From Bacteroidales bacterium (GTDB lineage: Bacteria > Bacteroidota > Bacteroidia > Bacteroidales > F082), in the NCBI GenBank assembly GCA_024709145.1, contig JANJXG010000006.1, positions 102,550-146,410 on the forward strand: 43,861 nt of DNA, written 5' to 3'. Position 1 is the stretch's first letter. Each line of letters opens with the position of its first letter. The position numbers and the translations under genes are program-made. The notes under the pieces are model-generated. The model ran no database searches. It was not told the DNA's origin and saw nothing but the letters and a program-made list of their open reading frames with translations. Of this stretch, positions 1 to 43,861 are shown one piece after another.

Positions 1-204
1 TGGAATGTTACCCAATACAATTCCGAATCCGATTGGAACTAACAATAGTGGTTCATATTCTTTTTTTATGGCTAAATATATGAAAAACAATCCCACCGCA
101 ATCATGATGGCATGCCCCGGAGTGAAATTGGCAAAGGCGGTATAACTGAAAAATTGTTCCAGATGTTTGATTACAAAATCAAAATAACTTACCGATGCTT
201 CCAT
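1..204 (-). CDS. Sodium ion-translocating decarboxylase subunit beta (OadB/MmdB family), 5' part only
   Basis: The first 68 codons are present; the rest lies beyond the window edge. The N-terminus begins [10 protein letters not shown] and runs into a hydrophobic helix containing [18 protein letters not shown], followed by [18 protein letters not shown], a stretch typical of the membrane subunit of biotin-dependent Na+ pumps. In this family the beta subunit decarboxylates the carboxybiotin carrier and couples this to Na+ export. The ATG lies one base after the TGA of the biotin carrier gene, so translation is probably coupled. Identification rests on this conserved start plus the operon context (MmdA, OadG-like, BCCP). 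Whether the full gene is intact cannot be seen. Confidence 0.9.
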
Positions 205-205
205 A

Positions 206-649
206 TCAATCTCCAATTTGCATAAGTACATCGCCTTCCATCACATTATCACCTTTGCGTGTATTAATGGCTGTTACTTTTCCCTCTTTGTCGGCATGAA
301 TGGTATTTTCCATCTTCATTGCTTCGAGCAAAAGCAGTTTTTGGCCAATTTTTACATTGTCGCCTTCCCTGACGAAAATATCAAGAATGGTCCCGGGAAG
401 GGGTGATTTGATGCTGCCTGTTCCTTTTGGACTGGCAGGATTAGCAAATTTGGCTGTGCTTGGAGCTACATCGGTGCTTGGCACACTAACTGTTCGAACC
501 AGACGGGGTGTCTTGGTGGGCTGAAGTTGCTTGTCGACCTCAACTTTATAAGTTGTTCCATTCACCTCGACTTCGGCAATATTTCCATCAATGTTTTGGA
601 TTTCAACATCATATATATTGCCATTGATTGTAAACTTGAATCTTTTCAT
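206..649 (-). CDS. Biotin carboxyl carrier protein (gamma subunit of methylmalonyl-CoA decarboxylase)
   Basis: 147 aa. The C-terminal ~70 residues form a biotinyl/lipoyl attachment domain with the motif EAMKMEN at about 109-115; Lys112 is the expected biotinylated residue. The N-terminal 40 residues ([17 protein letters not shown]) are a small beta-rich segment, joined through a Pro/Thr/Ser/Ala-rich flexible linker (about 43-80), as usual in decarboxylase carriers. It would carry CO2 from MmdA to the OadB pump. It lies between the LTD-OadG gene and oadB. The short linker and operon position favour a decarboxylase carrier over the BCCP of acetyl-CoA carboxylase. Confidence 0.95.
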
Positions 650-675
650 AAATTTATCTATATGCGACTTTATGA

Positions 676-1560
676 TTACTTATGGTATTGTCTTAAACCG
701 TAAATTTTTGAGCTCCAGGGAGAATAGGTTCTGGCAACTTTTTTTATCGTCAACACTGTTGCTTCATTGTCATGCAGTTCATTTCTGTAAAGATGCAATG
801 AGAGGGCGATGGCAGCATTTACCTCACCGGTCAGATCGAGATTATCTTCCTCAGAAGCAATAGGCTGTTTTCGCGCAAACACATGTTTTAAATCCAATGC
901 ATAAAGCCTTCTCGTATTTTTGAAAAGCAGGTAAAGCAGCATGAGTGATAAAAATACAACTGACATTGCAATCATGGCCATTCCAAAGCCAAAAGGGTCG
1001 TAAGTGATAAATTCCTGTCCTGGATTAGGGGGGTCGCCTGTATAGTTATTCGATTTGGGAGTTGTTTTTTCCAGTATTACCCAAGGCAGACCTCCGTCAG
1101 TCTGACGTCCATAGGAAGTGTCTTTTCCAATCTCGGGTATGGCAATTTCATCAATCAAGGTACTGCCATTCACATCATAAAGGGCAAGATACTTACTACC
1201 TCTCAAATCGAAATTAAGATGCAGGATCCCGCGGGTTGGATGATTGTCGGCAAAAAACACCAGGTAATTGCGTGCAGGAATCACAGTGATGGGATCACCT
1301 TTGGGAATGGGATACTTTGTCGGGTTGCTGTGATCGTTGGTTAGATACATTCCCCCGATATTCACTTTGTTGTAAGCAGTATTGAATAATTCGATCCATG
1401 CATTGCGTTGTCCGAAGTCATCCATATAGTTGGAATCGTTTTCAACAAGTATTTCGTTGATTCTGATGTCCATGCCACTTTGTGCTACAGCTTTGTACTG
1501 GGGCAGCAACAAGAGGAGACAAGCTGCGATAGTTTTGAAGAATAGTTGAATCTTATCCAT
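676..1560 (-). CDS. Lamin-tail-domain/OadG fusion, putative delta (membrane anchor) subunit of methylmalonyl-CoA decarboxylase
   Basis: 294 aa from the ATG at 1560, chosen because it starts directly with a signal peptide (MDKIQLFFKTIAACLLLLLP, cleavage near AVAQS), whereas longer frames run back into mmdA. Residues ~29-165 look like a lamin tail domain (INEILVENDS, NAWIELFN, GGMYLTND, YLVFFADN), expected outside the membrane. One hydrophobic segment follows at ~190-214, then a cytoplasmic tail (AAIALSLHLYRNELHDNE) resembling OadG. OadG-type subunits hold the carboxyltransferase to the beta pump. The gene sits 10 bp after mmdA and before the carrier gene. OadG proteins of Proteobacteria are near 80-100 aa, so most of this protein is an added extracytoplasmic domain of unknown role. 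Confidence 0.8.
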   Translation of the reverse strand: MDKIQLFFKTIAACLLLLLPQYKAVAQSGMDIRINEILVENDSNYMDDFGQRNAWIELFNTAYNKVNIGGMYLTNDHSNPTKYPIPKGDPITVIPARNYLVFFADNHPTRGILHLNFDLRGSKYLALYDVNGSTLIDEIAIPEIGKDTSYGRQTDGGLPWVILEKTTPKSNNYTGDPPNPGQEFITYDPFGFGMAMIAMSVVFLSLMLLYLLFKNTRRLYALDLKHVFARKQPIASEEDNLDLTGEVNAAIALSLHLYRNELHDNEATVLTIKKVARTYSPWSSKIYGLRQYHK

Positions 1561-1570
1561 AATCAACAAC

Positions 1571-3130
1571 TTACAATGGAAGGTTAGAATGTTTCTTCGG
1601 CAGATTCGTATCTTTTTTCGTTGCAAGCGCCTGAAATGCCCTGATCACCCGGAATCGTGTATTTCGCGGTTCAATCACATCATCGATGTAACCATATTTT
1701 GCAGCATTGTAGGGATTTGCAAATTTTTCACGGTACTCAGACTCATGTTGTGAAATAAAAGCTTCTTTTTCGGCCGGATCAGAAATTTCTGACAATTTTT
1801 TGTTGTGAAGCACTTCAATAGCCCCTTTGGCTCCCATCACTGCTATCTCGGCGCCCGGCCATGCATAATTAATATCGCCCCGCAGGTGTTTGGAGCTCAT
1901 AACACAATAGGCACCGCCATATGCTTTACGAAGAATAACCGTAACTTTTGGAACGGTTGCTTCACCGTAGGCATAAAGCAGTTTGGCACCGTGTATGATA
2001 ATGCCTCCATATTCCTGAGCCGTACCAGGTAAGAAGCCGGGAACGTCAACCAATGTCAAAATTGGGATGTTGAACGCATCACAGAACCTTACAAAGCGGG
2101 CCGCTTTGCGTGAAGCATTAATATCCAGTACACCGGCAAGGTAATTGGGTTGATTGGCTACTATACCCACCGGCATGCCGTTGAACCGTGCAAAGCCTGT
2201 TACAATATTGGGTGCATAATATCGCTGTATTTCCAAAAACTCATTGATGTCAACAATGGCATGAATCACATCTTTTACATCATATGGTTTGTTTGGATTG
2301 TCGGGAATGATGTAATTAAGGCTGTCTTCCAATCTGTTGATTGGATCACTGCACATGTTTAACGAAGGATCTTCAAGGTTGTTCTGCGGAATATAACTAA
2401 CGAGTTTTCTGATTAGTTGAATGCCTTCTTGCTCGTCTTCTGCAATAAAGTGCGCGATACCTGACTTGGAAGCATGCACCATTGCGCCGCCAAGCTGCTC
2501 TTCGGTAACACTTTCACCAGTGACAGTTTTGACAACTTTCGGACCTGTTACAAACATATTCGACTGATCTTTGCTCATGATGATGAAGTCAGTAAGCGCC
2601 GGTGAATAGACTGCTCCGCCTGCACAAGGGCCAAAAATGGCTGATATCTGAGGGATAACCCCTGAAGCCATGATATTACGCTGAAAAATTTCTGCATACC
2701 CTGCCAGACTGTTGACGCCTTCCTGAATACGCGCGCCACCTGAGTCATTAATACCGATTATTGGTGCACCAACTTTCATCGCCTGATCCATCACTTTGCA
2801 GATTTTGTTGGCATAGGCTTCTGACAAGGAACCTCCGAAAACGGTGAAATCCTGCGAGTAAACGTAAACTACGCGTCCATCGATTGTTCCATGACCGGTA
2901 ACAACACCATCGGATAAAATTTCCTGCTTGTCAAGGTTAAAGTTGTTGCAACGGTGTGTTACAAACATGTCGAATTCTTCAAAACTCGATTCGTCGAGCA
3001 GGAGTTCGATGCGCTCGCGGGCAGTAAGTTTGCCTTTGGCATGTTGTGCATCAATTTTCTTTTCTCCACCACCTTTTTTGGCTTCAACTCTCTTATTCAG
3101 GAGTTCCTGAATTTTTGCTTCGAAAGACAT
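1571..3130 (-). CDS. mmdA: Methylmalonyl-CoA decarboxylase alpha subunit / acyl-CoA carboxylase carboxyltransferase
   Basis: 519 aa, the usual length for the family. Crotonase-fold carboxyltransferase with both halves present: GGARIQEG at about 131-138 and [15 protein letters not shown] at about 168-182 (N-terminal domain), VDVPGFLPG at about 361-369 and AYGGAYCVM at about 403-411 (C-terminal domain). It transfers the carboxyl group from methylmalonyl-CoA to biotin. The same fold serves propionyl-CoA carboxylase beta; the adjacent OadG, biotin carrier and OadB, with no biotin carboxylase gene in view, favour the Na+-pumping decarboxylase. The upstream epimerase supplies the correct stereoisomer. 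Reversible carboxylase use cannot be excluded from sequence. Confidence 0.95.
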
Positions 3131-3142
3131 ATTGGTAAGTTT

Positions 3143-3559
3143 TTAGATTTTACTGTTTTTATCTTCACAAAGCTCTGTCAACACGCCAAAGGTTGATTTT
3201 GGATGTAAAAAGGCGATGTGCATCCCTTCGGCTCCTTTGCGTGGCTTCTCATCAATTAATTTGATGCCGGCTGCCTTTGCTTCTTCCAGTGATGCTTCCA
3301 ATCCATTGACAGCAAAGGCAATGTGATGAATACCCTCGCCTTTTTTCTCGATGAATTTGCCTACCGGACCTTCAGGATCGGTTGATTCAAGCAGTTCAAT
3401 TTTTGTCTGCCCGATTTTAAAAAATGCAGTCTTGACACGCTGGTCTTTTACTTCCTCAATAGCATAACAAGTTGTGCCCAAAAGGTGTTCGTAATAGGGA
3501 ATCGCCTCTTCTAATGACTTAACGGCGATTCCAATGTGTTCAATATGAGATGGTTTCAT
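3143..3559 (-). CDS. mce: Methylmalonyl-CoA epimerase
   Basis: 138 aa, single VOC-superfamily domain pair. N-terminal [19 protein letters not shown], central [19 protein letters not shown] and C-terminal GVLTELCE place the expected His/Glu metal ligands in the two repeated beta-alpha modules. The enzyme interconverts (R)- and (S)-methylmalonyl-CoA and connects methylmalonyl-CoA mutase to the decarboxylase. It is the first gene of the operon, 12 bp before mmdA. A TACTTTTG -7 element (3585-3592) and a palindrome lie just upstream. Family length is about 130-150 aa, so the protein is complete. Confidence 0.93.
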
Positions 3560-3568
3560 ATTATTTTA

Positions 3569-3588
3569 TTTGTGAAATTTTTCACAAA
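3569..3588. promoter_or_regulatory. CRP/FNR-like palindrome upstream of the mce-mmdA operon
   Basis: Two perfect 8-base arms, TTTGTGAA (3569-3576) and TTCACAAA (3581-3588), are separated by four bases. The core reads TGTGA-N6-TCACA, identical to the classical CRP half-site layout. It overlaps the -7 element on the minus strand by four bases and covers the predicted transcription start, a position expected to block rather than aid RNA polymerase. The cognate factor is unknown. Confidence 0.55.
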
Positions 3589-3592
3589 AGTA
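3585..3592 (-). promoter_or_regulatory. Bacteroidota -7 element of the mce operon
   Basis: On the minus strand the sequence is TACTTTTG, an exact match to TAnnTTTG, 26 bases upstream of the mce ATG. No clear -33 TTTG is seen at the usual 19-21 base spacing. Confidence 0.6.
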
Positions 3593-3715
3593 CTGCTTTT
3601 TTTAAGGCGGGTTTTAAATTTTTCTTATAAATAAGCCTTTTGACTAGCGAAATGAATATTTAGAATGTTTCTATCTTTCAATAAAATCGTAATATTGCTA
3701 AAAAAACCTTCTGCT

Positions 3716-5236
3716 ATGCCAGCATTAAAGCGCATCTTCCTGTTTTTCGTTTTTGTATTTTTCACTCACACCTTTAAGGCCCAAACCTTTACGGATATTA
3801 AAGCTGGTTTGACAGGTGTAGCTGAAAGTTCAAGCTGTTGGATGGATACCGACCGTGACGGCGATCCGGACATCCTGGTTGCAGGGGAGTTTTATCAAAC
3901 CAGTCAGCCGGGAATTTCAACAAGGCATTACTCCAATTTAAGAAATGATCAGTTTCGGTTGACAGGCAAAGGATTACCTGATTTTTACAGGGGTGATTTT
4001 TCGATCGGTGATGCTGATCTTGATGGAATCAACGATATGGCCATTGTTGGGGAAGCTGCCAATGGCAAGCGTTTGGCGACAATCTACAAGGGAACGGCCT
4101 CCGGGAATTTTGTACCCACAAAAGTCAGGTTTATGGCTGTCAGAGACGGTAGTATTGATTTTGGCGATGTGGATGGCGATGGCGATCTGGATATTTTGCT
4201 GTGTGGTGAGCATGAGTCCGGTGTTATAACAGTTGTTTATCTCAACAACCGAAATTTTAATTTTCAGGAGATGACCATAGCTTTACCCGGCCTTAGAAGG
4301 GGTGTTGCACGTTGGAGTGATTTTAACCTGGATGGACTGCCTGATATTTTCCTCTGCGGGATAAGCAGTAACGGGGGGTTGATTTCGCAGCTTTTCCAAA
4401 ATCATGGCTCATCTTTTAGAAAACATTCGGCGGTCTTTACACCTCTGAAGAACTGCAACATGGCTTTTGGTGATATGGATAATGACGGTGATGATGATGT
4501 TGTATTTTTGGGAGAGACAGCAGCTGGAGCGCATCTGACACAGCTTTACCGCAACAACAGAAACGGGTTTACTGCTGTTAACGGTGGTTTTGTGCATGTC
4601 TCAGACGGGTTTGCCGATTGGGGCGATATGGATCTTGATGGTGATCTTGATTTATTGCTGAGCGGCATGTCGGCCAACGGCCCGGTTTCGAGAATTTATT
4701 CCAACGAGCGAAATAACCGCTTCCGCGACATTCGGGCTGGCATTATCCCACTTTACAACAGCTCTGGGGAATGGGGCGATTATGATCTTGATGGCGACCT
4801 TGATGTGCTGATTGCCGGACTTTCTGTCAATCAGGATATGTTTGCACGAATCTACAACAATGGTGTGATCAGTATAAAAGCTGGTGCGAAAACCAAAACT
4901 CAATCTTCAAATTGGGAAACCATTTCACCTGTACCAACCCGACAAGAGCCAATTTATTACTATGTATATTCTTCGAGCTACAGCGACTTGTACAAGACCG
5001 GTAAAAAGTCATATTATGTATTTATGAGTCCTGTAAAGCGGTTTCCGAAAGATTATGTACTTGAAGAAAAGTTTCAGTCGCTGTTAATCGAGTCATTCCC
5101 AAACTGGCCTCGAACCGATCAGGGTAATATTGTTCAGAATGGCTTTGCAACCAAGACTGAAGCCGACAAATCGCGTGCTCGCATGATTCATGAATACCAG
5201 ACCAAAGGTTTTAAGCTGATTGAAATCAACTGGTAG
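3716..5236 (+). CDS. Secreted FG-GAP/VCBS repeat protein with SPOR-like C-terminus
   Basis: 506 aa from the ATG at 3716, which begins a clear signal peptide (MPALKRIFLFFVFVFFTHTF, cleavage near KAQ). Seven calcium-binding-type repeats carry D-x-D-x-D-G-x-x-D motifs near residues 44, 99, 151, 202, 253, 304 and 355, about 50 residues apart, consistent with a seven-bladed propeller like integrin or ASPIC/VCBS proteins. Typical T9SS sorting sequences are not visible at the end. Instead residues ~410-506 hold a distinct domain: YYYVYSSSY, YYVFMSPVKRFP, then FATKTEADKSRARM and GFKLIEINW, a pattern that recalls SPOR folds. Function unknown; probably a periplasmic or surface binding protein. It is convergent with gatD. 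Confidence 0.85.
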   Translation: MPALKRIFLFFVFVFFTHTFKAQTFTDIKAGLTGVAESSSCWMDTDRDGDPDILVAGEFYQTSQPGISTRHYSNLRNDQFRLTGKGLPDFYRGDFSIGDADLDGINDMAIVGEAANGKRLATIYKGTASGNFVPTKVRFMAVRDGSIDFGDVDGDGDLDILLCGEHESGVITVVYLNNRNFNFQEMTIALPGLRRGVARWSDFNLDGLPDIFLCGISSNGGLISQLFQNHGSSFRKHSAVFTPLKNCNMAFGDMDNDGDDDVVFLGETAAGAHLTQLYRNNRNGFTAVNGGFVHVSDGFADWGDMDLDGDLDLLLSGMSANGPVSRIYSNERNNRFRDIRAGIIPLYNSSGEWGDYDLDGDLDVLIAGLSVNQDMFARIYNNGVISIKAGAKTKTQSSNWETISPVPTRQEPIYYYVYSSSYSDLYKTGKKSYYVFMSPVKRFPKDYVLEEKFQSLLIESFPNWPRTDQGNIVQNGFATKTEADKSRARMIHEYQTKGFKLIEINW

Positions 5237-5262
5237 AAATTGAACAATTTAACTGGTAGAAA
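5228..5262. repeat. 12-bp direct repeat at the end of the FG-GAP gene
   Basis: AACTGGTAGAAA occurs at 5228-5239 and again at 5251-5262, with 11 bases between. The first copy contains the TAG stop codon of the propeller gene. It is probably a small local duplication. Confidence 0.6.
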
Positions 5263-5265
5263 GGT

Positions 5266-6651
5266 TTACTTGTGAACTTTCTTCACAAAATTTTCCACCT
5301 CAGGAACACCTCCCTGATAAACAAGATATCCGTTGTAGGGTTCGCGCTGGGTAATTTCATCATTTACCGGAGTAAGCATAAGCCGCTTAACCTCATCGGG
5401 ATCGTCGGTCTGCCCCAGGATCCAGCTTAGTTTAACCCATGCTACTTCGGGCAGCATATTACCTGTGGGAATAATTCCTTTAGCCATCATGTCGCGGCCG
5501 GTATCATACACAAACATATGCACATAACCCCAGATGGTTTGCAAAGTCATAAACATGTGCACGCCTTTGGCATGAGCCCTTTCGATGGCCGGGTATAATT
5601 CCTTGTTCACATGACCGAGACCTGTTCCAACGATGATAATACCCCGATAACCAGCATTCACGAGCGCATCGAGGGTGTCGGGTTTCATGCCGGGGTAATA
5701 ATACAACATCGTTACCTCATCGCTGAAATAAGGCAAAATCCTGACATTTTTGTCGTTGCGCCGTTTGTTGTATGTTTTGTGGATCGGAGTTACTTTTTCC
5801 CTGTTTACCATCGCGAGGGGAGTGTCACCAATGGTGCGGAAAGTACTTCGGTAGCTTGAGTGCATCTTTCTGACGCGGGTTCCTTTGTGTAGCAGGCCAT
5901 ATTCATCAGAAGTAGGGCCAAACATACAAACCATCACCTCAGCAATATCGGCTGTTCCGGCTGTCTTCATGGCATGCATCAGGTTGAGCGCGGCATCGGA
6001 GCTGGGCCTGTCCGACGATCTTTGAGAACCGACAAGCACTACAGGAACCGGCAAGTTTTGACACATAAAAGTAAGCGCAGCACCCGTATGGTGGAGCGTG
6101 TCGGTTCCATGGCCTATAACAATACCATCCACACCCAGTTCAATTTCTTTTCCAATTGCTTTGGCCAGCGCAATATATTGTTTTGGCCCCATGTTTTCGC
6201 TGAAAACAGCAAAAAGCTTTTCTGTTTCAAGGTTGCAAATGTCAGCCAGTTCCGGAACGGCCCCATACAGTTCGCCGGGTGAAAAAGCCGGAATTACGGC
6301 ACCTGTGCGGTAATCAAGCCTGGAAGCAATGGTGCCGCCTGTGCCAAAAAGTTTGACTTTTGGCAAGCCCGGTGTCACTGGAAACTGTTTTTCCGGAATT
6401 TTATAATTGGCTTTCTTATAACCGGTTTCTTTCATCGAAAGTACGGTCGCCACATCGATACCGACATTGTAACCTGTGGCAATTTTCATTACAACATGCT
6501 GATCATCATCATTTTCCGACCGTGGTAGAATTGTTCCGATGAAGGTGCCCCGCGTTGTTTCAACTTCGGCCTGACCCCAAACACGGGTGCTGAATTTCTT
6601 CAGCAATTCAAGTGCTGATCCTTTGTAACCTTGAAAAATATCTTCGCTCAT
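5266..6651 (-). CDS. gatD: Glutamyl-tRNA(Gln) amidotransferase subunit D (asparaginase-like, archaeal type)
   Basis: 461 aa. The N-terminal ~95 residues (GSALELLKKF, VWGQAEVETTRGTFIGTILP) form the small barrel domain specific to GatD and absent from plain L-asparaginases. The asparaginase-like domain follows with LFGTGGTIAS (101-110, nucleophile Thr107), HGTDTLHHT (181-189, Thr183/Asp184), SSDRPSSDA and GTRVRKMHSS (Lys262), so the catalytic set looks intact. GatD releases ammonia from glutamine or asparagine for GatE. The ATG overlaps the TGA of gatE by four bases (ATGA), indicating coupled translation of the two subunits. GatDE is usually described as archaeal, so finding it in a Bacteroidota context suggests transfer. 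Confidence 0.93.
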   Translation of the reverse strand: MSEDIFQGYKGSALELLKKFSTRVWGQAEVETTRGTFIGTILPRSENDDDQHVVMKIATGYNVGIDVATVLSMKETGYKKANYKIPEKQFPVTPGLPKVKLFGTGGTIASRLDYRTGAVIPAFSPGELYGAVPELADICNLETEKLFAVFSENMGPKQYIALAKAIGKEIELGVDGIVIGHGTDTLHHTGAALTFMCQNLPVPVVLVGSQRSSDRPSSDAALNLMHAMKTAGTADIAEVMVCMFGPTSDEYGLLHKGTRVRKMHSSYRSTFRTIGDTPLAMVNREKVTPIHKTYNKRRNDKNVRILPYFSDEVTMLYYYPGMKPDTLDALVNAGYRGIIIVGTGLGHVNKELYPAIERAHAKGVHMFMTLQTIWGYVHMFVYDTGRDMMAKGIIPTGNMLPEVAWVKLSWILGQTDDPDEVKRLMLTPVNDEITQREPYNGYLVYQGGVPEVENFVKKVHK

Positions 6652-8627
6652 TGTTCTGTGCTGATAATGTAATTAGCCAAATGTGTTAAGTTGATGTTGC
6701 CTGCTGCAGTTTTGCGAAGTTGACCCATAATCCAGTTTTGCCGGTGCTTTGGATCAGTTTTTCCTTTAATTGGAACAAATTTTTGCAGAAGCGTTGATAT
6801 CTTGCTTTTTATGTCAGCATCGGCAACGCGTTTAAATTTCATGATAGTCAGGGCCGATTCAAATTCTATCCTTGGGTGCTCCATCAGAATCGGAAGCATG
6901 TGCCAGGCCAACACCGGATCGAGGTTTTCAGTCTTAAGAAACTCAAATAAATGGTAGATTTTTCCCGGTTTAAAGCGGCTGTTATTCTTTTTTCCCATCA
7001 GGTTTTTCAGTCGGTGACCAATAAACGTTCCAACCATCGAGGGTTGGTATTGAAAATCATTGACAATTCGTTCCAGCAAAGGATAAAGATTTTTACTGAG
7101 AATAAACGTAAAAGTATCCTCAGGCACAGCCCATTGCTGAAGTTGTTGGTAGCGTTGAATGATGTCGGTGGGTAGATTTTTTCCAAGAGTGCTGATGAGT
7201 TTATCATCAAGGGGGATAGGAGCGGAGTCTGTGTCAGGATACATGCGATCTGCACCGGGTAGTACTCTTTCAAAGATTGTGGTACCGTCGGCAAAGGATT
7301 TTCTTGTTTCAGGTGGGATGCCTTCAAAAGCCATCCTGCACCTTTCTTCGATGGTTTCGAGGGCTGTGGGTATATCAGCTTCGGGTCCCCAAACCAGGAT
7401 GAGAGCGTCATCGTAACCGGCTGCTGCTTTTCGGGCAAATTGTTTCCACTCAGCCGATGGAATTTCCTCTTTCAGCATTTCGCTGTGCAGCAAATTAGGT
7501 TTCTCAAGGCAAGCAATCACCTTTAGCCGGTCGCTGATCTCATCAGCAAAGCATTTGCCCGGCTGTGTAAAATGTGATAATGCTCCCTTGAAGCCTGGCA
7601 ACCTGATCAGCATAACTGGTTGCTTTCGTGCAATGGCTTGTGCCAGCGGTGCATACATCAACTGGTCGTCATCAGGAATCAAGGGCCTGGATTCAATGCG
7701 CCAATTAGCAGGATCGGTGATTTTAAGTTTTAACTGTTCTTTCAAAAGCAAAAGCGACCATTGTCTGAATGCCTCATTGTGAGTGAGTTCAGGTATCCAT
7801 CTTGTGTGTGCAACACCTTTTATTTCAACACGGCTTCCTCCTCGGCAACTAACGTTAACATCCTGTCGGCCGCTTCCGATGCCAGTGCGCACTTTACCGG
7901 TGCTTCTGTTTAGAAACCTGATATAATCGCAAGCTTCTTTTACCTCATCGGGATTTACACAATCGGGATAAGTGACTGTTTCGATGAGGGGCATTCCCAG
8001 GCGGTCGGTTTTATAAATGCGAATATGTCCAATGTCGGATATTTCGCGGCATGAATCCTCTTCTATACTTAATTGAATGAGCCTTACAGTCTTATTTTTA
8101 AGTTGAATCTGGCCTTCCACACCGATGATCGCTGTGCGCTGAAATCCGGTAGGAATGCTTCCATCGAGATATTGTTTTCGTGTGATGTGCACCTCACCAA
8201 CAATATTAAGTTTCGACAGCAAGGAAATTTCAATGGCAATTTCAAGTGCTTCCTTGTTGATCGGAAAGGGTGGGGTGTCGTCCACTTCATACGTACAGGC
8301 TGTTTCATTACGCAAGCGGTAGATGATTTCTTTTCGGGTTTTGAACTCCATGAGTGCAGTGCCGTCGTACTCTCCAAGTTCGCTCAGCGTTGGACGCATG
8401 TGCCGAACCAGCTCGGCATCGTAAGTGTCGCTTTTGTTGTAGATACCCGCAGGACAATGGCAGAACAGCTTTTCGCGGGTGAGCAATTGCTGGTGCACTT
8501 CAAGGCCTGACATAAATCCAATACGGTCATAGTTTTGTTGAGTCGCGTTTTTGCGGGAAACATAGCCGGCTTTGCGCTTGCTGGCTTCATAGTTTGCCTG
8601 GGGGTCAAAAGCTGTTTCCATTGACAT
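6648..8627 (-). CDS. gatE: Glutamyl-tRNA(Gln) amidotransferase subunit E (archaeal type)
   Basis: 659 aa. GatB-like cradle at ~35-290: IGFMSGLEVHQQL, KLFCHCPAG, QLSIEEDSCREI, TGIGSGRQDVNVS, EIKGV. Residues ~295-470 hold the AspRS-like insert that separates GatE from GatB, with WGPEADIPTALETIEERC, GIPPETRKSF and ADRMYPDTDSAPIPLDD. A helical region and YqeY-like tail follow to the end (LRKTAAGNINLTHLANYII). GatE activates the glutamate on Glu-tRNA(Gln) with ATP and uses ammonia from GatD to make Gln-tRNA(Gln). The first ~33 residues are an extension before the conserved core. The start at 8627 is chosen because it is the most upstream ATG; a second ATG lies at 8621. The insert rules out ordinary GatB. 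Confidence 0.93.
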   Translation of the reverse strand: MSMETAFDPQANYEASKRKAGYVSRKNATQQNYDRIGFMSGLEVHQQLLTREKLFCHCPAGIYNKSDTYDAELVRHMRPTLSELGEYDGTALMEFKTRKEIIYRLRNETACTYEVDDTPPFPINKEALEIAIEISLLSKLNIVGEVHITRKQYLDGSIPTGFQRTAIIGVEGQIQLKNKTVRLIQLSIEEDSCREISDIGHIRIYKTDRLGMPLIETVTYPDCVNPDEVKEACDYIRFLNRSTGKVRTGIGSGRQDVNVSCRGGSRVEIKGVAHTRWIPELTHNEAFRQWSLLLLKEQLKLKITDPANWRIESRPLIPDDDQLMYAPLAQAIARKQPVMLIRLPGFKGALSHFTQPGKCFADEISDRLKVIACLEKPNLLHSEMLKEEIPSAEWKQFARKAAAGYDDALILVWGPEADIPTALETIEERCRMAFEGIPPETRKSFADGTTIFERVLPGADRMYPDTDSAPIPLDDKLISTLGKNLPTDIIQRYQQLQQWAVPEDTFTFILSKNLYPLLERIVNDFQYQPSMVGTFIGHRLKNLMGKKNNSRFKPGKIYHLFEFLKTENLDPVLAWHMLPILMEHPRIEFESALTIMKFKRVADADIKSKISTLLQKFVPIKGKTDPKHRQNWIMGQLRKTAAGNINLTHLANYIISTEQ

Positions 8628-8968
8628 TATTTGCGTTGAGAAATTGAATCTATTAACTTGCCGCAGTGTATCTTATTGGCTGAAAAGTCGCTGCTTTTTT
8701 GAAAAAGTTCTTTTCTTTGACTTTAACTGTGTAAGCTGAAACGGCAATACAGCTTTGTTTGATACAAGGGGCCGTAAAGGTAAAGCAAATGCTGAACCGG
8801 CTGACGTAAAATCATTCTAAATTGAGTGCCTGGAAACCCGGTTACTCTTGTTGGAATTTCCTGTAAAATGTTTGATCGGTTTGTTTTGCGCATGACTTAG
8901 AGGTGAGCTATTCTTGTTTCGCCTTATATCGGTCAGATGTCTTACTTTTGCATATTATTTCAAAACTT
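8628..8968. other. Intergenic region between gatE and the OstA-like gene
   Basis: 341 bases between divergent genes. On the plus strand a TACTTTTG element (8943-8950) fits a promoter for the OstA-like gene. I found no TAnnTTTG match on the minus strand for gatE, so its promoter is not identified. No convincing ORF, tRNA or hairpin is seen in the rest. Confidence 0.5.
8943..8950 (+). promoter_or_regulatory. -7 element of the OstA-like gene
   Basis: TACTTTTG matches TAnnTTTG exactly. It lies 18 bases before the ATG at 8969, predicting a leader of roughly a dozen bases. The -33 region has only weak TTG or TTTC candidates. Confidence 0.5.
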
Positions 8969-10507
8969 ATGTCCATTCCGAGGCGCCTTTTTTCATTTTT
9001 TATCCTGCTTGTGTTGCCAATGTTTCTTCATTCGCAGCAAAAAACTGTCATTCACATCGAAAAGGCCAATCTTCAGAAATATGATAAAGCGCTGGGTGCT
9101 GATATTGAGAAACTTATAGGCAATGTAATTCTACGACAGGATTCAACCTGGTTTTACTGTGACAGCGCCTATCTCAATGACAAACTACGCAATTTTGATG
9201 CCTTTGGTAATGTACACATCAAGGTGAGTGATACCTTAAATATTTATGGAGATAAACTCAAGTACAATGGCGAGAAAAGGGAAGCTGAGCTGTTTGATCA
9301 CGTCCGGCTTGTTGATGACACAACGGTACTCAGTACGGAATATCTGATTTATTACCGGCTAAGCCGCATGGCAATCTATCCCAACCAGGGAACAATCACG
9401 AGCGGCGAAAATCTGCTGAAAAGTAAAAAAGGTTACTATTACAGCGACAGGAAAGAGTTTTATTTCAGCAAAGATGTGGAATTAATCAATCCTGATTATA
9501 CCACCTATACTGATACTATGATGTATAATACGCGCACAGAAACAGCATGGTTTTATAGTCCAACCCTTATCAGGGGAGACGAAAACACCATCTATGCCGA
9601 ACATGGATGGTACAATACAGCAATGGATGTGGCGCAACTTGAGAAGAATACACAACTTACTACAAACGACCAATTGGTGGAGTCGGATTGGATGTATTAT
9701 GACAGAAATACCGGCTTTGGTGATGCCCGCGGCAACGTGGTGATCACTGATACCACGCATAAGCTGATAATCAAAGGCGAGAAAGGTAAAATCTGGGAGG
9801 AAGAAGGTCGTTCGTTTGTAACTGACAAATCGATGGCTGTTTCCTATGACAACAACGACAGTCTGTTTATGCACGCTGACACCCTGTTTATGTTTTTTGA
9901 TCAGGACAGACAGGCCAAACAAATGAAAGCATACTATGGTGTCAGGTTTTTCAGGGCTGATATGCAGGGAAGTTGCGATTCGCTTGTTTACCATATGTCC
10001 GACTCAACAATGAGGATGTATCAATCGCCGGTTATTTGGTCTTCGAAAAATCAACTCACAGCCGATTCAATCTTTATCGTCATTACCGGGCAAGCGCTCG
10101 ATTCGCTCGTTATGCACAGCAGCGCTTTTATTGCATCCAGAGATACGATGGAGAATTTCAATCAGATTAAAGGGAAAAGCATGGTAGGCTATTTCGTTGA
10201 AAACGAATTGAATAAGATTTTTGTTGATGGCAACGCCCAAACAGTTTACTGGGTTAGAGAGGACGATGGTCAATTGGTTGGTATCAATTTGGCAAAATCA
10301 AGTACGATGGCTATCAGGCTTGAAGAAAACAATATTCGGGGTATTTCTTATTTCAGCAATCCGACAGAGGTCATGTACCCTGAAAAAGAGCTTCCAAAAG
10401 AGGAGTCGGTATTGAAAGGTTTTGTTTGGCTCGAAGAGATAAGACCGCGTGATAAAGAGGATATTTTCAGAAGGCCAGAAAAAACTCTCACTCTTCCAGC
10501 GCCCTGA
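8969..10507 (+). CDS. OstA/LptA-like periplasmic protein
   Basis: 512 aa from the ATG at 8969, chosen because it begins a signal peptide (MSIPRRLFSFFILLVLPMFL, then HSQQ). The N-terminal region contains the OstA/LptA beta-jellyroll pattern: IGNVILRQDSTWFYCDSAYL, FGNVHIKVSDTLNIYGDKL, ARGNVVITDTTHKLIIKGEK. In Bacteroidota these OstA-like proteins take the place of LptA in LPS transport across the periplasm, although they are much longer than the ~185 aa LptA of E. coli. The C-terminal third (MVGYFVENELNKIFVDGNAQTV onward in part) continues similar strands. LptD, LptB, an amidase and an MlaD-like protein are nearby. Specific LPS role is inferred from family and context. It is convergent with mlaD, 11 bases apart. 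Confidence 0.85.
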   Translation: MSIPRRLFSFFILLVLPMFLHSQQKTVIHIEKANLQKYDKALGADIEKLIGNVILRQDSTWFYCDSAYLNDKLRNFDAFGNVHIKVSDTLNIYGDKLKYNGEKREAELFDHVRLVDDTTVLSTEYLIYYRLSRMAIYPNQGTITSGENLLKSKKGYYYSDRKEFYFSKDVELINPDYTTYTDTMMYNTRTETAWFYSPTLIRGDENTIYAEHGWYNTAMDVAQLEKNTQLTTNDQLVESDWMYYDRNTGFGDARGNVVITDTTHKLIIKGEKGKIWEEEGRSFVTDKSMAVSYDNNDSLFMHADTLFMFFDQDRQAKQMKAYYGVRFFRADMQGSCDSLVYHMSDSTMRMYQSPVIWSSKNQLTADSIFIVITGQALDSLVMHSSAFIASRDTMENFNQIKGKSMVGYFVENELNKIFVDGNAQTVYWVREDDGQLVGINLAKSSTMAIRLEENNIRGISYFSNPTEVMYPEKELPKEESVLKGFVWLEEIRPRDKEDIFRRPEKTLTLPAP

Positions 10508-10518
10508 AGCATTGCATT

Positions 10519-11466
10519 TTAGAAGAGACTAAATTTTACGTAACGTTTTGGGTTCAGTCTCACGTCTTCAAGTAATTTATTGAGTGATTCAGCCGACCTT
10601 TCCAGTTGATAATACAAAGTGTCGTTGCTCATGATTTTACCGATAGAACCTTGTCCGTTGTTGATCGTGGAAAGGGTAAAGTTAAGCTCGGCCAACGATG
10701 CATTTACACTTCGCACCGTGGTGCCGATATCAGCCTGAACGAGAGTATCGGAAAAAGTAGCCGCATTTGCCAGGATTTTGGTGATTTGACCGTTGTTTTG
10801 TTCCAGATTTCGTGTAATCAGTTCAATGTTATACAAAATGGATGCAATGCGTGATTGTTCGGTATCAACCAATGTTTCTATCGTGGCTGAAGTGCGCTCC
10901 AGGTTTTTGATTGTATTAGCAACATTCTGAAGGCTTTCGATGATGTTTCCCTGGGAGTTTTCATTCAAAAGTGTTTGTACGATGACCACAAGCGAATCCA
11001 AAGATGAAATCAGCCCTTCGGCTTTGTTTTTCAGCGGCAACACCTGTGCATTCACTTCATCCATCAAGCTGGCTTCAACTGAAGACATCAATGTGTCGCT
11101 GGGCTTGAGTCGGGTTGGGGCGTCACCCAGCTGTATTTCTATTGCTTTGCTTCCCATCAGGTCGGAGCTGAAAATTTTTGCGATGCTGTTGGATGGAATT
11201 GGAAAATCAGTTGTCACAGAAAGTTGAACAACTAATTTACCGCTCAGGTCGGGATGAAAATAAATATCGCTGACTTGCCCAACCCTTAAACCGTTTAACA
11301 TCACTGGATTGCTTTTGATCAAACCATTGACAGAGGCATACTCTACATAATAAAGATCCTCTTTGTTAAAAATATCTTTGCCTTTCAAAAAATTGAAACC
11401 CCAGATAAAAAGGAAGAGGGCTGCAACGAACATGAAAGCAACGAGATAGACTTTTCTATTTTTCAT
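10519..11466 (-). CDS. MlaD-family (MCE domain) lipid-transport protein
   Basis: 315 aa. One N-terminal membrane anchor (VYLVAFMFVAALFLFIWGFN, ~5-24) is followed by a single MCE domain (~35-118: YYVEYASVNGLIKSNPVMLNG, GLRVGQVSDIYF, SSDLMGSKAIEIQLGDAP). The remainder is long alpha-helical, probably coiled coil, rich in N/Q/T. MCE proteins form hexameric tunnels or discs that shuttle phospholipids between inner and outer membranes. No MlaE permease or MlaF ATPase gene is in the window. The amidase gene lies 273 bases upstream on the same strand, but a TATCTTTG element in between suggests a separate promoter. Confidence 0.88.
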   Translation of the reverse strand: MKNRKVYLVAFMFVAALFLFIWGFNFLKGKDIFNKEDLYYVEYASVNGLIKSNPVMLNGLRVGQVSDIYFHPDLSGKLVVQLSVTTDFPIPSNSIAKIFSSDLMGSKAIEIQLGDAPTRLKPSDTLMSSVEASLMDEVNAQVLPLKNKAEGLISSLDSLVVIVQTLLNENSQGNIIESLQNVANTIKNLERTSATIETLVDTEQSRIASILYNIELITRNLEQNNGQITKILANAATFSDTLVQADIGTTVRSVNASLAELNFTLSTINNGQGSIGKIMSNDTLYYQLERSAESLNKLLEDVRLNPKRYVKFSLF

Positions 11467-11600
11467 TTTTTCGTAGATAAGTGCGTGATGTTAATCTTGC
11501 GAACATCCTTGTTTTTTTTTGAAAGAATGACATTCAATTTGCCCTGATGGTTGCAAACACACGGATTGTTCAACAGGGTTTTGTCTGAGTTTTTATGATG

Positions 11601-11608
11601 CAAAGATA
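11601..11608 (-). promoter_or_regulatory. -7 element upstream of mlaD
   Basis: The minus strand reads TATCTTTG, an exact TAnnTTTG match, 134 bases before the mlaD ATG. This gives a predicted leader near 130 bases, the longest among the minus-strand genes with an assigned element. No clear -33 TTTG. Confidence 0.45.
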
Positions 11609-11739
11609 ACAGATTGTGTAGCCTTACTGCTAAAATTACCAGATTTTAATACTATGAAAATTACTAATATATTATTTATCAGTTTGTTAGAAACGGGTTA
11701 GTGTCAGATATCTTCATTTATAATTCATGTTTATTATCA

Positions 11740-12966
11740 TTACTTTCGCATCGATTCTTCGATTTTTACACGCTGGTCATTGACAAAGGCTACAACAAAC
11801 GCATCATCATAACCCAGTTTCCGCATTTTCGACTGATGCTGAACGGCTTCTTTAAAGGTAGCAAACTTGCCAGAGGTGTATTTGTAAAGTCCGTCGTGGA
11901 AGTACACCATTGGATCAGCGATACCTGCAAAGCGCTTTTCAGTTAAAGGAATTTCGCGAGGCGAGGTGTAAAACTGAATCCTGAATACTGGATTTGAATT
12001 GTTTTGCGGGTTTGAAACAATTGTTTGTTGCTTGTGAGCGTCTTCAGTTTTTGGTTCAGTAGCTGGCAATTTTTCGGTTTTTGTTGGTTTAGCTGTTTTG
12101 GTGCTGTCGTGTCTGTTGGGCGCGATAATGTCTTTCCATTCTTCGGGGATATCGGGAGGCAAGAGGTTATCGCGTTCATACTGCTGCTTATAATCTCTGA
12201 ATGCCCTGTAAATGGCTGAAGCCATGTAAGTTTTGCCTTCCTCCGACATGAGAAACTTTTCTTCCGCCGGATGGGTGATGAATCCGAGTTCGATCAAAAT
12301 GCTTGGCATGGCCGTTTTGTACAAAACCAAAAATCCGGCTTGTTGTACGCTTCTGTCTTTTCGACCAACACGTTTGGTAAATTGTTCCTGAACCTGTCGG
12401 GCCAGTTCGATGCTTTGCTGTTTGTTCTCGGACTGATAAAGCGACAGTGCAATGTAAGCAGCAGCGCTATTGGGGTCGAAACCGCCATATTCCTCTGTGT
12501 TGTTTTCCTCCAGCAGGATGGCAGCATTTTCAAGTTTAGCCACTTCGAGGTTGGCTTCTGTTTTGTGTTCACCCATTACAAAGGTTTCAGCCCCAAATAC
12601 TTTGGTATCAGTTGATGCGTTGCAATGAATGGAGATGAAAATATCAGCATTGTTTTCGTTGGCGATGGCAGCTCTGCGGTGCAATTCAATAAACTCGTCT
12701 TTGGAGCGGGTGAATATCACTTTTACATCCGGTAGGTTTTGCCTGATGTAAGTCCCTGTCATCAAAGCTACATCTAAAACAATATTCTTTTCTTTGGAGT
12801 GCTTGCCCAAAGCACCCGGGTCGCGGCCACCATGGCCTGCATCAATGACAACAGTTTTAATTTTTGCACCCTTCTGTCCAAAAGTTTCAAACGGAAAAAC
12901 AAGCAGAAACATCAGCACAACAAAGTAAATACTGCTGCGTTGAAGGTTTGTCGATTGGGCAATCAT
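11740..12966 (-). CDS. N-acetylmuramoyl-L-alanine amidase with C-terminal SPOR-like domain
   Basis: 408 aa from the ATG at 12966; a longer form starting at 12999 (MHFNV) is possible. A signal peptide (about 1-30, ending ETFGQ) precedes an Amidase_3 zinc domain: VVIDAGHGGRDPGA (first zinc His), a Glu within the ELHRRAAIANENN region, ISIHCNAS (second His) and ILIELGFITHPAEE (catalytic Glu). After a charged Lys/Thr/Pro linker, the last ~80 residues (FRIQFYTSPREIP, FHDGLYKYTSGKFATFKEAV, GYDDAFVVAF) match a SPOR-type fold that binds denuded septal glycan. The enzyme cuts peptide stems from peptidoglycan, probably during division. It is divergent from lptD. Confidence 0.92.
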   Translation of the reverse strand: MIAQSTNLQRSSIYFVVLMFLLVFPFETFGQKGAKIKTVVIDAGHGGRDPGALGKHSKEKNIVLDVALMTGTYIRQNLPDVKVIFTRSKDEFIELHRRAAIANENNADIFISIHCNASTDTKVFGAETFVMGEHKTEANLEVAKLENAAILLEENNTEEYGGFDPNSAAAYIALSLYQSENKQQSIELARQVQEQFTKRVGRKDRSVQQAGFLVLYKTAMPSILIELGFITHPAEEKFLMSEEGKTYMASAIYRAFRDYKQQYERDNLLPPDIPEEWKDIIAPNRHDSTKTAKPTKTEKLPATEPKTEDAHKQQTIVSNPQNNSNPVFRIQFYTSPREIPLTEKRFAGIADPMVYFHDGLYKYTSGKFATFKEAVQHQSKMRKLGYDDAFVVAFVNDQRVKIEESMRK

Positions 12967-12984
12967 TTTTTGAAAGTATATTTG
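12955..12984 (+). promoter_or_regulatory. Promoter of lptD
   Basis: TATATTTG (12977-12984) is an exact -7 match; a TTG at 12955-12957 stands 19 bases upstream as a -33 candidate. It lies inside the 5' end of the divergent amidase gene, 61 bases before the lptD ATG. Confidence 0.5.
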
Positions 12985-13013
12985 CACGTTGAAATGCATG
13001 ATAATAATCCAGA

Positions 13014-13042
13014 CAAATTTAACTGAAACTGCTTAGGCACAA
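13014..13042 (-). promoter_or_regulatory. Promoter of the amidase gene
   Basis: On the minus strand TAAATTTG (13014-13021) is an exact -7 element with TTG at 13040-13042, 18 bases upstream. It serves an ATG at 12966 (leader near 40 bases) or 12999 (under 10). The transcript start is expected near 13008, so it overlaps the lptD leader in the opposite direction. Confidence 0.5.
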
Positions 13043-13045
13043 CCC

Positions 13046-15727
13046 ATGTTTGCAACAAAAAATAAACTTTTACCATTTGTGACCTTTGCAGCTGCCATTT
13101 TTTTGATCAGCCATTTTTCGTTGAAAGTTTTTTCGGCGAATTCAACCCCTCTTTCTAACGGCAACCCCTTAACTTTATTTCCTGATACGCTCCGTCAGGT
13201 TCCCGACAGCTTACTTTTTCCTTTGAATGATAGTTTACTTCTCAAAGATTCACTGACGCGTAAAGCAAAAACCGTGCTTGAGTCAAAGGTGGAAAGATCG
13301 GCAAACGACAGCATTATCCAGGATTTGAAAAATAAAAAGGTCTACCTCTATGGCAATGCAGTGGTTACTTATGGCGACATCAAACTCGAAGCTGCATACA
13401 TTGAGTTTAGTTTTGAAACAAATCAGGTTTTTGCCCGGGGTGTCGCTGATTCGAGTGGCAAGATCCTGGGGACCCCTAAATTTACTGACAAAACACAAAC
13501 ATTTGAATCAAAAGAGATTAATTACAACTTTGATACAAAAAAAGGCATTATCAACAGTGTGGTAACCGAGGATGGGGCTGGTTTTTTGCATGGAAACCAG
13601 GTCAAAAAAATGGCTGACAACACCATTAACATCAAGTCGGGAGGATATACAACCTGCAATGATAAAGAGCATCCCCATTTTGAATTCCGGTTTGCAAAAT
13701 CGAAAGTAATTCCTGATAACAAGATTGTTACCGGGCCGGCTTACCTGGTGATTGAAGGTATGCCCACGCCGGTTGCCGTTCCTTTCGGAATGTTTCCCAA
13801 CAAAAGCGGCCAACGGTCAGGCATCAGAATTCCAACCTATGGCGAAGCTGATAAAAGGGGTTTTTATTTTGAAAACGGGGGCTATTACTGGGCCATCAAC
13901 GAGCACATCGACCTCGACCTTCTTGGAGATATCTACACCCGTGGAAGCTGGGCTGTTAAACCAACGCTCAGATACATCAAAAGATACAGGTTCAGTGGCA
14001 ACCTCAATACCTCGTATGCCATTAACGTAACCGGCGTTGAAGGAACGGCTGATTATCAGAAAAGCCGGGACTTCCGTATCAGATGGACTCATCAGCAAGA
14101 TGCAAAAGCCCATCCGACCCGACGTTTTAGTGCCAACGTAAATATCGTCAGCAGCAATTTCAATACTTTTAATCCTGTTAATACAGAGAGTTATCTCAGC
14201 AATGAATTCCAATCATCAATTGCTTATCAGAAAAGCTGGAACAACAAGTATTTTTTAACTGCCAATGCAAGTCACCGCCAGAATACCAAAACCAAAGTGG
14301 TCAACGTAACCTTGCCATCGATCACTTTTAACACCAATAAATTCAACCCATTAAAGAAGAAAGATCGGGTTGGGAAATCAAAATGGTACGAGGAATTGAA
14401 TATGGGTTACACCATGAAGGCCGAAAACACCATCAGTCTTCCCGATAGCTTGCTTTTCAAGCCGGGTGCCCTTACGCAGATGAAAAACGGTATTCAGCAT
14501 TCGGTGCCGATCAACCTTCCACTTAAAGTGTTGAAACATTTTTCGCTCACCAATTCCATCAACCTAACCGACAGAATGTATTTTGACAGTAAGAAAAGGT
14601 ATTGGGTGAATGACACACTTTTCCAAAATAACGATACCATTGTGGGATATGCCAAAACTGATACCATCATTGGATTTGGTAATGTACTGGATTTTAATGT
14701 ATCGACCAATCTCAGTACAAAGATGTATGGGATGGTAAGTTTTAAAAAGGGACCTGTCAGGGCAATCCGACATGTGATCACTCCGCGGGTAGGTTTTACA
14801 TATACACCAAATTTTGCCGACCCGAAGTGGAACTACTACGACCGTTATGTTGACGGTGATGGGGTTGAACAGGTTTACTCAAGGTACGACGGAGCGATCT
14901 ACGGATCGGCGCCAAACGCAAAATCAGGAAGGGTGAATTTTGGTATCAGTAATAATCTGGAATTAAAAGTCAGGTCGAAGAAAGATACCATCACCGGCAT
15001 GAAAAAAATCCCGATCATCGAAGATTTTTCGCTCTCCGGCAGCTATGACCTGGCGCGCGACTCCCTCAAATTGTCCTATATAACCATGAGTGGACGTACG
15101 AGGCTGTTTAAAAACCTGAACATCAATTATTCAAGTAGTTGGGATCCTTATGTGCTTGACTCTCTTGGAAAACAGATCAATAAATTTGAATGGACCGAGA
15201 ACCGAAGACTTCTGAGGCCTACACAAACTACCTGGACTTTTGGCGCCAGTTGGAAAATCAGTCAGAAGGACTTTGCTAAAACACCCCCTGCAAAAACCGA
15301 CAAGCCCCCCACCAGCATGGCCAGTGAGGCCGAACTGGAGGACATTCAGCGAAACCCTGATGATTATGTAGACTGGTCGATTCCATGGTCACTCAACATA
15401 AACTATAATTTGCGTTATTCCAACAACATCCTCTACAAGGATTACACCCGCTCCGACACCCGTAAAGTTGTGCAAACGCTGGGTTTTTCGGGTGATATCA
15501 ACATCACTCCAAAATGGAAGTTTTCGGCACAGTCGGGCTGGGATTTTGAGAACAAAGGGCTGGCCTATACCAGCGTCAACATCTACCGCGACCTACATTG
15601 CTGGGAAATGCGTTTTAGTTGGGTTCCCATTGGCCCCAGAAAGAGCTGGAATTTCACGCTTAATGTTAAAGCTTCTGTACTTCAAGACCTTAAATTAACC
15701 AAGAAAAAAGATTTCAGAGATATCTGA
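13046..15727 (+). CDS. lptD: Putative LPS assembly outer-membrane protein LptD
   Basis: 893 aa with a signal peptide (KLLPFVTFAAAIFLISHFSL, cleavage near VFSAN). Residues ~80-240 carry an OstA-like beta-jellyroll (NKKVYLYGNAVVTYGDIKL, SKEINYNFDTKKGII, GGYTTCND). Residues ~240 to the end are a large beta-barrel rich in alternating aromatic strands and N/T turns, ending LQDLKLTKKKDFRDI. LptD inserts LPS into the outer leaflet, together with lipoprotein LptE, which is not seen here. Length exceeds E. coli LptD (~784) but fits Bacteroidota members. It is divergent from the amidase gene and precedes ridA. Confidence 0.9.
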   Translation: MFATKNKLLPFVTFAAAIFLISHFSLKVFSANSTPLSNGNPLTLFPDTLRQVPDSLLFPLNDSLLLKDSLTRKAKTVLESKVERSANDSIIQDLKNKKVYLYGNAVVTYGDIKLEAAYIEFSFETNQVFARGVADSSGKILGTPKFTDKTQTFESKEINYNFDTKKGIINSVVTEDGAGFLHGNQVKKMADNTINIKSGGYTTCNDKEHPHFEFRFAKSKVIPDNKIVTGPAYLVIEGMPTPVAVPFGMFPNKSGQRSGIRIPTYGEADKRGFYFENGGYYWAINEHIDLDLLGDIYTRGSWAVKPTLRYIKRYRFSGNLNTSYAINVTGVEGTADYQKSRDFRIRWTHQQDAKAHPTRRFSANVNIVSSNFNTFNPVNTESYLSNEFQSSIAYQKSWNNKYFLTANASHRQNTKTKVVNVTLPSITFNTNKFNPLKKKDRVGKSKWYEELNMGYTMKAENTISLPDSLLFKPGALTQMKNGIQHSVPINLPLKVLKHFSLTNSINLTDRMYFDSKKRYWVNDTLFQNNDTIVGYAKTDTIIGFGNVLDFNVSTNLSTKMYGMVSFKKGPVRAIRHVITPRVGFTYTPNFADPKWNYYDRYVDGDGVEQVYSRYDGAIYGSAPNAKSGRVNFGISNNLELKVRSKKDTITGMKKIPIIEDFSLSGSYDLARDSLKLSYITMSGRTRLFKNLNINYSSSWDPYVLDSLGKQINKFEWTENRRLLRPTQTTWTFGASWKISQKDFAKTPPAKTDKPPTSMASEAELEDIQRNPDDYVDWSIPWSLNINYNLRYSNNILYKDYTRSDTRKVVQTLGFSGDINITPKWKFSAQSGWDFENKGLAYTSVNIYRDLHCWEMRFSWVPIGPRKSWNFTLNVKASVLQDLKLTKKKDFRDI

Positions 15728-15769
15728 TGATTTTGGCAGGAGCAGTGAGCGTTTTACGTCTCGTTTTGT

Positions 15770-15777
15770 TAGCTTTG
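15770..15777 (+). promoter_or_regulatory. -7 element of ridA
   Basis: TAGCTTTG, exact match to TAnnTTTG, 16 bases before the ridA ATG. No obvious -33. It implies ridA can be transcribed apart from lptD with a very short leader. Confidence 0.5.
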
Positions 15778-15793
15778 TAGAAAATTATTCACC

Positions 15794-16171
15794 ATGAAAA
15801 AAGTTATTGCAACCAGTAAAGCTCCGGGTGCTATTGGACCTTACAGTCAGGCCATTGAAGCAAATGGCATGTTGTTTATCTCAGGACAAATCCCACTTGA
15901 TCCCGCAACAGGCAAAATTGTAGAGGGCGACATCACTGAACAAACTGAGCAGGTGATGAAAAACATCGCTGCCATACTGGAAGCAGCGGGCTATTCGTTC
16001 GAGAACGTTGTGAAATCAACCTGTTTGCTCAGTGATATGTCCAATTTTGCTGCAATGAACGCGGTTTATGGTAAATATTATTCCAACGAGCCGCCGGCAC
16101 GCGCAGCTTTTGCAGTTAAAGGATTGCCTCTCAATGCTTTAATTGAAATTGAAACGATTGCGGTCAAATAA
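15794..16171 (+). CDS. ridA: RidA family enamine/imine deaminase
   Basis: 125 aa, the full length of the YjgF/YER057c/UK114 family. The N-terminus [17 protein letters not shown] and C-terminal [21 protein letters not shown] include the conserved tyrosine-bearing GPYSQA motif and the carboxylate-binding Arg. The protein hydrolyses reactive 2-aminoacrylate and related enamines made by PLP enzymes; it acts as a cytosolic trimer. It has its own -7 element 66 bases after lptD. Conservation next to envelope genes may simply reflect gene order. Confidence 0.95.
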
Positions 16172-16394
16172 CATCTTTACTTTCTTTCTTTTTCACTTTG
16201 CCAATTCCGTATAAAAGAGTGGTTGGGGTTTGTTTTGGCGAATTGTAAAATACTGTAAATAAAGACTTTGAAAGTTTTTCTTTGTTTGCAGACTTCCATT
16301 TATTCAAAATTCCTTTCAATGTTTCAGGCAAAATCAAACCTGAACCAAAAATTATTTGTGCCCGTTTTTTGGCAGACTTAACATGAATTAACAA
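16164..16394 (-). CDS. Doubtful small ORF
   Basis: 76 codons with high Lys content ([54 protein letters not shown]). I do not recognise it. It overlaps the 3' end of ridA by eight bases and has no upstream TAnnTTTG element. It could be a chance reading frame in AT-rich DNA or the remnant of an older gene. Confidence 0.2.
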
Positions 16395-16505
16395 AAACTT
16401 TGGAAACTATTAAAACAATAATCGTTTCCGTTTGTCATGAAGTTTTTACTTTTGCCGGAATTTTGAAAAAAATACTTACAATTCATCTATAACAAATATT
16501 TAAAA
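16172..16505. other. AT-rich intergenic region between ridA and the efflux operon
   Basis: 334 bases. It holds a promoter for tolC near its right end and a doubtful 76-codon minus-strand ORF (16164-16394). I see no terminator-like hairpin after ridA and no RNA gene. Confidence 0.5.
16425..16454 (+). promoter_or_regulatory. Promoter of the RND efflux operon
   Basis: TACTTTTG (16447-16454) is an exact -7 element; TTTC at 16425-16428 stands 18 bases upstream as a partial -33. The tolC ATG follows 51 bases downstream, leaving room for an operator for the TetR protein encoded in the same operon. Confidence 0.5.
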
Positions 16506-17852
16506 ATGTTCAGTTTAAAAAGACTAGTATTGATCAGTGGGATTTTCCTGCTTTCGTGGCCTTCGATGTCGCAGCAGGTGATTGAGCTGAGTCTGGACCA
16601 GGCAAGGGCATACGCGCAGGAGCACAACTACAACCTGCAAAATGCCAACCTTGATGTTGGAACAGCGCAGCAGAAAGTGAAGGAAACAGTGGCAACAGGA
16701 TTGCCGCAGGCGAATGCAAGTATTGGATATAACGACAATATTGGCTTGCCTGTTCAATTGGTTCCGGGTGATTTTTTTGGTCAGCCGGGAAAAGATATCG
16801 AAGTACAGTTTGGTACAAGATACAGCTCCAGTTTGGGAGCATCGGTGTCACAATTACTGTTTAGTGGAAGTTACCTTGTTGGTTTACAGGCTTCCAAAGC
16901 TTACCTCGAACAAAGCGAAAAGAATCTGGCAAAAACGAAAACCGAAGTTACGAAGGCTGTTTCGGAAGCCTATTTTCTTGTTCTCGTTTCGGAAGAAGCC
17001 CTGGATGTGATCGACTCAACCATTGCGATCACCGGTAAACTGGCCGAGCAAACCAGAATACTGGTCGAAAATGGCTTTAGCGAAGAAACGGATTACGATC
17101 AGCTTTATTTGTTGATGGCCGACCTCCAGGTGAGTAGAGTGGATATTTTAAATCAGATTGAACGTTCCACATCGATGCTTAAGTATCAGTTAGGAATGGA
17201 GGTTGGACAAAACATAAAACTAACCGAATCACTTTTTGATCTTACCGAAAAACTTGCTGCAGAGCAGCTACTGACAAAACAATTTAAGTTGGATTCGAAT
17301 ATAGATTTTCAGATACTTAAGAATCAGCAGGAACTTTCTGCCCTGCAATTGAAACTCGAAAAAAGTGCCTTCTTACCTACTCTGTCAGCTTTTTTAAACT
17401 ATCAAACACAAGCACAGCGCAACAGCTGGGACTTTTTTGATTCAAAGGGTAAATGGTACGCCAGCTCAGTGTGGGGGGTGAGTATGCAAATCCCGCTGTT
17501 AAGCAGTGGTGAAAGAATTTACAAAGTCCGACAGGCCAAACTTCAGGTTGAAAAAACCAAAGTTGCCGAGCAGATGGTGTCAACTTCGCTGAAACTTCAG
17601 CATCAGAACACCCGTGATGAATTGTCGAACGCTGTGAATACTTTTCAAAACACACGATCGAACAAGGAATTGGCCGAAAAGATTTTCCGTCGCACCGGTA
17701 TTAAATATGTCGAAGGTCTGGCAACAAGTCTTGATTTGCTCAATACACACGATCAGTACATTAAATCACAGTCACAGTTTATTAACTCAGCACTCAACCT
17801 TTTGAACAAAAGCGTGGCTATGGAAGCCTTGCTTACTGAAAGTGAACAATAA
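16506..17852 (+). CDS. TolC family outer-membrane efflux channel
   Basis: 448 aa with an N-terminal signal peptide (LVLISGIFLLSWPSMSQQ). The mature start VIELSLDQARAYAQEHNYNLQNANLDV is the classic opening of outer membrane efflux proteins. Two repeated halves with long helices (about 40-230 and 260-445) form the periplasmic tunnel of a trimer; GVSMQIPLLSSGERIYKVRQA marks the second half. It opens the operon tolC-tetR-adaptor-RND pump and provides the exit duct of the tripartite pump. The substrate is unknown. Confidence 0.92.
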   Translation: MFSLKRLVLISGIFLLSWPSMSQQVIELSLDQARAYAQEHNYNLQNANLDVGTAQQKVKETVATGLPQANASIGYNDNIGLPVQLVPGDFFGQPGKDIEVQFGTRYSSSLGASVSQLLFSGSYLVGLQASKAYLEQSEKNLAKTKTEVTKAVSEAYFLVLVSEEALDVIDSTIAITGKLAEQTRILVENGFSEETDYDQLYLLMADLQVSRVDILNQIERSTSMLKYQLGMEVGQNIKLTESLFDLTEKLAAEQLLTKQFKLDSNIDFQILKNQQELSALQLKLEKSAFLPTLSAFLNYQTQAQRNSWDFFDSKGKWYASSVWGVSMQIPLLSSGERIYKVRQAKLQVEKTKVAEQMVSTSLKLQHQNTRDELSNAVNTFQNTRSNKELAEKIFRRTGIKYVEGLATSLDLLNTHDQYIKSQSQFINSALNLLNKSVAMEALLTESEQ

Positions 17853-17853
17853 C

Positions 17854-18483
17854 ATGACAGAAATGGACGTAAAAGCGATCGAAATCATTCAGGAGGCGAC
17901 CCAACTTTTCCAGCGATACGGCATCAAAAGCATCAGCATGGAAGAGTTGGCCAGGCATCTGGGTGTCTCGAAAAAGACTTTATATCAATATTTCTCCGAC
18001 AAAAACGAATTGGTCGATAAGACTGTCATGGAGATGATCAAGAAAAGAACCTGTGCTTTCAGGGATCTTTATGCCGAAGGATTGAATGCCCTGGAAGAGA
18101 TGTTTAAGGTTTATAAAGTTGCCAATGAAATGGTGAAAGAACACAACCCGGGCCTTGAATTTGACTTACAACGATTTTATCCATCCATCTTTAAAAAGGT
18201 AAAGGATCTTCATAGGCAAAATATGCTGCAATCGACGCTGAGCAACCTTGAAAAGGGAAAAACAGAAGGTTACTACCGGCAAAATTTTGATTCGGCAATC
18301 ATCGCCAAACTGCATGTGTTGCGTATCGAAAATCTGATGCACACCGATTTGATTACAGCAGACGAAATACATTCTGATCATTTTTTCAAAGAAGTTTTTA
18401 AATATCACCTTTATGCGGTGATTTCCAATAAAGGACGTGAATACGTCCGGATTCATTATCCAGAATTTCTTAACAATGAATAA
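17854..18483 (+). CDS. TetR family transcriptional regulator
   Basis: 209 aa from the ATG at 17854, one base after the tolC stop; a GTG at 17842 would overlap tolC. N-terminal helix-turn-helix: AIEIIQEATQLFQRYGIKSI, SMEELARHLGVSKKTLYQYF, SDKNELVDKTV. The C-terminal ~150 residues are helical and divergent, as expected for ligand binding and dimerisation. Encoded between the channel and adaptor genes, it probably represses its own efflux operon and responds to a pump substrate. The operator is not identified. Confidence 0.9.
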   Translation: MTEMDVKAIEIIQEATQLFQRYGIKSISMEELARHLGVSKKTLYQYFSDKNELVDKTVMEMIKKRTCAFRDLYAEGLNALEEMFKVYKVANEMVKEHNPGLEFDLQRFYPSIFKKVKDLHRQNMLQSTLSNLEKGKTEGYYRQNFDSAIIAKLHVLRIENLMHTDLITADEIHSDHFFKEVFKYHLYAVISNKGREYVRIHYPEFLNNE

Positions 18484-18493
18484 TTTTTTAATC

Positions 18494-19636
18494 ATGAAAC
18501 ACATAAACATTCTTCTTTTCGCAGTGGCAGCTATGATTTTGGCTTCGTGCGGAAACAACGGAGCTTCGAATCAGGATTTGAACGCTCAACTTGAAAATTA
18601 TCAAAAACAGCAGGCTGAACTTAGTGGTAAAATCGAAGCCTTGCAACAGCAACTTGCTAACAATGGAAACGGTGGCGAAAAAAACAAGATCCCTGTGGTT
18701 ACCAGTGTATTAAAGCCAACTACCTTTCACCATTATTTTGATGCCAGCGCAACCGTAGTGCCAGTTCAGGAAGCCATGGTAGCACCCGAAACCATTGGCC
18801 AGATCAAAGAAGTGACGGTGAAAGAGGGCGACAGAGTTTCGAAAGGACAAGTGTTGGTTAGGTTGACTACCGAAGTCACTGAAAAAAGCATTCAGGAAGT
18901 AAAAACACAACTTGAGCTCGCAACAGATGTTTACAACCGCCAGAAGAGGTTGTGGGAACAAAAAATCGGTTCAGAGATGCAATACCTTCAGGCCCGGAAC
19001 AATAAAAGCAGTTTGGAAGACCGTTTGGCTACCTTGCAGGCACAACTTGAAATGGCAGTGATCAAAGCCCCTTTTGACGGGGTGGTTGAGAAAGTGAATC
19101 TCAAGAAAGGTGAAATGGCCAGCCCGCAGGGTCAGGCTGTTTTATACATGGTGAATATGAGTAAAATGTATATCAGGGCGGATGTTTCGGAAAAGTATGT
19201 TGCAAGTGTTCGCAAAGGTGACTCTGTAATTTTAACTTTACCTTCCTATCCTGAATTCAACGAAAATGTCACGATCAGCCGTATAGGTAATATCGTCAAC
19301 AAGAACAACCGTACCTTCGAGGTTGAAATTTCTATCGACAACAAGAATCAGCTGCTGAAACCCAATATGGTGGCCATGATCAATATCAACGATTTTTCGG
19401 CTCCTAACAGTCTGGTGGTGCCATCGAAAGTGCTTCGTGAAGACCTTAAAGGGAAATACCTATATGTTGCTCAAGATAAAGGCACCGGCCTTGTTGCAGT
19501 GAAGAAATATGTAAGTACAGGTCATACCTATTTGGAAGAAACAGTGGTCACCTCCGGCCTTGAAGCAAACGATCTGTTGATTGTTGAAGGATACAACAGG
19601 GTAAGTGATGGTGTGAGCATTAAACAAAAGATCTAA
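18494..19636 (+). CDS. RND efflux periplasmic adaptor, lipoprotein (HlyD/AcrA family)
   Basis: 380 aa from the ATG at 18494, 10 bases after tetR. The signal MKHINILLFAVAAMILASCG contains a lipobox (ILAS-Cys20), so the protein is a lipoprotein. A short coiled coil (NAQLENYQKQQAELSGKIEA, ~30-55) precedes the usual modules: barrel-sandwich half (VAPETIGQIKEVTVKEGDRV), hairpin (TQLELATDVYNRQKRLWEQK), second half (VIKAPFDGVVEKVNLKKGE), beta-barrel and a membrane-proximal domain to the end. It links the inner-membrane pump to the TolC channel. An ATG at 18476 overlapping tetR is less likely because it displaces the signal peptide. Confidence 0.93.
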   Translation: MKHINILLFAVAAMILASCGNNGASNQDLNAQLENYQKQQAELSGKIEALQQQLANNGNGGEKNKIPVVTSVLKPTTFHHYFDASATVVPVQEAMVAPETIGQIKEVTVKEGDRVSKGQVLVRLTTEVTEKSIQEVKTQLELATDVYNRQKRLWEQKIGSEMQYLQARNNKSSLEDRLATLQAQLEMAVIKAPFDGVVEKVNLKKGEMASPQGQAVLYMVNMSKMYIRADVSEKYVASVRKGDSVILTLPSYPEFNENVTISRIGNIVNKNNRTFEVEISIDNKNQLLKPNMVAMININDFSAPNSLVVPSKVLREDLKGKYLYVAQDKGTGLVAVKKYVSTGHTYLEETVVTSGLEANDLLIVEGYNRVSDGVSIKQKI

Positions 19637-19647
19637 ACCATTTGAAA

Positions 19648-22600
19648 ATGGAAACAAAATCAGACCCACAGTTGGAACAGGAAATAAGGGAGTTTTCTCC
19701 TACTACCTGGGCCTTAAAAAATACAAATACAGTCTTTCTGTCAATCCTTATCCTGGCTTTGTTTGGGTTTTATGCCTACCGCTCCATGCCCAAAGAGCTC
19801 TTTCCCGATATTGTCATCCCCACCATTATGGTGCAGACAATTTTTCCCGGAAACCCCCCGCTTGACGTAGAAAACCTGATAACACGGGAATTGGAGAAGG
19901 AGATTGAATCGGTTACCGGAATTAAGAAAATGACTTCTCTTTCCAGTCAGGATGTATCCAATATATTTGTCGAATTCAATACCAATGTTGATATCAAAGC
20001 AGCGCTCCAGGACGTAAAAGATGCCGTTGATAAAGCCAAGAACAACCTTCCTGATAACCTGATTGACGACCCGATGGTAACGGATATCGATTTCTCGGAA
20101 TTCCCCATCATCAATATTAACTTATCAGGTGATTACAGCGTGAACGAGCTGAAAGGCTTTGCTGAGTTTCTGGAAGACGAAATTGAAACATATACCGAAG
20201 TTTCGAAAGTCGAGATCACAGGTATCACTGAAAAAGAAGTGAAAATAAGTGTTGATCCTCATAAACTTGACGCTTACAAGCTTAGTTTTAACGACATCGA
20301 CGGAGCAATCCGCAACGAGAATATCTCCATCTCGGGTGGAGAACTCAAGGCCGGAGGCAGTCGCCGCACGGTGCGCGTTGCCGGGGAGTTCACTTCGGTG
20401 AAAGAGATCGAAGACATCATCATCAAGCACGAGGATCAACGCATTGTATATCTGCGAGATGTGGCAGATGTGACATTTGGTTTCGAGGAGCCAACCACTT
20501 TTGCCCGTCTCGACGATCAGCCTGTTGTTTCACTTCAGGTAGTTAAAAAAGGTGGTGAAAATCTGCTGGATGCAACGGATAAGGTTTTCAAATTATTGGA
20601 TGATTCAAGAGAGCAAAACCTGCTTCCACAGGATTTAAGAATTACGCTCACCAACGACCAGTCGGAGCAGATTAAACTGCAATTGTCCAACCTTGAAAAC
20701 AGCATGATCATGGGGATCATCTTTGTGGTGTTTATCCTATATTTCTTCCTGGGTACAAGAAACGCTCTTTTTGTGGGTATTTCCATTCCTCTGTCGATGT
20801 TTATCTCATTTATGGTCATGAGTTTAATGGATTATCAGCTGAATATGATCGTGCTGTTCAGTTTAATCCTTGCATTGGGGATGCTTGTTGACAATGCCAT
20901 TGTGGTCGTAGAAAACATTTACAGATTTATTGATAAAGGCTACCCCGTTGGAGAGGCGGCTCGTCTGGCAGTTGGCGAAATTGCTGTGCCCATTATCAGT
21001 TCAACTGCAACCACGCTTGCAGCCTTTTTCCCGCTATTGTTTTGGCAATCCATTATGGGTGAATTTATGCAATATCTGCCCATGACGCTCATCATCACCC
21101 TCACTGCTTCCCTGTTTACAGCACTTTTGTTGGTGCCGGTGATTATGAAATACTTTTACAAAAAAGAAGACCCCACTGAAAAACCTGATACCAAAAGAAC
21201 GCTGATTATTGCAGGTGCCATGCTTGCAGGTGCTGCACTTTTTTATGCAATCGGGAAAAATACAATGGGTAGTCTCCTGGTGCTGTTTGCCTTGATAGGT
21301 CTTTCTAACTTGTTATTCCTAAATCGAATAGCTATATGGTTTCAAGGAACTTTTCTTGTTTGGCTCGAAAAAGCATATGACACAACCCTTCATTTCGCCA
21401 TCAGAGGTAAAAATTCCTTGTGGGTGGTATTGGGAACTTTCGTTTTAATGATCTTCTCCATTGGTTTTTATTTTGGAACCAAACCCAAAGTTGAGTTTTT
21501 CCCTTCAGGTGATCCCAAATACATCAACATTTCTGCCGAACTGCCAATCGGAACAGATATCACAGCAACTGACTCTGTTGTAAAAGTAATTGAAAAACAG
21601 GTGAATGAAGTTCTTTTACCCTACAAACCTTTGGTTAAATCAGTGCTTACAAACGTTGGTAAGGGTGCTGTTGGCGAAAACGATGGTTTCACCGGAAGAG
21701 GCGGCACTCCCAATAAAGGATTAATTACGGTGACTTTCGTTGATTTTCAGGATCGTGGCAATGTTAGCACGGTTGATATCATGAAAGAACTTTCAGTTGA
21801 GCTTATTGGAAATTATCCGGGAGTGACACTCACAGTTGAAAAACAAAATGAAGGTCCTCCGGTTGGAAAACCCATCAATATTGAAATCAGCGGACGCGAT
21901 TTTGATAAGCTACTTGTGCTGACCGACACCATCATTCATGAAATTAATAAAGCATACATACCAGGTATTGAAGGTCTTCAGATTGACCTTGACCTCGGGA
22001 AACCCGAAATTAATGTGGTTATCGACCGTGAAAGAGCCCGACGCTTTGGTCTGTCAACAGGTCAGATTGGAAATACCATTCGAACAGCTCTCTTTGGATC
22101 GGAGATTTCAAACTACAAAGTGGGCGAAGATGATTATCCGATTCAGTTGCGCATGAAGGATGAGTTTCGCTACAATATCGCCTCTTTGATGAATCAAAAT
22201 ATCACCTTTAGGGATCAGGCAAGTGGAAAAATCGTTTCTATTCCAATTTCAGCAGTGGCTGATGTATCTCTCAGTTCAACCTATGGTGCAGTGTCGCGTA
22301 TCGATCGAAACAGGGTTGTAACCATCTATTCCAATGTGTTGGAAGGATACAATGCAACTGAAATCAATGCCAAACTGAAACCTGTTCTCGAAAACTTTGA
22401 CATGCCTGAAGGCTATCGATTTGCATTTACAGGTGAACAACAGGAACAAGATGCTTCAATGGCATTTCTGATGAATGCTATGCTGATCGCTTTGGCACTT
22501 ATTGTTCTTATCCTTGTGGCACAGTTTAATTCTGTCATAAAGCCACTGATCATCATGACAACTGTTATGTTTAGTACGATTGGTGTTTTCGGTGGTCTTG

Positions 22601-23085
22601 CTACTTTCAGGATGGACTTCGTAGTTATTATGACAGGTATCGGCATCGTTTCACTTGCCGGTGTGGTTGTTAACAACGGTATTGTGCTAATTGACTATAT
22701 CAGCTATTTGAAAAGAAATCGAAAAATCGAACTTGGGATCGATCCCGAACATGGTGATCTTTCCGAAAAAGAATCACTCGAGATTGTAGCTATTGCCGGT
22801 AAAACACGTCTGCGGCCGGTGTTGCTCACAGCCATCACCACCGTGCTGGGTTTGATACCATTAGCTGTCGGGTTGAACATCGATTTTATTGGCTTATTTG
22901 AGAACTTCGATCCTGACATTTATTTCGGAGGCGACAATGCCCTGTTTTGGGGGCCGATGTCCTGGACGGTAATTTTTGGATTAACTTTTGCCACATTCCT
23001 GACTTTGGTCGTAGTGCCTGCCATGTATCATCTTCTTTACTTGACAAGGTACAAATTCAGGAACAGAAAAGCAAAAACGGTATAG
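19648..23085 (+). CDS. RND efflux pump permease
   Basis: 1145 aa from the ATG at 19648 (a TTG six bases upstream is not needed). It shows the AcrB plan: TM1 near LSILILALFGFYAYRSMPKE, periplasmic porter domains (PGNPPLDVENLITRELEKE), TM2-6, a second large periplasmic loop and TM8-12. TM4 reads ALGMLVDNAIVVVENIYRF, so the second of the paired Asp residues of AcrB is Asn. TM10 reads GVVVNNGIVLIDYI, where AcrB has the relay Lys. Between TM6 and TM7 an extra ~55 residues (about 516-570) hold two more hydrophobic stretches (TLIIAGAMLAGAALFYAIG and LLVLFALIGLSNLLFL). Last gene of the operon, followed by a terminator. Substrate unknown. Confidence 0.93.
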   Translation: METKSDPQLEQEIREFSPTTWALKNTNTVFLSILILALFGFYAYRSMPKELFPDIVIPTIMVQTIFPGNPPLDVENLITRELEKEIESVTGIKKMTSLSSQDVSNIFVEFNTNVDIKAALQDVKDAVDKAKNNLPDNLIDDPMVTDIDFSEFPIININLSGDYSVNELKGFAEFLEDEIETYTEVSKVEITGITEKEVKISVDPHKLDAYKLSFNDIDGAIRNENISISGGELKAGGSRRTVRVAGEFTSVKEIEDIIIKHEDQRIVYLRDVADVTFGFEEPTTFARLDDQPVVSLQVVKKGGENLLDATDKVFKLLDDSREQNLLPQDLRITLTNDQSEQIKLQLSNLENSMIMGIIFVVFILYFFLGTRNALFVGISIPLSMFISFMVMSLMDYQLNMIVLFSLILALGMLVDNAIVVVENIYRFIDKGYPVGEAARLAVGEIAVPIISSTATTLAAFFPLLFWQSIMGEFMQYLPMTLIITLTASLFTALLLVPVIMKYFYKKEDPTEKPDTKRTLIIAGAMLAGAALFYAIGKNTMGSLLVLFALIGLSNLLFLNRIAIWFQGTFLVWLEKAYDTTLHFAIRGKNSLWVVLGTFVLMIFSIGFYFGTKPKVEFFPSGDPKYINISAELPIGTDITATDSVVKVIEKQVNEVLLPYKPLVKSVLTNVGKGAVGENDGFTGRGGTPNKGLITVTFVDFQDRGNVSTVDIMKELSVELIGNYPGVTLTVEKQNEGPPVGKPINIEISGRDFDKLLVLTDTIIHEINKAYIPGIEGLQIDLDLGKPEINVVIDRERARRFGLSTGQIGNTIRTALFGSEISNYKVGEDDYPIQLRMKDEFRYNIASLMNQNITFRDQASGKIVSIPISAVADVSLSSTYGAVSRIDRNRVVTIYSNVLEGYNATEINAKLKPVLENFDMPEGYRFAFTGEQQEQDASMAFLMNAMLIALALIVLILVAQFNSVIKPLIIMTTVMFSTIGVFGGLATFRMDFVVIMTGIGIVSLAGVVVNNGIVLIDYISYLKRNRKIELGIDPEHGDLSEKESLEIVAIAGKTRLRPVLLTAITTVLGLIPLAVGLNIDFIGLFENFDPDIYFGGDNALFWGPMSWTVIFGLTFATFLTLVVVPAMYHLLYLTRYKFRNRKAKTV

Positions 23086-23093
23086 CACACAAG

Positions 23094-23122
23094 AGGCTGA
23101 CTTTCAAAAGTCAGCCTTTTTT
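23094..23122 (+). terminator. Rho-independent terminator of the efflux operon
   Basis: AGGCTGACTTT (23094-23104) pairs with AAAGTCAGCCT (23107-23117), followed by a run of T (to 23122). It begins nine bases after the pump stop codon and touches the convergent deacetylase gene. Confidence 0.9.
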
Positions 23123-23735
23123 ATTCATCAAGCCTTGAGAAGCGAAGTCCCTTTGCCTGGCCAGCTTCGAGTGTGGCCTGCAATGCAGGTAGCATGTTTT
23201 TGAGGGCTTTGGCGCTGTCGTGAAAAACGATGATTGCTCCGTCGTGCAATTCTGCCATTACATTGCTGATGCATTGATCAACTGTTGTTTCAGCATCAAA
23301 GTCGTAACTTAAAACGGACCACATCACTATTTTATATTCTTTTTTCAAGGCTTGAATCTGCATCGGTGTGATTCGGCCATAAGGCGGCCTGAACCAATCG
23401 GATTGAATGAGCTGTTGCGCCAGCGACACATTTTCATAATAAAGATTTAAAGGTGTTTTCCAGCCATTCAAATGATTAAACGTGTGATTGGCGGTGAGAT
23501 GACCGGCTTCAACGACCTTTTTGTAAGTCTCCGGGAACTTCTGAACATTTTCTCCAACACAAAAAAAAGTGGCCTTTGCATCAAAGGGTTCAAGCATTTT
23601 CAACACCTCAGGTGTAATTTCAGGATGGGGCCCATCATCGAAAGTCAGATAAATTTTGTTTTCGCCTTCAGGCATTTTCCAATGCAGTGATGGATAAAAA
23701 AGCCTCAGAAAGGCAGGTATTGTGGTAGCTTTCAT
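23121..23735 (-). CDS. Polysaccharide deacetylase family protein (NodB homology)
   Basis: 204 aa from the ATG at 23735, the start that places the conserved domain early. Motif 1 IYLTFDDGPHPEITPEVL (TFDDGPHP at ~31-38, metal and catalytic Asp pair), motif 2 TANHTFNHLNGW (metal His pair), motif 3 WFRPPYGRITP, later VMWSVLSYDFDAET and GAIIVFHDSAKA. Such enzymes remove N-acetyl groups from peptidoglycan or other amino-sugar polymers. No signal peptide is clear, although the first ~20 residues are moderately hydrophobic. A TATTTTTG -7 element lies four bases before the ATG, which would make the mRNA leaderless. Confidence 0.88.
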   Translation of the reverse strand: MKATTIPAFLRLFYPSLHWKMPEGENKIYLTFDDGPHPEITPEVLKMLEPFDAKATFFCVGENVQKFPETYKKVVEAGHLTANHTFNHLNGWKTPLNLYYENVSLAQQLIQSDWFRPPYGRITPMQIQALKKEYKIVMWSVLSYDFDAETTVDQCISNVMAELHDGAIIVFHDSAKALKNMLPALQATLEAGQAKGLRFSRLDE

Positions 23736-23739
23736 GCTG

Positions 23740-23778
23740 CAAAAATAATATGACAGAACAGCAAATTCACTAATTTTG
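23740..23778. promoter_or_regulatory. Divergent -7 elements for deacetylase and gpmA
   Basis: Minus strand: TATTTTTG at 23740-23747, directed at the deacetylase. Plus strand: TAATTTTG at 23771-23778, directed at gpmA 57 bases downstream. Both match TAnnTTTG exactly; -33 sites are not clear. The two core promoters are back to back. Confidence 0.45.
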
Positions 23779-23835
23779 CAAAAAATAGAAGGCATTTTAT
23801 TTTTATAATTTCTTGTTGAATAAATGATTTTGAAA

Positions 23836-24585
23836 ATGAAAAGATTGGTTTTGATTCGTCATGGTGAAAGCACCTGGAATAAACTGAATGTTTTTACAGG
23901 TTGGACAGATGTTCAGCTTTCGGAAACAGGGGTGGAGGAAGCCCGAAAAGGCGGGAAACTGCTTAAGGAAAATGGTTTTGACTTTAAGATGGCTTATACT
24001 TCTTACCTCACAAGAGCAATTAAAACCTTGTGGCTTGTGCTGGAAGAAATGGATTTGATGTATATCCCCGAAGTGAAATCCTGGCGGTTAAACGAAAAAC
24101 ATTATGGCGAACTCCAGGGCCTGAATAAGGCTGAAACCGCAGCCAGATATGGTGATGAGCAAGTGCTTCTGTGGCGTCGCAGTTTTGATGTGCCACCTCA
24201 GCCACTCGAAGAGGGCGATCCGCGTAACCCCAGAATCGACAAGCGCTATGCCGATGTCAATCCTGCTGATTTACCCCTCACCGAATCTCTTAAAGAAGTG
24301 ATCGAACGTATGTTGCCTTATTGGAACAGCGATATCAAACCCTCGCTGGAGAAACACCAGGAGATTTTGGTGGCTGCACATGGAAACAGTCTTCGTGCTC
24401 TGGTAATGCACCTCAAAGGTATGAGCGAAGAAGAAATCCTGGCGTTTAACATACCAACCGCTGTGCCTTATGTCTTTGAGTTTGACGACCAGATGACGCT
24501 CCGGAATGATTATTTCCTTGGCGATCCTGAAGAAATCAAGAAATTAATGGAAGCAGTAGCCAATCAGGGTAAGAAAAAAGCTTAA
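23836..24585 (+). CDS. gpmA: 2,3-bisphosphoglycerate-dependent phosphoglycerate mutase
   Basis: 249 aa, the standard GpmA length. The start at 23836 gives [15 protein letters not shown], with the phosphohistidine in RHGES; an ATG 12 bases upstream is possible. Further motifs: [42 protein letters not shown], and [20 protein letters not shown] with the second catalytic His. It interconverts 3- and 2-phosphoglycerate in glycolysis and gluconeogenesis. It has its own promoter element and a strong terminator, so it is probably monocistronic. Confidence 0.97.
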
Positions 24586-24600
24586 TTGGTTTGGAAAAGG

Positions 24601-24632
24601 GGCTGTTGAAAATAATCAACAGCCTTTTTTTT
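24601..24632 (+). terminator. Rho-independent terminator after gpmA
   Basis: GGCTGTTGA (24601-24609) and TCAACAGCC (24616-24624) form a 9-bp stem with a six-base loop, followed by eight T residues. Confidence 0.92.
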
Positions 24633-24646
24633 CTCAAAACAATCAT

Positions 24647-24654
24647 TACTTTTG
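24647..24654 (+). promoter_or_regulatory. -7 element of the phosphatase gene
   Basis: TACTTTTG, exact match, 26 bases before the ATG at 24681 and directly after the gpmA terminator. The T-run of that terminator occupies the -33 position. Confidence 0.5.
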
Positions 24655-24680
24655 TCCGGTCATCAATCAAAACCAGCCTG

Positions 24681-25400
24681 ATGGAATCAAAGCGTTGGGT
24701 AATTCCCGATATTCATGGTTGTAAAAGAACTCTGCAAAACCTTATTGATCAGCAGATTAAGCCTTCACGTTGGGACGAACTGATTTTCCTTGGTGATTAT
24801 ATCGATCGTGGCCCTGACAGCAAGGGTGTGCTTGATTATATCATCCGGTTGCAGCAGCAAGACTTTAATATCAGGCTTCTTATGGGAAACCACGAAGAAT
24901 ACTGTATCAAGGCTTGGGAAGAGGATAAAAATAAAAAGCGATTTCTTGGCTTTTCTTTCAAAACAAAAACTCAAAAAATGTGGGAGATACACGGTGGCAA
25001 GGAAACACTTGAGAGTTTTGGTGCCGACTTTGCTTCAGAAATTCCGGAGAAATACATTCATTGGATGCGTCAGTTGAAAATGTACATTGAAACCGACCGG
25101 TTTGTCCTTGTACATGCAGGCTTAAATTTTAAAATCGAGGATCCGCTTACTGATTCTTTTGCCATGTTGTGGACCAAGGAGTTTCAGGTGATTCCTGAAA
25201 AAATACGAAACAAAAAAGTCATTCATGGCCACACTCCTGTCGACCTTGAATTTATGCATCATGTCATGCAAAGTGAGCAGTATCATTTTATCGACCTCGA
25301 CAACGGGGTGTATATGCTCAACAGGGCTGGTTACGGAAATTTGGTTGCATATGAACTGAACACGGGTAAATACCTTGTTCAACCTAACCTTGATTTTTAA
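24681..25400 (+). CDS. PPP-type metallophosphatase (serine/threonine phosphatase or ApaH-like)
   Basis: 239 aa from the ATG at 24681; any earlier start would run through the gpmA terminator. It has the complete metal-site signature: DIHGCKRTL (10-18), GDYIDRGPDSKGVL (38-51), GNHEEY (69-74), VHAGLNF and HGHTPV. The catalytic core thus resembles bacterial PPP phosphatases that act on phosphoproteins or dinucleoside polyphosphates. The substrate cannot be told from sequence. It has its own promoter and is convergent with queA. Confidence 0.9.
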   Translation: MESKRWVIPDIHGCKRTLQNLIDQQIKPSRWDELIFLGDYIDRGPDSKGVLDYIIRLQQQDFNIRLLMGNHEEYCIKAWEEDKNKKRFLGFSFKTKTQKMWEIHGGKETLESFGADFASEIPEKYIHWMRQLKMYIETDRFVLVHAGLNFKIEDPLTDSFAMLWTKEFQVIPEKIRNKKVIHGHTPVDLEFMHHVMQSEQYHFIDLDNGVYMLNRAGYGNLVAYELNTGKYLVQPNLDF

Positions 25401-25422
25401 TTCATCCTGATCTTCAGTCAGT

Positions 25423-26646
25423 TCAAGGAAAGAAAAGACAACTATCACCGTAACTCAAAAACCTGAATTGGTTGTTGAGCGCGTAGGTATAGGCATCTTT
25501 CCATCGGTTACCCACCAGGGCAGCCACCAGAAGCAAGAGAGTGCTTTTTGGCTGATGGAAATTGGTAATCAACCCATTGGCAATTTTAAAATCATAGCCG
25601 GGAGCAATCATCAGGGCAGTAGTGGCCGAAAGCACTTCGAGATGCCTCTTGTGCATATATTCCAACAGTTTTTCAAGCATCAATCCCGGGTTCATTTCAT
25701 TTTCGTAGTTGTAAGGAGCCCATTGATTAACATGAAGTGCTGACGGACTTTCGTTTTCACTTAAACCGAGGCCAAGCCAGTAGAGGCTCTCAATGGTTCG
25801 CATGCTTGTTGTGCCTATGGGGATGATGGGTTTGCCCTGCTGCGACAATAATTGCTGAATGGTTTGTTTACTTACAAAAAAGCGTTCGGCATGCATGGCA
25901 TGTTCGCCGATAGTTTCGGTTGAAACCGGTTTAAACGTTCCGGCACCCACATGGAGCGTCAGACGGGCAATCCTAAAACCTTCATCTTCAAGGTTTTTTA
26001 CTAATTCATCTGTAAAATGAAGCCCGGCTGTCGGAGCTGCCACCGAACCCTGATTGCGGGCAAAAACCGTTTGATAACTTACAAGGTCGTCAAGTCCGGC
26101 TTTTCTGTTTAAGTAGGGCGGAAGCGGAAGTTCTCCAATATATTCCAGCATTTGTCCAAAGTTTGTGGTCGGTTCATCCCACGAAAAGGAAACCAGCGAA
26201 TGGTCATTCATTTTTTTTACACGCTCCGCTTTGAGCTGAATAAAACCATTTACAAATGGTACTTCCTGTTCCAGAATACCATCTTTCCACCGTTTTGAAT
26301 TGCCAACCAGGCATTTCCAAACCACAGGTGAGGAAGCATTCACCAGTGAATGTCCTTCCAGGTCGCCTTGTTCGGGTTCAAGACAAAAAACTTCGATCAA
26401 AGCACCATGCTGGTTTTTGAAGTGAAGCCTCGCCCTGATCACCTTTGTTTCATTGCTGACAAGCAGTGCCTTTTCAGGCAAATAGCGGCCAATATGAAAA
26501 AAATTGTCTTCGGTCAGGCCCTGCCTGTCTGAGATCAACAAACGGGATGTTTCCCGCTTTCCAACCGGATAACGGGCGATGCGGTCCTCGGGTAATGGAT
26601 AGTTAAAATCTTCAATTTCAATGGAATGAACGCCTTTTTTAGCCAT
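25423..26646 (-). CDS. queA: S-adenosylmethionine:tRNA ribosyltransferase-isomerase
   Basis: 407 aa. QueA motifs are in order: FNYPLPEDRIARYPVGKRET, VSNETKVIRARLHF, APTAGLHFTDEL, LHVGAGTFKPV, HAERFFVS, GTTSMRTIESLYW and the end GLITNFHQPKSTLLLLVAAL with FLSYGDSCLF. The enzyme transfers the ribosyl part of SAM to 7-aminomethyl-7-deazaguanine in tRNA to make epoxyqueuosine. E. coli QueA is about 356 aa; additional length here lies in the middle and near residues 280-320. It follows the porin gene by seven bases on the same strand. Confidence 0.92.
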   Translation of the reverse strand: MAKKGVHSIEIEDFNYPLPEDRIARYPVGKRETSRLLISDRQGLTEDNFFHIGRYLPEKALLVSNETKVIRARLHFKNQHGALIEVFCLEPEQGDLEGHSLVNASSPVVWKCLVGNSKRWKDGILEQEVPFVNGFIQLKAERVKKMNDHSLVSFSWDEPTTNFGQMLEYIGELPLPPYLNRKAGLDDLVSYQTVFARNQGSVAAPTAGLHFTDELVKNLEDEGFRIARLTLHVGAGTFKPVSTETIGEHAMHAERFFVSKQTIQQLLSQQGKPIIPIGTTSMRTIESLYWLGLGLSENESPSALHVNQWAPYNYENEMNPGLMLEKLLEYMHKRHLEVLSATTALMIAPGYDFKIANGLITNFHQPKSTLLLLVAALVGNRWKDAYTYALNNQFRFLSYGDSCLFFP

Positions 26647-26653
26647 ATGTGGA

Positions 26654-27982
26654 TTATTTCAATTCTGATGATCGAAAAAGAACCGGCTTAAAGGTAATCA
26701 TCAACCAGGCATAGTAAGGTGTTCCAATTTCATCGGGCTGTATTTTTTTTACCCTTGCAAAATTATCATTGGTGAAGTAATAGCAAAAGCCGGCATTGAG
26801 AGTCAGTTCTTTGTAGAACTGATGATGCCAGACCAAATCCAATTCTGAGCCCAGTGATCCTTCAACAAAAGTGTTTTCTGAGAAGGGATCAATTACAGGA
26901 TTATTCAAGTAAAAAAGGTGATAATCTGCGGAGATTTTGTTCTTTTTATTCCAGCTATATTGGATTCCGGGATGGATGTCGGTCAGTCCGCCTTCAGCTG
27001 TTCCTGATGGCAAGACAAATTGATTCATGAATCCATAGCGTAAATACCTGATACCATAAAAAAGATCAAAATTGTGTTCAGTTTTTGTATAATCAGCATC
27101 TGTTTGTTTAAAATCATGACCGCTCAAAACATCCATCCCTGCATCAAAACGCCATGCTCCTGCCAGGTAAGCGGCTTCTGCAGTTGCCATCCAGGCCTGC
27201 ACTTTTTTGCCTTTCTGACTTTTTCCCGACTGAGCATAAAGGTTTACACGGGCGTCAATCCGATTTTTCTTGTAATGACTGTGTAAACCATAAGTGGCCA
27301 TCAGATAAATAGTACTGGTGGTTTTATCTTTCTGATAGCCGGTCATCATTCCAAGCGCCGACACATACCAATCTTTGCTAAGCTGTTTCTTTACATAGAT
27401 AAAATTCAAAGTACGGAGCCGGCGCGCAATTGGGTCAACTTCAAAGTGATTTATACCTGCTCCTGCAGCTTGCCCTTTACTGGCATCATTGTTATAGGAG
27501 AAGGCCAGGTCAAAAATCCAGTCTTTTTTTGTTAATCCAAATAAAACAGCATCATAAGCCACCCCATGCATGGTCCAGTTTCGGTTGGCCAGCAGACGTT
27601 GGTCGTCATAAACAAATTCCTGCCGGCCTATTTTAATTCTTGAGTATGAGGTTGGCTTAAATTCCAGCCAGGCTTCGTGAAACCCTGTACTTTTTGTATT
27701 GGCAAATGCTGCTGTATTATTCGCAATGTCTTCATCACCCCAGACCCTTGCATCCTGTAAACTGAAGTACAAGCCAAATTTTTCACGATCGTATTTGAAG
27801 TTCAATCTGCTGCGCTGGCTGACATAAGTGGTCATCTCAGAGCTTTTGGAAGGTGTAAAACCAAAGCCATTGTTGAATTCCAGTCTTGGCCTTATCTCGG
27901 CACTAACCTCAAACTGAGCTTGTAAATAATTGAAAAAGAATATACTTGTCACTAAAAGGAACAGAGAGTATCGGCTCATCAT
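26654..27982 (-). CDS. Alginate-export-like outer-membrane beta-barrel protein
   Basis: 442 aa from the ATG at 27982 (a second ATG follows at once). A signal peptide (MSRYSLFLLVTSIFFFNYLQ, then AQFEV) leads to a barrel with alternating aromatic strands: EIRPRLEFNNGFGF, YVSQRSRLNFKYDREKFGLY, SLQDARVWGD, RIKIGRQEFVYDDQRLL, NWTMHGVAYDAVLFG. The RQEFVYDDQRLL and SLQDARVWGD motifs are typical of Alginate_exp (AlgE-like) porins. The barrel closes with a strand rich in F near the C-terminus. The exported or imported substrate is unknown. A complete -33/-7 promoter precedes it. Confidence 0.85.
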   Translation of the reverse strand: MMSRYSLFLLVTSIFFFNYLQAQFEVSAEIRPRLEFNNGFGFTPSKSSEMTTYVSQRSRLNFKYDREKFGLYFSLQDARVWGDEDIANNTAAFANTKSTGFHEAWLEFKPTSYSRIKIGRQEFVYDDQRLLANRNWTMHGVAYDAVLFGLTKKDWIFDLAFSYNNDASKGQAAGAGINHFEVDPIARRLRTLNFIYVKKQLSKDWYVSALGMMTGYQKDKTTSTIYLMATYGLHSHYKKNRIDARVNLYAQSGKSQKGKKVQAWMATAEAAYLAGAWRFDAGMDVLSGHDFKQTDADYTKTEHNFDLFYGIRYLRYGFMNQFVLPSGTAEGGLTDIHPGIQYSWNKKNKISADYHLFYLNNPVIDPFSENTFVEGSLGSELDLVWHHQFYKELTLNAGFCYYFTNDNFARVKKIQPDEIGTPYYAWLMITFKPVLFRSSELK

Positions 27983-27991
27983 TTTTTGTGG

Positions 27992-28022
27992 CAAAGTTAC
28001 AATAACCTCCCGAACGTACAAA
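27992..28022 (-). promoter_or_regulatory. Promoter of the alginate-export-like gene
   Basis: Minus strand -33 TTTG (28019-28022), a 19-base spacer and -7 TAACTTTG (27992-27999). This is one of the two best matches to the full Bacteroidota consensus in the window. The ATG at 27982 is only nine bases past the -7, so the leader would be a few bases at most. Confidence 0.7.
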
Positions 28023-28090
28023 AACCTTCAAGTTGCTTTAGCCCTGTATGTGTTTTTGATTTTTTAGGTGTTTATTAAACTGAAAGCTGG

Positions 28091-28098
28091 TATCTTTG
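28091..28098 (+). promoter_or_regulatory. -7 element of pssA
   Basis: TATCTTTG, exact match, 16 bases before the pssA ATG. No good -33 at the usual distance. Confidence 0.5.
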
Positions 28099-28114
28099 CC
28101 AAAAACCTGCACCG

Positions 28115-28846
28115 ATGAAAATTTTCAGACACATTCCGAATCTGATCACTTTGTTAAACCTTCTTAGCGGGATTTTTGCCATTTTGTATGTGGCTGAAGG
28201 TCAGCTCACCATGGCTTCATGGATGATTTTTTTGGCGGCTTTGTTAGATTTTTTCGATGGTTTCTCGGCCCGCCTGCTCAAAGCCTATTCACCACTGGGA
28301 GCTCAGCTTGACTCACTGGCTGATGTGGTCTCTTTTGGCGTTGCGCCTGCACTCATCCTGTTTTCATTAATTAAAATCAGCCATGGCTTGCCGGTTTTAA
28401 TGTGGGGTAATCAAAATGTTATTCCTTACGTTGCTTTGTTAGTGCCCCTCTTCACAGCACTCAGGCTGGCAAAATTTAACATCGATGAACGGCAGACCGA
28501 TTCCTTTATTGGTTTACCTTCTCCGGCCTCCGGTCTATTTCTTGCTTCGCTCCCGCTGGTTCGCGAGCAATTGTATGCCTCGCAATCCTTGTTTTATATG
28601 GTAGTAACAAACACATACTTTTATCTTGGACTGGCCGTTGTTCTGAGTTTATTGATGGTTTCTGAGCTGCCACTATTCGGATTAAAATTTAAGTCGTTTA
28701 AACTGAAAGGAAATGAGATCAGATTTTTCTTTCTGGCCGCCACTGTTGTGATGCTGATCACTATGCAGTTCGTTGCTATTCCTTTCGTTGTTCTAAGCTA
28801 TCTGCTCCTTTCATTGATTGTTTATCTTATTGATATACAATCGTAA
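28115..28846 (+). CDS. pssA: CDP-diacylglycerol--serine O-phosphatidyltransferase
   Basis: 243 aa integral membrane enzyme with about seven to eight hydrophobic segments. The CDP-alcohol phosphotransferase signature is complete: LLDFFDGFSARLL then YSPLGAQLDSLADVVSFG, i.e. D-G-x2-A-R-x8-G-x3-D-x3-D. The C-terminal membrane segments (FFFLAATVVMLITMQFVAIP) match Gram-positive/Bacteroidota type PssA, unlike the soluble E. coli enzyme. It makes phosphatidylserine, the precursor of phosphatidylethanolamine. Phosphatidylserine decarboxylase, its usual partner, is not in the window. Confidence 0.95.
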   Translation: MKIFRHIPNLITLLNLLSGIFAILYVAEGQLTMASWMIFLAALLDFFDGFSARLLKAYSPLGAQLDSLADVVSFGVAPALILFSLIKISHGLPVLMWGNQNVIPYVALLVPLFTALRLAKFNIDERQTDSFIGLPSPASGLFLASLPLVREQLYASQSLFYMVVTNTYFYLGLAVVLSLLMVSELPLFGLKFKSFKLKGNEIRFFFLAATVVMLITMQFVAIPFVVLSYLLLSLIVYLIDIQS

Positions 28847-28875
28847 ACAAGAAATCAAGATTTTTTTTGCTAATC

Positions 28876-29604
28876 TTATTTTTTTCTCAGTTCGAAGTTT
28901 TGTCCTAAATAAACCTTCCTCACATGCTCATCTGAAGCCAGTTCTTCGGAAGTGCCGGCCTTGAGAATTGATCCTTCAAACAAGAGATAAGCCCTGTCAG
29001 TAATCGAAAGGGTTTCGTGCACATTGTGATCGGTGATGAGTATGCCGATGTTTTTGTTTTTGAGGGTAGCAACGATGGTTTGGATATCCTCAACGGCGAT
29101 GGGGTCAACACCGGCAAAAGGTTCATCTAGCAGAATAAATCCGGGATCAACGGCCAATGCACGTGCTATTTCAGTGCGGCGTCGTTCGCCTCCCGACAGT
29201 TGGATGCCTTTGCTTTTGCGGATATGCTGAAGCCCAAATTCATCAAGGAGGTTTTCAAGTTTTTCGTGCTGTTGATCTTTGGTCAGTTTTTTGAATTGCA
29301 TCACCGAAAGAATGTTATCTTCCACACTCATTTGCCTGAAAACACTGGCTTCCTGTGCAAGGTATCCAATGCCACGCTGTGCCCTGCGATACATCGGTTC
29401 GTTTGTAACATCCATATTATCAAGATATACGTTGCCTGACAGAGGCTTAATCAACCCGACGATCATGTAAAAAGTTGTGGTTTTGCCGGCACCATTGGGT
29501 CCAAGCAATCCAACGATTTCGCCCTGATTCACATAAACCGAGACATCATTTACAACAGTACGTTGCTTGTATTTCTTAAAAAGATTTGTGGTGCGGAGCT
29601 GCAT
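28876..29604 (-). CDS. lptB: LPS export ABC transporter ATP-binding protein
   Basis: 242 aa from the ATG at 29604, the start matching the family N-terminus ([20 protein letters not shown]). Walker [10 protein letters not shown] at 35-43, Q-loop LAQEAS, signature LSGGERRR, Walker [21 protein letters not shown], switch His in [10 protein letters not shown]. The VDPIAV and HNV(H/R)ETL stretches are characteristic of LptB. With LptF and LptG (not in window) it extracts LPS from the inner membrane. It follows the DUF5686 gene by 60 bases and has its own -7 element. Confidence 0.95.
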
Positions 29605-29631
29605 TGAAAATTTTTTATCCCTTAAAACCGG

Positions 29632-29639
29632 CAAAGTTA
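29632..29639 (-). promoter_or_regulatory. -7 element of lptB
   Basis: Minus strand TAACTTTG, exact match, 27 bases upstream of the lptB ATG, in the gap after the DUF5686 gene. No clear -33. Confidence 0.45.
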
Positions 29640-29664
29640 AACGATTTGCGGGAGCATTTTGGTA

Positions 29665-32127
29665 TCAGAATGTAAATTGAAGCGAAACAAAAATGGCAAA
29701 GGGGCTGGAACCTGCATTGTCGTTGTGAGAAAGTCGCCAAACACCATCGACCCTGATAATTTTAAAGATGTTTTCAATGCCTGCCCCAGCTTCAAAATAT
29801 GGTTTGTCGAGCATAAAGGTAGCTTTAGGTAATTCGTTGAGTTGTAAATTTTTGTCGGAAATGGTTCCAACAAGACCCTTTACAAACAGCACCTCACGCC
29901 ATTTAAGTTTCCTGAAAAGAGGTACTCTGTTAAAGAAAAAGCCGTCAAAATGATGGGTGTAATAAATGCTCGCATACCGATCGGAGATAAATTCGTAGTA
30001 ATTCATCAGGTTGAAAGCATACTCATCAAAAACAAAGGTTTCGTTGCCCGGATGTAACACAAGTAGTGGAAACGGCACTTCACCGAAAACTCTGCCACCT
30101 TCAACGATAAACTTCGACCAGCCAAAACTTCCTGTATTGAACCAATGCGAAACACCGGCCTGAATGCGATGATAACGGTATTCACCATTAATCAGACCCG
30201 GTACGCCAAAACTGTAACGGAAATTTACGACAGGAAAAGGTGTGCCCAGATTGATGCGGTCGAAAGTTCGGATAACGACTTTTTCGCGGTAAGCAAACCT
30301 GCCTTCGATGGCTAATTCTGTTGTTATCAATGAATTATGGGTGATGCTATCTCCTTCTGGAGTGTAGGTTTTAAGTTGAAAATTCCCGACAGGAAACAAC
30401 TCACGGTGCAACAATTCAAAGCGGTTGGACAAACCAATAAACCATTCATGATCATAATAGAATCTGAATTCTCCTGTAAGATTCAGTTTGTCAGCTGGTT
30501 GTCGCCTGAAAAGTGAGCCGATAAGGTTGTCTTCGCTAAAAGCATTGAAACTCGAACCCAGTTGTTCCATATCATACTTAAAACTGATGCCAGCGGCCCG
30601 AAGTGGGTTTTTCGCAAAAGTATAGTAGATACCTGCTCCATATTTAATTTGCTGATCACGAAGGGCATAAGCCAAATGGCCGTCGAGTCGGAGGTTTTCA
30701 CTGAAGAGCGTACTTGTACGGCCTCCAATTCTGAACCGATGGCCTTCAACACTGTTAAAGCTGACGAGTTTGTTGAGGGGCCCTATTTCCACTTTTCCAT
30801 AGGGTAAATAGCCATATATAAAGGTGTAAACCGCATCGGAATAAGTTCTGAAAATCGGCACCCTTTCAATAGAATCAATCATGGTATAAATCCCATCTTC
30901 TTTGGCTGTAAGTTCCAGATGCCTGTTTTCTTCCCAATATTCGCGGCTTTGTTTCATGCTGCTTTCATCGATGGTAACGTTCATCGTCTGATTGTAGAAA
31001 GCATCATCACGGGGTTGATTCAGTAAAAAATCTTTGTAAGTGGTCGTGCGCTGACCATAGAAACCTGGTAATCTTTTGTTTTCATCTGTCAGTGTGAAAT
31101 CAGCCACCATATAGTCGAGTACCATGAACCAATACTTGTTCTCAAGTTGTTTGAACTCCTGCCTGATAGATAAATCATTGATAAAATTGATGTTGGCATC
31201 ATTGGCTGCATCAAATTCGAGTTTTTTAACTGCATAGGTTGTGTCGTGAATCCAAAGGCTGCCCGTGAATGTTAATTCCTGCTTCCGGCGTGGTTTGAAC
31301 ATTAGTTTATAACACCATTGATTTTCGAGAAAAGCGCTGTCGATCAGATAAAACCTGTAATAACCAAAAGTGAAGTCGGCCAAAGGGCTCACAAAATTTT
31401 TCTCAAAAATGGGAATGTGATTTTCATAAACATCCACTTCCTGGTAGAGATTTCCCATGAACTGGGCTATGGTAGGGTTCTCGATTCCTGACCCTTTGGC
31501 TGCTTTAATGTGCTCAACTTTTTTATCCGGATTTTTCTTCACGTAAAGATCCGAAAGTGTTTCGGAGATAAAAACAGGTAAATAGGTCTTGCCATTCACA
31601 GTGGAGGTGTCGATATAATTAAAAACAAAATCGAATTGCTTCAATAGTCGTTTACTTTTAAGTTTTTCATCAAAATTATTGGCATCGAACTGGATTTTGT
31701 TGTACACCTCGCATTGATATGATTCAAGCTGATTGTTGCGGTTAGTCTTTTTGCGGTCAATCACTTTTCGCATTAAAATATCAGCCGGGTTTTCGCCAGC
31801 CACTACCACCACCTCATCCAGCTGAAAGTCATTGGATCGAAGGGAGAAGTTAATTTCCTGATACCTGTTGAGTTTGATGGCCTGACTTTGTCGCTCATAA
31901 CCAATGAATGAAACAGCAATAGAATCGGCTTTCTCCCTGGTTTCGAAATAATAATTTCCATCAAAATCGGTTGTTGTCCCAACCGTAGTCCCAACTAAAT
32001 AAACGTTGACAAAAGGGATTGCTTCAGACGTATTGACATCTGTTACCTTCCCCCTGATTTTTGTAACCTGGGCCTGCATGCTGATAACCAGGAAGATGAA
32101 AAAGAAAAGGAAATGATACTTTTTCAT
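29665..32127 (-). CDS. DUF5686 family outer-membrane protein with carboxypeptidase-regulatory-like domain
   Basis: 820 aa from the ATG at 32127, which begins a signal peptide (KKYHFLFFFIFLVISMQAQ). Residues ~22-105 are a CarboxypepD_reg-like fold (IRGKVTDVNTSEAIPFVNVY, TTTDFDGNYYFETREKADSI, VSFIGYERQ). The rest is the DUF5686 domain: DILMRKVIDRKKTNRNNQLE, YQCEVYNKIQFD, and a C-terminal barrel with strands such as GLINGEYRYHRIQAGVSHWF and ending FAIFVSLQFTF. The terminal aromatic strand suits BAM-dependent insertion. Function unknown. It is co-directional with kdsD and the AhpD-like gene. Confidence 0.88.
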   Translation of the reverse strand: MKKYHFLFFFIFLVISMQAQVTKIRGKVTDVNTSEAIPFVNVYLVGTTVGTTTDFDGNYYFETREKADSIAVSFIGYERQSQAIKLNRYQEINFSLRSNDFQLDEVVVVAGENPADILMRKVIDRKKTNRNNQLESYQCEVYNKIQFDANNFDEKLKSKRLLKQFDFVFNYIDTSTVNGKTYLPVFISETLSDLYVKKNPDKKVEHIKAAKGSGIENPTIAQFMGNLYQEVDVYENHIPIFEKNFVSPLADFTFGYYRFYLIDSAFLENQWCYKLMFKPRRKQELTFTGSLWIHDTTYAVKKLEFDAANDANINFINDLSIRQEFKQLENKYWFMVLDYMVADFTLTDENKRLPGFYGQRTTTYKDFLLNQPRDDAFYNQTMNVTIDESSMKQSREYWEENRHLELTAKEDGIYTMIDSIERVPIFRTYSDAVYTFIYGYLPYGKVEIGPLNKLVSFNSVEGHRFRIGGRTSTLFSENLRLDGHLAYALRDQQIKYGAGIYYTFAKNPLRAAGISFKYDMEQLGSSFNAFSEDNLIGSLFRRQPADKLNLTGEFRFYYDHEWFIGLSNRFELLHRELFPVGNFQLKTYTPEGDSITHNSLITTELAIEGRFAYREKVVIRTFDRINLGTPFPVVNFRYSFGVPGLINGEYRYHRIQAGVSHWFNTGSFGWSKFIVEGGRVFGEVPFPLLVLHPGNETFVFDEYAFNLMNYYEFISDRYASIYYTHHFDGFFFNRVPLFRKLKWREVLFVKGLVGTISDKNLQLNELPKATFMLDKPYFEAGAGIENIFKIIRVDGVWRLSHNDNAGSSPFAIFVSLQFTF

Positions 32128-32160
32128 TTTTCGGGTAGGCAGGGTTTCAATGTTTTCCAA

Positions 32161-32511
32161 TCAGGACTTCTGTGCTGAAAGTTCTTCCCAAAATTCCAGC
32201 GCTCTTCTGGTGTGCGGGATAACGATGGTGCCTCCCACTAAGTTGGCAACGCCAAAAATCTCCATGATCTGTGCTGTGCTGACACCAAGCTCGTAACATT
32301 TCTGCAAATGATAATAAATGCAATCATCACATTTTAAAACCATTGAAGCTACCAAACCAAGCATTTCTTTGGTTTTTGTATCCAACTCTCCTGCTTCATA
32401 TGTGAGCGTGTCGAGGCTGTAAATCCGTTTCATGATTTTGTTGTTCGGCGCAGCCATCATCTTTTCATTCATCAGGGTGCGGTAAGCATTGAATGACTCA
32501 ATTTTATTCAT
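32161..32511 (-). CDS. Carboxymuconolactone decarboxylase / AhpD-like protein
   Basis: 116 aa, all alpha. The AhpD redox motif CDDCIYYH (Cys61, Cys64, His68) is present within LGLVASMVLKCDDCIYYHLQ, followed by ELGVSTAQIMEIFGVANLVGG, the usual second helical pair. This favours a thiol-dependent peroxidase/reductase role over true gamma-carboxymuconolactone decarboxylation, in which the Cys pair is missing. It lies 14 bases after kdsD and 33 bases before the DUF5686 start, so it is probably in one transcript. Confidence 0.9.
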   Translation of the reverse strand: MNKIESFNAYRTLMNEKMMAAPNNKIMKRIYSLDTLTYEAGELDTKTKEMLGLVASMVLKCDDCIYYHLQKCYELGVSTAQIMEIFGVANLVGGTIVIPHTRRALEFWEELSAQKS

Positions 32512-32525
32512 CGTATGTTGTTTTA

Positions 32526-33491
32526 TTAAATGATTCCTTCTTTCAAAATATCATGCAGGTGAATCACACCTTTATAATTTCCATTTTCTACAACGGGCAG
32601 TTGGGTGATGTTGAAGGCACGCATGGTTTCAAGAGCGTGCAGCAGTAAAGTCTCGGGTTCGGCAAACTTTGGCTGCGGCGTCATAATATCGGACGCCTTT
32701 ACTTCATCCAGTCTTGGATTTTTCATCAGCATACGCCTTAAATCACCATCGGTGATAATTCCAAGAAGTTTGTGGTTGAGTACAACAGCTGTTGCACCCA
32801 GCCTTTTGGCTGAAATCTCGACGATGATGGCAGTGAGATTATCATCGGGACTGACAACCGGTACTTCATTTTTAATATATAGGTCGCCAACTTTGAGCAA
32901 AAGCTGTTTGCCGAGTGCCCCTCCGGGGTGTACACGGGCAAAATCTTCAGCAGTAAATCCTCGACTTTCCAGCAAACATACGGCAAGTGCGTCACCCAAA
33001 ACCAACTGGGCTGTCGTACTTGCTGTAGGTGCAAGATTATTAGGGCATGCTTCGCGGGGAACAGTAGCATTTAGGATTACATCCGACTGTTGGGCAAGAT
33101 AGGAACCGGTATTTCCAACGATGGCAATAAGTTTGTTTTTTCTGGCTTTGAGCAATGGTATCAACACCTTAATTTCAGGTGTTTCACCACTCTTTGAAAG
33201 CAAGACAATTACATCCTCATCCCTGATGATTCCAAGGTCGCCATGTATGGCATCGGCAGCATGAAGAAAAACAGCCGTCGTGCCGGTTGAGTTCAATGTC
33301 GCCACAATCTTTTGGGCAATATTGGCACTCTTGCCAATACCACAAACAATCACCTTTCCCTCAGAATCAAGAATCAAATTCACGGCATTGGCAAAGTCTT
33401 CTGATATCATGCCAACCAAACCGTTCAATGCATTGATTTCGCTGGTGATGACATCTTTCGCTGTCTGAACAATTTCAAGATTGGTTTTCAA
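32526..33491 (-). CDS. kdsD: Arabinose-5-phosphate isomerase (KpsF/GutQ family)
   Basis: 321 aa. N-terminal SIS domain (~30-170: VIVCGIGKSANIAQKIVATL, TGTTAVFLHAADAIHGDLG, VIVLLSKSGETPEIKVLIPL) followed by two CBS domains (~205-260 and ~270-321, ITDGDLRRMLMKN and ITQLPVVENGNYKGVIHLHD). The HPGGALGK linker is typical. It converts ribulose 5-phosphate to arabinose 5-phosphate for Kdo synthesis in the LPS core, which fits the LptB gene downstream. A -7 element lies 67 bases upstream of the ATG. Confidence 0.95.
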   Translation of the reverse strand: MKTNLEIVQTAKDVITSEINALNGLVGMISEDFANAVNLILDSEGKVIVCGIGKSANIAQKIVATLNSTGTTAVFLHAADAIHGDLGIIRDEDVIVLLSKSGETPEIKVLIPLLKARKNKLIAIVGNTGSYLAQQSDVILNATVPREACPNNLAPTASTTAQLVLGDALAVCLLESRGFTAEDFARVHPGGALGKQLLLKVGDLYIKNEVPVVSPDDNLTAIIVEISAKRLGATAVVLNHKLLGIITDGDLRRMLMKNPRLDEVKASDIMTPQPKFAEPETLLLHALETMRAFNITQLPVVENGNYKGVIHLHDILKEGII

Positions 33492-33557
33492 TTGATTAAG
33501 CCTGATTTATTAGGTTAATGTGTCAGCCCGACAGATTTTACTGTCAGTTATTGCGCA

Positions 33558-33565
33558 CAAAAATA
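33558..33565 (-). promoter_or_regulatory. -7 element of the kdsD operon
   Basis: Minus strand TATTTTTG, exact match, within the 155-base gap between gldA and kdsD. No -33 TTTG at correct spacing. Confidence 0.45.
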
Positions 33566-33646
33566 AACATTCTGACATGCTTTTCTCAGCAATTAACATT
33601 TGTTGACAAGGCACAGGCTGATATGATCATTTCAGAAGCACGCATG

Positions 33647-34549
33647 TCAAAGGGTTAGCCGGTGAAATGATTCTTCCATGCTGAGGCTGTTTCTGCTGAG
33701 TGAAACAATTGTAAGCTGTTGATCTACTGCCCACTTCGCAACTTCCTGTCGAATATCTTTACCCGGTTGCGGCTCTAAAAGCCATCCTTCCCGTTGCCGG
33801 ATGACGCCTTTCACACCTGGAATTTTCCGCAAAGCTGCAGCTTCAACTTCTTGCTCGAAAGCAACAAATAAGCCATTACCAGCAATCTGCCGGCTTAGCT
33901 TATCCATTTTGTCATCGGCAACCAACTCACCTTTATTTACAATAATCACCCTTGAACACAGGGCTTCAACTTCCTGCATGATGTGGGTTGAGAGCAAGAC
34001 TGTTTTGTTTTGCCCGATATTTTTAATCAATTGCCTGATTTCAATCAATTGATTGGGATCGAGGCCCGAGGTCGGTTCGTCAAGTATCAGCACCTGAGGA
34101 TCGTGTATCAATGCCTGGGCAATACCCACCCTTTGCTTGTAACCTTTCGACAGCATCCTGATTTTTTTGTGCATTTCGATTTCAAGTCCCGTGAGATGAA
34201 TCATTTCATCTACACGCTTCATTAATTGATTGCCAAGCTGATGAATCCGCCCAACGAACAACAGGTATTCACGCACGTACATATCGCTGTACAAAGGATT
34301 GTTCTCGGGTAGGTAACCAAGATGTTTTCTTGTCTCAACAGATTGAAGCTGAACATCATAGCCGAAAATCGAAGCGGTTCCGCTGCTGGCAGGAATATAG
34401 CTGCTCAGAATTTTCATCAAGGTTGATTTTCCGGCACCATTTGGACCAAGCAACCCCACTATTTCTCCTGCCTGAATGGATAAGCTCACATTATTCAGCG
34501 CTTTCTGCTGTCCGTATACCTTTGAAACCTGACTAACAACGACCGACAT
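33647..34549 (-). CDS. gldA: Gliding-motility-associated ABC transporter ATP-binding subunit
   Basis: 300 aa from the ATG at 34549; upstream codons in this frame belong to the promoter region. ABC domain with Walker A GPNGAGKST (35-43), signature MLSKGYKQRVGIAQAL, Walker B VLILDEPTSGLDPNQ and a switch His in LLSTHIMQEVEAL. The C-terminal ~80 residues (LVADDKMDKLSRQ, LRKIPGVKGVIRQREGW) match the DrrA/GldA-type tail, and length and sequence fit GldA. In Flavobacterium, GldA acts with permeases GldF and GldG, which are not here. It may be an exporter in a non-gliding species. It is divergent from rplM. Confidence 0.85.
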   Translation of the reverse strand: MSVVVSQVSKVYGQQKALNNVSLSIQAGEIVGLLGPNGAGKSTLMKILSSYIPASSGTASIFGYDVQLQSVETRKHLGYLPENNPLYSDMYVREYLLFVGRIHQLGNQLMKRVDEMIHLTGLEIEMHKKIRMLSKGYKQRVGIAQALIHDPQVLILDEPTSGLDPNQLIEIRQLIKNIGQNKTVLLSTHIMQEVEALCSRVIIVNKGELVADDKMDKLSRQIAGNGLFVAFEQEVEAAALRKIPGVKGVIRQREGWLLEPQPGKDIRQEVAKWAVDQQLTIVSLSRNSLSMEESFHRLTL

Positions 34550-34577
34550 AAACTGGACCTTTTGATGGATGAGAATG

Positions 34578-34585
34578 CAAAAATA
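34578..34585 (-). promoter_or_regulatory. -7 element of gldA
   Basis: Minus strand TATTTTTG, exact match, 28 bases before the gldA ATG at 34549. No clear -33. Confidence 0.45.
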
Positions 34586-34721
34586 CGAAAGATTCCGGCA
34601 TCTGAACGCATCTGGATTCGGCTTCAGCCTAATAGTCGCCTGACATGACTTTATTAACACTTCCTTATTTTTGTCTATCTTCGTCCGTTGTTTATTTTTC
34701 CAGGCAGCAATGGTGTAAAAC

Positions 34722-34788
34722 ACGCCCAAAATCAAATTGCTTTGGTTATTTTGTGATTGATGCCTTTTATGATTCAAGATTTGGGCGT
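34722..34788. repeat. Long-range inverted repeat upstream of rplM
   Basis: Perfect 9-base arms ACGCCCAAA and TTTGGGCGT. If transcribed from the upstream element at 34666-34673, the RNA could form a long stem-loop. The arms also stand where regulators could bind on DNA. Confidence 0.4.
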
Positions 34789-34834
34789 TTGTCACTGGTA
34801 AACAAAAAATTATCAACAAATACATGTTGGTAAA

Positions 34835-34866
34835 TTTGTTGGAATGAAAAAATGTTTCTATTTTTG
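34835..34866 (+). promoter_or_regulatory. Promoter of the rplM-rpsI operon
   Basis: -33 TTTG (34835-34838), a 20-base spacer and -7 TATTTTTG (34859-34866) match the full Bacteroidota promoter. The rplM ATG follows 54 bases later, giving a leader near 48 bases. Confidence 0.75.
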
Positions 34867-34920
34867 CACCCCGTTTTGGAAAAAGTATGTACTGAAACGA
34901 AAGAAGTAATCTATAAGTCA

Positions 34921-35376
34921 ATGAATACACTGAGTTACAAAACCATCAGCGTCAACAAAGAAAATGCTGATAAAAAATGGATGGTTATTGATGCTGAAGG
35001 ATTGGTGCTGGGTCGTTTGGCCTCCACAATTGCACAGGTTCTGAGAGGAAAGCACAAACCTTCATTTACTCCCCACAGTGATTGTGGCGATAACGTGATC
35101 GTGATCAATGCCGAGAAGGTGTTGCTAACCGGCAATAAAATGGAGACGAAATATTATGTTCGTCACACAGGTTATCCAGGTGGGCAGCGCATTCGTCCTG
35201 TGAAGGAACAATTGAAACGCAAGCCGATTGCGGTTGTTGAACATGCCGTAAAAGGGATGCTTCCCAAGACAAAACTGGGTGCTGAGCTATTTCGCAACCT
35301 TTATGTCTATGCTGGCCCTGCTCATAAGCATGAGGCACAGCAGCCAAAAGAACTCACATTAAATACAATTAAATAA
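34921..35376 (+). CDS. rplM: 50S ribosomal protein L13
   Basis: 151 aa from the ATG at 34921; the earlier frame runs through the -7 element and is not coding. Contains KKWMVIDAEGLVLGRLAS, TPHSDCGDNVIVINAEKV, GYPGGQRIRP and AVKGMLPKTKLG, all L13 hallmarks. L13 is an early assembly protein of the large subunit. It starts the group rplM-rpsI-rpsB-tsf; rpsI follows after five bases. Confidence 0.97.
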   Translation: MNTLSYKTISVNKENADKKWMVIDAEGLVLGRLASTIAQVLRGKHKPSFTPHSDCGDNVIVINAEKVLLTGNKMETKYYVRHTGYPGGQRIRPVKEQLKRKPIAVVEHAVKGMLPKTKLGAELFRNLYVYAGPAHKHEAQQPKELTLNTIK

Positions 35377-35381
35377 TCATC

Positions 35382-35768
35382 ATGGAAGTAATCAACGCCT
35401 TAGGCAGGAGGAAGACTGCTGTTGCCCGTGTTTATCTGAAAAGCGGCAGTGGCAGCATCGTGGTTAATAAGCGGGATTTCAGAGAGTATTTCCCAACAGG
35501 AATACTTCAGTTTGTTGTTGAGCAGCCATTGTCCCTGACAGGAAATTTGGGTGCTTACGACATCAAAGTGAATCTTGATGGTGGTGGTATCAATGGACAG
35601 GCCGAAGCCCTCAGCCTTGCCATCAGCCGCGCACTCTGCGAAATTAACAGCGAATACCGTCCTGTTCTCAAAGCAAAAGGCCTCCTTCGCCGCGACCCAA
35701 GAATGGTTGAGCGTAAGAAACCAGGTCAGCCCAAAGCACGTAAGAAGTTCCAATTCAGTAAACGTTAG
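35382..35768 (+). CDS. rpsI: 30S ribosomal protein S9
   Basis: 128 aa. Begins with ALGRRKTAVARVYLKSGSG and ends GQPKARKKFQFSKR, the long basic tail that reaches the P-site tRNA in S9. GGGINGQAEALSLAISRAL and LKAKGLLRRDPRMVERKK are also family motifs. It is complete and is probably co-transcribed with rplM. Confidence 0.97.
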   Translation: MEVINALGRRKTAVARVYLKSGSGSIVVNKRDFREYFPTGILQFVVEQPLSLTGNLGAYDIKVNLDGGGINGQAEALSLAISRALCEINSEYRPVLKAKGLLRRDPRMVERKKPGQPKARKKFQFSKR

Positions 35769-35800
35769 TCTGAAGGGCAAACGATTCTGTTTAGTATCCA

Positions 35801-35837
35801 AATCGCTGCGATGTCGGCTCCGACCTACCCAGCGATT
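35801..35837 (+). other. Nested hairpin between rpsI and rpsB
   Basis: Outer arms AATCGCTG (35801-35808) and CAGCGATT (35830-35837) enclose a second stem GTCG/CGAC (35813-35816 and 35821-35824) with loop GCTC. No T-run follows, so it is not a standard terminator. It is GC-richer than its surroundings. It may be a ribosomal protein leader element for rpsB, an RNA processing site, or a dispersed palindromic repeat. Confidence 0.5.
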
Positions 35838-35875
35838 GTGTTCGTGAATGTAAACATTTTTTTAAACTATCTTTT

Positions 35876-36733
35876 ATGTCAAGAGTATCCTTTGAAGAAT
35901 TATTAGATGCTGGCGTGCACTTCGGGCACCTCAGAAGAAAGTGGAATCCTAGCATGGCTCCTTATATTTTCATGGAGCGCAATGGTATCCACATCATTGA
36001 CTTATACAAAACTCAGGCTAAAATCGAAGAAGCTGCCAACGCTTTGCGCCAGTTAGCCAGATCAGGCAAAAAAGTACTTTTTGTCGCTACAAAAAAACAA
36101 GCTAAAAGTATTGTTGCCGAAGAGGTTGCTAAAGTTGGTATGCCATACGTAACTGAACGTTGGCCCGGTGGTATGCTCACAAACTTTGCCACCATCCGAA
36201 AAGCCGTGCGTAAAATGTCGAATATCGACAAACTTATGGTAAGCGATTCTTACAATAACCTCTCAAAAAGAGAGCGCCTTCAGATTCAGCGTGAACGTGA
36301 AAAACTTGAAAAGAACCTTGGAAGTATCGCTGACCTGAGCCGACTCCCTTCAGCTTTGTTTGTTGTCGACGTGATCAAAGAACACATCGCTGTGGCTGAA
36401 GCCCGCAAACTTAACATCCCGACTTTCGCTATCTGCGACACAAACTCCAATCCGAATATCATCGATTTCCCGATTCCGGGCAATGATGACGCCAGCAAAT
36501 CCATTGCTTTGATCGTTCGTACTATGGCCCAGGCTATCGAAGAAGGATTGAATGAGCGAAAACTTGCCAAGGATAAAGGTCAGGAAGATGGTGACACCGA
36601 TTCTGATGAATTCAACGATGACAATGAAAAGAACTTTGACGTCGATGAAGAAGAATCAAAAGGTGAAGGACGTAAAGCTCCGGCTGATGACGCCCGTGGT
36701 AAAAGACCACGCAGGCCTGCAGCCAGAAAATAA
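35876..36733 (+). CDS. rpsB: 30S ribosomal protein S2
   Basis: 285 aa. Core: LLDAGVHFGHLRRKWNPSM, FMERNGIHIIDLYKT, FVATKKQAKSIVAEEV, ERWPGGMLTNFATIRKAV, LPSALFVVDVIKEHIAVAEA, IPTFAICDTNSNPN and IPGNDDASKSI, all typical. After about residue 232 comes an unusual tail: acidic (DGDTDSDEFNDDNE, DVDEEE), then basic (KGEGRKAPADDARG, RPRRPAARK). E. coli S2 has about 241 residues. S2 is needed late in small-subunit assembly and binds S1. tsf follows after 28 bases, a widely conserved pairing. Confidence 0.97.
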   Translation: MSRVSFEELLDAGVHFGHLRRKWNPSMAPYIFMERNGIHIIDLYKTQAKIEEAANALRQLARSGKKVLFVATKKQAKSIVAEEVAKVGMPYVTERWPGGMLTNFATIRKAVRKMSNIDKLMVSDSYNNLSKRERLQIQREREKLEKNLGSIADLSRLPSALFVVDVIKEHIAVAEARKLNIPTFAICDTNSNPNIIDFPIPGNDDASKSIALIVRTMAQAIEEGLNERKLAKDKGQEDGDTDSDEFNDDNEKNFDVDEEESKGEGRKAPADDARGKRPRRPAARK

Positions 36734-36761
36734 TTGATTAATCTTAAAGAATTATAAGCAA

Positions 36762-37592
36762 ATGAATATTACTGCTGCTCAAGTAAACGACCTGAGAAAA
36801 CTTACTGGAGCCGGAATGATGGATTGCAAAAAAGCCCTTGTTGAAAGCAACGGCGATATGGAACAAGCCGTCGATTACCTGCGCAAAAAAGGACAAAAAG
36901 TGGCCGCAAAACGTGCCGATCGTGAAGCAACTGAAGGTGTTATCATCGCTAAAACAAGTGCTGATGCCCAGTATGCTGCACTCGTGATGGTTAACTGCGA
37001 AACTGATTTCGTTGCTAAGAATGAAGATTTCGTAAAGTATGCCCATAGCATCCTCGACTTGGCCATTGCCAACAAAGTTCAGACAATTGATGAACTGAAG
37101 GGAATGGAACTCAATGGTCGTAAAGTTGAAGAAACCATTACCGACCAAACGGGTGTTATTGGTGAAAAAATCGATCTGGGTGCATTCTTTAAAATTGAAG
37201 CCCCTGTGACAGCTGCCTATATCCATCCCGGAAACAGGCTTTCAACAATCATTGGACTTAACCTCCCCGAAGCTGCAAACGTAAATCAGATTGGTCGCGA
37301 ACTGGCAATGCAGATTGCTGCGATGGATCCGGTAGCTATCGACGAAAGTGATGTGCCTCAGGAAGCTATTCAGCGTGAAATTGAAATCGGCATGGAGCAG
37401 GCACGTAACGAAGGAAAACCTGAAGAAATGCTTGAAAAAATTGCCCGTGGTAAACTGAATAAGTTCTACCGTGAAAGTACCCTGCTCAATCAGGATTTCG
37501 TTCGCGATAGTAAGAAAACAGTGAAGCAATACCTGGCTGAATCGGATAAAGCTTTGACAGTGACTGCCTTTAAACGCGTTGCTTTGGGATAA
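36762..37592 (+). CDS. tsf: Translation elongation factor Ts
   Basis: 276 aa. The N-terminal UBA-like domain has LRKLTGAGMMDCKKALVES and GDMEQAVDYLRKKG, then VNCETDFVAKNEDF of the first core subdomain. The C-terminal core ends LNQDFVRDSKKTVKQYL. EF-Ts exchanges GDP for GTP on EF-Tu. It closes the rpsB-tsf pair and is followed by a strong terminator. Confidence 0.97.
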   Translation: MNITAAQVNDLRKLTGAGMMDCKKALVESNGDMEQAVDYLRKKGQKVAAKRADREATEGVIIAKTSADAQYAALVMVNCETDFVAKNEDFVKYAHSILDLAIANKVQTIDELKGMELNGRKVEETITDQTGVIGEKIDLGAFFKIEAPVTAAYIHPGNRLSTIIGLNLPEAANVNQIGRELAMQIAAMDPVAIDESDVPQEAIQREIEIGMEQARNEGKPEEMLEKIARGKLNKFYRESTLLNQDFVRDSKKTVKQYLAESDKALTVTAFKRVALG

Positions 37593-37613
37593 AAACCCAA
37601 CTGGATAATTATT

Positions 37614-37642
37614 AAAAAAGGAGCCTTCAAGGCTCCTTTTTT
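37614..37642. terminator. Bidirectional terminator between tsf and yqeY
   Basis: GGAGCC (37620-37625) and GGCTCC (37631-37636), extended by A-T pairs on both sides, form a long stem with a T-run on the plus strand and A-run before the stem. It can therefore stop both tsf and the convergent yqeY transcript. Confidence 0.92.
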
Positions 37643-37684
37643 CTTCCCCCCTATTGAAAAAAGAGGATTTACTCATCCTCAAAA

Positions 37685-38140
37685 CTACTGATTCAGTGCG
37701 GCTTTTACAATTGCAGCGACCGTCTGGTTGTCAGCTTTCCCGGCAACTTTGGCTGAAACAACAGCCATCACTTTGCCCATATCTCGCATACTTGTTGCGG
37801 CTGTCTCAACAATCGCAGCGGCGACAATGGCTTTGATTTCTTCCTCTGAAACCTGAGAAGGCAAATAGGCTTCGATGATACCTGATTGATAAACCTCTTC
37901 ATCAGCCAGATCAGACCGCCCTTGTGAACTGTAAATGGCAGCGGATTCACGCCTTTGTTTTACCAGTTTTTGAAGAAGCTTGATTTCTACCGACTCCGGT
38001 ATGATACCACTGCTTACATCTTTTCCTGTTTTTTCGAGGAGCAAGGCGGCTTTGATTGCCCGCAAGGCATTCAGTTTACGCATGTCCTTGGCTAGCATTG
38101 CCTGCTTAATGTCGTTGTTGATTAATTGTTCGAGTTCCAT
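37685..38140 (-). CDS. YqeY family (GatB/YqeY domain) protein
   Basis: 151 aa, all alpha. MELEQLINNDIKQAMLAKDM, LNALRAIKAALLLEK, KLVKQRRESAAIYSSQGRSD, ADEEVYQSGIIEAYLP and MRDMGKVMAVVSAKVAGKAD match free-standing YqeY, a relative of the tRNA-binding tail of GatB/GatE. The function is not firmly known; a tRNA-related role is inferred. It follows ftsZ by 12 bases and is probably transcribed with it, a neighbourhood common in Bacteroidota. Confidence 0.92.
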   Translation of the reverse strand: MELEQLINNDIKQAMLAKDMRKLNALRAIKAALLLEKTGKDVSSGIIPESVEIKLLQKLVKQRRESAAIYSSQGRSDLADEEVYQSGIIEAYLPSQVSEEEIKAIVAAAIVETAATSMRDMGKVMAVVSAKVAGKADNQTVAAIVKAALNQ

Positions 38141-38152
38141 GTTACGTTTAGT

Positions 38153-39772
38153 TTAATCAACATTGTCGTGCAGGAAAGGGTTGTCAAGCCGAAGACCTGG
38201 CCGTCCGGGTGTTGCGTCGATAGTGTATCGTGAGGGTTGTGTGCTGGCCATCTCTTTATTCACATCAGTGCCTTTGCGCAGGTAGGCGGGTGTTTTTTCC
38301 AGTTCCTCAATGCCTTGGTCCGTCTTGATCTTCAAACTCATGGCTTTGAGCCTGTTTTGCCTCTCGATACTTTTCTTCTCCATTTCAAGTTTTTCGGCCA
38401 ATTCTTCCTCTGCTGAAAACCTGGAAACCGATTCCCTGAAATATTCTGTCTTTGATTCTACTTCAGGTTCAACCACTTCAAAAATAATCTCATTTTTTTC
38501 AGGAACCGGAAGCACAAGCGGTTCTTCCTCCATTGAAAATTCGGAGATAACTGTTTCATTTAATTTAATTTCCTCCTCTGTTGTTTCTTCAAACAACTGG
38601 TGAATTTTCTGGGCAGCGGGTTGCTTGAAAGCCAGCTCATTGCCATTGGGAATCAGCGTTGGCTTTTCTTCTTCAGAGATTGACTCAAGGGTAAAGACTT
38701 TTACATTCGAATTTTGCTTGTTGATGGGATTAAAGGATGTTTCTTCTCTTTTATCGCTGTAAAGCGGATTCACTTTCACATTTGGAGTGCCCTGCATAGG
38801 CATCAACAGTTCTTCATTTTCGAAGCCGGTGGCAATAACTGTAATGGCAATGTTGTTTCCTAAACTTGTATCAACGCCATTACCCCAGATAACTTCAGCT
38901 GTATTGCCACAAATGTGTTGAATGTAATCAGTGATTTCATGCACCTCATCAAGTGAAATTTCCTCTTCACCTGAGGAAATATAGAGCAGGATATTTTTGG
39001 CGCCTGAAATGTTGGAGTCGTTAAGCAGGGGGGAGCGCATGGCCTCTTCGATGGCCTTGATGGCCCTGTTTTCGCCCGATGCCACAGCTGATCCCATGAT
39101 TGCTTTACCACTGTTTTTCATAACAGTTTTAACATCTTCAAAGTCAACGTTGATATAACCAGTAACAGTGATAATCTCGGCAATACCCTTGGAAGCAGTG
39201 GTCAGCACATCATCAGCTTTTTTGAATGCCTCGGTAAGACGCATATTTCCATATTCTTCCCTCAGCTTATCGTTGCTGATGATCAACAGTGTATCAACAT
39301 GTCGTTTGAGCTCTTCGATCCCTTCAAAAGCTTGCTGTCTTCTTTTTTTACCTTCAAAGCTGAACGGGAGGGTAACAATTCCAACCGTAAGAATATCGAG
39401 TTCCCTTGCGATTTTTGCGACCACTGGGGCCGCACCTGTGCCTGTACCACCTCCCATACCGGCGGTGATAAAGAGCATTTTTGTATGTGGTTCAAGCAGT
39501 TCCCTGATTTCATCTGTTGTTTCTATGGCAGCTTCACGTCCAACAGCCGGGATATTACCTGCTCCCAATTGCCTCTTGCCCAGATGTACTTTATTTGGTA
39601 CCGGACTGGTATCAAGGGCCTGTGAATCGGTATTGCACAAAACGAAATCAACACCTTTGATGCCCTGGTGATACATATGAGTAACGGCATTGCTTCCACC
39701 GCCGCCGACGCCGATTACTTTGATGATATTTGATTGATCTTTAGGATGTTCAAATTTTAGCATTTCAGTCAT
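38153..39772 (-). CDS. ftsZ: Cell division protein FtsZ
   Basis: 539 aa. Tubulin-like GTPase: IKVIGVGGGGSNAVTHMY, the signature AGMGGGTGTGAAPVVAKIA, then TLPFSFEGKKRRQQAFEGI and the T7 loop NVDFEDVKTVMKNSG. After about residue 320 an extended linker rich in Glu/Lys (LNETVISEFSMEEEPLVLP region) leads to the ending GLRLDNPFLHDNVD. E. coli FtsZ is 383 aa; the extra length is mostly linker, usual in Bacteroidota. FtsZ forms the division ring and is tethered by FtsA, encoded 89 bases upstream. Confidence 0.97.
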   Translation of the reverse strand: MTEMLKFEHPKDQSNIIKVIGVGGGGSNAVTHMYHQGIKGVDFVLCNTDSQALDTSPVPNKVHLGKRQLGAGNIPAVGREAAIETTDEIRELLEPHTKMLFITAGMGGGTGTGAAPVVAKIARELDILTVGIVTLPFSFEGKKRRQQAFEGIEELKRHVDTLLIISNDKLREEYGNMRLTEAFKKADDVLTTASKGIAEIITVTGYINVDFEDVKTVMKNSGKAIMGSAVASGENRAIKAIEEAMRSPLLNDSNISGAKNILLYISSGEEEISLDEVHEITDYIQHICGNTAEVIWGNGVDTSLGNNIAITVIATGFENEELLMPMQGTPNVKVNPLYSDKREETSFNPINKQNSNVKVFTLESISEEEKPTLIPNGNELAFKQPAAQKIHQLFEETTEEEIKLNETVISEFSMEEEPLVLPVPEKNEIIFEVVEPEVESKTEYFRESVSRFSAEEELAEKLEMEKKSIERQNRLKAMSLKIKTDQGIEELEKTPAYLRKGTDVNKEMASTQPSRYTIDATPGRPGLRLDNPFLHDNVD

Positions 39773-39861
39773 AATTCTGGGTTTTAAAATTAGTTTCTTG
39801 TTTTATAACAAATTCGTTTCAAATATTTTTTTTTTAACATTCTGCGGTTGATAACCTCCGC

Positions 39862-41175
39862 CTATTCAATCAAATCTCTGTCGAAAAGACGAATGATTTT
39901 GTCAAGATAACTTTGTCTTTTCTTTTCTTTGGTTTCTTCGAAGACAGTGATTGATGGTTTGGTCTTTTTCGAGCTTTCTTCTTCAGCGTCTTCTTTCATG
40001 CGTTCCATTTCAAGCTCAAAATCATAGCGTTTTATGCCTTCGATCACCAACCCGATTCCGGTTGCATACATGGGGCTGGCCAATTCATCGGGTGTGCCTT
40101 TAGCTAAGTGTTCGTTCGGATAGCCAATGCGTACCTCCATACCTGTGAGGAATGATGCCAGCTGATCGATGTGTTTCATCAAAGCCCCGCCGCCAGTGAG
40201 TACAATACCAGCAATGAGTTTGCGTTCAAGGCCTGAATTTTTAATTTCATAATACACATGTTCGATAATTTCTTCCATTCGTGCCTGAATGATGCCTGCT
40301 AAATTGCGAAAGGAGATTTCTTTGGGCGGGCGTCCCCTGATTCCGGGAATAGAAACAACTTCATCATCCCGGTTTTCGCTGGCCAGGGCTGAGCCAAATT
40401 TAATTTTCACTTCTTCGGCATGCTTTTTAATAATGGTGCATCCCTCACGGATATCTTCGGTGATGATGTCGCCTCCAAACGGAATTACTGCTGTATGGCG
40501 AATGATTTTGTCATAAAAAATGGCAATGTCAGTCGTACCGCCTCCAATGTCTACCAATACCACTCCGGCTTCTTTTTCTTCATCACTGAGTACGGATTCG
40601 GCTGATGCAATGGGTTCAAGTATCAGGTCAACCATTTCGAGGCCGGCACGTTTTACACATTTCAGAATGTTTTTGGCTGCAGCCGTTTGCCCGATTATCA
40701 CATGAAAATTGGCTTCTATTTTGCTTCCCAACATTCCAACCGGTTGCTTGACACCTTGCTCGCCATCGATAATATAATCCTGAGGAATGACATCAATGAT
40801 CTCTTCTCCGGCTGTCATGCTCAGTTTATACATGTCGTTGCTCAACTTGTCAATCTCAAGTCTGTTGATTTCTTTCTCGTTTGATTCGCGAATGAGACTT
40901 CCGCGGTGCTGAAGACTTTTAATGTGCTGACCGGCGATGCCGACATTCACATATTTGATATCGACACCAGAAGTGGCGGAGGCTTCATCAACAGCTTTTT
41001 TGATCGAGTTTACCGTGTCTTCAATGTTTGAAACCATACCCCTCTTTACGCCGATCGATTCCGAACGGCCATAACCAAGGATGTCAATTTTTCCGTTTTC
41101 ATTTCGCCGGCCGACGATGCAGGCAATTTTTGTTGTCCCGATGTCGAGACCTACAATAATCTCTGAAGTTTTCAT
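39862..41175 (-). CDS. ftsA: Cell division protein FtsA
   Basis: 437 aa from the ATG at 41175. Actin-like ATPase: IIVGLDIGTTKIACIVG (phosphate 1), 1C SHS2 region (VNVGIAGQHIKSLQHRGSLI), VVLVDIGGGTTDIAIFYD (phosphate 2) and AGIVLTGGGALMKHIDQLA (adenosine). The C-terminus KKRQSYLDKIIRLFDRDLIE is an amphipathic membrane-targeting helix. It anchors FtsZ to the membrane. The start overlaps the ftsQ stop by four bases (ATGA). Confidence 0.97.
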   Translation of the reverse strand: MKTSEIIVGLDIGTTKIACIVGRRNENGKIDILGYGRSESIGVKRGMVSNIEDTVNSIKKAVDEASATSGVDIKYVNVGIAGQHIKSLQHRGSLIRESNEKEINRLEIDKLSNDMYKLSMTAGEEIIDVIPQDYIIDGEQGVKQPVGMLGSKIEANFHVIIGQTAAAKNILKCVKRAGLEMVDLILEPIASAESVLSDEEKEAGVVLVDIGGGTTDIAIFYDKIIRHTAVIPFGGDIITEDIREGCTIIKKHAEEVKIKFGSALASENRDDEVVSIPGIRGRPPKEISFRNLAGIIQARMEEIIEHVYYEIKNSGLERKLIAGIVLTGGGALMKHIDQLASFLTGMEVRIGYPNEHLAKGTPDELASPMYATGIGLVIEGIKRYDFELEMERMKEDAEEESSKKTKPSITVFEETKEKKRQSYLDKIIRLFDRDLIE

Positions 41176-41966
41176 ATGGAATCTCTTTTGGTGCAAACAA
41201 TTTGGTTCTTAAATCTGGCATTGATGCTGTTAAAGGTGTTCAAGGCAGGATCGTTGGAACGTGCCTGAAAAAATGCTGATATATTGAAGATTTTATCTCT
41301 GATGTGGTTTGTATCGCCCAGTATGATACTGGCATCTCCTATTTTCGGACTAAGTTCAATTTCATTCTCTTCTGTCACAAAGATTTGATCAACAAGGACT
41401 TTCATGAACTCATCGCGGTTTATTTCCTGGGCAACTTTGGCAACAGCAAAAATGTTGTGTTGCTTGTTTACGAGTTTCTGCATTGGAAATGCCCTGTTTG
41501 TCGGAATGGGTAGTGGACTGATCTGACCATTTGCGATCATGACCCTCGCAATAAATTCTGAATGAACAGGGAATATAAAAAGTTTATTATCAATATAATA
41601 AGAGGAATTATCAGTAGTATAGAAACGAACAAACGGCTTCCTTTCAATGAGTTTTACCTTAACTTTCCGTTCGAGTGTTGTTGAGGCTTCAGCCACTGAC
41701 ACATATGGATTTTGCTCCAGCTGTTGCAGTAAAAACCTGATGTTGGTAGCCCGGAGTGATTTCGTTCTGTTGGCACCCACCATATCGGTGATCTCGGCAT
41801 AAACCTGATTGTAAATGAGAAAGCCTCCCTCAGCTTCATGTTTGATTTCAAGCTCAAGTCCGGTCACTGGCATGCTGTAATGCGTCATGCGCGCGAAACC
41901 AAGCAGCGCAGCAAGTGCAACTGCTGTGAGTACCCAGGTGGTGATGGTAAGGATCTTTTTTACCAT
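41172..41966 (-). CDS. ftsQ: Cell division protein FtsQ (DivIB family)
   Basis: 264 aa bitopic membrane protein. One N-terminal membrane helix (about 5-24: ILTITTWVLTAVALAALLGF), then a POTRA domain (about 40-115: SLRATNIRFLLQQLEQNPYV, VAEASTTLERKVKVKLIERK, PFVRFYT) and the FtsQ beta domain with NSSYYIDNKLFIFPVHSEFI and DQIFVTEENEIELSPKIGDA. FtsQ recruits FtsL/FtsB to the divisome. The gene overlaps murC by seven bases and ftsA by four. Sequence similarity is low outside the key motifs, so the order of the cluster supports the call. Confidence 0.92.
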   Translation of the reverse strand: MVKKILTITTWVLTAVALAALLGFARMTHYSMPVTGLELEIKHEAEGGFLIYNQVYAEITDMVGANRTKSLRATNIRFLLQQLEQNPYVSVAEASTTLERKVKVKLIERKPFVRFYTTDNSSYYIDNKLFIFPVHSEFIARVMIANGQISPLPIPTNRAFPMQKLVNKQHNIFAVAKVAQEINRDEFMKVLVDQIFVTEENEIELSPKIGDASIILGDTNHIRDKIFNISAFFQARSNDPALNTFNSINARFKNQIVCTKRDSI

Positions 41967-43309
41967 GTTGAAATCATTTTTTGTAATGGTTCAACTAACT
42001 GGTCAATATCTCCTGCACCCATCGTGAGTAAAAGTGCGGGTCTTATCTTTGCTATCTCTTCCAAAACCTCTTCTTTTGAGATCATACTTTTTTCCTTGTT
42101 TGGGCAAAGTTTTAACAAAGCATTGCTGTCAATACCGGTTATCGGAAGCTCCCTTGCCGGGTAGATTTCGAGCAGGATCAATGTGTCGAGTAGGCCGAGA
42201 CTTTCAGCAAATTCTTCCATGAAATCACGTGTTCTGCTGAAAAGATGGGGCTGGAAAATTCCAGTGACGGGTAAATCTGGAAATAGTTCTCTCACACCGC
42301 TGATAAAAGCCCTGAGCTCTTCGGGATGGTGTGCGTAATCATCGATAAAGATGTGTCGGTTGTTTCTGACCCGAATGTCAAATCTTCGCCAAACACCTGT
42401 GTAGGAGTTTAATGCATTGGCAATAACCTTTGGTGGTAAACCAACCTCAATGGATACTGCTGCTGCTGCCAATGCGTTTTCAATGTTGTGCCTGCCAGGT
42501 ACCTGCAGGGTAATGGTCATGGATTGGTTATGTTTTAATACCCAATCGAAACTAAACTGACCCTTTTCAACCTGGATATTTTCTGCACGGTGTGTTGAAC
42601 CTTCCTCAAAACCATAAGTGATCGTATCTGAAAGACCTTGCAGTGCCAAGCCATTGCGGTAAACTAATTTACCTCCTGTTTTTCGACCTGATGCGAATCT
42701 CACAAAGTTTTCCTTCAGTTGATCATGATGCTCGTAAACATCGAGATGATCGGCATCCATTGATGAAATGACAGCGATTTCGGGATGAAGTTTCAAAAAA
42801 CTACGGTCATATTCATCAGCTTCAACGACCATATAGGTGCTGCTTTGGTGCACGACCAGGTTACTTCCAAAATTGTTTGCAATGCCTCCGATAAAAGCAG
42901 TAACAGGAATTCCTGACTCATTAAGTACATGGGCAATCATGGAGGTGATTGTTGTTTTTCCGTGAGTTCCGGCCACGGCAATGGTAGGAAAAGACTGGGT
43001 GAGTAAACCCAATACTTCTGCTCTTTTTAAGAGTCGAAAGCCTTGTTGGCGGATGTATTGCAATTCATTCAGGTTTGCCGGAATGGCAGGAGTGAAAATC
43101 ACGAGATCAGGATTTGTCGGAATCATCCTGATATCATCGGTATAATGCACGTTAATCCCTTCTTCTTCGAGCTCGGTGGTGAGTTTTGTTCTTGTTTTAT
43201 CATAACCACTAACCAGGGCACCCTGAAGGTGGAAATACCTTGCCAAAGCACTCATCCCGATACCGCCGATACCCAGGAAATAAACCTGATGTCCCTTACC
43301 GTATTTCAT
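41960..43309 (-). CDS. murC: UDP-N-acetylmuramate--L-alanine ligase
   Basis: 449 aa, normal size. N-terminal Rossmann domain VYFLGIGGIGMSALARYF, ATP site AVAGTHGKTTITSMIAHVL, VEADEYDRSFLKLHPEIAVI, SMDADHLDVYEHHDQL and C-terminal IFIDDYAHHPEELRAFI and FQPHLFSRTRDFMEEFAESL. It adds L-alanine to UDP-MurNAc, the first step of the peptide stem. The gene overlaps murG and ftsQ, consistent with one long division/cell wall operon. Confidence 0.97.
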   Translation of the reverse strand: MKYGKGHQVYFLGIGGIGMSALARYFHLQGALVSGYDKTRTKLTTELEEEGINVHYTDDIRMIPTNPDLVIFTPAIPANLNELQYIRQQGFRLLKRAEVLGLLTQSFPTIAVAGTHGKTTITSMIAHVLNESGIPVTAFIGGIANNFGSNLVVHQSSTYMVVEADEYDRSFLKLHPEIAVISSMDADHLDVYEHHDQLKENFVRFASGRKTGGKLVYRNGLALQGLSDTITYGFEEGSTHRAENIQVEKGQFSFDWVLKHNQSMTITLQVPGRHNIENALAAAAVSIEVGLPPKVIANALNSYTGVWRRFDIRVRNNRHIFIDDYAHHPEELRAFISGVRELFPDLPVTGIFQPHLFSRTRDFMEEFAESLGLLDTLILLEIYPARELPITGIDSNALLKLCPNKEKSMISKEEVLEEIAKIRPALLLTMGAGDIDQLVEPLQKMISTW

Positions 43310-43861
43310 AGCCTGACCAGTTTAAAAATTTCATCGGCTATCAGTTTACCAGCATTTGGAAGTGACAGTTTTTTAGCTTCTTCAGCCATTGATTTCAGGC
43401 GTTCTTCGTTTGCAAGAAGTTGAATTCCTGTCGAAACAAGTTTGGAAACGGCTTCTTCATTTTTGATGAGGACAGCTGCTTTTTTGCTTTCGAGCCTGCG
43501 CGCATTGCTGGTTTGATGGTCCTCGGCAGCTGAAGGCAGCGGAACGAGGATAGATGCTTTACCGAGTACGCAGATCTCTGAAATCGACATCGCACCGGCT
43601 CTGGAAATAATCAGGTCGGCAAGGGCATAAGCCAGATCCATGCGATCAATGAAAGCTGTGACAATGATTTTGTGCGAAAAACCATGACCCTCAACCGAAG
43701 CTTTGGCCTGATTGTAAAAACTTTTACCTGTTTGCCAGATAAGTTGAAAAGGTTGATTCCCCAGAAGGTCGACATCTTTGAGAATGGCCTCATTGATGGC
43801 AAGAGCTCCCTGGCTTCCCCCTACGATCAACATGGTTTTTTGTTCAATATTAAGTCCAAAA
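43306..43861 (-). CDS. murG: UDP-N-acetylglucosamine--N-acetylmuramyl-(pentapeptide) transferase MurG, 3' part only
   Basis: The reading frame is open to the window edge, so the 5' part is cut off; 184 codons are visible. Visible residues begin FGLNIEQKTMLIVGGSQGAL, the start of the C-terminal GT-B domain, with LIWQTGKSFY, VTAFIDRMDLAYALADLII, SRAGAMSISEICVLGKASIL and VPLPSAAEDHQTSNARRLE, which forms the UDP-GlcNAc site. MurG converts lipid I to lipid II at the inner membrane. The stop overlaps murC by four bases. Confidence 0.95.
   Translation of the reverse strand, partial: FGLNIEQKTMLIVGGSQGALAINEAILKDVDLLGNQPFQLIWQTGKSFYNQAKASVEGHGFSHKIIVTAFIDRMDLAYALADLIISRAGAMSISEICVLGKASILVPLPSAAEDHQTSNARRLESKKAAVLIKNEEAVSKLVSTGIQLLANEERLKSMAEEAKKLSLPNAGKLIADEIFKLVRL

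Follow-up and report, generated by a model that had tools for sequence, protein, structure and literature searches.

The window analysed here, a stretch of 43,861 nucleotides from a contig of a Bacteroidales bacterium, contains on its reverse strand the two adjacent genes of an archaeal-type Glu-tRNA(Gln) amidotransferase, GatDE. The first of them, gatE (positions 6648–8627), codes for subunit E of 659 aa, and the second, gatD (5266–6651), for the asparaginase-like glutaminase subunit D of 461 aa. As the original prediction had stated, the stop codon of gatE and the start codon of gatD overlap by four bases (6648–6651, reverse strand), and both genes are intact. The overlap suggests that translation of the two genes is coupled. 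Elsewhere in the window, at positions 206–3559, genes for a biotin carrier, a carboxyltransferase and a glyoxalase-fold protein stand in a row, with a gene for a lamin-tail-domain protein between them; the row resembles a methylmalonyl-CoA decarboxylase cluster.

Assignment of the two subunits

GatD passes the cut-offs of both GatD models (TIGR02153, 489 bits against 324; NF003217, 493 bits against 310). With 367.5 bits it also exceeds the cut-off of the type I asparaginase model (260.5), although the GatD models score higher. The GatD N-terminal domain (PF18195, 37.1 bits) and both asparaginase domains were detected in the domain scan. Four residues, which we take to be the catalytic positions, are encoded on the reverse strand at 6340–6342 (T104, the first Thr of TGGTIAS), 6100–6105 (T183 and D184 of HGTDT) and 5866–5868 (K262). 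In an alignment of GatD sequences from 124 loci and the window (125 rows), T104 is Thr in 124 rows and faces a gap in one, T183 and D184 are kept in all 122 rows with a letter, and K262 in 119 of the 120 rows with a letter. The Thr/Asp/Lys set is therefore intact, as had been claimed, and is conserved across bacterial GatD.

GatE passes TIGR00134 (397 bits, cut-off 319.55; the match covers 3–610 of 622) and lies 5 bits below the cut-off of NF003107 (451 against 456 bits), but it fails the GatB equivalog model TIGR00133 by a wide margin (112.6 bits, cut-off 314.8). The best structural match of the predicted GatE model is archaeal GatE, and the fold includes the AspRS-like insert that had been proposed, at residues 306–436 (7320–7712, reverse strand). 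The helical region and tail of GatE, at about residues 475–659 (6651–7205, reverse strand), for which a YqeY-like tail had been proposed, are predicted to form helices, and in structure comparison GatB chains align with this part of the model as far as residue 659. An alignment of 15 bacterial and two archaeal GatE sequences revealed many invariant columns common to both groups, the GatE of the window being 33–35% identical to the two archaeal proteins.

By its sequence, active-site residues and predicted fold, the enzyme is a member of the GatDE family. It has in common with archaeal GatDE (1zq1, 2d6f) both subunits, the GatD N-terminal domain, the asparaginase core, the catalytic domain and AspRS-like insert of GatE, and the adjacency of the two genes. 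GatCAB carries out the same chemistry and its GatB subunit shares the catalytic domain with GatE; however, GatE of the window scores far under the gatB cut-off. A search of the genome for GatB_N found no GatB, its sole match being the GatE of the window.

Distribution of gatDE among bacteria

We searched for gatE in samples of 295 genomes of the order Bacteroidales and 395 genomes of the phylum. A gatE gene scoring over the cut-off is present in 122 of the 295 genomes of the order (126 at an E-value of 1e-40), including two of the four genomes of the family to which the window belongs. The sample of the phylum yielded 30 genomes out of 395, namely that of the window and 29 from outside its class but within the same phylum. 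The gatE matches listed (80 of 568 loci) fall mostly in Bacteroidales MAGs and in isolates of Marinifilum, Labilibaculum and Perlabentimonas; among these matches there are also MAGs named Cloacimonadota, Zixibacteria, Aminicenantes, Calditrichota, Acidobacteriota, WOR-3, Chlorobiota, Planctomycetota and Archangium. Of the two origins that had been proposed, lateral acquisition and an under-appreciated trait of Bacteroidota, the second is supported by this distribution: given its spread through the order and the phylum and its occurrence in MAGs named for other phyla, gatDE is not a lone transfer.

A quick tree was built from 71 GatE rows. A long branch separates its bacterial proteins from the archaeal ones, of which there are only two, too few to indicate a source of the bacterial genes. 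The genomes of other classes form one set and those of the order another, which is adjoined by the Cloacimonadota, Zixibacteria and similar MAGs. One genome of another class (G156) falls within the set of the order, and GatE proteins from the Archangium, Planctomycetota and Chlorobiota MAGs (loci L154, L177 and L163) are likewise nested within the Bacteroidales set. These four placements may reflect either transfer or mis-binning.

Synthetases and tRNA-Gln in gatDE-carrying genomes

The original prediction had called for a search of the genome for glnS, gatA/B/C and gltX, and had asked whether GlnRS is absent. In the genome that contains the window (3.8 Mb in 148 contigs, 99.35% complete) GlnRS is present (TIGR00440, 744 bits), together with a single GluRS of the bacterial type (TIGR00464, 496 bits). 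AspRS, LysRS and AsnRS were assigned from their sequences. Among the 40 tRNA matches listed (150 of 235 candidates were scored) are genes for tRNA-Gln(CUG), tRNA-Gln(UUG) and tRNA-Glu(UUC). The tRNA-Gln(CUG) gene begins 117 bases downstream of the GlnRS ORF on the same strand (L045, 2216–4203). In archaea the setting of GatDE is a genome without GlnRS, whereas the pair of the window sits in a bacterium with both GlnRS and a bacterial GluRS.

The same combination is common in the order. At a threshold of 1e-60, GlnRS was found in 271 of the 295 genomes, that is, in 114 of the 126 with gatE and 157 of the 169 without it; of the 76 gatE genomes whose completeness reaches 95%, 73 contain GlnRS and three contain GatB. 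GatB matches were obtained in only 14 of the 295 genomes, so that of the possibility raised beforehand, that GatDE stands in all relatives beside both GlnRS and a full GatCAB, the part concerning GlnRS largely stood and that concerning GatCAB did not. GlnRS is missing from 7 of the 14 genomes with GatB and from 17 of the 281 others (p 2e-5), an association that leans on incomplete genomes (when completeness is at least 90%, GlnRS is missing from two of the five genomes with GatB and nine of the 242 others, p 0.017). No such association was seen for gatE in the order, GlnRS being missing from 12 of the 126 genomes with gatE and from 12 of the 169 without it (p 0.52; p 1.0 at 90% completeness). 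Of the 24 genomes without a GlnRS match, four of which were identified by elimination, seven have GatB, and the remaining 17 are divided into nine with gatE and eight without, as would be expected were those assembly gaps. The notion that GatDE substitutes for GlnRS is thus not supported: it is GatB, and not gatE, that tracks missing GlnRS. Since GlnRS is present in most gatE genomes and gatE shows no link to its loss, GatDE does not replace GlnRS but is kept alongside it. In two gatE genomes of another class (G287 and G314) a single class Ic synthetase was found; both also show incomplete hits at the end of the GatE model, of the kind that GatB produces, which may point to a GatB.

Genes for GlnRS were seen beside gatDE at three loci in total. 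In G433 glnS is followed by gatE and then gatD on the same strand, the matches being separated by about 110 and 50 bases; in G014 glnS and gatD are convergent and about 14 bases apart; and at L185 glnS and gatE are divergent, about 580 bases apart. Within the limited flanks of 140 gatE loci, glnS occurs at only one locus, and GluRS, AspRS and AsnRS at none; the other two glnS neighbours were recognised from match coordinates.

A survey of tRNA-Gln in 51 genomes yielded 82 distinct genes, all of which, including both from the genome of the window, have the U1-A72 pair; their D-loops are small. Archaeal GatDE differs in this respect, its setting being tRNA-Gln with A1-U72. According to the available text of two papers, U1-A72 and a small D-loop are features that amidotransferases read in tRNA-Gln (PMC9976931, PMC4810234). 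Both are equally present in relatives without gatE and therefore do not single out GatDE. The discriminator base A73, considered as an archaeal-like mark, was rejected, as it is found in 27 of 28 cases with gatE and 29 of 29 without it in the order. The residue of GluRS equivalent to Arg358 of Thermus thermophilus is Arg in 53 of 53 sequences, and its retention in all five from genomes in which GlnRS was not found makes it uninformative as to whether GluRS charges tRNA-Gln. In Helicobacter pylori GluRS, as far as the consulted text of PMC3927822 goes, this residue acts differently.

In passages of the reviewed literature GatDE is described as exclusive to archaea (PMC8762117), as now found in archaea only (PMC9499178) or as occurring only in archaea that miss AsnRS (PMC8007984), and no archaeon is said to have GlnRS (PMC9499178). 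A report of bacterial GatDE was not recognised by title in our literature search. The available text of one genome survey takes the absence of gatCAB as a sign of a defunct indirect pathway, a label given there to nearly all Bacteroidetes that have GlnRS, and counts GlnRS without gatCAB in 12 of 14 Bacteroidetes (PMC3927822); that text mentions neither GatD nor GatE. The common occurrence of GatDE in GlnRS-bearing bacteria contradicts the statements confining it to archaea and undercuts the inference of a defunct pathway. Among the descriptions in the reviewed literature, as available, the setting of GatDE with GlnRS, a bacterial GluRS and U1-A72 tRNA-Gln is new.

Proposed role of the amidotransferase beside GlnRS

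On balance, and with modest confidence, we consider it probable that, beside GlnRS, GluRS and GatDE together provide a second route to Gln-tRNA(Gln) that acts as a back-up or in repair. GatD would free ammonia from glutamine, and GatE, with ATP and that ammonia, would amidate Glu-tRNA(Gln) supplied by the single bacterial-type GluRS of the cell. As the product would be the same as that of GlnRS, the pair would run as a second route and not as a replacement. The substrate is presumably Glu-tRNA(Gln), some of which would be made by GluRS, and the benefit may lie in extra capacity or in removal of the misacylated tRNA. In favour of a second route we count the family and fold assignment, the conserved active site, the invariant GatE columns, the linkage of gatD and gatE, the co-occurrence with GlnRS, the association of missing GlnRS with GatB but not with gatE, the three glnS neighbours and the features of tRNA-Gln; against it count the patchiness of gatE, the fact that glnS neighbours number only three, the sharing of the tRNA features by relatives without gatE, and the uninformative Arg358. 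A direct and an indirect enzyme are likewise combined in bacteria with GlnRS and GatCAB, such as Deinococcus and Bdellovibrio (PMC4206432, PMC3927822, in the text available); there, however, GatCAB is explicable by the formation of Asn-tRNA, whereas the genome of the window has AsnRS and GatDE is known for Gln only.

A more far-reaching proposal, which we put forward tentatively and regard as rather unlikely, is that GluRS and GatDE make up a functional indirect pathway that prefers a tRNA-Gln of its own and runs beside GlnRS in one cell. If true, the indirect pathway thought defunct in Bacteroidota devoid of GatCAB would be operating in much of the order. Many relatives carry the same double set of GlnRS and GatDE, and Marinifilum, Labilibaculum and Perlabentimonas offer culturable carriers for studying why two routes to Gln-tRNA are maintained in one cell.

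It appears unlikely that the pair is a relic or neutral cargo, inherited or transferred, redundant with GlnRS and in the process of being lost. Its patchy occurrence, with 19 changes of state on a GlnRS tree of 60 genomes, would be consistent with such a history, as would genome G592 (L366, 1–3438), in which gatE is not followed by gatD as the next downstream gene and two congeners of which have no gatE. However, GatD is 57–87% identical to that of the window in the 55 loci where it was found among the first 60 (some cut by the end of the stretch), and this identity, together with the invariant or nearly invariant active-site residues, argues for selection wherever the pair has been retained.

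Two structural forms of tRNA-Gln occur in Bacteroidota (loci L189–L278): a short form, and a long form in which both the D-loop and the variable loop are longer. They were cleanly separated by a long-form model built from 15 sequences, 11 of them from the order and nine of those 11 from gatE genomes, the long form being called at a best E-value of 1e-24 or lower. The genome of the window holds one of each, tRNA-Gln(CUG) being long and tRNA-Gln(UUG) short, and this raises the possibility of a division of labour in which GlnRS serves one isoacceptor or form and GluRS with GatDE another, both being needed. By plain count the long form is indeed commoner in genomes of the order with gatE, where it occurs in 92 of the 126, than in those without, where it occurs in 48 of the 169 (p 2e-14; 49 of 62 against 19 of 58 by family), also after the 11 genomes of the order used for the model are dropped (83 of 117 against 46 of 167). 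However, of 16 families varying in gatE the tRNA form varies in four, two each way, and tree-aware pairs were not significant on either a GluRS tree of 39 genomes (1.3 same against 1.1 other) or the 60-genome GlnRS tree (3.0 against 0.4, median p 0.375), the plain count in the latter set being 24 of 34 against 9 of 26. As a GatDE substrate the long form is therefore strong by count but not significant once the tree is taken into account. Moreover, several gatE genomes show a single form among the genes seen, and in 38 of the 83 genomes listed for both, glnS is followed on its own strand, no more than 1.5 kb downstream, by the long form, with gatE (27 of 62) or without it (11 of 21), so that it may belong to GlnRS. 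We thus regard a division of labour as quite improbable.

Equally improbable is a different substrate, either another aminoacyl-tRNA, for instance Asp-tRNA(Asn), or asparagine, with GatD acting mainly as an asparaginase. The presence of GlnRS makes the known task of GatDE dispensable, and GatD does pass the type I asparaginase model; but the genome has an AsnRS, named from its sequence, GatD scores higher with the GatD models, and gatE stays with gatD in 127 of 140 loci. An assembly chimera or archaeal contamination, which had been named as a possible refutation, is extremely improbable and was rejected, since gatDE lies mid-contig among Gram-negative neighbours, its GC content is normal and it recurs in many genomes, isolates among them, while nothing was found in favour of such an origin.

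Two further observations concern GlnRS genes. In one family (f57; G395 C60, G609 C16 and G512 C7) the GlnRS matches of all three genomes contain one in-frame stop codon (TAG, TAG and TAA). In four genomes of other classes (G116 C81, G156 C94, G172 C4 and G294 C1) matches to GluRS and GlnRS share a strand and are separated by about 600 bases.
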